Shown in pieces: positions 1 through 64,000 of a stretch of DNA of 64,000 nucleotides. The position numbers and the translations under genes are program-made. Under the pieces are notes generated by a model. That model saw only the letters and a list, made by a program, of their open reading frames with translations, did not search any database and was not told the origin of the DNA. The stretch comes from Pisaster brevispinus (lineage: Eukaryota > Echinodermata > Asteroidea > Forcipulatida > Asteriidae), in NCBI GenBank assembly GCA_023634235.1, contig JAMKCF010000080.1, positions 124,001-188,000 of the forward strand, read 5' to 3'. How positions within the stretch are numbered: the stretch's first letter is position 1; every line of letters starts with the position of its first letter.

Positions 1-294
1 CTGCCAAGCTGTGGAGCTGTACACACGTATAGTACACTAATACACAACAACAACAAACAGACAAATGTACCATGTACAGAGTATGAACATCATTTCAATT
101 CATTCAAATAATAAAACTACTGTATCCACTGGACCATGACCTCTTTTAAAATCTCATAATGCTTTGTCACAGATTCCTCACAGTTCTTATTAAATACATG
201 TAACAAGGGCCCAATTTCATTGTACAGTTCATTTAAAAGCACTGTTGAACAAACAAACTTCTGCTTTAAGATTTATAAATATTCATTGCAGGCC

Positions 295-480
295 TTGAAT
301 TTCATCTTAGAAAGGGCAAGGCCATTGCCAGGTGCACTTCCACTCCACTGGCAAATCTTAAAAAGTGCTTGGGAAACTTTCGAAGCCACCGGTGCCACGC
401 TTTTGTAAGGGACACCAAGGCAAAGAAAAGGGCACCAGAGGCTATAATGGCCCCCAGTGGCCTCCATTAAATTCCAGGCA
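295..480. repeat. Interspersed repeat fragment, family shared with 15100-15240
   Basis: Both copies contain an AAAGGGCA / GGGAAACTT / GGCACCAAGGC / CCAGAGGC or CAGAGGCCATGGCC series in the same order and spacing. No coding capacity and no clear terminal repeats. Probably an old non-autonomous element. Confidence 0.45.
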
Positions 481-651
481 TGTCATTTTGGAAACAGTCA
501 CAAACAATAACAAGGTATGATATGTTGGTTAATGTATGAAGATTGTTTAATTAAAGTTGTTTAGCTTAAGCGGCTCAATGAAGGTATACACATCACAATA
601 GGCCCAGGAGAGAATCCTAAATTTTGTTTTTTACAATGCACTGAACCTTGA

Positions 652-843
652 TTAAAGGGGCTGTGTCATCATGATCAAAGTAGGCCTATCACTGTACTTG
701 GAATTATGAACTCTCAACCTGTTACAGCATGCACTTGCCACTCTCCATATGGGGGGAGGGGCACGCTTGCAGTAACTGGGTGAGAGTTTATAATTCCATG
801 TACAGCCACAGGCCAGCTTTGATAATGACACAGTCCCTTTAAA
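652..843. mobile_element. Palindromic MITE (family G), TTAA-flanked
   Basis: The two halves are inverted copies. The left end reads AGGGGCTGTGTCATCATG and the right end TGACACAGTCCCT. Both ends abut TTAA, as expected for a piggyBac-type duplication. Other copies lie at 43799-44354 (split by a LINE) and 40833-40921 (half). Confidence 0.6.
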
Positions 844-2451
844 ATAAAACCACAAACAGCTAATCTACCCAAGGTAACATGACCCAAGGTCACGTGACCC
901 ACATGACACATGACATCTAATTCACCTGATGGAGCAACAAGAATGCCTCTGAGGTCACACAACGGTATCTGCATGAGCCATTTGTGCCCATTTACAAATG
1001 GAATGTTCCTGTCTGTGTGCTGGGGGGGGGGGGAGGAGGAGGAGGGAGCAATGTAATGTGGAGCTAACAGTATACTTCCTATGGCATTTTAACAATGCAG
1101 GACAGGTCTTGTCTTAACAAGAAGCTGTTTTACTTTTTTTAGTCAGGCCATGGTTGGGACACCCTGATGTGGAGTTTAACTGTGGTCAAGGTCAGGAAAG
1201 AACCTGGCATGACAATTTATTTTTGTGTAATTGTATGTACAGTTTTTGATTAAGGATTCCTGCCGAGTCCATGTAAAAACTTTGGATGCAGCCTATCCTC
1301 AAATGTTGGAAACGATTTATGAAAATCCTGTGTGCCTTTGAAAAAAAATATATTACAATCGGAAATAAACTTCGTAGATTGATTGAACAAACCATTTCTT
1401 CCTCATTATGGCCTACTGTAACTAACATTTCATTATCTTCCTCCGCCACCCTCAACCCGTCCCTGTCCCTCCCCCCCCCCCTGGCACCACCCACACACCT
1501 TGGCCCAATTTTTATAGCTCTATGTACCACAGATTTCTGTGCTTCGGTGCCATGTAAAGCGTGCACGTGATTCTAGTTGAATTCGGGCCGTCAGTTCAGA
1601 ATTCCGCATTAAGCAAATTGGGCCCTGGTGCCCAAAAGTCTGTAAATGGACCTCCAATAATAACAATATAGATAGTACATTGATAACTTACATTGATAAT
1701 TTTTGTAAACCATCATGAATGTAGACAGTGCAATAATTTACAAACACATGTGATTTTAAGTCATACAACATGTCAGCACAAAAAGCGACATTCTGTCAGT
1801 GTCAGTGTTATGTACACAAACTTTGTGTACATAAAACCACCTCTATTGTCTATCCTATGAAAAAACAATATTGTAACCTAATCTTGTTGGAGTGAGAAAT
1901 GAACACTGCCATGCCAGTGCCATTACAAAACAGGAATAGTTCCTGAGCTGAGGTGCCACGGTCTGTCATTTACATTAACACGACAATCATCAACATGGTA
2001 AGACAATCATCAACATGGTCACATGGTCCAACTACAACAACCCAAACCCATGAACAAACACTCCAAGTGACTCAATCACCGGCAGAGACATTCATTCATC
2101 TTTTAGTTACATTGACATCGGATCCGAAAACATTAATTATTCAAATTTGTCCACCAAGCCAAGCATGCCAAGCACTGAGCAGACATGTCAAATCAAAGCA
2201 ATCACTTTATTCCTGATGAACTGGAAATCAGTTTGACAGGATCTAAAGCATGCATGCACCCTACAGTACAAACATTCTTTCAAAATCCCACAGCTGTTCG
2301 ATGGGTCTGTCTTGCTCGGCACATCCCACAGTTGTCGGATGTCAGTTGAAACTTCAAAGTACGAAAACCGGTTCATTTTAACACTGGCCAGTGCATTGAC
2401 AAAAACACATCCGAAACAAACAGCGAACACCGGTCCAACTTGTATACTCAC

Positions 2452-2617
2452 CTACATCCACTGTATCCATCAAATCGAACTTATCAACACTCTTAGGAAA
2501 ATCTCTCATATTCCTGCCACCTAAATTCAATATTCCAGTCATGTGAGCATCTTCCAAGACCTTTTCTAGGGACCGCAACTGGGCCCCTCCTAGATGGTGC
2601 GAAGTGGGGATCGCCAT
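2452..2617 (-). CDS. LRCH-family protein (leucine-rich repeats + calponin homology), first coding exon only
   Basis: Only the N-terminal 55 codons are visible; the rest lies to the left, beyond the window or in exons I cannot see. The ATG at 2617 has a good context (AAAATGG); an in-frame ATG also exists at 2641. After about 10 residues comes RSLEKVLEDAH, then TGILNLGGRNMRDFP and DLMDTVDV. This matches the start of LRCH1-4 (a helix, then the first leucine-rich repeat ending in a REFP-like motif and DLxDT). The exon ends in a consensus donor (gtgagt) at 2451, phase 1. LRCH proteins are cytoplasmic or cortical scaffolds with LRRs and a C-terminal CH domain; some bind DOCK-type GEFs. The neighbouring DRC9 and RPL35A genes support an LRCH3-like identity because these three are neighbours in human. 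The CAAAATGGCG around the ATG also resembles a YY1 site. Confidence 0.62.
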
Positions 2618-4831
2618 TTTGCTTTGAATTGATAATTGCATGGATGGACGGATTTATTTGCGCATTGCATTGGTGATTTTGTGCGCGATAGACACCCGGA
2701 AGGGCTTGGCGGCAGAGGGCGCTATTTATAGAGTACATTTTCCTTTTGACAGGTTTGACAAAAAACACTACTAATACTAGAAGTTTGTTTTTTTGCTAGT
2801 TTTCCCCCTTTTTTTGTTTACAGTAAGGCCTTCCTGGTTATAGTCAAGTAAATACAAAGTCCAGGAATAGTGATTACTGTATCGAAAAACAAATTAATTG
2901 GTTTCAATCTGGTGGTAGCATACTGATATTAGAATTCCTACCAATATCAATCCTCCAGAGAAATTTTCCATCTGAAATATAAAATTCAGTTCTTTGATAT
3001 TGTTTACACACTAGACAAATTACACAATGGATAAAAGTGAACATAATAAAGTAACCTTATAAAGGTTAGACAGCAATTACAAATAAATAAAGTATTATGA
3101 GGCAGACAGTTTACATGGTTTAAATGCAAGTGGGAAAAATCAAGGTCAAAGTCCAAAAACAATAGGAAACTCCCCTAAAAAGTAAAACAAACAATTTAAC
3201 ACAGAACAAATAAATAGATAAATATACAAAGAAATGGGGAGAAAAAACTTTTAAAAATAATAATAATACTAATAATAAATAAATGATCGCTTATTTTGAT
3301 TGCCTCAACTAAAATAGACCAAAATGAACATGTCAGTGCAAAATCCCCCAAAAATACAAATAAAGTTTTGATTTGTCTTCAATCAGATGATCACAGGAGT
3401 TGTTTGTGTAGTGTGTATTTAGGACAAAGTAGAGGATTTGTAAAACTTGGCCTCAATGGATATGGGTTGCAGAAGCGCGGAAATTTTCCATATTCCAGCC
3501 CCACTTGCGTGATAATTAACAAATCATTCTTGAGCGCAAAAAACGGGTCTTTAAAAGAATAGTTATTACACTATAATATCCACAAATATAAAAAGACACA
3601 ATAAATAACTGAAATCCTTAAATAGTAAACTCACATTTGGATAGTGATGTTTATTGAATCATTTATAAACTGTTATTATACACAATTAACAATATCATCA
3701 ACAGTGAATTTACCTATGATTGTAGCTATTATGTAGCTTCATACGGTGGACGGATAAATAAGTTTTACATTAAAAAAAACAAAATCATTTTAAATATTTT
3801 ATCATGTGTTAAAAACTTCTATAGGAAGGCTCAAACTAGGACGGTTTGAAGTTTTGACGGATATCCTTGCATTAGATCAACGCCACGACAAATGGCAGTA
3901 CAAAATAAATTGGTGGCTGATTAAAGATAACACAAACTCAATATTGTAAAATCACTGTCCGATTCTTTTTCAATTTTTAGGAAGACCCCCCCAACAGTTG
4001 CAACGGCTTAAAGGAATGTTTTGTTTCCCACAAACTACAATTAGATTAAAACAATTACAACACAATCAAAATAATGACTTTCCATTTTTAAAAGCACAAA
4101 TAAATTCCTTCAGAATAAAAGCCTTCAGAATAGTTGTGGATTCAAAGATTTTTTTGCAAGGTAAAATCCTTTTCACTAGTAAAATAACGTTTTTTGTAAA
4201 AACAGTTTAAAAACCCTCAGCAAAACAAAATATTTAGTGTTCAAATTTGGTGTAGAAGCAGTTACAGACCTTTCCATTGTTAATAAACAAACCAGGCTGG
4301 TTGGCATGGACAGCCAAATGTTAGTAAAACATTCAGTCGTTTTAACTAAAACAGATGTTTTAAGAAACTAAATTCAACATTTTCTGCAAATTTTCAATAA
4401 ATAAAATACCTCCGCCAATGATTGGTTAGCTTTACTTCCAACATATTCAACACCATTTTTGAATATTTTCTATTTTGTGTAATATTGTTACAAACTGTGG
4501 ATATCTGTTTTTTGTTTTGCATTTTATGGCTTTCAATAGTTTTCCAACCTTGGTTGGCAACATTTTGGGCTGTGATGTTGCAATAGAAAGGTCTATAAAC
4601 CAAACTTTCAGGACGGAATTTAAGATGTGGAAGATGTGAATCAAGGTAAAACAAATGGACGGTTTTAACAAACATGGCATCTATTCACAATATTAAATGA
4701 TTAGCATACATGCTTTGACTACAAAGTTCTTCCCTAGTGTTGAATGGGCTCGGTATGGCCTTTCCCTAGCCATATCTCCCAACATTTGGTACTCACATCA
4801 GTACCAAATATTTTGTACTGTTTTAATATCT

Positions 4832-5244
4832 CAGGGCTCGAAATTGTTGGGAAAAGTTCACAAGACTTGTAGCTTGGACTTTTTACTGGACCAGAATTTT
4901 TTTCCACAAGACCAGATTCAAAGTGAGAAAAGAAATGAAAAAGACCAGAATCAAAAATGTCATCGCAGTTTTAACATACAAACTGTTTTGTTGTCGTTGT
5001 TGTTGTTGTTGTTTTGAGAAGAGAAGATTGATCTCACTTGTCTTGTGGATAAGTAGGCTTAGATGCTCCATATGATTGAAAAATATCAGAATCAAAGTCA
5101 ACATTTGAGTATCATTTTTTCTGAAATGAAGATATTGAATTAAAAACAACATACAACCGATAGACTTGTCCAGTCATAAGTTTACCGGCCCATTGCTAAC
5201 ATCACAGGCAAGGGCCTGTGATCAAGTGTCAAATTCAAGCCCTG
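4832..5244. repeat. Interspersed repeat family F (CAGGGCTCGAA ends)
   Basis: Starts CAGGGCTCGAAATT and ends AATTCAAGCCCTG, so the ends are inverted repeats. It carries shared inner segments (caagact, ctggacc, agagaagattgatct). Related copies: about 16975-17143, 19378-19753, 33346-33654 and 37812-38230. Confidence 0.55.
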
Positions 5245-5367
5245 TATGTAACTGACCCATTACTTCCTACATTGATGTTGACTACACTGCCCCTGTGTCA
5301 CATTGGAATTTCTGCACATCAATATTAACTTCAGTAGGATTTGAAACTTTGCGTGGTGGAAGTATAA

Positions 5368-5608
5368 CTAAGTGAGGTTTGCGGTTTCACCATGTAAAAA
5401 TCTCTTTTGAGTAGTGTAGGTTCTGAAAAGAACCGGTGGTTAACGACTCGACGTTTTGATCAGTATGCTTTGATCGTCTTCAAGAGACGGCCAGAGGAAA
5501 ACGATCAGAGCTTACTGATCGAAACGTTGAGTCGTTAACCACCGGTTCTTTTCAGAACCTACACTACTCAAGAGATTTTCACATGGTGTTACCGCAAACC
5601 TCACTTAG
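5368..5608. mobile_element. Foldback MITE (family H) with TAA target duplication
   Basis: Almost the whole 241 bp is one inverted repeat. The ends are CTAAGTGAGGTTTGCGGT and ACCGCAAACCTCACTTAG, and inside is AACCGGTGGTTAACGACTCG with its complement. The trinucleotide TAA flanks both sides (5365-5367, 5609-5611), as in PIF/Harbinger-type elements. A diverged relative is at about 16158-16375. Confidence 0.7.
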
Positions 5609-5742
5609 TAATATTAAGTTCAACAACTAGTGAAATACTGGAAAAATGCACCCTACTTCAGTTTAAAACCCCACCTCCCTTTCCTTTTCAATATTTACAG
5701 ATAACCCATTAAATTTGGAAACCAGGAAAGTGTGCAAAGAAT

Positions 5743-8700
5743 TTACTTCTTCTTCTTTCCCTTTTTCTTGCCGGAGCCTTTCTTTCCCTTCTTGCCCTTC
5801 TTCTTCTTCTTCTTGCTGTACGGTCCGATCTGCCTCCTGACCATGATGCCACGCCACCAAGATTGTAACTGGAACAAACAAGGACGAGGTTGGTTTAGTA
5901 GATAGAGTTTGTTATAATCTGCTCATAAACTTGTACAATTATTATGGGTAGATTTATTGTACTACCATCTTCATGAACAGTGGTATAGCTAGACGTTTTA
6001 TTTAATGTTATTTTTATTTATTTATTAATTTATGTAGATATATAATTTTTTATTTTTTACTTGTTTTTTTGGATGGCAATCAGAGCAAAGAAATAATTTT
6101 GGGGAGAGGGCCATTTCATTTATGATTTGTGCAAACAAAACAAACATTTGAGGAGGCTAAGGGGGAGGCAAGGGTTCTGAGCCGGGAGGGGGGCACTCCT
6201 GCCCACTGGACCCCCACCCACCCAGCTGGTCATGCCGTTGTTCATGGATCAGTAACCCTTAAATCCTTGTATCTACATAAACAGCCTATCCTCTTACTCA
6301 TCGCGAATAAAAATATTTTTGTTGAGCACCAAATTATTCCTTTGACACAGCTCATTAGGGGCACAGGGATCCAAAGCATTTCAAAACAAATTGAAAAAAA
6401 AATAAATAAAAATTAAAGAAAGTTTAAAATTTTCCTCTTTTTTTTCCCGTCAGGAAATTGCCGCGTACTCACTTCAGACTATTATCTTTTAGTAGCGAAA
6501 TGCATTCATACTTGAGCGTGTCAAGAAATTTATTTCTATCAATATGTTTGACATTTTCCACTAATTGCTGCTTTCTGAATCCTGTTTCATTTCTGGAAGA
6601 GGAAATTGGTTTTGAATGGAAAGGTGAAAATAAAAAACAACAATCTCTTTTACCAGGCATGAACTATTGAAAATTTTCTTGAGTACAAGGGGCTGACCTT
6701 GATACAAGCTTTAATAGACTTGAAAAAAAAAAAAAAAAAAGATTTTGCTGATTTTTCTGAGGGCCCAAAAAACGGAAATCGGGGCCCAATTTCATAGAGC
6801 TGCTTTAGCAGAAAATATTGTTTAAAATTTTTCTGCTAAGCAGAAATGAGCAGGATACCAGTCATAAATTGTACTTGTGGTATGCTAGTTTGGCTGATAG
6901 CCTTATTCTGGTAAGCATAGTTCTTTTTTGTGCTTAGCTCCTTCTTGTGCTAAGCAGCTCTATGAAATTGGGCCCAGGTCATAAGTAGGAAAAATATCGT
7001 GCCTGCCTTACTTTGACAGTAGACTTGAGTTCCTCAAGTTCCTGATCGCGAAGTCTCCTGACCTTCTCTTTCTCAATTCTGTCTTCAACCACAACCTGCT
7101 CGAAGTCAGTATACTGCCAAGAAAAGAAAAAAACCATCACAATAAACACAAAGTACCTCAGGTAATAATAACAATAATAATATCGGCTGTTTGATAGCGA
7201 AATTCCAGACATGATCATTGCTCTGGCACAAAAACATTATCACCCCTGGGCTTAATCTCACAACGACCTAAGATTGATCTTGAGATGTGTCTCACTCGTA
7301 ACTGCTAAGCAAACTGTGTGATGTCACAATGGAGTTCAATGTGGCAATACTGACAACTGGTCTCAAGATGAATCTTAGTGCTTTGTGAAATCGAAACCCG
7401 GTTCATCACTAGCTTTTTAGTAAGCACATGCATGTACATTTTTTTTAGGGAATACACTTTCCAGGGCCTGGCAACACCTGTGTCCTTGAGCAAGGCACTT
7501 TGTCATAATTGCTTCTCTCCACCCAGGAGTACAAATGGGTACTGGACGAGAGCTGGGGAGTAACCTGTGATGAACTGGCACAAGGTCCGGGGGGAATAGA
7601 TACATTCTCAGCCGTTCAATGCCAAAGAAACCGGATATAAACACCGGCCTGATGAGCCATATTGGCATGGGACAGACTTTACTTTTAACACTTTCCAGGG
7701 GCATTACCTTTTTGGTGAGATCCTGAAGTTTGGCGAGGTCGCTGGCCTTGGACGCCTTCAACACCTCTAGCTGGTGGGTCTTTTCTTCAACGTCTTTGTC
7801 GTACTTCTCCATCCAGTAGTCTACTTTTTCTTCCAGCTCCTGAAAATCAGAAAAACAAAGTTATCTAACACTTGGATTCAGACTGGTAGCAGGTTCAAAT
7901 CCCACTCTTGTAAATTTTCAACCCCAAATTTATCAATTTATCCAGCCAGCTTCCCTGGTGGTTTATTACTTGATATTTCAAATAAAACAGTTGCATCCCC
8001 TTAAGGTGATCCCTCTGCTGCCACTTCCCTAGGTTGTATCGTAAATTTTGGTATGATCCCTGGCTAGGGGTATATGGCATTCACAAGTTGAATGGCTCCT
8101 GAATGCCACCTCCGAAACAAAGGTATTGACAAATAGAGAGACTGTCAACATTAGGTCTGGATAGCTCAGTTGGTAGAGCACTGGCATGTTAATCCGGAGG
8201 TCGCAAGTTCAAGTCCCACTCTAGTCAAACTGTGTTTGTTCAACGCAAAGTCATTTAAAATTTACCCAGTTAGTCTTAGTTCTCTTGATAAAACATCAAA
8301 CTTCTACAAATGAGAACACATTAAGAATTCACAAATTGTTTTAAATGTCCCAACGCAATTCAATAAATGTAATCCGGTACTTACTGCTTGGTGTGCCTTG
8401 AGGTATTGCTCTATTTCCTGATTCACACGAATTTCCTCGTCAATTTTCTTCTTGATGAGCTGTGAATCACAACACAAAACTTGTCATGAATATTTGTGTG
8501 TGTTTGGATTTTCCGGAGTTGGGAAATGTCCATGAGTGATGGACTAGAATTAGTATTAACCCTTACAGTTTACGAAGTATCAAATCTAAAAGGAGGTTCA
8601 GTAACCTTGACGGTAATTGGGATCTCTCTGTCGGGAGAAGTGTTAATATCTGAAGGAGTTCTTTTCCCATTTTAAGATCAGATAAATAGGCTTTGGTTCA

Positions 8701-11700
8701 CTTTGATTAAACTTGGCCATTTTAGAATGAGTTTGTTTTCTCATCTGGTTCCAATAGTTGTTCTTGCCTTTCTGTTACTGTTCCATTACATCAATATGGA
8801 CGAAACAGTACCGCAAATTGTTTTTTTTATGTTATTTTTAATTTTGGCCGAATAAATTATAATAATGAGTACAATAATAATCATAATAGTATCCACCCAA
8901 GCTGGAGTGCAGACTGCCCAACGAGAGTCAATATTGATTGGGGGGCCAGGGGACCCAAACGGGTTATGACCAGGGCCAAATTTAATGTGTGTCCTTACCA
9001 TAAGCAAAGAATCGGTGCTTACAGAAACAGGGAATTCTGCGCTAACGTCAAGCATATTTCACAGGTTAGCAGGGAACTTTTCCTTGTGCGCATGCATACT
9101 CCATGTTACTGGGCATTCTTCCCTTACACAGCTAGCGCAGAAATTCAGCGCTTGCACAGTGAGCTAAGAATGGTGTTCGTAAGCGCAGAATTTGGTGGTT
9201 AAGCAGATCCGTGAAATTGGGCAAAGATATGTATCTCACCTCAATCTCATCCCTGAGCTGCTTCTCACTTAGCGTACATCTCTTCTGGACCTGACTGACG
9301 GCCACCTCAGCATCCTTCTGGACGTACTTGCCCTCCATGCTGGTCTTGGCTTTCATCTCCTGGAGCTGGTCCTTCAGGTGAGCAATCATCTCGTTCCTTT
9401 GCTGGATCTCTTCTTCCAGCTCCACCTTGACGTTCTGGATTTGACGCTGAAGGCTCTTGATTCTCTTCCGCCCCTCCTCCTCTCTGGTAGATTCAACAAA
9501 AACACACTTAATTGGATTAATTGATGCACTGATTACTTTGTAACCAACATTTGTGATGCGATCAAGCAAAATGAACCATTTGTCAACCCAGGTCATTTTA
9601 AACTTTTTTATACATTTAAAAATAGCATTATCTATGCTTTAATACTGTCAAAACCCCATGTTGATATCACCTTTGGTTTAAAAGTTGTGAAAGTAGAAAT
9701 ACCAAGAGATGCGAGAGAATGCAACTGAGAAAAGGGCATATAAAATCGAGCTGTTTATTGAAAATACATTGGCACACTTTGTTTCAATGCTAATTTTAAC
9801 CCCTTTTGGATGTTATTTATCAGGAAGGAAGTTGCCAATATAAAATAAGATATATATTGGCATTTAAATAAAAAAAAATAGCCTAAGGACCTTATCCCAC
9901 GAGGCAACTTTTACAGGCAATTTTGAGGCAACCAACTGCAGTGCATTCTACAGGACCACTTCGTTAGCAAACAAAGTCTTACGATCCCTAGGAAAAATAT
10001 ATGAACATTCAAATGTGAATTACTTTTCTTCTTGGAGATTGCCTGGAACTGGTTGCCTGTAAATTGCCTCGTGTGACATGGGCCTAAGCGAATGTACAAA
10101 ATTTAGTTTGAGATATGAAAGTGTTTGATTCTAGAATGACATTTTGGTACAATGTAAAAAAAATAGCCTAAGCGAATGTACAAACTGAGTTTGAGATATG
10201 AAAGCGTTTGGTTCTAGAATGACATTTTGGTACAATGTAAAAAAAATAGCCTAAGCGAATGTACAAACTGAGTTTGAGATATGAAAGTGTTTGATTCTAG
10301 AATTACATTTTGGTACAATGTAAAAAACAGCCTAGGCGAATGTACAAACTGAGTTTGAGATATGAAAGCGTTTGGTTCTAGAATGACATTTTGGTACAAT
10401 GTAAAAAACAGCCTAGGCGAATGTACAAATTTAGTTTGAGATATGAAAGTGTTTGATTCTAGAATTACATTTTGGTACAATGTAAAAAACAGCCTAGGCG
10501 AATGTACAAACTGAGTTTGAGATATGAAAGCGTTTGGTTCTTGAATGACATTTTGGTACAATGTAAAAAACAGCCTAGGCGAATGTACAAATTTAGTTTG
10601 AGATATGAAAGTGTTTGATTCTAGAATTACATTTTGGTACAATGTAAAAAACAGCCTAAGCGAATGTACAAACTGAGTTTGAGATATGAAAGCGTTTGGT
10701 TCTAGAATGACATTTTGGTACAATGTAAAAAACAGCCTAGGCGAATGTACAAATTTAGTTTGAGATATGAAAGTGTTTGATTCTAGAATTACATTTTGGT
10801 ACAATGTAAAAAACAGCCTAGGCGAATGTACAAACTGAGTTTGAGATATAAAAGTGTTTGATTCTAATATGAAGTTTGAAACAATGTTCAAAGTAGAGTA
10901 AGGGTCTTACTTGAGGATTGTGTTCTGTAGTTCAGCTTTCTGATCCTGCTCTGCTGTCACCGAGTGAATGAGACTCATGAATGTCTTCTCACTAGTGATC
11001 TCATCCATGGCTTCTGACAAGACGTCTTGAAGAAATTGCCTGCAAACGGGAGAATTCATCCAAAGTATACAGATACAAAATATGAACAAAGATTTAACAA
11101 AAGAGGAACTCAACAACCTTAATAACATTTATATAAATTTCCCGAAGTTGGCTGCAGGTTGCAGGTGATTTTTGGAGATTCAAATTTTTTGACATACTTA
11201 TTAAAGATTTCTAATCAAAAAGGGCACTTCAGACAAAATATTTTTGCAGGATGCTTACTATCAATGTAAAAGTAGCCTTTCAGATAACATTTTTGTAAAC
11301 ATTTTTTCGGGTCATTACCAAATTGTGTTACCACCAAACACGCACATGAGATTATTTCCTGTATTTTTTTTAAATTCAATTTGTTATCAATTCTGTCTGG
11401 CGTTGTAGACCTCACCTGTCATACTGCAACTTCCCTAAGTTGTCTGACGTCAAGGGACTCTGTTTCAAGCTCTTCGTAAACGTCTGCGCAGCGTGCCTTA
11501 TCCCTCCGACCACACTCCCAATCTCATGATCAGTCGCTTTCAGTCGGTTTGCGTCCCCTCTCCGGCCCCCAGCTCTCAACTCTGTCCTCTTTGAGATCAG
11601 CCCCTCGTACTTAGATTCTAGCTGCTTTTGGCTGTCGATAATCTTGCCGATTTCATCACCAACAATCTGCCCGGAGAAATAAATTGTCGAGTGACGTTCC

Positions 11701-12230
11701 TAAGCTTTAAAGGATGCCTTTCATAAATAATAATAATAATAATAATATTAAGTCTGATACAGTGCAGGCGTCTACCAATAAGGTACTCAAGGCGCTTGAA
11801 CAAACAGACACATTTTGAATTTCGTGAATTATGAGACCGACTTATGTAGCACATTTGTAAGGGTTTACAAGGTGCTGGTACTGCGCGTGCGCGTGATCTT
11901 GAATCGTGCAGCGATTGTGCACTAGCAATTTTTTTTCAACAGACCACATGAAGGCGAATGAGAAAAGACATAAAAAGTAAACTTTTGTGGTGAAATATTG
12001 TTTTACTTGATTGTCATAAAGGAAAGAATTTTAAATAGAAATATGTGAAGAAATGAATCCATATTTTTCGAAAATATTTTCAATACAAACATATATATAT
12101 GTACCTCATTAGCATCTGCTCTACCTTCAAAGGTTTGTGGCATTATCTTCCCCAGGACAGCTAGCTGGTCGACGGTGTCTTCCAACACCGTGGTGATGTA
12201 CAACGAATCCAGCTCCATTAACTCAGACAT
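5743..12230 (-). CDS. DRC9: Dynein regulatory complex protein 9 (IQ motif-containing protein G)
   Basis: Subunit of the nexin-dynein regulatory complex of motile cilia and flagella, which links outer doublets and tunes dynein activity. Coding exons in transcription order: 12230-12105, 11666-11416, 11039-10911, 9483-9240, 8459-8385, 7839-7708, 7113-7012, 5868-5743. All junctions are GT-AG with matching phases, giving 394 aa (human about 443). Motifs seen: [12 protein letters not shown] near the start, [14 protein letters not shown] and [12 protein letters not shown] in the coiled-coil middle, [22 protein letters not shown] and [10 protein letters not shown]. The IQ-type segment [15 protein letters not shown] is at residues 354-368, followed by a lysine-rich tail (372-394). 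All match vertebrate IQCG. The start at 12230 is the first ATG of the exon; that exon also has an acceptor upstream (near 12261), so a 5' exon exists. Introns carry MITEs, a SINE and a minisatellite. Confidence 0.93.
6782..6975. mobile_element. MITE family A, copy 1 (DRC9 intron)
   Basis: Inverted ends GGGCCCAATTTCATAGAG and CTCTATGAAATTGGGCCC, with AGCAGAAA / TTTCTGCTAAGCAGAAATGAGC inside. The upper end stops 36 bp below a DRC9 exon (7012). Other copies: 16716-16906, 18007-18180, 21075-21265, 24815-25083, 63697-63889. Confidence 0.7.
7248..7399. mobile_element. MITE family C, copy 1
   Basis: Starts GGGCTTAATCTCACAA and ends TTGTGAAATCGAAACCC. Inner motifs are CTAAGATTGATCTTGA, TGATGTCACAATG and AAGATGAATCTTAG. 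Other copies: 21270-21389, 21393-21518, 46742-46889, and a fragment near 43155-43272. Confidence 0.55.
7470..7640 (+). repeat. SINE-like tail fragment (DRC9 intron)
   Basis: Contains CACCTGTGTCCTTGAGCAAGG followed by TTGTCATAATTGCTTCTC, the post-tRNA segment also seen in the Leu-type SINEs (25787-26215, 44673-44960). The tRNA-like head is missing. Confidence 0.4.
7870..8005 (+). repeat. tRNA-derived SINE fragment (Asn-type family)
   Basis: Has a B-box-like AGGTTCAAATCCCACTC and then a tail with ACCCCAAATTTATC and CCAGCCAGCTTCCCT. The tail matches the tails at 8152-8285 and 14950-15090. It lies about 150 bp before a fuller copy. Confidence 0.4.
8152..8285 (+). repeat. tRNA-Asn-like SINE
   Basis: The head reads GGATAGCTCAGTTGGTAGAGC (A box) with GTTAA in the anticodon region and AAGTTCAAGTCCC (B box). 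The 5' and 3' acceptor arms do not pair and a unique tail follows. It is therefore a SINE, not a working tRNA gene. Minus-strand copies: 14950-15090 and 33788-33900. Confidence 0.65.
8973..9222. mobile_element. MITE family B, copy 1 (DRC9 intron)
   Basis: Inverted ends GGGCCAAATTTAATG and CGTGAAATTGGGC. Inside are repeated TAAGCAAAGAAT and AGCGCAGAA motifs and their complements. It ends 17 bp from the splice donor of the DRC9 exon at 9240. Other copies: 43358-43555, 45427-45662, 51457-51709. Confidence 0.65.
9894..10087. mobile_element. MITE family J, copy 1 (DRC9 intron)
   Basis: Inverted ends ACGAGGCAACTTTTACAGGCAA and TTGCCTGTAAATTGCCTCGT, flanked by CCTAAG on both sides. A second copy in the opposite orientation is at 53788-53994. 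It sits in the left edge of the minisatellite that follows. Confidence 0.65.
10082..10895. repeat. Minisatellite, 81-84-bp unit, about 10 copies, dimeric order
   Basis: Unit starts (GCCTARGCGAATGTAC) fall near 10082, 10166, 10249, 10330, 10411, 10492, 10573, 10654, 10735 and 10816. Spacing is 84, 83, then 81 bp. Alternate units differ consistently (gtgtttgattc versus gcgtttggttc; tttag versus ctgag), so the higher-order unit is about 162 bp. It lies in the DRC9 intron between exons 9240-9483 and 10911-11039. Because 81 is a multiple of three, a 225-codon open frame runs through it on the minus strand; I regard that as an artefact. Confidence 0.9.
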
Positions 12231-14635
12231 GATTGCAATCAAATCACTTCCCTGATAGTACTGAAGATGAAATAATGGCAAATATGAGAACGAGCAACAG
12301 GCTTAGTCAGAATGCTGAATATCCACAAGTTTTAACCTGTCCTAAATAATGCGTTATAAAATCTTCAGGCAATAAATGAAATGTCAATGGCAACGCCTTT
12401 TCGCTATTAAACAATTGTCGTTAGGCCCGAGGAGGCATACCAGGGGATTAAGTTATCGTATCATTGAGATAATTACACGTAAAACAACAAAATACTGGCA
12501 ATGACTGGCTGGGATGAATATTGTTAACTTTTTCATTGTCTTCATAAGAACTAAGATTAGAAGATCTACATATCATTCTATTTTTTTAGGTGGTTAATGC
12601 AGCGCCTGCAACTGCATTATTATCCATTAATCTAAGCTCTTGTCTTGGCCATGTCCATTGGACGTAGAGGCTCGAGCTACGATGAGGGACCAATTACTAG
12701 TCAGTGACCATGATCATGATGCATGTGTGAATTCTTTTTAAGTCCCTCCTTTCTCGGGGTCCCTTTCTCAGGACCCCCCTCCCCATACTGAGCATACTCT
12801 TCAGTGAAAATGATGACAATTTTGAATGAGCTCAAAGAATCTTGAGTACTCACCTATCAACTGATCAAAACACCGAAATTAATGCAAAAAATAGTATCAG
12901 TTAGGCAGATAAGGCCTATTATTAATTGAAAATAAAAGCTATAAGTAAAACTTTCAAAAATAACAACAAATAGTACAATAATTGTCATAAATATTTTTAA
13001 TAACTAAATTTACAAAAAGTAACAAAACAAAACTTACCGAAAATGTTAGAAACGAACTAAATAACTAAACAGTAAAATCACACATTTTTGTTGTATGTAG
13101 TCTGCAGGTGGCAATTTAAACAACTGCACACATTCCTTTATCTTAAACCTGAAAAAATTCTACATTTTCAATCCGAAGAATATGATCCAACGCACACGAA
13201 TCAATTCGCCGTGTAGATAGATAGTTCTCGCTCCTGACTCTATTTTTGTTTCACACGACGAATTAACTGTTTACAATGTGGTTTCCAAAGTTTCACTGCA
13301 AGTTCGGCCACTAGGCTCTTTCGCAAAACATAACTAATCATTAATTTGAACAGCCTATTTATAAAATTATAGAAAATATTTATAAAACCAAATATTTAAC
13401 TATATCTATTTGTATTTTGTTTTTAAAGAAAACAATATATATTTTATTATTAAAAGTAAATTTTGTAAGTACTTTATAAACATTAGTTATAATAATTGGA
13501 GAAAATAATTACAGCAACACCAACAAACGTCCTTTCCAAATTCGGCCATTGAAGTCCAACGAAGGTGTGAATAAATTACATTTTGTTGAGGGAAATTATC
13601 AGATTTATAGGAAGTTTTAAAGAAAAATTTTATAAGTAATTTATTTATGGGTATTTCATCAAAAATGTTGAAGATCGTTTAGTTATTGATGGTTTGAAAA
13701 TAACGGAGATTGATGTGATGTTAATCGTGTGTACACGACTCGTTCTCAATGAATACACAGTCATGACGGTGTGACGAGTTTGTGGATGTTGTTTGATTTT
13801 TGTAGACCGATGAAAAAGCCATGCTTTGTATAATTATGTGGCAGTTGAACGCTGGTCTTAAAAGCTTCAAACGATCTGTGTAATTTAAGAATAGGATACA
13901 GCTATTTACATCCATCCAGACCAGAGTACCCGAACAATTTTGGAAACACATGAAAATTTGGAGTCTAACACTAACGTACGAACGATGAGGAAGGCTTCTT
14001 TCCAATTTTTCGTTTAGTTAAAAAAAAACAGACCCAACGACAACATTATCAATATCATTTTAATGTTGACCATTACGTTAGGCCTTTCACTGCAAAAATT
14101 CAACATGTTTAGGACGAGTAAATAACAAGGTCTTCATTGACGTTGTATGAAGTCTTCTTCGTTAATGTTCTTCGACATCAATTCAACGTCACTCGTCAGG
14201 TCACTTAAATTCGATAAACCCTGCTGTCAGTGTCATACTTCTGTCATTGTCAATGTCATGTCTGGGTGGATATTCGCTTGTGTCCCTCTGGTCTGTGTAG
14301 TGTAGTGTATTGCATTTGCTTTCTGTTTTGTTCTGGCACTGCAGTTTTTTCAGACAGGAACCCAGATGACTACCCTTTTTATTTTTTTATGCTTTTGTTT
14401 GGTCTCGTTACAAGGGACGTAATGTGGGACAGTGATCATATAATCGTCAGACATCAGACCCTTTTTAACTCCATATGATGGATAAAAACAATAAAAGAGT
14501 TAGCTTGACAGGTGTAAAATTGTGAACTCTCATTTAAAATGTTTTGTGTGATGTGTTCAACTTTAAAAATGACTTTTTCATGCAAAACTTTGCGGAAGTC
14601 TTGGGACCCATCCACTGGACTTCACCAGCTTGGCA
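12231..14635. promoter_or_regulatory. Shared upstream region of DRC9 (-) and RPL35A (+)
   Basis: The two genes are head to head over about 2.4 kb. DRC9 needs at least one further 5' exon here, because its first visible exon begins at a splice acceptor. The region is AT-rich with an internal ACA/AAT-rich stretch near 12900-13080. I cannot fix a DRC9 transcription start. No repeats of the listed families are obvious. Confidence 0.4.
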
Positions 14636-14678
14636 CTCTTCCTTAACGTTAGCCAGGCAGCCAAAGGCTCTAGCTGAC
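14636..14678 (+). promoter_or_regulatory. RPL35A: Putative non-coding exon 1 of RPL35A with 5'-TOP start
   Basis: A pyrimidine run CTCTTCCTT at 14636-14644 could be the terminal oligopyrimidine (TOP) start typical of ribosomal protein mRNAs. It is followed about 35 nt later by a strong donor (gtaagc at 14679). The next acceptor is at 14857 (tattcag), 18 nt before the ATG. The exact start is inferred. Confidence 0.5.
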
Positions 14679-14875
14679 GTAAGCCTAAGTTTGAACAGTA
14701 ATGCCCTGTGTACAGTATTTGTGATGTGTATGCACAAAATATAGCTAGCTATAGACCATGGTGGACTGACTTAACATGGGGAATAGTGGAGTCGATAGCG
14801 AAACCTCAACCTTTTGTAATTTCTATGTAAACATTTTGTTTTGTTTATTTTATTCAGGGGCTGGAGGCTGTCAAC

Positions 14876-17258
14876 ATGGTTGCAACAACCAGGTAAATAA
14901 CAAATAATAATGCCAATCAATACACAGTATACTGTAAACAAATTTTTTTTTATATCAACCGCGAGGGAAGCTGACTGGGTAGATTTAAAATAATTTCTGT
15001 TTGAACAAAGAAAAATTGACTGAAGCGGGACTTGAACCAGCGCCTTCCTGATTAGCGTACCAGCGCTTTACCGACTGAGCTCAGTCATTAGTTAATTGGC
15101 AGGTTTAGAATTTTCATTTTGCAAAGGGCACTTCCGTTGGAAAGTTTTACAGTCTACGGGAAACTTATGAAGGGGCACCAAGGCCAAGACTAGGAGCAAC
15201 AGAGGCCATGGCCTCCGTGTAATGCCAAGCCTGAAATAGTCAGCATATAGCTGCTAGTTTGTCCCAAGTTTTGATTTGTGTTACTTCAATTTAAGTGTAA
15301 ATCTGCAAATAGTGAATTGGATCACATGAGAAAGTTCATCCGAAGCATGGTTTTTACAATGTTGAAAAAATAGTTATAATTTGACCTTGCTAAAAGTCAT
15401 AGTATTTTTTTTCTTCAAATCAATCATTTGTGTTTCCCAACAGTAAAACTTGTAAAATGGTAACATCTGTTTGATGCATTAAAGTGAGACTTCCCAAATT
15501 AATTATTTCTCAAATCATGACCAGATTGGCTGTTCCTTTTGACAAAAGAGTTCCAAAGTAATAGAATTGAATCCATGACTCGTTTGTTTCGATTGCAGAC
15601 TATACGTGAGAGCGGTGTTCACAGGCTACAAGCGTGGCCTTCGCAACCAGCATGAAAACACAGCCCTGCTGAGAATCGAGGGCGTGGAGAATCGCAAAGA
15701 TGCAGACTGGTACCTGGGCAAATGGTGTGCCTACGTCTACAAGGCCAAGAAGTGAGTCAGGGTATAGCTTTTTTTGAGAAATGGAGCAAATTAGCCATAG
15801 TGTAGTAACCATGTCATCTTTATTCTAAATACGGTTTTCAAACTCAAACTATCATCCAACGAAAATCAGCAAGTGATGTCTGAAGCTTTGCACGGTTCGG
15901 ATCGTAAGAAAAACTATAAATAGTTCCCAAATAGACGCTATCTTTACGTGCAAATTGCATTTTGGCTAGCAGGCGCGTCAAGCACTCAAATTAATAATGC
16001 AGTCGCGCTGTTTATTTAACAATGAGTGCAATGAGTTTTGTGAAATGTGCGCGTGCTGCACGTCGTTCTCACGCGAAACGCATGACTGTGTGTTCTAAAT
16101 TGCCCGTAAAGATGGCCGATTTACGTCATATTGCAACCTATGTATAGTTGTAAACTTTTGGGCACAACCATGTATAAATCTCTTATGGGAGAAGTATTGG
16201 TTCTGAGATGAACTGGTGTGGTCTCGATTAAGTCTCGATGTTTCATACAGTAAGCTGTACCGAGGATGAGCAGCGTATACTGTTGGAAACGTTGAGACCA
16301 CACTTGTTCTTCTCTTCACCAACACTTCTCCCATAAGAGTTTTATACATTGTCATACCCGCATGAAAAATCAGCAAACTTGTAAATGCCTAATCTAGCCC
16401 TGCTGTATGGTGGGCTTTTCAGAAGTTCAAGCCTACTCCTTTTTTCTTGCTGGCTGAATTGTCTTTCTATTCATTTTTTACTTCATGTCTTATGAACCTT
16501 TGCTTGAATTTTTCACCTCCACAGCAAGAAGAGGCCTGCTGGCTACACGAAGGCCACCAAGACACGAATCATCTGGGGCAAGGTGGCCAGACCCCACGGA
16601 AAGAGCGGGGCCGTCAGGGCCAAGTTCAAGTCCAACCTTCCCCCACAGGCCATGGGCAAGAGAGTCAGAATTGTAAGTACAATGTCGACACCAAATCACT
16701 CAAAATCCAACAGCAGGGCCCAATTATCAAAGAAGCTGTCAAGAACAAATTGCTTAGGAAACTTCTATGCTTGGTGAAAAACTAGCAGGGCACCAGGCCA
16801 ACTATGTTTAGCTCAATGGCAAATCCGGAGGTCACCATTTATGTTTGGCAAGTTTTGTCTGTCCTTGGCAAATATTTTGGCCGACCAGCTTTGTGAAATT
16901 GGGGCCTGGTTTGGTTTGATTTAGTTTGGTTGAATTGTTCTCAATAGTACACAGGCAAACCAAGTCTAGCATTTTTGCTGGAGCAGAACTTATTTTACTA
17001 GAACAAGAATCAAAATGAGTTGAACAAGTGCTAAGAGAAGTTCTATCTCCTTGGACCACCGAGCTTGTCCAGTTGTGAGTTAATTGGCCCATTGCTAAAA
17101 TCACTGGCCTTAGGCCTGCGGTCCAGTGTTAATTTCGAGCCCTGACTGACCATAAACCAGGAGCCAAGGCAAATTGTTTTCTTCACGTTTATTTTTCATG
17201 GTGAATAACATTTCTCCCTTTGTCTTACTTTCAGATGATGTACCCATCCCGCGTCTGA
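14876..17258 (+). CDS. RPL35A: 60S ribosomal protein eL33 (L35A)
   Basis: Component of the large ribosomal subunit. Coding exons: 14876-14892, 15599-15751, 16525-16672, 17235-17258, all GT-AG with matching phases, giving 113 aa (human 110). Characteristic stretches are [71 protein letters not shown] and the C-terminal MMYPSRV. The short first coding piece (five codons plus two bases) after a TOP-type leader is usual for this class. It is divergent from DRC9. Introns hold an Asn-type SINE, a foldback element and a MITE; I see no convincing box C/D snoRNA in them. Confidence 0.97.
14950..15090 (-). repeat. tRNA-Asn-like SINE (RPL35A intron)
   Basis: Read on the minus strand: GAGCTCAGTCGGTAAAGCGC (A box), GGTTCAAGTCCCGCTTCAGTC (B box) and a tail shared with 8152-8285, including ACCCAGTCAGCTTCCCT. 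Confidence 0.6.
15100..15240. repeat. Interspersed repeat fragment, family shared with 295-480
   Basis: Contains AAAGGGCACTTCC, GGGAAACTTATG, GGGGCACCAAGGCC and CAGAGGCCATGGCCTCC in the same order as the copy at 295-480. Confidence 0.4.
16158..16375. mobile_element. Foldback element related to family H (RPL35A intron)
   Basis: Inverted arms: TGTATAAATCTCTTATGGGAG on the left and TCTCCCATAAGAGTTTTATACA on the right. GTGGTCTCG and GAGACCAC lie further in. The layout (AATCTCTT, then GGTTCTGA, then a central hairpin) resembles 5368-5608, but the sequence has diverged. Confidence 0.55.
16716..16906. mobile_element. MITE family A, diverged copy (RPL35A last intron)
   Basis: Ends GGGCCCAATTATCAAAG and CTTTGTGAAATTGGGGCC. 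The interior is partly decayed. Confidence 0.45.
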
Positions 17259-17309
17259 AGATGTTGCCAAGGTTAGGACAAGCCTAGAGTAGAAGACATT
17301 AAGGTTGTT

Positions 17310-17315
17310 AATAAA
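17310..17315 (+). terminator. RPL35A: Poly(A) signal of RPL35A
   Basis: AATAAATAAA starts 51 nt after the stop codon, the short 3' UTR expected for a ribosomal protein mRNA. Confidence 0.75.
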
Positions 17316-18006
17316 TAAATGCAAGGACAAAAATAGATAAAACAATGCTACGTTTGTCAGACTGTTTTTATTTGGTTGTTTGCTTATTCTTATTAACCCT
17401 TACACACACGGCTGGTTTCCTTCCGAGTGCAATAGAATCCACAAATCCTTGTCTCTGTGGTTGAGATTTGTAACTTGACTCTGTTGCATTTAGGGAGCAT
17501 CTCATAAGTCATAGCAGTAGGAACATTCCAATAGATCCTTGCACGTGACGTCATAAGACACAAACAGCGCCCTCACTGAGGTCAGTGAAGACCTATCATT
17601 GGCCAACGGTTGAGCGCAGCGCATCTACATTTCCATTTTTTTGACCTTGGCCAATGCAAGTGGTCTGTTGGAACGTTTCAAAATACAAATGTGCATATTC
17701 ACTCGTGTAGGATCGCTCCTGTACTTCGGCGCGGTCTAGCGGAACGTCCAAGCAATAGGTTGTGCGTTTATGCCTATGGAAGTTCCTTTGCCTCTACAGC
17801 ATGCCACCTGACTTTTGAGAAACTCCCTGTTTTCATTGAGCATGGTTTGGGCACAGACTCGCAGGGAAGGTACAGCAAAGCTCTGACTCGTCGACTTTGG
17901 CGTTCTAACTATTTGACATGAAAACACATGAGATAAATACAAAGTAGGTGAAGATTTAAAACACTTGGACAACATTGGTCATTGTGAAAGACCAGTATCA
18001 TCTCCT

Positions 18007-18180
18007 GGGCCCAATAAAAATGCTTAACAATTTCCTGCTAAGCAGAAATGAGCAGGATACCAGTCACAAATTGTACACGTAACATGGTAGTTTGGCTGGT
18101 AAACTTATTCTGGTAAGCAAAATTTTAATGTGCTATTCAAGCAACTTTGTGTGCTTGAGCAGCTCTATGAAATTGGGCCC
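18007..18180. mobile_element. MITE family A, copy
   Basis: Right end GCAGCTCTATGAAATTGGGCCC is intact. The left end GGGCCCAATAAAAATGCTT has lost part of its inverted repeat. The inner TAAGCAGAAATGAGCAGGATACC is shared with the other copies. Confidence 0.6.
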
Positions 18181-19377
18181 TGCACTTAATGTGACCCAAC
18201 ATGTACAGGAGATAACAAACCTTTATAAGTACAAGCTAGATCGGTCATCCGAGTCCGAGAATTGTTTTATTTTTAGAAATGTTTTCACTGTTGACAAACA
18301 CCGAGTTATGGACTCGCAGGATCTGATCACAGATAGTTGTTTATAAAATAGTACTACAGGTGTATAGTGTTTCAAGCAAAAATATTTCAAGGAACAATTT
18401 CCAACATGATCATGTTTATACCGTGCTGATAACACACAGCGCAGTCTGAGTACATTTATATATTCAATCTTGCCAATGTTGTGCAAAACCTTTTCCCAGA
18501 ATTCCCAATGACTGCTTAGGACACCATACCTCCGCCAACAAACGCGATTGTTTTTTACAAGGTGTCGGCAAGAAACTCTGCCTGAGATGAAACCTAATCA
18601 AACCCCAAACTGTTAAGATAACAAAACTTTTATACCTTCACCTTAAAAAAGAGAGTTGTTTTTAAAAACCTGAATGACTTTCGTGAAGAAAATAAAGTGG
18701 AATTGATATGTAGGTGGTCGTAGTACTTGTAGAAAGAAAGGCACTTTGTTGTCTCGGGTTCTGAATAGTTTTTAACAGCTGTAATTACAAGCATTTATGC
18801 TAATTTAAATCTCGTTGCCAAATTAAAATTTTGTGATGCACTCCACACAGGGCACTGCTAGTGCTAGAGCAGTGCACAATTTGCCTTGTATAGCATAGCA
18901 AAATGCTACACGAAATGTATTGGTTGCTATAACCCAAAAAATCCTCATTTGCTGCTCACGGTTGGCATTCAATGTGCACAAAACAAGTTCAGTCTAAATA
19001 TACTGCGACGCAAAACTGCAGGACGAAGTTGTTCCCTGCACAGGGTTGACAACATAAAATGGCCCCACCAATAAAACATCACATTAAGTTTGCAAAGAGA
19101 AAATGATTTAATCAACGCCCACAGAATTATTCTTGAATTCAGGGCGCTCGATTTTCCTCGAGTGGAAATAGCCATGAGAAATTCTCTGAAGCAGAGCAGA
19201 GTGGGAAAAGACCCCCCCCCCAAAAAAAAAATTACAGGAAAGCTCCTTTCAAGAATTTTGAGTTTGGCCACCAAAACTCCGAAACTATACATCCTTTTGA
19301 GTGAGTGAGTGTGTTTACACGTAGAAAAAGGACTCTCTGGTTTACAATTGTCACTACTTGGGTCATTAAACTAAATC

Positions 19378-19753
19378 AGGGCTCTAATTGCACACTGGAC
19401 CACAGGCTCAATAATGCCAGAGATTTTAGCATCAGGCCAGTAAACTGTTGACCGAACAAGTCCGGTGGTCCTGTGTCTCTGTTCGAATATTGACTTTCAG
19501 TCTCTGATAAGTATAAAATATAATTCTGTTGATTATTGAAGAACACTTTAACTTGCCCATAATATATACAAATGAAATAAATCTTCTCTAGTGCTTCTTC
19601 AAATTCAAACAGGTCAATTGTTAAACTGTGTAGGCACTTTTTTCTTTTCATTTCAATTCTGGTCTTGAACACAAGATTCTGTTCCAGTAAATATTTTGAG
19701 GTACAGGCCCTGCGATCTTGTGGGTCCCCCCCCCCCCCCAATTTTGAGCCCTG
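19378..19753. repeat. Interspersed repeat family F
   Basis: Begins CAGGGCTCTAATTGCACACTGGACC and ends AATTTTGAGCCCTG. Carries the AATAAATCTTCTCTAGTGCTTCTTCAAA segment shared with 33346-33654 and 37812-38230. Confidence 0.55.
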
Positions 19754-21074
19754 TAAATGGATGAGCAGTTAATCTGCCAGGGGTAGGCAGTAGCCCTACT
19801 GGTTTGTTCATTATCCAATAAAAAGGTCCACTGGTTGCAAAAGGAATTACATGGAAATAACAGGTGTGAGTTGGTAAAGAGGTGTTGATTATGGCTTCTT
19901 TCTTGAATGGAGCTTTCTCGCAATGCATGGAGTCTCCCAAATAATTTCATCAGCATTATCTTAAACTTCACAAAGGTGGCAGTAGAAAATTGCCTTGTGC
20001 ACCTTGTCTTTAGCTTCGGCACCCCTTGAAATCTTTCAAGAGAAATTTATAAACACCTGCCTCCTCAAGTTTATATCGAGGGGAAAAAAATTTTTTGCCC
20101 CATATGAGCATTTTAGCAACTTAAAAAAAAAAAAACCAAGTGGTTAAGTTTATCAGTATCAATGCACAATTATACATAATATTCTTGTTTAACACCAATC
20201 ATTATAAAAGAATTCATATTATAACACACCAGTATAATATTTAAAAGCATTCTGCCTTATATTAGTTACTATACAAGCACATTTTAGAATCACATTCTCA
20301 AAGGCAGGGTCATACTTAACCCCAATATTTCTTTATGTTTGATATTTCTTTGTTTGATTTATTTTTAGTTTGAAAATTTTATCCGAAGGCCTACTTGTTA
20401 TGTAAGATAGTAATGGTAGTAAGCATCCGGCGAAAAATATTTTGTCTGAGGAGCCCTTGTTGATTAGAACTCAATAAAAGCACGTCAAGAAATTTGAATC
20501 TCCGAGATGCGATGGGTACCTGGTTCCGCCTCGCTAAATGTGGATGGATTAAATGTTCTTGATGAAAATACTGTGACAGTTTGTTTTTTTTGGCCGTTTT
20601 CTCAACAAGTAGGCACTGAAAACATTCCCACGTGACTTTTGTAATTTGGACTATCAGTCAACATTTCGTTGACAAAAACCAATATATGACCCTACCTCCA
20701 CAGTGTACTAGCAGACAATTATATACATTAAGTACTAAAAGTATTCAAAAATCACAATAACTTTTAAAAAGTTACTTTTGGTAATTACTCCAAAACCTAA
20801 TGACCAGGAAAACTTACTTGGTAAGGAGCACTGGAGACGTCTTGATATTATAAAACAATGTTAGAAACGACCCCCTTTGAAGTAATGTATAGTTTTAGAG
20901 AAAGAGGTAATTTTTCACCCCAAAATTTGAAGCTGAGAAAGGCTTCAGGCATGGAGCCTATGAAATGTTGAAGTTTTAAAACCGACTTGTAAAATTGACA
21001 TGGAACGTTACAACAGACATGCATCTATTGTAGACAAGAATTACACTCATTATTACATAACTGTATATCACCTA

Positions 21075-21265
21075 GGGCCAATTACAAAGAGCTGCTTAAG
21101 CAGAAAATATTGTTTTAAAAATTTTCTGCTGAGCAGAGATTAGCAGGATACCAGTTACAAATTGTATTTAGACATGGTAGTTTGGCTGGTAACCCTATTC
21201 TGGTAAGCATAACTTTGTTGTGCTTAGCTACTTTTTTTGCTTAAGCAGCTCTACAAAATTGGGCC
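21075..21265. mobile_element. MITE family A, copy
   Basis: GGGCCAATTACAAAGAGCTGCTTAAGCAG at the left and its inverted partner ending TTGGGCC at the right. Confidence 0.6.
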
Positions 21266-21269
21266 TTGG

Positions 21270-21518
21270 ACTCGGATTTCACAAAGCACTAAGATTCATC
21301 AGTGATTTGTATTGTGACATCACACTTTGCTTAGCAATTAAGATTGATCGGGATATAAGACCAAACTTACCCCCTTGTGAAATCGAGCCATGGGGCTGAT
21401 TTTACAAAAAAGCTAAGATTGATCTTAACTGCAATCGTAGTTGCTAAGGAGACTGTGATGTCACAATACAAATAAAGTCATCTTAAGATAAATCTTAGTG
21501 CTTTATGAAATCGAGCCC
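21270..21518. mobile_element. Two MITE family C copies in tandem
   Basis: Copy one (21270-21389) and copy two (21393-21518) each run from a GATTTCACAAAGC or GATTTTACAAA start to an end of GAAATCGAGCC. Each includes the TGTGATGTCACA core. Confidence 0.5.
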
Positions 21519-22074
21519 ACGTTCCATTTGAATGATCTTAAACAATGGAAAACTTATATGCCCATAACTTCCTCAAATTGCAATAATGTATTGACTAGAA
21601 ACTTAAATCAAATATTGCCAATGACATGAAGATTCATAAAAAAAAAAATATATATAAAAACACCAAACAAACAAACTCATGAGTATGACCTCAGTTCCAT
21701 TTGAATTATTGAGCTTAAACAATGAAAACATTGAATGGCCACAACTCCTTTTTGCAATACTGACTTGAAACTTGTATCAGATATTGCCAATGACATGAAG
21801 ATTCATATAAAAAACATGAATGGAAAACGTGAATGGCCGTAACTCCTTATTGCGATGTTGTACCTGACTGGTCCTCAGGTATTTTAACTGGTCTTTGGCT
21901 AGTGGACCACTGTTAAGGGGGAAGGCTGTTCAAGTTTTAGTTCAAGTTGGATTACAGTTTTAACAAATTGAAGCATTAATGTCTAATATTTATACTCTTT
22001 ATCCTTGAAAATGTTTGCTTTTTAAAATGTTTTTGTTTTGTTCTGAAACAATATACATGTATCATCTCTCAAGC

Positions 22075-22080
22075 TTTATT
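22075..22080 (-). terminator. Candidate poly(A) signal of the Ig-TIR gene
   Basis: AATAAA on the minus strand, about 170 nt beyond the stop codon at 22248. Confidence 0.5.
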
Positions 22081-22247
22081 CAGAGAAAAAAATCTAAATA
22101 ATTAAGCAAAAACAAAAAGCAGACAATGCAACTTGATATTACATGATTGACTGTACTGATTCTTACGACTACCATGGCACACCACTGACTGGAGGGTACA
22201 ATCACTGTACCCCATAATGTCTGTTGCAGTAGCAACGACCCTGTTGT

Positions 22248-25200
22248 TTACGTCCAGTAGAGTATTTCACTTTGTTCCGGTATGGCAAGTTTCACGAACC
22301 TCGGCCAGAAGTAGCAACTATCGGTTTCAACGTTATAATCGAGAGACGCCAGTATATCTTGAGCTAGACTCTTAGGTATCATGTCTTCCTTAAGTACCCG
22401 GACAACGATCAATTTTCTTCTGATGGACTCGGAGCTGACTCGACTCTTAGCCACGGCGCTTGTGAAGCTATGGTAGGTGTGTTTCAGGTAATCCTCAGAC
22501 GTGATGATCACGATACGAGAGCAGTTGAGGAGACGAAGACGCAGTAGCTTGTTGCGGCTGGACGAGCGGTCGGGTCGCTCCACCTCCGACCACAAGCCGA
22601 TGTTGAGGTGGCTCTCTCGCTCTTGGAGCCTGGAGCGGATCAGCTCAGCAAAGTGGCTGTCGGAGCTGTGGTTGTGAATGAATACATCATGCAAATGCAG
22701 AAATGACCGCTGCTCGTGGTGTGTAGCTGTGGGTTTTTTTTAGTCCAGGATTGAGATTATGGGAAGTGTTGACGATGGGAAGTATATCAGACGACATGCA
22801 GAGAATGAGTTGACATGTAAATTAAAGATGAAGGGAACGTGATGTTAAGATGAAAAGTGCAAGCAGGGTTAGACAATTGGTATAGAAGGTTGATGCAAGG
22901 TGAAAAAAAAAGGGGCAGGAAAGAAAAATTAATTGGAAATACAGGTAGTGTAAATGCATGTCAACGGTTACAAGGGGAATTTTAATTCCGTTTTGAATTT
23001 TAGTTAAGTAGGGGTTTTTTTTGGGGGGGGGATTGGAAGGTAAAGTAGATGAAATTGGAGAAAGCAAAAAACAACAGATGCCACTTAATATACCAAATTG
23101 ATTAAAATTGAGTGAAGATGTTTAGCCTATAATTTCAAATTTTCGACTGGCATAACAGAATTTGCATTGGGCCGGCCAGGCTACACCTAATGTACAATGT
23201 ACAATATTAGTACATTCATGGGAATAATGGGGTGTTAAAATGGACCACTACCACGGTGCTACCCTTTTTGATCTTGCCCACTTAAACCACTGCAACCAAA
23301 TCGAGGCTGGAAGGCGAAATAGTCAGGCCCCATCTGGTTATCAATAAGGCATTTGTGAGTCAGATTATAATAATGTCAGATTGTCTGGGAAAATGACTTT
23401 GAGTCGTCACGAGTCACGAGTGACCGCTAAATACTTTCTCAGACTAGAGACAGTGCCTTGTCCCATGGTTCAGGGCCAATAATTTGTGTACATTTAGTTT
23501 TGTTAGAGACAGTGAACACCAGTACACACTTATATATCAAGGAAGGTAGTGGCCGAGCGGTCAAGTGCACTGGACAACAGAGTCTGGTCAACAGAGTGTG
23601 GGTTCAAGTCCTGGTCATGGGAATTGAACCCAGGCGCCACAGTGGTGAGAGGCAAGCGCTCGCCCCGATTCATGTTTAGCAGCAACTGTCTCGATAGTCT
23701 GATGAGGAATTCAAATTTAAGCGGTAACTTGTGATCAAGCAAGTCATTGTACCTGACACTATTCAAATCTAACTCGCAAATGGCTGACATGCAATCACAC
23801 AGAAGTCGTGCACTTCTGATATTGTTATCCCAGGCTAGAGGGAGGTCTTCCTTTGGTAATTAGTCCCAAAATTAGCGACCATAACAACTGACTTGGTAAG
23901 AAGCACTGCAGCTGTTGATGATGCATAACATTTTGAGAAACGATTCCCTTCTAAGCAATGTGGTTTTAGAGAAAGGAATTCAAACAACTTTTAATCTGAG
24001 AAACATTTCATGCATGAAACGTTTTTCAGATGCATTCCAGTTACGTATTATTCTTCCTGCGTGGACATAACTGCTCCAGATTTTTGGCGATATCTCAAAA
24101 ACGCTACCACCCTTGAAATGAAATGTTCACAGGTTGATTTTATTGTATATACCTACATATAGGATTATAACAACTAATTAACAGTTCGAAAGAGGAAGGG
24201 TAAACTTTGCCTTTAACTTGTTGGTTTGAATTACAAAGTAAGTGGAATTTTATAGTGAAATGATGGGCTCTCTTTGTTCATCAATGAAGGCACCTCTCAT
24301 GTTCACCAATGGTTGAAGTATCTGCGGTGATCATCATTTGAAATTTCCTCAAATAGACCCCTTGCATATGACGTTTCTCTCTCAAAAAGCGCCCTCACTG
24401 AGGCCAAAAGGAGACAGATCATTGGACGATAGCTGTTCTTTGTGTGTAAAAGCGTGCGTGTGACCTCAACGTACCTGTAACGTTTGCGATTTATGCAATG
24501 GGGTCTATTGTTTTATAGTTCTCTAAAGAAATCTAGTTATGCAGTCAGAGTTTTAATTACTTAGGTCGCGTTTGAGTCCAGTCAAAATTTGGAGAACTCG
24601 TCATAGACCAAACAAAGACCACAGGTTACCGAGAGTGAGACTGGATCAACAAAAATGGGACTTCATATAAATTGGATAAAAACGGGCGATTCACATTACA
24701 GCAAGAGCACCACCTAGAGTTACCTCATATTACTTTCGCAGAAGACGCACTTTGCAATGATGATTGTGGCTTGTCGTGGCCGAATGGTGGTTGTGAGAAT
24801 CGGACTCAAGCTCTGGGCCAAATTTCATAGAAGTGCTTTAGCACAAGCAAAAAGCTATAAGCGCAACAAAAACAAGCCAAACAGGATAAGGTTAGCAGCC
24901 AAAGTTCCATGTCACATGCACTATCTTTGACTGGTACCCCGCTGGGTTTTGCTTAGCACAGGTTAGCAGCCAAAGTTCCATGTCACATGCACTATCTTTG
25001 ACTGGTATCCCGCTGGGTTTTGCTTAGCACAAAATTGTTAAGCACAATTTTCTGCTTCAAAGCAACTCTATGAAATTGGGCCCTGGTGTTTCTGATCAGC
25101 GGTGTGTGGGTTAGAGTCCCGATCTGGACACCAATGTCTTGAGCAAGATACTTTATAAAAATTGCTTTGTCCTTCCGATGGGACATTAGGCCGTACATGT

Positions 25201-28200
25201 ACGTCCCATGTACTAGGATTGGTATAGCCTTTTGCCAAGGCCATCGTGACTTGGACAGCTTTATAAAGAGCGGAGCGACTGGAACGGGAGACCACGCGCG
25301 CGAGCCGAGTGGCAAAGACACGAGGGCCTTTTCCAACTTGTTTGCGGTTTGTTTTTTATGAATTATTCATAACGTATGAAATGTGCATTATTCATAACTT
25401 GTATGCACAAAAGTATCTGATGATACACAAGACGAGACGTTTGCCATTGTATGCTGACCCGCTGACCCCCGCCGCTTCTGATTGGTTTGGACTTTTCCTA
25501 CCGTTTGGGTAGCAACAATCGAGATTATGAAGAAAAACATTAGAAACTGCAAACAAGTTGGGAAAGGCCCTCGTGGCTTCGCCACTCACATGCATGGTCT
25601 CCCCTTCCAGTCGCTTGGGATCGCGGCTCTACGGAGCTGTCCAAGCCACGAAGGCCTTGACAAAAGGCTAGGGTTTGTCGTGCACGTAAACGGGCCCAGA
25701 GAACACTTACTGTGGAGGAGCATAACCCCGGTGTTTCTGGTTCACATAGAAATCACAGGTTAACCTCAGGCACGCGAGCATAGTGGCGTGTCGTGGCCGA
25801 GCGGATAAGAGCACCGGACTCAAGCTCTGGTTTTTCCGACTCAGCAGAGTGTGGGTTCGAGTCCCGGTCGTGACACTTGTGTCCTTAAGCAAAACACTTA
25901 ACCATTATTGCCTCGTCCTTCGGATGGGACGTAAACCCGTGTGTTGTGTAACGCACGTAAAAGAACCAAATGCACTTATCAAAAAGAGAAGGGGTTCGCC
26001 CCGGTGTTCCTGGTTTGATTGGCTACATATTGCGCCACAGCAACTTGTAAGCCATTACATGGTGCTATACAAAAGAGTAGGTCTCTACTTCAGAAACTAC
26101 CAAATACCTTGCAGGAAAATACTGAATGTTGAAGCGCCTTGAGCGTCACTGATTGACGGATGTGTGCACCCTATAAATGTACATTATTGTATTACATGTA
26201 TTATTATATTAGTAAGCATATACCAAAATGCAAGTATCTTGACGCAATTCCAATTCCAATTCCATTTTGGAAGGTCACCTTAAACTGAGTTAGACATATC
26301 ACAAGATCAAAGGAGAATGAGAGGGGACCAGTTGTTCTGCACATATGTATGTATGACTTGATGCCTCCGCTCACTGGCAACCATCTTTAAGCACGCGTAG
26401 AGTGGATCAACCACAGGCCTCGTTAAAATGTGCCATTTCCTGGCACATTTCATTTAACTAAAAGCAGGGGTTATGGAAAAAAAGATAAATAAATGGCGCG
26501 ACCAGATCAATTACGCCTGGGAAAGAGGTTGACTTGGTAGTGCACTGTATTGTGAATCGCTCCTTTTGTTCATAGACTTGGAACTTACAAGTTCGATGTG
26601 CAGATGGGCCTTGATGGACCACATTGACAGTGTTAGCTTGGACCGCAGTGTTGTGATTCCCAACGATGGAGATGCTGTGCACTGGGCAGCATTGATCATT
26701 CCGCCACAGCTCTGCAAAAACATTTTAAAAATATATATAAATATATAATGGTTTCACCCTTTCATAAAATATAGAATTTGAACTGCCTCTTGCTACCAGG
26801 CAAACTCGGTGGTCTACAATGTAGTAGGTAAGACATCTGCTCTGGATTGACAAGGTCGTGGGTTCATATACTTTCGTGACGCTCCCAAATTCAATATGGG
26901 AAGTCTTAATACGGGTAATTATAGGTAGCTTCGGGCACTTCGCAGCATCGTTTCCAAACAAATTCTTCCCCGCCTGTTTGGACAAAACGAGACAAGTCAT
27001 ATCACGGCAGACAAAGGTTGGTGTCCATGTTGCTTAGAAGTTATATTTGCTTGAAGCTTAAGAGTGGGGGAGAGGACCAGTTTCTGGATCTGTTTTGTGC
27101 TTTTTGTGGGGAAAAAAAACCCTCAAATGACAGTTAAGGATCTACATGTATGTGTGAGTTTTATCCAACAGAAATTGAATGCATTTCATTTGTGCATTGT
27201 GGCAGATTATAATCCCTCGGTGAAATATGAATATTGAATATTGAATATAAAATTGATCGTATCACCAAGGTTGCCAGCAAGATAATAGGTTTTGAAGTAA
27301 AACAAATGAATGAAATCGTAGACAACCAGTACGTTACTAAATTAAGAGTTATAACCCAGGATCCAACTCATCCCCTTCACTCTTTCATTCACATTCTCCC
27401 ATCAGGAAGGTACCGTTCTCTTTCTACTCGTACAAACCGGTTCAGACTATCTTTTTTACCCAGTGCTATTCATCTTTTTAACTCACTTTTTATAAGGTAA
27501 TTTTAGTTATGCTCTCTTTTTAAATCAGTGGTGGTAAGCTTTGGAAAATGCTTCTCTCTTTTTAAAACGTTAACTATTTATTTGTTTAAAACTATTTTGT
27601 AATTAGTATTAATTAGTATTTTTTGTGTATGTAATTTGTTTTTGTAATCAGTAAATAATCTTGAATGTTTTTTAGTGCACACAGGGAAAGCAATTTTCAC
27701 TTTTTACTTGTAAATTGTGATGGAATAAATAAATTGAATTGAATTGAATTGAATTGGCTTTTCCAATAATGCCATCACATGTTCACCCTCTATACTCAAG
27801 ATTACTAATGTATGGTTGGAAAAAGAAAGATTGCATCTCTCTAATGATGGTTAAATAAAATTATGCAATTACTTCAAATTTAATAGAGGGCAAGATCCGA
27901 CATGCCAAACACAAGCGAAGTGCTGTATGATTGCGCACAACAAAGTGTTGGGGTTTAAAAACAGAACACGCTGTAAACATGAAAACCAATGACATAAATA
28001 AGTGAGCCTTTTTTTTAAATGACTTATTATGCTCTAAAATGAAATCTTCTAGGTAATAATAGAGTTTGTAAAATTGACACTGAACGCGAGTTTTCTGTTG
28101 TGTGAGAATGTGTGTTTTTTCGCGCTTGAGTGGTCAAACAATGTGGGCACCAAGGGCTGTTGATGTCAAACAAATTCGTTGACGAGAGGGTTAAGCAGTG

Positions 28201-31200
28201 AAGTTAAGCCCACCTTGCGGCGAGCACACTTGTATTTCTGCAAGGGGGGGGGAGGCACTTACTTTGAAATCGCCAGGTGATGAGCATGAGACAGACAACA
28301 CAAACTACCGCTGCACAAATAAGGACCGCTGTCAGTACCAAATCCTCTAGATAAACAAATCACAAGAAGAAAAAATATGTCACAAATGCTTGAGGTCCTT
28401 TGTGTGTAAGGGGGGAGGGGGGAGGGGGCAGTGGGGAAGGGGGGATGGTGGGAGAGAGTAACCTTAATTTTTTCTGAATGGTTAAATGGAACTTGTGGCT
28501 TCCGTTTATCTGTTTAACTGTTTCTGCCGATTCCAATCAGAACTATGAGCCCATCTGCAAAAGGAGCAGATGTCAACACACTTTCAAGGAACAAAAATAG
28601 AGCACTGGAACCCAGTCACAAAACCACAAACCACAGCGAGGCATCCTACAAAGCAAAATGTAGCGCAATCTGTGGGGGACTGAAAATAGTGTATTACGTT
28701 TTGTAGAGGGGTTTAACCCTAACCCCCATTAGGGTCTCTCTAAAAAGCCTGCCAAATACAACAGAATGCAACACAGTTGAAATGAGAACCATGCCAAATG
28801 CAACAAAATGCAACAAGGGATATTGTTGCATTGTGCAGGCATGCTGTCTGGGAAAGGACTGAGCAAGGGTGGTTGCCCTGCTAAATGCAACAGTATGCAC
28901 ATAAGTGTAATGTTTAACTGTTACTATACAGTCTTTTGAATATGATTTGAATTATGATTCTTACCTAATATTACATCATACTTCTCAATACTTTCCCCAT
29001 AAAAAACATTTTGAAATACCCATTATAAGTTGTTCAGATACAATAGAAGCACCCAAACCTATATGAAGTCACTTCACTGCTGAACGCAACAAATTCAGTC
29101 CAAAAATGACATCTGAGTTGACTGCCAAATGCAACTAATGGGGGTTAGGGTTAATGAATTGTATTTGAAGTCAATCGATTTGCTCGAGTTGAAAGAAAAG
29201 ACTTGAATCCTTGGCAAGCTAGCATATCAGGCTGATACGCACAATATGCGGGCTGATACACATGTACAAATATGTGTGAATTTCAGCCAATAAAAAAATA
29301 AAATAAAAATTACACATACAGTCGACTCTCGTTAATACGAGGTCCACAGCACTGGCCCCGTTTTCCTCGTATTATCCGTTTTCTCGTTACGACCGTGCTC
29401 TTATCTTTCGTTTTTTAAGACATAGAAACATGCATGGGACAGTTCGGGACCGGTTAAATACCTCGTATAAACCGGCGTCTCGTATCTTCTGAGCTCGTAT
29501 TAACGAGAGTCGACTGTATATAGACATAAGTATCAAAGCATCAATACCATGGTTTTCAAAACTAATAAAGTTTCAACAGCAGTTTTCTAAACTCACTTCC
29601 ATTGCGATACTCTTTCACTTTCACCACCATTTCTCCAGACCTGACTTTGTAAAAGTAATTCTGGGCGATGCAGACGTAGGTCCCTGCGTCGTCCAGCGTG
29701 GCGTTCCTCACAAAGTACGTGCTGTTTACAGAGCCCGGGATTGGTTTGCTGTCCTTCTCCCACTGGACTTTCGGTGTAGGATATCCAACCACTGAGCAAC
29801 TGAGAGTCAGTGGCGAACCTTTGACCAGATCCGTCAACGTTTTGTTATAGTTGGTAATTTGTACCGGTAGCTTATCTACGAACAAATAATACAGGTGTAT
29901 GATTTTATTATTTTGTAAATTGGGTGGCCGACTAATCGGTGTGAGAACATTTCAAACATAGTAAACACCCCAACTTGGGACAAATATTGACTGCTTCTAG
30001 TGCTATGGTTAAAAAACAATGACTCCTTAGACGATCCTCGGCGCATTCTTTTTTCCCGGCGTGAGTCCGAGGGAAAAATAGATCGCGTGTACGTGCTGCG
30101 CATCGCTCTCAGCCAATGATAGCTCTTCAGATGTGTATGTTTCATCAGCGATGGCGGCCAATGCAAAGAGTCTATATACTCGGTGCTTTTTGAGTCGTGC
30201 ACAGACGAACTGATGTACACACCGAGTATACCTGCAAAGAAACCTTTCCCCATGAAATATGTTAAGTGCATGTCAGGCGTGCGCACTGACAAAATGATGG
30301 AACCTTTTTGTATGGGGCTGACAGTGACGTCATACATATACGCGTTTGTGCATCTGCCTAGTGCAACTCAATGCATTTGCTACAGGCATGGCATATATTT
30401 TTTAAAGCTTTGATCCATAAGTTCAAGCAATAAATTAGCTCTGTTTGAAGTGGGATCGCACCAAAATACTTGCATTTTGACACGTATGTGCTAAGGGCCC
30501 AAACAACGTTTTCAACAAGCGCGCGTGGAAAGTAGTCACTTTTGGGAGCCAATCAGTGTTAATTTTCAGTACATCCCAACCAGGGGCTAATAATAATAAT
30601 AATATATTGTATTTGTATAGCGCCTACTGCAGGCCAGCCTCTAAGCGCTTAACATTCAGTATTTCCTGCAAGGTATTTGGGGCTACGTTTTGAAGTATGA
30701 GACCTACTCCTTTACATAGCACCTTGTAATGGTTTACAAGGTGCTGTGGCGCAATATGCAGCCGATCAAACCAGGAACACCGGGGCGGACCCCTTCTCTT
30801 TTCGATAAGTGCACTGGGTTCTTTTTCGTGCGTTACACAACACACGGGACCAACGGCTTTACGTCCCATCCGAAGGACGAAGCAATCATGGTTAAGTGTC
30901 TTGCTTAAGGACACAGGTGTCACGACCGGGGCTCGAACCCACACTCTGCTGATCAGAAATACCAGAGCTTGAGTCCAGTGATCTTATCCACTCGGCCACG
31001 ACACGCCACGGTAATACTAGGGGCTACTGGTAATAGGTATCGATACGGTGCGCCACCCATGGTAGGGAGGCTCTACCTACAGGTATATATCGTCTTCAAA
31101 CCAAATTCAAGAAATTAAGTGATTGACTAGCCTGAACATCTGACGTCACACTTCGAGGCTTGTAAACAACGCCAGATACTAGCAGGACCCTGCCAGTTTC

Positions 31201-34200
31201 TTCGCATCCATTCACATGGCCGAGATTCGTAGTCTCCCCATAGTACGTGCCACACAGATTCCATTGTGAATAAAACAACCCACGTGCACGCGCCCCGCAG
31301 CAGACGATCCAAAAGTTCCTGCCGGCAGTGTAGCTGACAAACACGTCACTTCGGAGCAGAACAATCATAACACAGATATGGAAAGCTTACGCACCGCACG
31401 TTTATCCAATGAAATAATTGTAAGACCAGTGCCTGTCGGCGGATAAAGACAGTGGACCAGTCTAGGGAGTGACTGATTAATAATAGTGGATCAACCCTGA
31501 AGATTTAGGCGCGTGGTCCATTTAGGGCCGGTTCGGCAACTGTCAAACGGTTGACAAACGATTGAAGTTAGAAACGGTTCGGAAGCATTTGTGAAACGGT
31601 TGGGGGAAAGTTTATTCAATGCTTCAGTGCGCTGAGCTTATCTGGTCCTCCGGAGTCCGAACAAAAGGGATATAATCGGATTACTGTTCATTGTGTTGGG
31701 ATTATAGTTGCAGTTTTTAAAGCTCTGATGGTAGATATGAATTTCAAAACTAAAATGCCTAACGCTTCGTCACTGCGCTTTGTTTTTGCTATTTCTAAAA
31801 TGCTAGCCAAAAGTTACCACACATATTATTTTTAATCATAAAAAACGATAAAGTAAAACCTGAGATCGTAGCTACCTGTTTACGTCATGTATTTTCTGGT
31901 TGGCTTTGCAAGGCGTTGGCAATGCCAAGTGCTCGTCGGGTGTGTACATGTATTTGAACGTTCGTGACCAAGACGATCTCAATTTTCGGTTGATTGTGAA
32001 CAACTAAGAATGTTTCCCAACTGATGTGTATGTTATCATGGAATATATGAATAGGTTGGACGAATTTGGGTGTGATTTGCAATAAAAATTATTTATATGC
32101 AAGATTTTGTCTTTAAACATATAACTGAAACAGATCATCTCAATTTATTAACAGAACATTTATATATACCCTTCCTGTTATTACGTTTTAGTGGACATCG
32201 TTAAAGATGAAGTCCCCTATATATTTTAAGGTTATGATCGGACGACCGTGTTTTTATCATTTTTTTTTTCCTAGAAAACTATAAGTTAATTTGGAAAGCA
32301 CCCGTTTTAGTTTTCTACGACAAAAAGTCCGTTCCAACAGGACAAAACCGAGATTCAATGTATTATTGTTTCACCAATGATTCAAATAATGACGTGGCAT
32401 TGATAGCGAATCCCGAACTTTAAATTGCACAGCAATATATTCAAAGCCGTTTTGGCCAAAAAACTCCATTCATTCATGAATGGAAAGAATAGCTACAACC
32501 TGGGTGTACATGTACATGAACCTACCCAAAACACAACCATTGTTACCAGCATTCCCAGCCGTGTAGGATTAGTTAGGATTAGCGGCGGAAGTGTCAGTGA
32601 TAGCCTGGCATGAGACAACTCCTTTGTTAGGTGTAAACCCCAGTCAAGCAGCACTCCTTTTGTCTGTCACCAGAGTTTAGCCTCAAAAGACTGTCTTTAA
32701 TCCCAGAGAAACGATTGCTTGCCGAAACTAAAATGGTTGGCGCTCTGTAAATGAATCGTTTTGGGCAACCGTTTGACGGTTGCCGAACCGGCCCTAAATG
32801 GACCGCACGCCTTACTCAAACCAAATCGAAGAAAGTGTTTAGGAGTACCTTGAATGTCTATAAACACTTCCACGTGTTCAGGAAGTTTTGGGGTGTATTG
32901 ACCTTCACTGTACGCCACGCAGTAGTACTGACCCAACTGCCTCTTCTCCAGGTTTTCCAGGCTTAGCGTAGATGTCAAGGATGAAGCGTTCTTCATCTTG
33001 CTCTGGTCCATTTTCAGATAGGGGGGATCGGGGGGTGGTGGCCATGGTATCGATGACTCGTAGCAGCTTTTGTGGGTGGAGTTACACCACCAGATCTGCA
33101 GGGCAAACTTTGGCTCTACCTTCAGAGAATAGGGAGGGGACAACAAAAATTAAAAATCAGCCAGAATTGTGGAAAAGATTCATTCAACTCGTCTCTTTTT
33201 GGGAGGTGTTCTGGCAACATACGGTCCCTCATTTTGTGGAGTCAAAAAATGTGGTTCGACAAAATTGCGGACCGTGTTCTTTAATGATATTTCACAAAAA
33301 AACACACAATTTCAAGTTTTTTTTCATGTGAATCATTCATATTCCCAGGGCTCGAATTTGACACTGGACCACCAGCCTGAGGCCAGTGAATTAAGCCTCG
33401 GGCCAGTAAACTCATGGTACGACAAGTCCAGCAGTCTTGTGTTTTTCAATTGAATTTAATAGTCACTGTGAAACATCTTTAACAGAAAAAAAATGAAGTT
33501 CAAATGTTGTTTTTGAGTCTGTTATTTATACAATTCCGTTGAGTATCACAGTATACTAACCCATTAAGACAAATGAGATAGATCTTCTCTTTAGTGCTTG
33601 TTCAAATAAACGCCCTGCGGTCTTGTGAAATTTTAACCCAAAATTCTAGCCCTGTTTCTACTTTAAAAATACCTTTCAAACCATCATGTCGAAATAAACG
33701 CTTTTTAAAGGCCTAAGTGCCCAATCTGAAGGCAATGTGCCCCTTTAAGAGTTTCCTGAATATTGTAACAAACATCAAGATCATTTGGGTTTTGCACAAA
33801 GAAAAATTGACTGAAGCGGGACTTGAACCGACGACCTCCGGATTAACGTACCGGCGCTCTACCAACTGAGCTATCCAGCCCTACACTGTATGTTGGCGGT
33901 CTCCCTATTGTATTAGTCAATATCTTTGTTCGGGGGTGCCAGTCAGAAGCCATTCAAACATCAAGATCATTAAAACAGCAAATAGCAATCACTTATAAGG
34001 AAGGTCACGCATACTAATGCTTTGAGATCAAACTTTGTCTGAGTTCACAGAACCTTTCAGCTTCCTGAAAACTGTACATTAAAGGGCAGGGTGTACTTTC
34101 GGTAATTACTCCAAAAGTTAGTGACCATAAAAAAAACTGACTTGGTAAAGAGCACTGGAGAGCTGTTGATACTATAAAACACTGTTAGAAATGCTACCAT

Positions 34201-36250
34201 TTGAAGTAATGTACGTTTAGAAAAAAATCTGATTTTTCACTACAAATCTCAGAAAGGCTTCATGCCTGAAGCCCTTCTCAGGCATCTGAAAGTGAAAGCA
34301 CACAATTCTATGTAACCAGGGTGGGTTCTTTTTCTTTCTTTCATTATTTTCTTGCAACTTGGAAGACCAATTGCGCCCAACTTTTCACAGGCTTGTTATT
34401 TTATGCATATGTTGGGATTTACACCAAATGAGGATAGTGGTCTTTGACAATCACCAAAAGTATACCCTGCCTTTAAGATAAGGAAGTTCATCAAACTCTC
34501 TGGCAAGTGACTCTCTGATGTTTTTTTAAGGAAGGCTCAATACACATCCAGTAATTTAGTAAAGGCAAGTGCGCCCTCAATCTTACCAGGGCCTGATGCA
34601 ACTTTCTTAATGTACATTGTAGCTGTTTACTGTAAAAACTTACAGTTTGCATCTTCCTTTTGAACCGTTTGCTTTTCCGTTTTTAGCTTTCAGCAGGGAA
34701 AGAGCATCTTCTGTTGTCTCTAGGTAATTTTCTCAATTTTTTTTTAAGGAAGCATTGCTCAGTGGCTCTGGCCATGGTCCTAATGTTGATGGTCTGGGAG
34801 GGGTGCATGTAGTTGTATACACTCTGTGAATATTGCTTTTGTGTTTAGATAATCTTTGGGTCAGAGAAATATTGTTTTTTAGAAGATTCGTTGAACTACA
34901 TGTTGTAGCCAGCCTTGTGTTGACATTTGACATTCACAAAAAAAATACTGTGCTGTGCTATTATGCATTGTATGATTATTGTTTGCTACTGTATTTCAAG
35001 GACTAAAATCAAGTGCAGGGGGTAATTTGATATTTTAAGGCGTCATAGGCCATGTTCAGACAGCGTACTAAAGTTAGATGCGAACCGGTTTAGCTTTCCG
35101 AGCAGCGAGGGGCGGTCGTAAAAATAAAACTACCTTGCGTTCAGACAGCTCGAAGTTAAACCCGATCTGGTTTATCTTCGGGTTTAAGAGGTCAAACAGC
35201 ACCTTGACCCAACACAACAACATCAAATTCATTCACACAAGCACGCGCACGGCTCTGTTGAGGCGTACGTCTGTACGTAGGCATATTTACTTAGTGACCA
35301 TACACAGGTCAGCGGTCATCTGTTGTGAGTTAAACCCGATGTTGTCATTGTTATTCTGTCCACATACCGTGCTTAAAGATAAACCCGAACGATTTAAACT
35401 CATTCGATTCAACCCGATTCGGTTAAGTTTTAAGAGCATTCAGACACATACAGACATAAAGGTAAACCCGAATGAGTTAAAACTGCCTGAAAACCAACTT
35501 GAGTAATGTGTCTGAAGGTAGGACCTCATATGGTTGATTTGTATTCAATGCACGTCTGCTTTTCATAGAAGAACATTCCTCCTCCCTCTTGAATCATAGC
35601 AAGACTTGAGATCGCTACAGTAATAATCTGATATAAGACTTACCCCTGGTCCAAGGTTGCACGAACTAAGATTTCGATAGACTTCACATATCAATTCAGT
35701 GCTGTTTCCAGGGAAAAGTTCCAAACGTGCGACTGTCGGTTGTAGAAATTGAGGCTCTAAGTTTACAGAACCTAAAAAAAGAACAGATCAAAGGAGAGCT
35801 GAATGAAAACATTTTGGCTCAAGTGGTCATCAAAGCTACATGAAAATTATGAAAGAAATAACACCTTTGTTGCATAGAACTGTGTGCTTTCAGATGCCTA
35901 TGAAGCCTTTCTCGGATTCAAAGTTTGGGGAGAAAATTTACCTCTTTCTCTATCACTTCAAAGGAGGTTGTTTTGACAAAGTTTTATAAACAAGAGGGGC
36001 TCTCCAGTGCTTTTAACCAAGTAAGTTTTTATGATCATTAACTTGTTGAGCAATGAGCAATGACCAGAAGTACACCCTGCCTTTAAGTAGTTTTGTATTT
36101 AAATTGAGAAGTTGTTTTCAGATTGAATAAAATGTTTTCTAGGAAAAAACAAACAACAACAACAGCAGCAGCAGCAGCAACAACAGCACCAGCAACAACA
36201 GCAACAACAACAGAATAGGAATAGCCACATCAGCAACAACAGGAACAGCC

Positions 36251-36295
<45 letters not shown>

Positions 36296-36401
36296 ACAGC
36301 AACAACAACAACAACTTACAGCCAAGACAAAGATCTGTCTGACAGAGTAACAAGATGAGGATGACACACATCCAGATACTTGTGATAAACCCCATCTTCA
36401 T
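22248..36401 (-). CDS. Ig-TIR transmembrane receptor (IL-1R-like)
   Basis: Coding exons in order: 36401-36320, 35771-35644, 33119-32849, 29875-29597, 28346-28263, 26711-26589, 22726-22248. Every junction has GT-AG and matching phase; the product is about 481 aa. Residues 1-27 are a signal peptide (hydrophobic ILILLLCQ core, then a Cys-rich cleavage region). Ig 1 spans exons 2-3 (ELICEVY, IWWC, LGQYYCVAY). Ig 2 is one exon (LTLSCSVVGYP, VQWEKD, DDAGTYVCIA). Residues 257-277 form the TM helix, followed by a linker of about 55 residues. The TIR domain runs from about 334: LHDVFIHNHSSD (box 1), IVIITSEDYL, and CYFWPRF (box 3, FW at 462-463). The BB-loop region (SEVERPDRSS) is atypical. IL-1R-type receptors signal through MyD88-like adaptors; this one has two Ig domains rather than the usual three. 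The exon 3 acceptor could instead be at 33095. Confidence 0.85.
23543..23660 (+). repeat. tRNA-Leu-like SINE fragment
   Basis: GTGGCCGAGCGGTCAAG (A box) and GTGGGTTCAAGTCCTGG (B box) are recognisable. The downstream part is short and diverged. Confidence 0.5.
23835..24216. mobile_element. Family E element, diverged copy
   Basis: Shares TTTGGTAATTAGTCCCAAA, ACTGACTTGGTAAGAAGCACTG and the region with a GCATGAAACG inverted pair with the intact element at 34079-34476. Ends ..TTTGCCTTTAA. Confidence 0.45.
24354..24507. mobile_element. MITE with TAGACCCC ends
   Basis: TAGACCCCTTGCATATGACG at the left and GCAATGGGGTCTA at the right. The interior contains GCGCCCTCACTGAGG, also seen near 17565-17582 in an older fragment. 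Confidence 0.5.
24815..25083. mobile_element. MITE family A with internal 71-bp tandem duplication
   Basis: Ends GGGCCAAATTTCATAG and CTATGAAATTGGGCCC. A 71-bp block (24890-24960) is repeated directly at 24961-25031 with a single visible difference. Confidence 0.75.
25226..25675. mobile_element. Foldback element with about 120-bp inverted arms
   Basis: The left arm (25226-25346) starts CCTTTTGCCAAGGCC and contains GGACAGCT, CGACTGGAACGGGAGACCA and GAGGGCCTTTTCCAACTTG. The right arm (25550-25675) is its inverted copy with scattered changes and ends GGCCTTGACAAAAGG. The spacer has no coding signal. Confidence 0.6.
25787..26215 (+). repeat. tRNA-Leu-derived SINE, near complete
   Basis: The tRNA-Leu-like head carries GTGGCCGAGCGGATAAGAGC (A box), ACTCAAGCT (CAA in the anticodon position) and GTGGGTTCGAGTCCCGG (B box). 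A body of about 300 bp follows (CTTCGGATGGGACGTAAA, GTGTAACGCACGTAAAAG, GGGGTTCGCCCCGGTG). The tail GCGCCTTGAGCGTCACTG is shared with a LINE end at 44159. Copies: 30585-31013 (-), 44673-44960 (+), plus fragments. Confidence 0.75.
27232..27757 (+). mobile_element. 3' end of a decayed non-LTR retrotransposon (LINE)
   Basis: The open frame 27234-27500 has the ending common to many LINE ORF2 proteins: IDRITKVASKIIG, then DPTHPLHSFIHILPSGR, RTNRFRLSFLPSAIHLFNS and stop. An untranslated tail ends in GAATAAATAAATTGAA and a short TTGAA tandem run (27733-27757). Everything upstream is missing, as expected for 5' truncation. It lies in a gap of the Ig-TIR gene, antisense to it. Confidence 0.7.
27900..28190. 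mobile_element. piggyBac-type MITE, diverged inverted copy of 45778-46383
   Basis: Contains, in inverted order, segments matching 45778-46383 (TTTGTAAAATTGACACTGAACG, TTTTCTGTTGTGTGAGAATG, GCTTGAGTGGTCAAACAATG). It ends GAGAGGG next to TTAA at 28191-28194. The far end is not clear. Confidence 0.45.
28717..29150. mobile_element. piggyBac-type MITE, TTAA on both sides
   Basis: Terminal inverted repeats CCCTAACCCCCATTAG and CTAATGGGGGTTAGGG, 434 bp apart, bordered by TTAA at 28713-28716 and 29151-29154. The interior has repeated AAATGCAACA motifs and no transposase frame. It lies in the intron between the TM and Ig 2 exons of the Ig-TIR gene. Confidence 0.75.
29319..29516. mobile_element. pogo/Tc1-mariner-type MITE, TA target duplication
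   Basis: 198-bp element with perfect ends CAGTCGACTCTCGTTAATAC and GTATTAACGAGAGTCGACTG, flanked by TA on both sides. A CAGT-starting inverted repeat with TA duplication is typical of pogo/Tigger elements. It lies 80 bp from the Ig 2 exon of the Ig-TIR gene. Confidence 0.8.
30585..31013 (-). repeat. tRNA-Leu-derived SINE, near complete
   Basis: Minus-strand copy of the 25787-26215 family: CGTGGCCGAGTGGATAAGATC, GTGGGTTCGAGCCCCGG, CTTCGGATGGGACGTAAAGCC and a tail with GCGCTATACAAATACAATAT. Confidence 0.75.
31096..31368 (-). other. Unexplained open stretch in an Ig-TIR intron
   Basis: Two overlapping minus-strand frames are open here for 60-90 codons. They have balanced base composition, unlike the AT-rich surroundings, and do not match any repeat I see elsewhere in the window. 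No good splice donor follows (GATGTTCAG then gctagt) and I recognise no domain. It could be a lost exon or an old repeat. Confidence 0.25.
31511..32810. mobile_element. 1.3-kb non-autonomous element with long terminal inverted repeats
   Basis: The left end GCGTGGTCCATTTAGGGCCG... and right end ...GGCCCTAAATGGACCGCACGC are inverted copies. The match continues inward (GGTTCGGCAAC / GTTGCCGAACC, CAAACGG / CCGTTTG). No transposase frame is visible. It ends 38 bp from the splice donor of Ig-TIR exon 3 (32849). Confidence 0.7.
33346..33654. repeat. Interspersed repeat family F (Ig-TIR intron)
   Basis: Begins CAGGGCTCGAATTTGACACTGG and ends AATTCTAGCCCTG. Shared inner segments are CTCGGGCCAGTAAACTC and GATCTTCTCTTTAGTGCTT. 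Confidence 0.55.
33788..33900 (-). repeat. tRNA-Asn-like SINE
   Basis: On the minus strand: GGATAGCTCAGTTGGTAGAGC, GTTAATCCGGAGGTCG and GGTTCAAGTCCCGCTTCAG, then TTTTTCTTTGTGC. The 5' GGGCTGG does not pair with the 3' end, so this is a SINE rather than a working tRNA. Confidence 0.65.
34079..34476. mobile_element. Family E element, intact, TTAA-flanked
   Basis: Starts TTAA AGGGCAGGGTGTACTTT and ends AAAGTATACCCTGCCT TTAA, 398 bp including both TTAA borders. A central CAGGCAT / ATGCCTG inverted pair is present. Other copies: 23835-24216, about 20769-20985, and 35840-36086. Confidence 0.65.
35047..35525. repeat. Possible TIR element with repeated AAACCCGA motifs
   Basis: Left side TGTTCAGACAGCG and right side TGTGTCTGAA may be weak inverted ends. 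AAACCCGAT/AAACCCGAA and their complements recur through the block. Low support for boundaries. Confidence 0.35.
35840..36086. mobile_element. Family E fragment (Ig-TIR intron 1)
   Basis: The right end AAGTACACCCTGCCTTTAA matches the end of 34079-34476. The GTGTGCTTTCAGATGCC and CTTTCTCGGATT region is also shared. Confidence 0.5.
36150..36319. repeat. CAG/CAA microsatellite reaching the Ig-TIR exon 1 donor
   Basis: Imperfect (CAG)n/(CAA)n over about 170 bp, with one run of about 11 CAG units. Its upper edge merges with the donor gtaagt at 36319-36314, so intron 1 of the Ig-TIR gene is repeat almost from its first bases. Confidence 0.85.
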
Positions 36402-37811
36402 TGCTCCAGGAGATTGTCAAGTATGAGACGGGAGTGGCAGTGGCATCTATACTCTTTCCTTCAATGTCTTCTTGGTCTTGGTCAGACGGCGTCCTTCCCA
36501 AGTTGCTGCATCCTCTCAGCTCCTTCAAGAGATTGCAACAAGATGAAACTCTAATGAAACATGCTTTGGCAGCGTTCGCCCTATTAACATAATTACCACT
36601 GGTCCACTCTGAGCCAAATGCCAGTTAAATCAACTGAGGACCAGTCAAAAGTCTCCCTGAGCGGTCCGGCTGGCTAGTTCAGTGTTGAAAAGCATCTCTA
36701 TTTCATGTATGTTAAATAACATAAATGTATATGTACACAAGTACAATGTATGAATAGTGAAAAAGCTGGTGGACTAGTCAAATGACAAAGTAACTGGTCC
36801 TACCGACCAGACACTAAAAATGTCGAGGGCAAAACTAAAAATGCTAACTTTGTACCCCGTATGAACATGACAATGTTTCAGTTGATGTGGCCTCGGTCAT
36901 GTCGGCTAGCGGTCAAAAGAGGGTTGCTCATGAATTGGCCCATCCTTCGCACTGCGCTTACTTTACGTATTCCATTGTTTCATCAACATGGCGTCATTGC
37001 ATGAGGTGGTCCATATGAACTTGTCATAAAATTTACATTAGAAAATAGGCCTTCACACTTCGTACATGGTATGGCAGACTAATTGAATCACTGTGAAACA
37101 CCAGTTTACCACATTTGGTGAAACTGAAAGGTAAATACCTATGGTTTTGAAAACAGGAAAAAAAAGCGTCAATGGTCCAATTTTGTTTGGTGCCATGTTG
37201 TCATGACTGGTTTCACAGGCATGACAGGAAGTACATTACAATGTGAGTGTCAACATCGATTCTCTAGATTTGAGCTTGTTACAAGGTAGGCCTACATGTA
37301 CATGTTTGGAAGGAAATGAGCTCTATGTCAGGGACAAAACGCCACATCCCGTACTTACTGTACCTACAACAATGTATAAAGGCCTATTATTAGTAAAAAG
37401 CAGACAAGCAACGATGTACAAAACTGTACAAGTGCAAATGGCCTGTGATAACACTTTTCTTTGTACTGTTTTTCAGTTTTCCAAAGATGCACTTTTATTA
37501 AAACCCTTACAAGTTACAGCCCAAATTCCGTAAAAATCCTATTTGCAAAAGCAACAGGTTCAGAAGGACCTGGGCTGGTGGGCCCATCTGCAGTTTTGCT
37601 ACTTAAGGTTTGCAGACCAGTCCAAACAATTTGGTGTGGAAGACAAGAAAGAGGAAATGGGAGGATTTGGGCCCACACGCTAGCCAACTTGGCTTGTCTG
37701 TCAGTATCAATGTTATTATAAGCACATTCAGGTAATCAACTGAAAATCTGCATGCCTGCAAATGTCTCTCCTTTTTACACATTCCTGGCTACATGCACAG
37801 GTGTAAAGCAG

Positions 37812-38230
37812 CAGGGCTAGAAATAATTAACAGTTTTAACACCGCAGGTCAAGGCCAGTGATTTTAGCCTTGGGCAAGTAAACTCATTAAATAATTATAA
37901 ATTTATAATCAGACAAGTCCGGCAGTGCTTTTCAACTGAATAAAATATCTTTGAAAAACCACTAGTTATGTTCCAGCCTTACATGAGTAACTTTGACTTT
38001 AAAATATATTTCAATTCTGTTGAGTATTAAAGTGTAGGCTACTTTCCCAAGAAAACAATGAGATCAATCTTCTCTTGGCACTTCTTTAAATTAGAACGTC
38101 ATGTTAGACTGTCTCTCTATAGGGCCAGGCCTAGCTTTTTGTCATTTTGGTTCTTGTGTTGAACAGAAAATTCTGGTCCAGAGCTACAGTGTAATGTGTA
38201 CAAGTCCTGTGGTCTTGTGAATTTTCCCTC
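37812..38230. repeat. Interspersed repeat family F
   Basis: Begins CAGGGCTAGAAATAATTAACAG. Inner segments TTGGGCAAGTAAACTC, GATCAATCTTCTCTTGGCACTTC and the GTCCTGTGGTCTTGTGAATTTT end are shared with other copies. Confidence 0.45.
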
Positions 38231-38259
38231 AAGCAGTAGTCTTCATGGTAAGTCATGGT

Positions 38260-38830
38260 ACATGATGTAAGTCAAGTCACAAGTCAAATTTTTGCAAGTC
38301 AAGTCACGAGTCACAAGTCACATAATGTCCGGAAATAAGCCCACCCTCCCATAATGTTGTGACAAACTTAAAAATCAAAAACCTGTTAAACATGTTAAAA
38401 GACCAGTTAATACTAACAAATTCAATCCATGAATCATGCACCCACGTGTCTGCATATTCTCTGCAGTTTTAATGTTCGGCCTTATGACAAAAGCACTCGA
38501 AAGAATCGGGATGTCAACAGCGGCATCGTTGCCGAAGACTTGATATTGCCACATTTTTATTTTAAACAGTAATTGCATTGTTATAAAATAAGATTTGTTC
38601 ATATCAATTTTCAGCTCTCAAGTCAAGTCAAGTCTCAGGTTAGTTGCGATGATCGTAACCCTCCATCCTCCCGACAGTCGCAGACCGTCGGGAGGATGGA
38701 GGGTTACGATCATCGCAACTCAGTCTCAGGTCATATAATTCCCTCAAGTCAAGTCAAGTCACAAGTCAAGTCAAGTCACAAGTCAATGAAATTGACGACT
38801 CGAGTCTGATTCAAGTCCAAGTCAGGGACT
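38260..38830. repeat. Degenerate AAGTC/AAGTCAC simple repeat
   Basis: Blocks of CAAGTCAAGTCAC at 38260-38320, 38618-38636 and 38742-38830 are separated by unrelated DNA and a hairpin insertion. Confidence 0.6.
38642..38720. mobile_element. Perfect 34-bp-arm hairpin flanked by a 10-bp direct repeat
   Basis: The left arm 38642-38675 begins AGTTGCGATGATCGTAACCC. The right arm 38687-38720 is its exact reverse complement, around an 11-nt loop. AGTCTCAGGT occurs directly on both sides (38631-38640 and 38722-38731), as a target duplication would. Confidence 0.7.
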
Positions 38831-40832
38831 CGAGTCAACAACACTGGTCCTGCAGTCCTGGGTTTACCCGTTACTGGGTCTAGCCTTTACCCCAGCCCAG
38901 CCTCTTCATTTCGTTGGACAATGGATTGTAATAATATTTTGTTGGATCATCCGGTTATTTACCAACATTTCAAGCAAGCAATTACTATTACTGTAGTGTT
39001 TACTGTTAGTCTGTAGTAATTTTACTCAAATAACACGCCTGCTACTTTCCACTCCACAAATGTCACTTTCAAATCTAGACATCGTCCTTACTCCTTAGGC
39101 TGGCTTCGCTTGGCAAACAAATAAAATGGGGTGCTTGTGACTCTGTGTCCGACGTGGGGTGTGGTTTGATTGAGCATGTTGTTGGTTAGTGTTTTTTCAG
39201 TGTCACGTCACGCGTCTCACTCATATTCATAATCTGCGACTTGATTGATAAGTTTGCCCCATGCCTCTTGTTGCAACTCGAGCAAAAGCAAAATTTTGCC
39301 TAGGTCCTTTATACGTGCATTTAACTGAACATGTTGTTAAACATATTGAACTTACATTTATTTAGGTCGAATACATCATTTTTATCATGAACTCTGCCTC
39401 TCTGCGGTCTACTCTGTAGCTGTGCTGGATAATGTTGCACCACCAGAAGTCAATAATAAATACACAATGTGTATCTCAAATAGCGCCCTCTCGCAACTTT
39501 GTATTTATTTTCGATTTATTTTCGGGAACGAGCAAGTTCAGTTTAAACTTTAAGTGCACTGTGTGGCAGGAGATTCCGTTGTCATTATGGAAATCTGTCC
39601 CCCCAGCTATTCTGCCCCCATTATATTAGGGCAATCAACGTAGCCTGAAGGAGGATTCAAAAGAGGGCACTATCAGAAGAAGTTTGTGGGCGTACCCACA
39701 CTAAATAAACTCTCATACTTTAGTAACCAATGCTAAAATTAATGCTAAATGATCAAAAATACTCAAAAAATATTTCTCAGTCTCTCAGCCTCTTGAAACC
39801 AATCAGATATCTTTTCAGACAACCAAACTTCAGATTTCTTTTCAATTTTTGACAGGTCAGCCATATTAATTTTTGCCAATTACCCTAGAAAAAAAAACAT
39901 CCTCAAAAATGTGCTCTTTCCCCAAACCAACTCACTGCCAGTTTCCATGAGGCATTCCTCCCATTCCAAATAGTACAAATTTTATAACCTAAATTTATCA
40001 AATCTTCTCAAAAGTTGAAGCACAGAGCCCCAAGATTGTGATACATTGTTATAATTATTACACTATCAATTAGTTGCATGACCCCCAAAATATCATTATT
40101 CAAAAGTTTTTGAGGGCCTATAAATTATGATAATCAGCTTGGCGCGTGAATTTTGGCCTATTTAGTGTGGTGCACACTTGTACACAGTTATAAGCCATAT
40201 CGGCTGAAGGAGGACAGATTTCCTTATGACACCGGAATTGCTTTAAGATAGCCACAACAAACATAAACACGTTTATTTAATGATAAATGCACTTTTGCAA
40301 CAACATTTAAAGCAAGTCCTTCATGGATTTATTTGTTTTTCATAGCGGGAAAATACAAATTTTTAAACGCTTTTCAAACTTTCATCTCACTTTTTTGCAA
40401 AAATTAGGTTAAATTGACGGGTCTAGTTGTAAAAAATTAATAACTCTCAGACAAACACACAAAGAAATCATTTCAAATTACACTTTTCATCTGCAGGGTA
40501 GCTGTTGCCGACAGTCAAAAGGAAAACGCGCTGTTTACTCCAATCAAAAACATATTTTTACAAAATATCAATCACTTAAAATATAGTTTACATGTATACA
40601 TGTATTTTGTATATTTTTTGAACTCGGGAGGCTAGCTGTTTTTCTTTTGGTTTCGGTATATGACACCGGAGGTTTGTAAAAAAAAGCGTGGGGGTGAAGT
40701 ATTCACACAGCTGTACAGGCTGATCAAAGTTTTCCCAGACAAATTATATTTTTGGCTTGTTTGCATTGATATGAGGATGGACTTATAAACAAAAATTTCA
40801 ACATTGTTTTAAAAAATTGTTTAGTTTAACCC

Positions 40833-40921
40833 TTAAAGGAAGGAGAAGAAACTTGGTGAGAGTTCATAATTGCATGTGAAATCACAGGCTTGCTTTGATC
40901 GTGATGACACAGCCCCTTTAA
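40833..40921. mobile_element. Half of a family G MITE
   Basis: Only the right half remains: GGTGAGAGTTCATAATTGCATG, CACAGGCTTGCTTTGATCG, TGACACAGCCCCT, then TTAA. Confidence 0.5.
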
Positions 40922-41420
40922 CTTGAGAGAACCGTGGCGAGAGTTGCAGCTTATCTGACAATGTAGTAAATGCAGGCCGAGTGAAATTAAAAATACTTCT
41001 TAAAGGACAATATCGTGAGCGATTTTCAAATCAAGAAGAAAACAAGCAACATTGATGAAAACATACAAAATTTAATATGAATTAAAAAAAAACTAATGAT
41101 TGTTGTTTAGTCCCGTTTACAACTCAAGAAGTTTTAAATAAGTTGAATTGCCTTTCTACAACTTCATTAAATGTATTTAAGTGTTAACCTTCTTAAAGTT
41201 TCACCAATAAATTATCATCCAAATGAATTTGAGTATAAGGGAATAAAAGAGTGGTGATGAGGTCTTAAACAGCTGTTTAAAACCGGCAGGGTCGTGGCCG
41301 TGCGATAAAGGCCAAAGCCCATGTTAGAGTATAAAGATGTAGCCTCGTCCGCCAAGGCCCCGATCGAAACACACCCCTTACACGTTACCCTGATACGCAA
41401 CCAAAGAGTATAGACCAATC

Positions 41421-41970
41421 CAAGCGCGCTAGTGCTGCACGCCGCGACGCCACTGCCGGGACACTGGCAGTGCAATATTTTGCCCACAAAGACATGGAAA
41501 AATCGTTGTGTTTTAAAATTTTAAAGTGAAATAGGTGTCTTTCTCAAAAATTTTCACGATTTCCCCGACAGGAGAGCATGACATAACGATGTACGGATCA
41601 CTGATCATGAATATTTAGTGCAACTAAACTGACACTGAATCCCTAAAATGGTGCAGACAATAGGTGGGTTTTAGTGAGATACTACACGGAAACTGCCCTG
41701 TCTGGTGTAAAATGTGTCACATCAGCGAAGGTTTATTTGACAGAATTTCAGTATTCATTTTGTTTAGTTTCAAACATTCAATAAGTGTATTCTAATTCAT
41801 TTTGTTAAGCTGTCCTCTCAGGGAAATTGTGTAAACCGCTGAGAAAGACACTTAAATCACAAACAAAGTTTAAAAAGACCACAGTTTTTCTATGTCTTTG
41901 TGTACAAAACCTTGCACTGCCAGCGTCCCAGCAATGGCGGCGCGGCCAGCAGCACTTGCACGTGCGGGCA
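41421..41970. repeat. Spaced inverted repeat (about 80-bp arms)
   Basis: The left arm (41421-41497) contains GCTAGTGCTGCACGCCGCG, ACACTGGCAGTGCAA and CACAAAGACATGG. The right arm (41888-41970) has their inverted counterparts CTATGTCTTTGTG, TTGCACTGCCAGCGT and GGCCAGCAGCACTTGC. The spacer of about 390 bp is AT-rich. Confidence 0.5.
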
Positions 41971-42080
41971 AAAAAAAAAGATCGGTCTCTATTCACTGCT
42001 TAAGTTATTACACTTATGTACATATTGCACTTCTGACTTCACAAATAACAGCATCGGGGACCCTTCCAAGCCATTAGAAA

Positions 42081-42839
42081 GAGGGGGCTCCAAGGTCAAA
42101 TTCAGTTTTGTGTTGCACTCATTTTCCAGTAGATAGCGTCCCCATGAAAGTGGGGGAAAATGACAAGTCGCTAACCTCACATTAAAATGGTGTAGAATAT
42201 CCTTTTATTTGATACCATTTCAGAGTGAAATTTGAAATATGACATCTTCGGACATTAAAAACAAACGGGTCTCTATTTTCCAAAGAAGAAATTTCTGTGC
42301 CAGTCATCTGCTCAAATCCAGTTCCGTTTTGATTGAATATCATCGAAACACTCAGAAATGAACTGACAATTCTCGGTACAAAAGTGTACACACCAAACAT
42401 TTGAAATATTATGACGTCATCGAACACTTTTGGAGTTCGACAAAAATTTCACCTGAAGGGTATCAATCACATCACATTTTACATCATCGCGGTTATAGCA
42501 GAGTCATATCTTTGGATTCCATGACCATTTTTTTCCGACCTTTTTTTCTAGATGAATTTGACTTCAGGAACCATTAAAAAGGAAAATTGGCTCCTATGTA
42601 CCCCGAAAATCATCAAAAATCACTCAATGTTGAATAAAGTGCCTACTTTGGGGCCAATTAACTTAGAAGTTAGATAAGATATCCATCCATCCAACAAGAA
42701 AAAAAAGGTAGGAAAAAAATGGACAAGGAATCCAAAGATATGACCCTACTATTGAGACTTTTTCTCCTATTTCATAAGGACTCTTATCAATTAGAAAATG
42801 AGTGGATCACAAAACTGAGTTTGACCTTGGAGCCCCTCT
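42081..42839. mobile_element. TIR element forming the RBM18 3' flank
   Basis: Left end GAGGGGGCTCCAAGGTCAAA and right end TTTGACCTTGGAGCCCCTC are inverted copies. A second inverted pair lies inside (TTTGGATTCCATGACCATTT and ATGGACAAGGAATCCAAA). It begins 37 bp beyond the RBM18 stop codon, so the 3' UTR is probably made of it. A minus-strand AATAAA lies at 42209-42204. Confidence 0.6.
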
Positions 42840-42875
42840 TTGCACACGTGTTGTTACTGTGCACCTGAACGGGTG

Positions 42876-45800
42876 TCACCTCTTGTCGTACGGCTTGAAG
42901 CGTTTGGTATCAGCTTTCCCTTTGGGTTGTTGGCTTGCAGCCGAATACGTTGGTACGATGTTGAAGTCATTGCTGGCACGCTCCATCTGTCTCAGTTTAC
43001 TCTCGATGGCGCGGATCTTCGCGTCGTTGCTGAATAAAAGTAAAGTACAGGTTCAAATGTATGCCAACATGGCTTCAGAACAAGGTAAACCAAAAATTGG
43101 GCTCAGTTTACAATTGCATTCAAATTGATTTGTATCTAGTAAAATACCATTAAAACTCCTATTGCATATTGCCATAGTGATTTTATTGTGACATCACAGT
43201 TTGCTCTGCCATTAGGATTTTTGTGCATATTTTAAGATGTTCTAATGACAACTCTTTGTGGAAATGAGCCCAACCTTTAGGTAGAGTCTCAAAAATTTGA
43301 ACAGTTAAGAGCGTTCTAACTGGATCAGGTAAGTATTCCAATGCGTGTAGATGGACAGGGCCCAATTTCATGGCTCTGCTTACTGGCTTACCGCCGAAAT
43401 TTCTGCACTAGCTGTGTAGTAACGTTGAGTACGCACGTGCACAAGCAAAGATTCTCTACTTACCCGTGAAATACGCTTGACGTAAGCAAAGAATTCCTTG
43501 CTTCCGTAAGCGCCGATTCTTTGCTTACAGCAAGCAGAGCCATGAAATTCGGCCCTGGTCTGTCAGGCTTGCGCGCTACAGTGATTAAGTTCACTTTTGA
43601 AGCATCCTTGGTTTTATTACCAGAAAGAAATAACAATTAATAACTCTCTTTTGTCTGAGGAACTCAAAATGAAGCGGTACATTGACAGCAATTTAAAAGG
43701 TCGTATCAACAACTGTAGCACCTTGCACCGAGACTCCTTCATCTACATGGCAGCCCCCACTTCAAATCAGCCATGACTAAGGCAAACTAACACCAGTCTT
43801 AAAGGGTCTGTGTTGTCATGATCAAAGAAGGCCTGTGGCTGTTCATGGAATGTTGCACTCATTTCATGGCTCCTCACCAGTCTATATTATGCAGAACTCA
43901 GTATATGCCTACAATCCTCCACGCAGACTAAGGTCATCCGACTCTTCCCCTCTTCAAGTTCCCAGATCCCAACGCTCCTGGGGTGACCGCAGTTTTTTTC
44001 TCATGCTGGCCCTAATCTCTGGAACAGTCTCCCACGTTCCCTTTCGTCAAGCCCCATCAGCTGGTTCTTTCCAAAAAAATTACTCAAAACCTATTTGTTT
44101 ACACTTTAAATCCAAGTTAGTATTTATGTTTATATTGATATGCTTTGCATACTATTGAGCGCCTTGAGCGTCACTGCAAGGGAGTTGTGCTCTATATAAG
44201 AAGCCACTATTAGTACCCAGTTACTTCACGCACACATCCTCCCTCCCTATGGCATCTATGAAAAGCCTGCAAGCTACTGTAACTGAGTGAATGTTCATAA
44301 CTTCATGTACAGCCACAGGCCTGCTTTGATCATGGTGACACAGCTCCTTTCAAACCTATGCAACTCGCTATCACCACAAGGTTTCACTGTTGAATACTGG
44401 ATTAACAAGTGTATGTTTTGTACATGTACCTATTTTTGCACGCCTGTTTCTTTGTGCTTGTGCCGGCCACTGCAGACTGATGACCACCAAAGCTACTTGG
44501 GAGCTTGTCCGGAGCAAGCGTATTCTTGTCTTCTTCAATCTGCTGTTCTTGTGTCTGGTCCCAACAAAAGTCCAAAAACAAATTGAAAATTAGTCTTTTG
44601 ACAATAACTCATTCTTGGGCGATTACTTTCACTCAAAACCAGTACATGTCCTTTTCAAGAAACACATTTGACATGTCGTGGCTGAGCGGTCAAGCACACC
44701 AGACTCAAGATCTGGTGTTTCTGATCAGCAGTGTGTGGGTTCGAGTCCCAGTCTTTGACACTTGTGTCCTTAGGCAAAGGCACTTAACCATTATTGCTCC
44801 GTCCTTCGGATGGCACAGTAAGCCATTGGTCCCGGGTGTTGTGTAATGCATGTAAAAGATCCCAGTACACTTATCGTAAAGAGAAGGGATTTGCCCTGGT
44901 GTTTCTGGCATTGTCTGGCAGCAATATGCGCCACCTCACCTTGGTGAGGTGTGGCATTATGGTTGATTTATCTCATAAAATCATTCTTAACAAGCTCCAC
45001 CAAATTTGAAAAGGGGGGGGGGGAGATTGGGCATCTTCTTCTTTGCTACTTTGAAATTAAAACCCATGTTTGTTTTCAATCTAAACCAATCCTCTACTTT
45101 GTCTTTAAATCATCTTTTCTGTTTGACCGAGCCATAATTTGCACAATTATTCAACCAATGTTTACCTTGTAGCTTGCTGTCTGCGAATGGGCCCATTTCA
45201 CGGCGAGTTTCTTGCTCAGAGCTAGTTTACCATCTAAAGCATGAATGGCATGTTCGGCCTCCTACACGCAAATGAAAACAACTAGGTCAAGATACCTGGG
45301 TTAAGATCAAGTACATTTTTAGCGCCGCTAAAGGGCAAAGAAACAGAAATGGTTCTTATTGAACCATGCCGCCATTGCCACAACAAATCTATTCTAGACC
45401 CGGCACCTCACAGATGTTACAATTCAGGGCCCAATTTCATGGCTCAGCTTACCGTAAGCAAAGAATTGGCGCTTACGGAAGCAGGAAATTCTGTGCTTAC
45501 GTCAAGCGTATGGAGGGAAGTTTTGCTTGTGCATGTGCGTACTCCCAAGTTATAAGGCATTCTTACACAACTAGCGCAGAAATACGGCCTTTGCACAGTG
45601 AGAGCAGAATGATTACCACAAGCGCAGAATTTGGCGGTCTAAAAGCAGGGCCATGAAATTGAATCCAGGAGGTTTACAAACTCTGTGCATCACCAGAAAT
45701 ACAACACTACAGATTTGAACACAATGTGGACTATTTACTTCTCCCTTTGATGATTTGCTTTACATGTACCTCTTTAACCCTTTCGTTACCAAATTGTTTG

Positions 45801-48633
45801 GACTTAAACAACCGCTGGCGACCGCATTGTTTGACCACTCAAGCGTGAAGCACACATTCTTACACAACAGAAAGCTTTCGTTTAAAGGTCATTTTTACAA
45901 ACTCCATTATCTCCTTGAAGATAATGTTCTACAGCAAAAAGAGCAATAAAATAGTTCTTCCTTATTGAATTCCCTTTCACATCATTCAAAATTCATTGAG
46001 ATTGGTCAATACATGTCAAAGTTCTTTGTCTTGCTTTCTTCAGTGTAATCTGTAATCTCAAACACTTTTTTGCACACAACCATATGGCGCTCTGTAGGTG
46101 TTTGGCATTTCGGATCTTCCAACTCCAATTTGAAGCGATTGCATAATAGCAACCTTATTTTATGTTACCATCACTGGAAAGATCTGATCTTTCTCTTTCC
46201 AGCGATGGTAACCTTGGGTATGGAGGGTGAACATGAACAAAACTAAAGCTTTATTACAAATGGCCTTTGTGCTCAGGCTTGAGTGCTTTTTTGTGTGTAA
46301 GCTTGGTCGACTAAAGTCGCCAATGGTAAGGAAGAGGGGGGTATGAGTGCAGTCGACTAAAGTCGCCTTTGGTAACGAAAGGGTTAAAGAACTTGATGGC
46401 CCAAGGAGGTTTTGAGCAAATCTTGAAATAAGGACAAATCCTGAGAAATCACACGCCTCACATGCAGTCAGTAGTGTACACACGTAATACCAAACGTACT
46501 GAATCTAGATTCATGAACTAGGTACATTTTGAGTACATTTGTACAACTTAAATTACTAAAACTAATTGTTGCACTATGCCATGACCAAAGTCTCCCTTCT
46601 CTTTAGCCCGACCATACAGACACTGCAAAACGTAGGACTAGGCCCACTTGCACATATACGCAACCTCAACCACCCACTATCCTCCACTCAAAGGTCACTC
46701 AACACTGAAAAGTTACGACTTGGCAAAAGATTGGTGTGCCAGGGGCCGATTTCACAAGGCACTAAGATTCATCTCAAGATGAGGTGTCAGTATTGCCATA
46801 GCGATTTGTATCGTAATGTCACACTTTGTTTAGCAATTAAATGGTGATTTGCAGTAAAGATCAATCTTAACTCTTTGTGAAATCAGCCCCTGGCCCATTT
46901 GTTATCTGGGCTTGCAGTCCTCATTCCTCAGCAATCAGACTTGGTATTTGTTGCCTCCAGAGCTCTTTCACGAGGGACTACACAACTTCCTATAAAAGAT
47001 AATTTTGGAAGGTGAGGGCTAAGACAGGAACAGTGTCCTTACCTCCCGCGTCTTAAAGCTGACAAAACAGTAACCTCTTGGTTTGCCCTCACTTGGTCCC
47101 GTCTTGTGAAAAAGGAAGTCAAATTGTGCAATTTCACCGTGACGTCTCAAGAGCTTCAACAAGCTGTACCTATATTTAAAACAATATTTGAAGGTACATG
47201 AATACAATGATTGGATCTTTGGAAGATTTAATTCATGAGGAAGTTTAACAAGGAGGCGCCCGAGGGGAGGCGGAACTGAACTTTCTAAATGAACTCAAAT
47301 TAAATTCTTAAAAAGGCATGTTTGTTTGGGGCATTTATGGTGCACTATTGGAGTTTGTGCCGTGTCCTAGTCCTACACGATGTACTGTTCTGGGTTTTGC
47401 ATAGAGCCAGTAACTAGGGCGCTTTAGTCCTTTTTTCCCCCTTCTTTAATCTTCGGTCGTACTAGCACCCCAGCATGCCCAGCGAACCATTGTACATAAT
47501 GATGGTAAACCACAATTGCCACAAAAAATGCCCCAAAATGAAAAAAAACACTGTATCTAGCATTTTGTTTTTGGAGCTGTTGGTTGTGTGCAGTCTATGG
47601 GACCTTGCTGGTTTTGCTGGAGCAAAATAGATAGTGGGTAAACAGGTAAATGTATTAAAGTAGTAAACATTCAACAACGTTGTTAACTATTTTGTAGAGA
47701 TGGTGGGTAGCTACTCCTAGAAGTTTGCGGAACCATAGGTCATCATGCACAAAATCTGGTTCATGTATGTTAACCAACCGTTGATGCATATAAACACATG
47801 AACCGCTGGTTATCGTCGACCAGCATGCGTGCAGAATACAATTGATTACCGACTGCAGTAACCATATTGGTTACCGAACGGCGAGGATTCTGGAAAAAGG
47901 TGAGACTTTATCTCTTTTTTTTTGATTTTTTTTTTGCGGAGTGGATGTTCTGGACCAGCGCAACACTCAAAGAAAGAGAGTTCAAAGAACAAATACAGCC
48001 TTATTTTGGCAAGATCAGATTTTAAAAAGGGCAAAAAGTTTCGAAAGGATTTTGTACATGTCACTCTATACTATGAGGTTCGTGGAGACGATAGCGGAAC
48101 GAACCTCATTAAATTAGTTCTAGTGTGGTTTCGTTCTAGTACCCGTAGGACTAGGCATTGCTAGTGCTAGGACTAGAGGAGTAGAGTGTGCTGTGCTATG
48201 CCTTTAATTTTATGGGTAGCTAAAATAAAAATGAAGAATATTAAATTAATAATAAAAATATAATTATATTTATAATTATGTCTTTAGTTTATAGAACGAA
48301 ATTTGAGCTTCTTAAAGCAAGTCACAGCATAAACAAAATATACGTTTATGAACAATACATAAACAAAACATACATGTAAAAGTAAAACATTTACTTGAGA
48401 TTTCATTCGCAATCAATTCCAATTGTAGAGAAAGCCAATTTTTGACCCCAGACTAGTCAGTGTGCGCTGCACAGTGCACTGCGGCAGATGGATCGGAACG
48501 GAAGGAGAACCTGACATTGACAATGACATGTCAAAATGTACGTTTACCAAGCGGACCATAATTATTTTTCTTACTCAGATATCTTTTCGTCGATGTTCCC
48601 AACCCAGAGTCGCCGTCGTTCACTCTGCTCCAT
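42876..48633 (-). CDS. RBM18: RNA-binding protein 18 (single RRM)
   Basis: Coding exons in order: 48633-48575, 47169-47043, 45261-45166, 44554-44430, 43029-42876. GT-AG sites and phases agree throughout, giving 186 aa (human 190). The RRM covers about residues 9-85: RNP2 LWVGNI (9-14), the family signature [15 protein letters not shown]1 RGYCFVSF (51-58), then [20 protein letters not shown] and VKWAHSQ. The C-terminal part has [16 protein letters not shown] and ends KRFKPYDKR, matching RBM18 of other animals. It is presumed nuclear and its precise role is poorly known in the family. The start is the only ATG ahead of RNP2 in frame in this exon. The promoter side has CAAAATGGCTGC, which resembles a YY1 site. 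Introns hold MITE B, SINE, LINE and piggyBac-type elements. Confidence 0.95.
43358..43555. mobile_element. MITE family B, copy (RBM18 intron)
   Basis: GGGCCCAATTTCATGGCTCTGCTTA at the left and AGCAGAGCCATGAAATTCGGCCC at the right. Inner TAAGCAAAGAATTCC and AAGCAAAGA motifs. Confidence 0.7.
43799..44354. mobile_element. Family G MITE split by a LINE fragment
   Basis: The left half (TTAAAGGGTCTGTGTTGTCATG ... GTTCATGGAATGT) ends near 43855. The right half resumes near 44210 (ACTGAGTGAATGTTCATAAC ... GGTGACACAGCTCCTT). Between them lies LINE sequence, so the LINE came later. Confidence 0.55.
43872..44205 (+). mobile_element. Non-LTR retrotransposon 3' fragment (LINE)
   Basis: The translation contains [18 protein letters not shown] and RSWGDRSF, then in a shifted frame [11 protein letters not shown]. 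This is the usual C-terminal sequence of L2/CR1-like LINE polyproteins, here frameshifted. The 3' tail has TTGAGCGCCTTGAGCGTCACTG and CTATATAAGAAG. Confidence 0.65.
44673..44960 (+). repeat. tRNA-Leu-derived SINE, 3' truncated
   Basis: GTCGTGGCTGAGCGGTCAAGC, GACTCAAGAT, GTGGGTTCGAGTCCCAG and CCTTCGGATGGCAC, through GATTTGCCCTGGTGTTTCTGG. Confidence 0.7.
45427..45662. mobile_element. MITE family B, copy (RBM18 intron)
   Basis: Left end GGGCCCAATTTCATGGCTCAGC is intact. The right end reads GGGCCATGAAATTGAATCC, with the terminal GGGCCC eroded. Confidence 0.6.
45778..46383. mobile_element. piggyBac-type MITE, TTAA target duplication
   Basis: 606-bp element with ends CCCTTTCGTTACC and GGTAACGAAAGGG, bordered by TTAA at 45774-45777 and 46384-46387. 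No transposase frame is seen. Inner TCGACTAAAGTCGCC repeats occur near the right end. It lies in an RBM18 intron; a diverged relative is at 27900-28190. Confidence 0.8.
46742..46889. mobile_element. MITE family C, copy (RBM18 intron)
   Basis: GGGGCCGATTTCACAAGGCAC at the left and CTTTGTGAAATCAGCCCC at the right. Contains CTAAGATTCATCTCAAGATG and the inverted CAATCTTAA. Confidence 0.65.
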
Positions 48634-49613
48634 GGCATGCCACACTTTACAAAGAGACTGTGTGCACTGACGAAAAGTGACAGGAGGACCGCGTACAGCA
48701 GCCAGCCCTCTATGCAGCCATTTTGGGCACTCGGTCAACAATTGAGGGCGCAATCTAGTGAGCAAAGTACAAAAAAGCATCGCCATATTCGGTGCAAAAA
48801 ATCTCGACGTGCAAATAATAAGCCCCAAATAGGGCCAATAAAGAAGTGGATTAGCCCTATTTATGGGCTAGTGCAAATAGGGTCAGTTTGAATGTGGTCA
48901 CAACATCTGTAAACACGATTGAATATGTTGCTGACATTCGGCCGTGCACATGGAGGTATACCTCCATGGTCCACCTCGGGCCTTCAATGGCAAAACAGCC
49001 TAATTAAAAAAATGACATTTTGAGATAGGTAAGAACAGAGATTAGCTGTTTTGCCAAAACAATGAGATGAACGTGTAAAAAGAGGCTGAGATAGGACATG
49101 TTATATAATAGAAAACCATAGTATGCCTTTAAAACTTTGTAATGGAAAAAGCGCCCTCAAATTACCCATAAATTATCTTATTTTTGAGTTGGGCTGTTTT
49201 GCCATGGAAGGGCCGACCTGCCGAGGTGCGTCTATACCTAAAAATAGAATTTGGAAATTCCGCAAGCCCCGTGCTTGCTTAGTAGCCAATGAAAAAACCC
49301 AAACCAACCACACCTTCTGGAAAAGGTACATAAGTGCCGTGTACATTGATGCAGACTGGTTAATGCATACGTTTCATGTCACCAACAATTATGCTCGTAT
49401 AAGAAAGAAGAAGAGAGAAACACATCGAGTTTAATATCATTCACAGGTATCATAGACCATAGAGCAAGGACATAGACCATGGATGTAGATATAGACAGAG
49501 ATCTTCTGTAGGGTATTGTATATAGTGGATTACGGGCATGACGGGGAGAGCGGTGTGGTGCGATAATTTCCTGTCACCGCTCATTCAACAGATCCGAAGC
49601 CAACGGGCTCATC
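48634..49613. promoter_or_regulatory. Divergent intergenic region between RBM18 (-) and the death-LRAT gene (+)
   Basis: About 1 kb. The RBM18 side has CCATTTTG and CGCCATAT motifs (YY1-like on the minus strand). A probable palindromic element lies around 48940-49235, with GGGCCTTCAATGGCAAAACAGCC on one side and GGGCTGTTTTGCCATGGAAGGGCC on the other. TATATAGTGG near 49519 lies about 95 bp before the proposed start of the plus-strand gene. Confidence 0.4.
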
Positions 49614-52600
49614 ATGGACAGACAAGGTAAAGGTGAGACTGTTTATTTTCACATTGTGATTGTATTTTGAACTGGTTCCAGGTTCCTTTATGTCAAGTGT
49701 ACGGCCACCATCCAGTTCATCAAGGGGAGTACATTTTTGCTTGTTATTCCTTTTTCAACTGTGTTTAGTATTAGTATAGTATTAGTATTAGCATTATTTT
49801 ATAGGGTTTTTAAAAATGTATTTCTTAATGATGATAATAGCAGGCACATAATTATTATAGCGGCGTGCCGTTGGAGGGGGGGGGGGGGGGCTTTGGAGTT
49901 CATACAACTCGTCCTTCAGACAACTCGACCGGTCAGACAACTCGACAGCTTGACAACGTCAGTCAGACAACTCGACGGAGTTCCAAGACAAGTCGACGGG
50001 TTATTAAGTTGACGGATGACTAACAATGCACCAGCGACCATGTTCACGAATTTCTTGTATAAATCTTGTATTTCCGTAATTTAAGCGTGAACCTTAAAGA
50101 AATATTCCGTTGGAGCATTTATTGATTACATCTTGCCTTTGCACCGTATACTCTGGCTTTAAAGTTGCCTGTAGATTTAATTCAAATCAACCAATGACTG
50201 GGTGGTAAACACGATTTTAAAATGTTATGGTTTTTACATTTCTAACCGGTCATTTGAAAGATCAATCCAGGGACATCTTTGATGATTGACAGGATTTTCT
50301 TGTTTGTTTTTGTCGTGGAATTTTTTTTAATGACAGGAATGCCATAGGAATGTGACAACAGGGGCGGAGCAGCTCCCCCCCCCCGGAAAATAATTTATAA
50401 ATTTTGGGTGAGGGTGCCTGGGGCACCTAATCGAGAATTTAAGTGGCAATAGCCAAGTGTTCTTTTTCTTATTTCACATTTTGTTTGTTTAAGTTTCAAA
50501 TATATAAAACGAAAAACAAAAGAAAAAAAAACCCAACAACAACAAGAACAATACAAACAAACAAACAAACAAACAAACAAAAAACAAACAAACAAACAAA
50601 CCCAACACTGTGAAAACGACATCAAATTTGGGGTCATATTTCACTGTGAAAACGACAATTACTGGCTCATTATAAGCCGAAAGCTCTCATATTAGCGATT
50701 TAAAAAATTGTATTTATTTATTTATTTATTTATTTATTTATTCATTTATTTAGTTAGTTAGTTAGTTATGTAGTTATGTAGTTATGTAGTCATGTAGTTA
50801 TCTATTTATTTTCTTATTTATTTGATTGCTGATTGCGGTTGTTACGACCAAAACAAATTAAGAACAATGTGTATACGTGATAAAAACGTGGCACTTTCTT
50901 TTCCTGACTCACACAGGCGGACTCAGCCCAAATTTGTACATGGTTGTTACTCCGTGTATGGTTGATACCATCACAAAACATTATACACTGTCTCCGACTG
51001 CTTTGTCAGCTCTACCAATCCTGCATAAAACGCTTTGTTTTCCCTTGCTATCTTGATAGGGCCTACGGTTGCTTATTTCCTTCCCAACTCTATTGTTTTA
51101 TACGGGGGATTTCCACTAATCTATTGCTCAATAATCTGCCACAGCCGGAATTCCCCCGACAAACACATTGATTAGAGCCACACAGCTTGGACTTTCAAGT
51201 GGAGGCACGACCTGTATTATAACCGTTCACATGGAAGAAAACAATAGATTGCACTGTCTGATTTGTGTCAATGATTTTGATATGAAAAAAGGGGACTCGT
51301 CTCAAAACTTGCTCAGCTGCTGTTTTTATTTTATTTTTTTTTTATCTTGAAATATGAGAATATGAGACATATTATTTCACATTTGAACAGCTAGTGATCT
51401 CGCCTGTCGGAGGCCATGGAATCTAAACACTAAGATCACTCTTTATTTTTGTGTATGGGTCCATAATTTCATGGCTCTGCTTAACGCCGTATTCTGCGCT
51501 TGCGATCACTATTCTCCGCTTACTGTGCTGTGCAAGCGCCGAATTTCTGCGCTAGTGGTAAGCGAAGAATGCATAAGTAGTAACGTGGAGTAACAAGCAA
51601 AAGTTCTTTGCTAGCCCGTGAAATATACGCTTGACATATACGTGAGCAAAGAATTCCCTGCTTCCGTAAGCGCCGATTCTTTGGTAAGCCGAGCCATGAA
51701 TTTGGGCCCCGGTTTGTACATAGTTTTTTTGTACGTTATATAGACCATGTAACGTTTATTTACAAAAAGAGATTGTGCAGAGTCCATGGTATTTAGGGCA
51801 GGCGAGATACTACACTGCTGGCCATGGACAATTTTACATTCTGTGACATAATTTCCACCTAATTCAAAAGCTACAAAAAATAACAGCTGAACAAGTTTTG
51901 AGATTTGCAAGTTTTTCTTAATTCATATAAAAATGGATAAAAATGAGAGAGTGTGCAATATAATCATGTATACGATTGTATGTATTTTTTCATTGGGAGC
52001 TAGCTGTGTGTACAAATCGTGCCTGCAGTGAAGTCAATGCGCAGGCTCTGTGGTTCTTCTGTAAACGTGATGTCATAATACACTGGAGCAACCATCCACG
52101 ACTGCACAGTGTACTTTAACCCTAGCTGTACGACATAGGGAACTACATGATACAGCTATAGATACACAACCTAGCTTCAGATAATGTTTAATCAATAACC
52201 AATAACTCACGATACAATTTGTTTTTTATTGGATGGAACAAAACGTTGATCAGACCTACACATTGGAAATGATATTGGTAATTAGCAGTGTGAAGGTAAA
52301 CAAAACCACAAAAACAAACAAACAAACAAACAAACAAACAAACAAACAAATAAGTTTCCCCCTTTTAAAACCAAATTGAGAAGTGACAACTACCATTAAA
52401 AACTTTACTGCATAAATTTATAATATTTGTGTATTTGTTTAAATATGAAACATGTAGCTAACAGAGTAGGGCTCCATTGTGCTCCATAATATGGTATCTT
52501 GTTTACTTTCCGTCGCATATACAATTTTTGGCTTTGTATTGTTTCTTCGTGCCTCGCATTTTTTTATTTTGTTAGAGGCGTTGCATTTTACACGGATAAG

Positions 52601-55600
52601 TACACTTTTGTTTTTTAAATAATTATTTTATAGTAAATTTATACATAATTATGCTGCCGGGATTTTCCAGATGTTTAATGGTGTTTATTGCGGGGGGGGG
52701 GGGGGGGGGGTTATAGACCGTATTGAATAACCCCTTTGTTGCTATGAAAGTTGCCATCTTGTAGGGAAAACCGTATGCGCGTCTAAACGGCCGCGTACAT
52801 CAATGAAGCACGCAGCGTTCCCGGTTTGATTTCTACGGCACATGCACGCACACCATCACGCACACGCTAGACGCCATGTTGTAGGGCAGATATTTGAATG
52901 GTGACGTCATATTCAATACGGTCTATAGACTGTGCAAGTCTCGCGCGTATTCGAACATTGGGATCCGTTAAAGCGCGTGAGTTTGTTTCTTTAACGCGTT
53001 AAAGCAATGTACGTGGGACCACAGTGGTCCCAAAAATGTTCGAGTACGCGCGAGACTTGCACGGTCTATTGTGACAAGAAATTTAAGTAAAACTTTGAAC
53101 GACCCGGTCTATTTTCCCGTCCTTTCTTTTCCCTCGCTTTTGGTTTAGTTGGGGGAGGGGGGAAATTGAATTAAAAAAATAATTTTCATGATTACCCCCT
53201 TTTGAATCTAGGGATTGGATCCAGTGACTGTCTTCACTGAAACATCTTTTCGTCCACAATAGTCTCCGTGGGAAATGGTCTTAAAATAGATAACAAGGAA
53301 GATTGAAGAAATCCACTTTTCAATTTAAATTGGTAAACCCATCCATCTATAGAATTAAACGGTAAAAAAACCTGTTTCTACACGCGCTTCTCTACTCTAG
53401 TTGTCATGTTTTACTAGAGCTCTGGCATTATGTAGGTCGGGCCGTATCCGAATTGGCGTTTGCGGCTACGGCTACGGCTGGGACCGCCGCGCCATCATGC
53501 GTTAAAGCATTTAGAGGACGTCCTTAGCAACACCCTTAGCAACAGTCGTAGCCGTAGCTTTAACCGCCAATTCGGATACGGCTTGAGCTAAGCTTTAACA
53601 TCATTGCAAATCCACGTCGATTAAAATAGTTCATGCACTTACAGTAGGCTAGGACCATTCAATTTTACTGATGGGGGCCAGCTCTACGATCTACCACCAT
53701 TGATTAACACAATCGCAAACCATACGGGTGACCGAAAGATAACCGATACACGGATAAGATTAAATGAGTAAGAACATTCCTGAAATGTAAGGGCCATGCC
53801 ACACGAGGCAATTTACAGGCAACCAGTTCCAGGCAATCTCCATGAAAAAAAGACATTCACATTTCAATGTTAAGACATTGTTTGAAAAATTACTCCTGTG
53901 CTACCAAAGTGGTCCTGTAGCATGCGCTACAGTTGGTTGCCTCCAAGTTGCCTGTAAAAGTTGCCTCGTGTGACAAGGCCCTTACTTGCAGGTCTGGGTT
54001 CCCATTAAGTTATAGACCCAGAATCTCTCAGATGTTACACTTAAAGGAGGGTTACAGACTCTTTGCATCACAGACAGAAACAAAATAATTCAGGTTCTGA
54101 CACATGATCTGGACTATAGTTCTTTCTTCCTCTGGTGACTCAAGAAAATTTGAAGGCTTAAGAATATTTTTGTACAATTCCATGAAAAGTCTCCGAGTCG
54201 ACTGCCTGCTGATATAAAAGTTATTGTTGCATTGACGTCATGAAAATGTGTATCTGGTCTATTTTTCTTTGGTTGTCAGAAATGGGTGAAGATTTCTCCC
54301 TCGAGATCCTTTCCAGCCGGCTCGGTGAAGCCTGGCCGTCCCTCGCCACCCAGCTTGGTTTTGATGACGCTGAATGTCAAAGCATCATTGTAGCGTACGA
54401 GGGTCGGATCAGCAGGCAGGCCCATTACATGCTGCAAGCCTGGATTGAACGACATGGGGGTGTTATCCAGATGTCAACCCTGATCGAAGCCTTGAAAGAG
54501 ATCAAACGGCCAGATTTGCTCAGGGAGCTAGGTAAGGAACCCTTAAGTGAGCACAGGTGACACAAAATCGTAGCACACTATAACTATCTTCACTGTTTTC
54601 TCCAAAGTGCAATGCCCTGGGGGAGTCAAAGTCTTAGATATCCTTGACTGGACCATTCCACATACCTAAAACGGGATCAGGTCCAAGAGTTGTGTAGTTT
54701 TTGTTTTTTTGAGGGCCTGACAAATATTTTTTTTACTCATAACTTCGTGTACAAAAATGCAAAATTGTGGAGCCATCTGTTCTTTATAGCAGGCTTCCAG
54801 ATGGTTTGCTAACAAACTGTGCTAGGTTCCGAGGTTTCCAACACCCACCCACTGCCAATCAAACCCTTTGGTTTACTAGGGTGCCAGTAACCAGTGGGAC
54901 CTTCCTGCATGTTTGTATTTCCTGGGTTATCCCTGCACTTAACAACAAAACCCAGAAAGAAACCAATATTGAAAGGGAGGATTGAGCTATGAACTTCACA
55001 CTGTCGATGAATTTCACAAAAAAGCATTACAATAGAGTCATTGAAATACGGTAGAGTCTTCTGAGCTTTGTCCAGCCGACGTCTTGTAATGCTAGATAGA
55101 TGAACATAATGATGATGATGATGATAAAGACATCACACGAATTGCCCACAGGTGACGCTCCTTGGTCTAGTGTTTGCTTTACCGTTTGGACATTACGGTT
55201 TCAATATTAGTGTTATTTTTCACAAAATGAAGTACTGTACTTTGAGGAGAACAACGTAATTGAAAAAACAAAACAACAACACCACTTTAACTAGATAACA
55301 AATACCACTTGTATTATGTACACTGTACACAGTTACAGATATATCTCTTACCATTTCTAGGTGTAGAAGTTCTGGACAACGAGACTATAAAAAAGGTAGT
55401 ACGAAAAGTAAAAGAATCATGGCCGGAGCTGGCCCTCTACCTCGGTTTCGACATTGAAGACTGCCGGAGTATTATCACAAGCTTCCCGGGAACAAGTGAG
55501 CGTGCAGGTCAGATGCTGGCAAACTGGAGGCAGAAGTTCAACGGGGCTAACCCACTAGAGACCTTGTCAAAAGCTCTCCAAGCAATAGACCCTGAACTTG

Positions 55601-57396
55601 CCAATGTAATTGGTAAGTCACATAATATAATTTGAATCAAGTATTGGTTTACACATGGGCTTGCTTCTTCAATTGTCAGAACCTTTAGATTTGTAGACTC
55701 TCTTCTGATTCACTTGGTTGTGACATGCCATTATTAAACCTCTGAACTTTTTCTTGTTGGGTCTTTGGTAGTTTTGATAACTGGAGTTCTGTTTTGCAAC
55801 TTGTGTTTTGCAGGGCCGTTGCAACGAATCCCGTCATGCACTGGTTGCGGCAACAGCGATCCTGTCAAGTTTAGACGTTACTTCTCCCAGGACGGTCAGT
55901 CTCGACTCCTCGGGATCTGCTGCACCAAATGTGGTCAGGAGTGGCTCCAAGATGGATTCCTATTACATCCAGACACTGACAGGTCACGTCCGAGGGTCAG
56001 ACTTTGCGGAGTTGTTCTCAAGAAACAGCTCAAGGTGACCGTGGAAAAGAATCCAGCATTTCAGGTCAAGAGTTCTCGTAAGAAAATCGACTTAGATCAT
56101 GCTTTGGATGTCCTGAAGATCGGCGATCACGTCACCTGGCAGCGTCCATATATCCTTTGGCATCATGCCATAGTTTCCGGTGTCGATAAAATAACTGGGC
56201 GTCTTAAGGTGCTCCACTGGACCAAGATAGGATCGGCATGCGGTACAACACAGATAATGGAAGAAGACTTACGTTTGGGTGATCAGTCGGGTGATCTGTA
56301 TCGAATCGAGTACAGGGAAGAGATGACCAAGGCCAATCCCGTAGAGCTCGTCATTGCCCGTGCCAAATCCAGATTAGGTGACACTGGGTACCAGCTTTTG
56401 GGTGACAACTGCGAGGCATTTGCTTCTTACTGTAAAATTGGAGTTGTGGAGAGCTGCCAGGCCGTGTGGTTCTACAACAAGGTTAAAACGGTCGTGAATG
56501 AAACGCTGGTAAACACATTTAAGAGTTTTGCCAAGGGTGGTTGTGTCGTTGCTAAAGAGTATGTCAAGGCTGGTTCCAAAGCGTTCTTGCAGCAGGTCGG
56601 GACTGTTTCTGTAGAAGAGGGGTTGAAGGCAGCGGGAGAAGTTGGTGTTGCAGAGTCGTTTGAGAGGCTCGCCATGGGCACTGATGTAGTAGGAGCTGGT
56701 ATCGTGATTGTCATTGAAGGTGTCGCCTGCGTCTGGAATCTCGGGGAGTATTACCAAAAGAGAAAACAAGGTAACTTGTCATTGGAAGAGTTCGTAAAAA
56801 CTGCTGCGCAGCGTGTGATGGAAGCAATATGCGGAGCAGGCCTGGCCATTTCGCTTGGCTTAGGAGGGCAGGCTGCAGGGGCTGCAATGGGGGCCGCGGC
56901 AGGTACGTTTATTCTCCCTGGGCTAGGAACGGCAGTTGGTGGGTTCATTGGAAGTATTGTTGGGGGTGTAGTCGGTTCACTTGTTGGCAGAGCCTTTGGT
57001 TCATTCATAGGAGCCCCCATAGGCCGCTGTCTCGCCAGACAAATTGGTACGGACGACAGGGCTGTGTGCATAGAAGACCTGCGACCCGGGGACCAGATTG
57101 TTTCTTACGGAAACCTCCTTCATCCACGACATCATGCTATAGTCGTCTCCCGCACTCAAGGTAAGAGTAAAGTCACGGTTGTCCACAGTACGTACAGCAA
57201 TGGTGTGATCGAAGAGGAGGTTGATTTCATCGAACCCGTGTATAAAGTGATCTACCAAGAGCAAATCTGTTTCCCACCTGAGGAGGTGATCGAAAGAGCC
57301 AGATCCAAGATCGTAGATGATGCGTACACGTACTCCTTAGTATGGAATAACTGCAAGCACTTCGCCCAATGGTGCAAGCTGAAGAAGTATCGATGA
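49614..57396 (+). CDS. Death-death-LRAT-glycine zipper-LRAT protein (undescribed architecture)
   Basis: I know no named family with this layout. Exons: 49614-49626 (tentative; donor at 49633 also fits), 54280-54531, 55361-55612, 55814-57396; phases agree, giving about 699 aa. Death domain 1 is about residues 10-89 (EAWPSLATQLGF, MLQAWIERHG). Death domain 2 is about 91-173 (ESWPELALYLGF, MLANWRQKF). Cysteines 181/184 and 208/212 (CTGC, CTKC) could bind zinc. LRAT domain 1 (276-382) has GDHV, His290, His307 and Cys372 in NCEAF. Next come a TM-like stretch (464-480) and a glycine-rich GxxxG region (about 513-580). LRAT domain 2 (598-695) has GDQI, His613, His630 and Cys686 in NCKHF. LRAT/PLAAT enzymes are thiol acyltransferases or phospholipases on membrane lipids; death domains assemble signalling platforms. 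A membrane-acting effector controlled by death-fold assembly is my inference. The first exon is the weakest part. Confidence 0.8.
49905..50000. repeat. Degenerate CAGACAACTCGAC repeat
   Basis: Four to five imperfect copies of CAGACAACTCGAC, following a G16-type run near 49876. Confidence 0.5.
50552..50800. repeat. Microsatellites (CAAA)n and (TTTA)n/(GTTA)n
   Basis: (CAAA)n at about 50552-50601 and (TTTA)n grading into TAGT/TATG repeats at 50711-50800. Other simple runs in the window: (AAAC)n at 52312-52352 and (CAAA)n at 60374-60405. Confidence 0.75.
51376..52295 (+). repeat. Long dispersed repeat, copy 1 (death-LRAT intron 1)
   Basis: Matches 62692-63322 in the same orientation. Shared segments: CATTTGAACAGCTAGTG, TCTCGCCTG, GCAGGCGAGATACTACACTG, ATAACAGCT(G/T)AACAAGTTTTGAG, CTGTAAACGTGATGTCA, CATCCACGACT, ACCATAACTCAC-type end. 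A MITE B copy (51457-51709) has inserted into this copy. Confidence 0.6.
51457..51709. mobile_element. MITE family B, copy nested in the long repeat
   Basis: GGGTCCATAATTTCATGGCTCTGC at the left and CGAGCCATGAATTTGGGCCC at the right, with AGCGCCGATTCTTTG and CTTCCGTAAGC inside. Confidence 0.65.
52714..53068. mobile_element. Two abutting TIR elements with TAGAC ends
   Basis: Element 1 (52714-52925) has TAGACCGTATTGAATA and TATTCAATACGGTCTA ends with TA on both sides. Element 2 (52926-53068) has TAGACTGTGCAAGTCTCGCG and CGCGAGACTTGCACGGTCTA ends. They touch at one TA. A G20 run lies just before them. Confidence 0.65.
53436..53586. repeat. Inverted repeat (GCCGTATCCGAATTGGCG ends)
   Basis: GCCGTATCCGAATTGGCG at the left and CGCCAATTCGGATACGGC at the right are nearly perfect inverted copies. 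GGCTACGGCTACGGCT and GTCGTAGCCGTAGC lie inside. Confidence 0.6.
53788..53994. mobile_element. MITE family J, copy 2 (death-LRAT intron 1)
   Basis: TAAGGGCCATGCCACACGAGG and CCTCGTGTGACAAGGCCCTTA ends. The inner CAGGCAACCAGTTCCAGGCAA matches 9894-10087 in reverse. Confidence 0.7.
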
Positions 57397-57564
57397 TTCT
57401 AAGATAACATATCATTCATAACCGGCAGCCGTGAAATAACTAGATGCAGCCATTGTTGGTTTCATCTCCTACAGTGAAATCAATTTAACTGAACCGAAGC
57501 TTTGTTGAATAGTCTGGTCGTTCTGTTGAACAATGTTATGACCATAGAAGTTTCATTTGTAGCG

Positions 57565-57690
57565 TACATGTACGTCTTTGCGGCTGAGACATCAGAGTTG
57601 GGGTTCGAATCCCGTTCATGACAATACTCTGTCATTCAGCAAGACACTTCCACTTTTTATGGCTATAGCTAGCAAGGCTATGTTCAGGTT
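57565..57690 (+). repeat. Leu-type SINE fragment
   Basis: B-box-like GTTGGGGTTCGAATCCCG followed by ATTCAGCAAGACACTTCC, equivalent to the post-tRNA segment of the Leu-type SINEs. Confidence 0.45.
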
Positions 57691-57914
57691 TTGGTGTTTC
57701 AGCCAGGTCTCATCAACCTCTTGTATTAATAATTGGTGTACAGTTCCTAAAAAGCTGCCTCCAAACTTATGCAGGGGGCAGTGTTTTGTGATGAGACACT
57801 TCTTAACAAGTATACCGTCTCATCGCCCAGAAGTGGTAATAATATTAGAGATTGTTTATGTGAATGAGGATAATTATTGTATCAACATTGTGCCCGTTTG
57901 TTTTGTTTGGAGGT

Positions 57915-58249
57915 CTAGAAGTGCCATCCTAAAATGTTGTCATCCTATAATTTATGTCAAGATGATGACATCATAAACGTAAGATGCCGACATTCTGAGA
58001 TGATTCATCTCTGGATGACGAAATCCTGAGGTTAAGATGTCGTATTCCCGATATATTAGCATGTCGCCATCATGTAACGATGTAAAGAATCGCCGAGATA
58101 AATTATATCGGGATGCTAACATCCTCAGTGAAAATGTCGAGAACCCAAAGATGAATTATCTTGGGGAAGACAACATCCTACTTGTTTATGACGTCATTAT
58201 CCTGCAGTAAATTGCGTCAGGATCTCAACAAGTTTGATGGCACTTCCAG
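57915..58249. mobile_element. TIR element in the death-LRAT 3' UTR region
   Basis: CTAGAAGTGCCATC at the left and GATGGCACTTCCAG at the right. The interior is full of short GATGACATC / CATCCT motifs and ATATCGGGATG. Confidence 0.5.
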
Positions 58250-58476
58250 AGCACCAAACGTTGGCTGCCGATATTGCAAACTCCTATTGTATGTGTAGTT
58301 TCAGTTAATGTTTACGGCCCGCCTGTGAGCTGAGACACTAATAATGCAACATTAACATAATACAGTATTATTAATTATTTAGAAAGTGCCTTGCAGAATC
58401 AAACCTTGCCGAACAAGTTTTAACGGAGCAATTAATAACTGTATATCGTATAATTTTGTCATGGTATTTTGTTACA

Positions 58477-58482
58477 AATAAA
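58477..58482 (+). terminator. Candidate poly(A) signal of the death-LRAT gene
   Basis: AATAAA in ACAAATAAAATT, about 1.1 kb after the stop codon. I see no earlier clear AATAAA on the plus strand between the stop and this site. Confidence 0.4.
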
Positions 58483-58689
58483 ATTACTGCTGAATTAGTT
58501 AAGGGTCACGCTTCAGCTCAGAGCAGATAGGAAATTGTGCTAGAAAATAGAGTGATTACTAAGTTCATGTTTGAGGCATCCTTTGTTTCATTACAAGAAA
58601 ATAAATAAATAACCATCATACTAAATACACTGTACATTAAGCTAAATTGCCTATTGTTAACAATAATTACTCGTTTGTTCTTATTTCAA

Positions 58690-59330
58690 TTATAATAGAT
58701 ATGAACGATTTTCAAATTATGAAATGTTAGCATTACTGTGTAATAGTATTCAACTATTAGTTGCTTCGACCGCTATGGTTAAAACTACGACGCCCGAGGT
58801 GATGCTCGGTGCGTCCGGGAATCACCGAAGGAGTCGTAGTTTTAACCATAGCACGAGTAAAAAGCAGTCAGTATTTGTTTTATAACACCTCAAACACCTA
58901 TTTGTGCCGAGACGTCTAGATACCAAGAAGCTACTGTTTGTACACACGCAACAAAGTAATTAGCCTTTCCCACGAATTAATATTCCAATTACATGCGCAC
59001 AGATAATGGTGGACACACGCAATAGAGTTGTGCACTAGGCAGATGCAAACGTGTATGCGTCACGCCACTATCAACTCGAACAAAAAGGCGCACTTTTCCT
59101 GACTTTCCGACAAAAGTATACAAATAATGAATGCTTATGAGTGCAATGGTGCGATTATTTTCATGAGTTGAAAGAATCAAAAGATGGAATGTTCTTTTCA
59201 ACGAGGCGGAGCCGAGTTGAATGGAACATTCCATCTTTCAACGAATGCCATTGAAAATATTCTCACTATTGCACGAATGAAAAACATGTATTATTTGTTT
59301 TATATAACATCCAAGTAGATCTTTGTCATT
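58690..59330. repeat. Two related hairpin-centred elements
   Basis: Hairpin 1: arms CTATGGTTAAAACTACGAC (58773-58791) and its complement (58833-58851). Hairpin 2: arms around AAGATGGAATGTTC and GAACATTCCATCTT (about 59166-59252). Each is followed by a GCACGA(G/A)TAAAA-like motif and then TATTTGTTTTATA and AACA, so they look like copies of one element type with different stems. Confidence 0.5.
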
Positions 59331-59959
59331 TTGATTGGAGGATACAACTTTCAAAACAAACAAAGCGTACAATATTTAATTGTGACATAACACCCATTTC
59401 TTTTGGTTCGGCTTGTTTGGATTCAACAGTGACTAAGTGCGTTCTGTACTGCTATTTTGAGACACGCGGACGCCGTAATGTAGTATGTGCCTTGCAGAAA
59501 CTGTACTGCTGCATTATCAAAGACACGCGCACGCAATGATGTGGTACGCACCGTGCAATAGAACAAATCGAATGGAACAAAAAATGCACGGTGAACGACG
59601 TAGCGTGCAATGGTACGTTTATTTGCTATCACGTGACGGACAATCCTCCAATCAAATGGCAAGGATCTGCTTAGGTGTTATGTAAAAACCGTTAGTGGCA
59701 GAGTTGTGCATTAAAGAATTATAGTGTATCTATTTTTTTGCCAACCATTTGCGCACGCACGATGTACAATGTATATTTTATTTCATGTGAAGGATTTGCT
59801 AAGCCAGATTCTGGGCCTATACTTCGTTCTTCACACGAATGCGAAGCGATTTTTGGCTTTAAAATTCGCTTCGCTTTCTGGTCTTACTTCAGCCTTGTTT
59901 AATTTCTGTTTGAAATGGCTTAGTTCACGTCCTGTTAAAACCCACCTGAACCCCCCCCC

Positions 59960-59990
59960 CCAAAAAAAAATAAATAAATAAATAAATAAA

Positions 59991-60043
<53 letters not shown>

Positions 60044-60068
60044 AAATAAATAGATAAATAAATAAATG
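59960..60068. repeat. (AAAT)n microsatellite
   Basis: About 25 TAAA/TAAATA units after a C10-A9 run, with a few interruptions. Confidence 0.85.
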
Positions 60069-60469
60069 AGTAAATTGTGTAAGTCCGTCCTCATTTTCAA
60101 AAAAATATTAAAAGAAATCCACAAGAAATAATGAGAAATAATTTCACGAGATAAGTCCGGACATGTGTACTTCATAGCCGTGTAAATACAGTAAAAGAGA
60201 AACTTTCAATAAAATGCAATGTGTTCTATTCCTCGTTTCGTAGTATGATTTCATTTATTGACTCCTTGCACGCACGTCACATGCGGCGACTGGGCCACAC
60301 TCGCCATTATGGAAGTCAGTGTTAAAATAGGCGTGATGCTTCTTACTACAAAGGGAGTCGGAACCCCAAGAAAAACAAACAAACAAACAAACAAACAAAC
60401 AAACACCCCCAACAAACAACAACAACAACAACGACAACAAAACAAGTTTTAAACATTGTGGATCAAAAA

Positions 60470-60713
60470 AGAAATAAATTCCGATGAAGCCTAACTTCTG
60501 GAGAAGATTGACTGCCTCTTTTGAGTGCTGTTCAAACATTTCACCATAGTGGAAACCAGAAGAAGAACATTGTCCAGGTTTATAACACGTCGAAAACCTT
60601 GTTTCCTGAGGGAGGAAACTACTGGTTTCAAAACCTTTGTGAATAAGTGGGGAGCGCTGCAAAGCCCAAAAGAGAGGCAGGAAAACTGGTAACCACTCTC
60701 CAGCAAAAACCAA
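60470..60713 (-). pseudogene. Reverse transcriptase fossil (DIRS/Ngaro-like)
   Basis: The minus-strand frame has GYQFSCLSFGLCSAPHLFTKV, then LKPVVSSLRKQGFRRVINLDNVLLL. It resembles the RT palm of DIRS-type tyrosine-recombinase retrotransposons (FGLxSAPxxFTK, then a YLDD box here degraded to NLDN). A frameshift then moves the match to the frame with EAVNLLQKLGFI. The element is dead and truncated. Confidence 0.6.
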
Positions 60714-62691
60714 ACATACTCTTAAAGTAAGAGTCCTTTATATTTGTAGCCATCCAATCTCCCTTTGACGACAGATCTTTGACTGTTGAGATGTTCACAG
60801 TAACTCATACAAGTGTTTAAAAAAACACATAGTGTCAATGTATAGTTTCGTGCATGGCATTGGAGGTAGGCTGTGATTACCTGCCATGCTTAGGCCTATC
60901 AGCTCTCATGAGTCTTAGTTCTCCCCCTAGACTGAAGGAACAATTTACTGACCTCGGTTTCTACTTGAAAAGCGTTTACCCATTGAACCTCTAGCAACGT
61001 TGGTGTTATAGGTGTGTAACGCTTATTCTCCAATAAATGCCGTCTGCTCAAACAACTCAGGTCTCGGGAATGGGGAGTCCGGCGCCAACTACACAGTCCC
61101 ACGGAGCGGGGTAGTGGATAGCCTTCACAACGGGACATCCCGTCAGACCAAGCCCCCACAGCCAGAGCACAGCATGAAGCCAGTGACCACGCCCATGTGT
61201 CGACTGCCAGTGGTTAGTAGCGCCTTTAATTCCCGTGGTGTGGCCGGTCAGCATCCCATCCCGAGCTCTGTGTCGAAGGAGACCGCAGCGTGGGCATACA
61301 ATGCCTTATAAATTTAGAAATAAAGCAAATGCGACCACTTGGTAAAGGAATGAAACAAAACCTTCGGAATTCAGCCAGCCGAGAACAATCCCCCAGCAGC
61401 AGGAACAGCTAAACTAGGAATGTTCATATCTTCATCGGCAATAATAACTCCAAAAAGAAATCAGATGGTACAAACTGTGACCACAACAATAATAACCTCA
61501 AACTTCTTGTCAACGACATCGTCAAAAGCACGTTGTCGGTATGAGGGCTATCTGGACACTAGGGATCAGCGACGGCGTCAAAAAGCATCAGAAGGGAGAG
61601 AGCCGCATTGAGGACATAGTTATGAGACACATGAACTTCTCATCCACTACTGATGGGGAGGTATAGCTTGTCTGAAGACCTTCTTAATGCCGGAAGGTAG
61701 GTCCGGGGCAGTAAAGAATGTGCCTTAATTGTACATACGAACAGAAAAAGAACGAACATCTTCCTTCAAGTCTTCAGACGAGAGTCTATGAGTTCGCAGT
61801 TCTTTCCACCATTTCAAAACGTCGTCTGAAATAAGGTTGACATACCTCTTACGGTGAGGATTGCGGAAAAGTTCCTTTGCTTTCGATCCAGCGGCAGATT
61901 TATCGCCGTCATCACTCTGGTCGTCGTCAGACGCCACAGTGACGTTGCCCATCCCAAAAAATGGTCCCTGGGACCGCGGCTGCTCGGTGATCAAACAGCT
62001 GTTCCATGTGTGAAGTTTGAGCAAAGGGAAACCACTAATCGAGGAGGGATATACCCCATGGGTTTTAAAAACAATGCACTGATAAAGATACCAGCGATGG
62101 TCGAGAACTTGGTGCAGGAGCTGAAGAACGTAAGAAAAACTTAAACGGTAAAACATTGGGCATATTGTTCGAGTACATGTACGTTATAACAAAGCCACAC
62201 ATGGGAATGTTACGACCAGACAGCACACTCAATCATATAACAAAAGAATTGGTTATTCCATTAGCTGCCTAGGGTGGATCAGATTGTAACACAAGGAACA
62301 ATCTACAGGGTGAGTCTCTACGGGATCGACGATATACAACTTGGCATTATGAGCTTACAAAGAGTATAGAGTTTGAGCTCCGAGTGTAGCTTTTGGCCAT
62401 TCACAGCAGTTTCCTAAAATTCCCTAAATTCCCTGTAAAGTTTATTCGAATCAGCCCACTGGTACCACATGAAGGACTAGCGTGCATCTGCCCAACGCTT
62501 TTTACGGCGATCCGTTTAACACAGTAAATTCCCTTACAAAATTCATGCGCCCGGGAGACGTTTGTCTCTGTTTCGGGAAAGAACTTTTGTTTAACATACT
62601 ACTTTTTTTACTAGGTCGCTCGGCATTGTGTAGTATATATATTCCTCTTTCTAAAAAGTATAATTTCTATTTAATTAGTGGACAGAAAAGG
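60714..62691. other. Low-support region: open frames of unknown origin
   Basis: A minus-strand frame at about 61725-61951 starts MGNVTVASDDDQSDD, has KRYVNLISDDVLKWWKEL and ends ..SVRMYN. A plus-strand frame lies at 61012-61311. Neither has recognisable domains or a convincing exon structure. Both may be remains of the retroelement whose RT lies at 60470-60713. Nothing else recognised. Confidence 0.25.
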
Positions 62692-63322
62692 TAGGGTCCC
62701 ATTTGAACAGCTAGTGTTCTCGCCTGCCGGAGGACCTGGTGTATTATACAAGGTCAGTCTTGAATTTTGTACATGTTTTGAACAATTGTGAAAAAAAGAG
62801 AGTAACAAACAAAACAAAAACACATCTGTGTTTACAAAAATAGTACAGCTTGTTCATTCCTGGGTCTCTCGGGCAGGCGAGATACTACACTGGTCATATG
62901 GGAAATTACATTTTGTATCAAAGCTTCCTCATAATTTAAGATCTATACAAAATAACAGCTTAACAAGTTTTGAGATATGCCCGTTTCTTCATATAAAAAG
63001 TGGCTAAAAATCGGATAGTGCATTAGCCATAAAATAATTGACGCGTCTTTCCATTGGGCCGTGTGCAAAACGTGGCTCTTTTGTAAACGTGATGTCAGAG
63101 GTTACGCGGGAACAATCATCCACGACTTGGTACCCAAGCTGCATATTTGTTTTCCCAAGCTGTGTGAATCTTAGGGGAACCACATTAAACGGACGCACAA
63201 ACTAGTTTCACATAGCCTAATGTTTAGTGAACCATAACTCACAATACGATTTTTTTTAATTGGAGGGACCAAAACGCTGAATTGGGCTGAACATTAGAAA
63301 TGAGGTTAGTGAATTGTAAGGG
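62692..63322 (+). repeat. Long dispersed repeat, copy 2
   Basis: Second copy of the repeat at 51376-52295, same orientation. CATTTGAACAGCTAGTGTTC at the start, GGCAGGCGAGATACTACACTGG, AATAACAGCTTAACAAGTTTTGAGA and CATAACTCACAATACGATTTTTTT follow in order. Confidence 0.6.
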
Positions 63323-63552
63323 AGCGTCTCAAAAGTCGGATCGGCTATATGCCCGCGGGAACGTTCCGCCGGGAATACTCGAGCGATCCGTGGGAACTAT
63401 GCATGTTCTTAGACGGAACAGTGCTGTATGCTCCGCGGACCGGTAGCGTGTTCCCAGTCACCGATCCTGTGGGAACAAAAAAAGTATACTGTATTCCCAG
63501 CGGAACGTTCCTACGGGAGTATTCGCAACTTTCGTTTGCCTGTGGCAGAGAA

Positions 63553-64000
63553 CAAAATTCCCCCGACCTGCTGTGATCTCTTCACTGGCTGCCAGTACGA
63601 GAAAGAATCAAATACAAAATCCTTCTGTATGTTCACAAATGTCTTCATGGTCAAGCACCAAAATACCTCACAGAAAACTTAATCCTCTACAATACTGGGC
63701 CCAATTTCATAGAGCTGCTTAAGCAGAAAATGTTGCTTAACAATTGTCTGCTAAGCAGAAATGAGCAGGACACCAGTCGCAAATTGTACAAGTGACATGG
63801 TAGTTTGGCTGGTAACCATAATCTAGTTAGCATTATTTTGTAGTGCTTAGCTACTTTTTGTGCTTAAGCAGCTCTATGAAATTGGGCCCTGGTCATTCTG
63901 AAGACCGTAGAAGGCTCCGCTCTGCGTCTGACGTCACACGCTTGGTTGTTCCTTGCTCCTACAAAAAGGCTGGAGACAAGTTATTCTTCGATGCAGCTCC
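63553..64000 (+). pseudogene. LINE reverse transcriptase C-terminal fragment, split by MITE A, runs off the window
   Basis: Before the MITE: LHWLPVRERIKYKILLYVHK and CLHGQAPKYL, the standard motif after the RT domain of many CR1/L2/Jockey-type LINEs. After it (from about 63898): DRRRLRSASDVTRLVVP and KAGDKLFFDAAP. These two parts are neighbours in intact elements, so the MITE interrupts them. Confidence 0.7.
63697..63889. mobile_element. MITE family A, best-preserved copy, nested in a LINE
   Basis: Ends GGGCCCAATTTCATAGAGCTG and CAGCTCTATGAAATTGGGCCC are perfect inverted repeats. The interior has CTTAAGCAGAAAATG and TAAGCAGAAATGAGCAGG. Confidence 0.8.

Follow-up and report, generated by a model that had tools for sequence, protein, structure and literature searches.

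The window – the whole 64,000-nucleotide stretch of Pisaster brevispinus DNA that was analysed – holds a gene predicted to join two N-terminal death domains to a core consisting of a Cys4 motif and two LRAT domains separated by a glycine zipper. Judged from sequence comparisons, the core belongs to an ancient animal family that lacks death domains and is unnamed in the search listings, and the death domains appear to be a sea-star addition to it. We tentatively propose that the product may be a sea-star-specific, signal-gated membrane lipid enzyme – PLAAT-like, clustered by its death domains, and acting in immunity or cell death – a reading that is plausible, if somewhat short of probable.

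The well-supported gene extends from 54282 to 57396 on the forward strand and encodes 694 amino acids from an ATG at 54282. Its features, in window coordinates and with residues in 694-aa numbering, are as follows.

49614..49626, +, possible 5' mini-exon (MDRQ plus a phase-1 G), a weak candidate with a GT donor and a fitting phase
54280..54531, +, exon with Death domain 1 (Pfam Death, 3.9e-12; AG/GT, 252 nt, phase 1-1)
55361..55612, +, exon with Death domain 2 (Pfam Death, 6.3e-9; AG/GT, 252 nt, phase 1-1)
55814..57396, +, single exon with Cys4, LRAT1, glycine zipper, LRAT2 and stop codon (Pfam LRAT, 3.9e-23)
55837..55941, +, Cys4 motif, C-x2-C ... C-x2-C, four conserved Cys
56113..56451, +, LRAT domain 1 (His284, His302, Cys367)
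56668..56745, +, hydrophobic stretch LAMGTDVVGAGIVIVIEGVACVWNLG (19-residue hydropathy peak 2.08)
56821..57024, +, glycine-zipper segment (29% Gly, GxxxG pairs)
57043..57381, +, LRAT domain 2 (His607, His625, Cys681)

The two Death exons are consecutive and lie 5' of the one large exon, which is open for 552 amino acids from stop to stop. All borders are AG/GT and all junctions are phase 1. The exons, in this order, are compatible with a single spliced gene, as proposed in an earlier note on this DNA, and the order recurs in several sea stars. That note had read a single frame of about 699 amino acids beginning at 49614: the 694 amino acids from 54282 to 57396 stand, with their phase-1 junctions, whereas the first exon is weakly supported. 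It would measure 13–19 nt (an alternative donor moves its end to 49632), and the resulting peptide start, MDRQE-MGEDFS, resembles the MEDQD-MGEDFS that opens protein P0002 of Asterias amurensis; P0001 of the same species starts at the exon-2 ATG, without the mini-exon peptide. No stretch like the mini-exon was found upstream of the tandem copy of the gene, and nothing resembling the neighbourhood of 49614 was found between window gene and tandem copy, or in L009. We keep exon 1 as a possible 5' exon. The exon with Death domain 1 has a match in its own genome at C80:178303-178530.

Pfam scans took as input the stop-to-stop frames holding the exons. Both of the death folds claimed earlier exceed the curated cut-off for Death (PF00531; 22.6 bits) in this search, which the earlier note had proposed: domain 1 scores 46.6 bits and domain 2 36.3 bits, and the two are 40% identical across the matched part. 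Matches of domain 1 in the PDB include PIDD (6.6e-7), ankyrins (ankyrin-2, 2.1e-6), RIPK1 (2.2e-5) and THO complex subunit 1. Death domains are what the window protein has in common with PIDD1, RIPK1, FADD and the ankyrins, whereas here they are fused to a predicted lipid-enzyme core; the three scanned frames gave no match to kinases, caspase proteases, LRRs or ankyrin repeats. Among the matches listed genome-wide (at least 98 death-domain and at least 13 LRAT), whose proximity was compared by eye, Death lies near LRAT only in the window gene and its tandem copy (four Death matches).

In the large exon no family except LRAT (PF04970) exceeds its cut-off; LRAT scores 82.5 bits against 24.3 and matches in two stretches. 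The two LRAT domains with His-His-Cys sets that had been noticed in the sequence are thus borne out, both triads being complete in the alignment (His positions were assigned from the alignment and the family motif). In LRAT1 the first His is present in 73/73 ungapped rows and the Cys in 75/75, while the second His position reads H in 66, Q in five, and S and E in one each; for LRAT2, 74 rows have letters at the His columns, and 61 of these show the H..H..C pattern, including all nine rows with a long N-terminal extension. These nine members all keep the first His and the Cys of both domains. In two of them (P0006 and P0008) Gln replaces the second LRAT1 His, an observation that counts against the reading as a signal-gated lipid enzyme.

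With PLAAT/HRASLS and LRAT enzymes the window protein shares the profile match, the His-His-Cys residues and the Asn-Cys region, which aligns with the structures of HRASLS2 and PLAAT3 (group XVI phospholipase). The motif around the Cys is NCEAF in one domain and NCKHF in the other; compared with the PLAAT motif NCEHF, Asn-Cys and Phe are kept and one other position is changed in each. Vertebrate PLAATs have one enzyme domain and a C-terminal membrane anchor, whereas the window protein has two LRAT domains, an internal hydrophobic segment, and N-terminal Death domains plus Cys4. Given its two LRAT domains, with hydrophobic segments between them, we do not file it as a PLAAT orthologue. Matches below cut-off to DUF1287, Peptidase_C97, bDLD3, Dredd_N and PH_PHS1, and to one bacterial membrane-insertion domain (E 0.17), were taken as chance or distant fold likeness.

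Residues 504–571, between the LRAT domains, contain 11 GxxxG pairs, where shuffled versions average 5.3 and 18 of 10,000 reach 11; by this count the GxxxG segment proposed earlier holds, the Pfam glycine zipper (PF13488) itself staying below cut-off (16.8 against 25 bits). Because 29 of the 53 core-family proteins in the search listing bear a precomputed PF20721 (C19orf12) label, membership of that family was examined; it is rejected. The window protein has no PF20721 match at E up to 1 in the Pfam scan; five of ten scanned homologues do match, and a single one of them, P0063, attains the cut-off (30.4 against 30). When three sets of middle segments from the family were compared by hhalign with the genome's own C19orf12, the alignments spanned 23, 21 and 36 columns, none of which lay outside the zipper. 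The real score was reached by 0/60 shuffles in each set; since shuffling destroys any zipper, this does not demonstrate common descent. The likeness is the zipper alone (21–36 columns), which C19orf12 and Drosophila Nazo (treated in PMC10883546) have in common with the family of the window protein, nothing beyond it being aligned.

The CxxC/CxxC pair is likewise seen, as CTGC (176–179) and CTKC (204–207), and of the 75 aligned rows 68, 67, 69 and 69 have Cys at its successive positions, with 4–6 rows gapped per position. The first pair is not uniformly spaced (it is C-x4-C in A. amurensis P0001 and P0002). No Pfam zinc family is listed for the window protein frames at E up to 1; the motif is perhaps a zinc knuckle.

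The core without death domains occurs in a sea anemone, bivalves and a brittle star (the genera Actinia, Pecten, Mya, Dreissena and Amphiura), where the listings call its members uncharacterized or hypothetical; nine core proteins from named species are 36–41% identical to the window core over 90–99% of it. In the set of 75 sequences used for alignment and tree (five rows lacking the N-terminus), a long N-terminal extension is found in nine, all of which group in a single sea-star clade with full support, and none of the 75 rows outside that clade has an extension of more than 120 residues. The entire core is therefore common to family and window protein, whereas the Death extension is, among these rows, particular to sea stars. 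Death is recognised in seven of the nine extended members; Pfam finds none in the N-terminal regions of P0008 and P0022, which counts against the sea-star enzyme reading. Because the core lacks death domains in other phyla, its basic role need not lie in cell death.

The full domain order is predicted also in proteins of A. amurensis, Acanthaster planci and Patiria miniata (domains were counted by our own scan in P0001, P0005 and P0018; labels of other proteins are precomputed), those of A. amurensis being 83% and 79% identical to the window protein over 100%. Since the order is repeated in these three species and in the tandem copy, it is not chance; Pfam scan and recurrence together uphold the claimed order death-death-Cys4-LRAT-glycine zipper-LRAT. 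The tandem copy is 94% identical to the window gene, with the same layout and one in-frame stop. Between the two copies dN/dS is 0.60 overall (693 codons) and, by part, 0.23 for Death 1, 1.76 for Death 2, 0.47 for LRAT1, 0.67 for the middle and 0.94 for LRAT2; Cys4 has zero synonymous changes. Each part holds few changes, and we therefore conclude only that constraint between the copies is weak. Against the C2 and C4 paralogue cores, the window core gives dN/dS of 0.21 and 0.19 (at a dS of 1.6–1.7, which is saturating); C2 against C4 gives 0.76. This last value, the tandem-copy stop and the dN/dS of 0.60 were also counted against the sea-star enzyme reading.

If the protein is a gated lipid enzyme, the glycine zipper would insert into, or rest on, a membrane, upon which both LRAT domains would work as PLAAT-type phospholipase A/acyltransferases. 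The Death domains would enter an assembly of death folds, either homotypic or formed on a receptor or adaptor upstream, that clusters the enzyme and so switches on local lipid cleavage; this would damage membranes or organelles, or deprive a pathogen of its membrane niche, in an immune or cell-death response. Such placing of a lipid enzyme on a membrane through death domains, as proposed earlier, fits the predicted anatomy and has an engineered precedent: PLAAT3 recruited to mitochondria by induced dimerisation causes fragmentation and swelling, and a Cys-113 mutant is without effect (PMC9338259). There too a PLAAT enzyme is activated by recruitment through a dimerising module; those tools are man-made and use an inducible heterodimer, whereas natural Death domains would serve in the window protein. 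(The organelle tool in PMC12017856 is Bax, not PLAAT.) PLAAT4, which interferon induces, restricts hepatitis A virus and certain strains of Toxoplasma, reportedly by way of its acyltransferase activity (PMC10102619). A bolder version, which we consider unlikely, is a membrane executioner triggered by death folds and unlike gasdermin, MLKL or Bax: a clustered, zipper-anchored tandem phospholipase that would break the membrane enzymatically. It would serve sea stars as an effector in cell death or against microbes, derived from the unnamed ancient animal family of lipid enzymes.

Lipid signalling or remodelling rather than destruction is a somewhat unlikely alternative, by which the Death domains would recruit the enzyme to a hub formed by a receptor or an adaptor, there to make N-acyl or lysophospholipid messengers or to remodel the membrane. 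Death domains are also present in proteins not known as killers, and the ankyrins and THO complex subunit 1 among the PDB matches, besides PIDD and RIPK1, favour this view, as does the production of N-acyl-phosphatidylethanolamine and lysophospholipid by PLAAT enzymes (PMC7603386). That the LRAT-fold domains instead act on proteins (by thiol acyl transfer or in a peptidase-like manner), the Death domains recruiting the substrate, seems improbable: matches to the PPPDE-peptidase family (PF05903) recur among the scanned proteins, mostly at the catalytic-Cys region, and the LRAT fold is of the NlpC/P60 superfamily (PMC10102619), but these matches are below threshold (19 against 29.2 bits in the LRAT exon) and LRAT alone exceeds its cut-off. 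The same superfamily kinship is all that speaks for an antibacterial peptidoglycan hydrolase, or some other use of the NlpC/P60 fold, which we hold to be very improbable, as Pfam matches LRAT and lists no NlpC/P60 family for the window protein at E up to 1, and as a hydrophobic segment lies between the two domains.

Hardly credible is the view that two separate genes (death-domain and LRAT) have been fused by wrong gene models. The joins in other species are those of database proteins; the same join is nevertheless predicted in three of them, the exons are phase-1 symmetric, the tandem copy has the same layout, and P0008 (90–93% identical to the C2 paralogue) has a 602-aa frame spanning the corresponding exon join on a 3,940-base contig (cDNA or genomic). 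For these reasons an artefact is unlikely.

No described protein combining an LRAT domain with a death domain was found in the main texts of open papers, in agreement with the earlier note, which could name none with this layout; the terms lecithin retinol acyltransferase and death domain co-occur in some open papers among the matches listed. No open paper was found, by main text, on LRAT in echinoderm innate immunity, and for LRAT domain-containing proteins in corals no paper with the LRAT term was among the matches listed. A further literature search yielded a single paper, on light sensing in sea cucumber. The main text of a paper on amphioxus domain shuffling (PMC2575513) lacks LRAT, lecithin, phospholipase and acyltransferase, and the searched text of one on bacterial death domains (PMC8195603) has no LRAT, NlpC, lecithin or acyltransferase.

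Together the sequences outline a broad family of tandem-LRAT proteins, as yet unnamed, across cnidarians, bivalves and echinoderms, the function of which is testable. If the proposed lipid enzyme is real, sea stars would have come to link death-domain signalling directly to the enzymatic destruction of membranes, needing no intermediate caspase or pore-forming protein. Animal cell death would thereby gain an extra execution mechanism, and the engineered PLAAT organelle tools a parallel in nature.

The gene belongs to a 550 Mb genome, in which the window corresponds to C80:124001-188000. Three well-supported exons, read from an ATG at 54282, encode a predicted protein of 694 residues:

54280-54531, plus strand: exon with Death domain 1 (AG/GT borders, phase-1 junction, Pfam Death in its frame)
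55361-55612, plus strand: exon with Death domain 2 (AG/GT borders, phase-1 junctions, Pfam Death in its frame)
55814-57396, plus strand: exon with two LRAT domains (AG border, phase-1 junction, Pfam LRAT twice)
49614, plus strand: possible mini-exon, which would add about five residues

The Pfam scan, with Death in the frames of exons 1 and 2 and LRAT twice in the large exon, bears out the two death folds and two LRAT domains described in the earlier note. The single spliced frame of about 699 aa that it proposed from 49614 remains the predicted reading for the three exons, and the mini-exon is a possible addition: a related start is seen in one Asterias amurensis relative (P0002) and is absent from another (P0001), and a search upstream of the tandem copy for mini-exon-like sequence found nothing similar.

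The same order of domains is predicted in other sea stars. In a protein search the nearest proteins to the window protein were from A. amurensis (83% and 79% identity over full length), which makes the source very likely a sea star close to that species. Predicted proteins of A. amurensis (P0001, P0002), A. planci (P0004) and P. miniata (P0006) share the domain order, and in all four the Death part joins the Cys4 part at the same alignment position. Two further relatives (P0005 of A. planci and P0018 of P. miniata) carry four Death domains ahead of the same core; P0018 also exceeds the cut-off for Bacterial Death-like domain 3 (30.6 vs 27.1 bits). Searches gave at least 98 Death-domain and at least 13 LRAT matches genome-wide: among those listed, read side by side, only four Death matches lie close to an LRAT match, all on C80 and two per gene.

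The second of these genes is a tandem copy at C80:190-193 kb, 94% identical to the window gene across 3.3 kb. It has three corresponding exons and one in-frame stop, located in the large exon (C80:191965-193547; 5965-7547 of locus L009, which overlaps the 3' end of the window), and the stop may reflect an allele, decay or an assembly error. Two more paralogues, on C2 and C4, have ahead of their core an exon with similarity to Death domain 2 (36.5% identity with E 6e-10, and 41% with E 1e-9), which is not among the Pfam Death matches listed for the genome. Within the genome, and leaving aside its tandem counterpart, Death domain 1 is most similar to Death domain 2 of the same gene (40%) and to the copy's Death domain 2 (36%), with distant domains next; the pair thus most likely arose by duplication.

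Elsewhere in the window, three minus-strand frames could be exons of one receptor:

22248-22739, minus strand: TIR_2 match (7.7e-6, just below cut-off)
29562-29951, minus strand: Ig match (Pfam 2.1e-15)
32697-33149, minus strand: very weak Ig match (0.064)

Judged by these matches, they could form an immunoglobulin-TIR receptor resembling the IL-1 receptor. Judged by motif, reading frames at 63577-64000 resemble the reverse transcriptase of a non-LTR retrotransposon at its 3' end.

Relatives were gathered by three protein searches, each scoring the 8,000 candidates that shared most words with the query; the 74 found, plus the window protein, gave 75 aligned sequences. Among scored candidates the core is present in proteins of Actinia, Pecten, Mya, Dreissena and Amphiura, and nine proteins from these named species, compared with the window core, show 36-41% identity to it. 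In 9 of the 75 rows the third Cys of the putative zinc motif (Cys4) has more than 120 residues ahead of it (five rows lack an N-terminus to judge). Death was recognised in seven of these nine extended members (the window protein, P0001, P0002, P0004, P0005, P0006 and P0018); Pfam did not recognise it in the extensions of P0008 and P0022. A tree built from 71 cores (four rows below 400 residues omitted; drawn from the midpoint root) places all nine inside one 12-row group with 100/100 support. The group's other rows are P0003 and P0007, both without an N-terminus, and the P. miniata protein P0011, whose lack of Death domains is due either to the gene model or to loss. A strict count of the extension label gives four changes on the tree; at least two are forced by starred branches, and a single change is found in none of the 200 bootstrap trees. 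We read the extension as one gain, with N-termini truncated or lost in some members. On these comparisons the core is old and the death domains are a new addition; this distribution holds among scored candidates, and proteins outside the candidate lists could change the picture.

Alignment to the PLAAT motif served to choose, between two neighbouring His residues, the putative catalytic one. In LRAT1 the first His is kept in 73/73 ungapped rows and the Cys in 75/75; the second position reads His in 66 rows, Gln in 5, Ser in 1 and Glu in 1. LRAT2 has His..His..Cys in 61 rows. The His-His-Cys sets that the earlier note described are complete in both domains of the window protein. All nine extended proteins have the LRAT2 set intact; two of the nine, P0006 and P0008, have Gln in place of the second His in LRAT1. 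In 13 rows (P0012-P0014, P0019-P0021, P0026, P0029, P0031, P0033, P0061, P0070 and P0074) the two LRAT2 His positions are Cys..Arg, always paired, suggesting either that both were lost jointly or that the active site has changed; the catalytic-position Cys is kept in 12 of 12 ungapped relatives among them. The solved-structure match, HRASLS2 (1.4e-4), spans the Cys half only. In the relative P0027 there are three LRAT stretches, and the glycine segment precedes two of these.

The region linking the two LRAT domains has a hydropathy peak (residues 453-478) and a glycine-rich stretch (504-571) whose GxxxG pairs exceed those of 99.8% of shuffles, in line with the hydrophobic GxxxG segment of the earlier note. 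Across the family, the observed GxxxG count was reached by at most 25 of 500 shuffles in 67/67 members whose segment could be placed by a scripted rule (in 8 of 75 it was not located or too short). Likeness to C19orf12 is restricted to the zipper; membership of that family was therefore rejected and no conclusion is built on it.

The individual domains, Death and LRAT, are known ones. Searches of open-licence papers, some of which covered the best matches of longer lists, turned up no description of the combination of Death with tandem LRAT, of its restriction to sea stars, or of the tandem-LRAT family.

Membrane phospholipids are cleaved by PLAAT enzymes, which also carry out acyl-chain transfer (PMC7603386). 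Mitochondria fragment and swell when PLAAT3 is recruited by induced dimerisation, a Cys-113 mutant having no such effect, and a recruited tool made from a truncated PLAAT also deforms mitochondria and lowers their membrane potential (PMC9338259). PLAAT4 is interferon-induced and restricts type III Toxoplasma as well as hepatitis A virus (PMC10102619). An amphioxus gene named LRAT is one of the 15 genes with the strongest induction by poly(I:C) (log2 11.4; PMC5752451). Lipid signalling, rather than membrane damage, is a serious rival. Since it carries an assembly module of its own, a membrane segment and two LRAT domains that are both intact, we infer that the protein would be well suited to PLAAT-type organelle damage under death-domain control.
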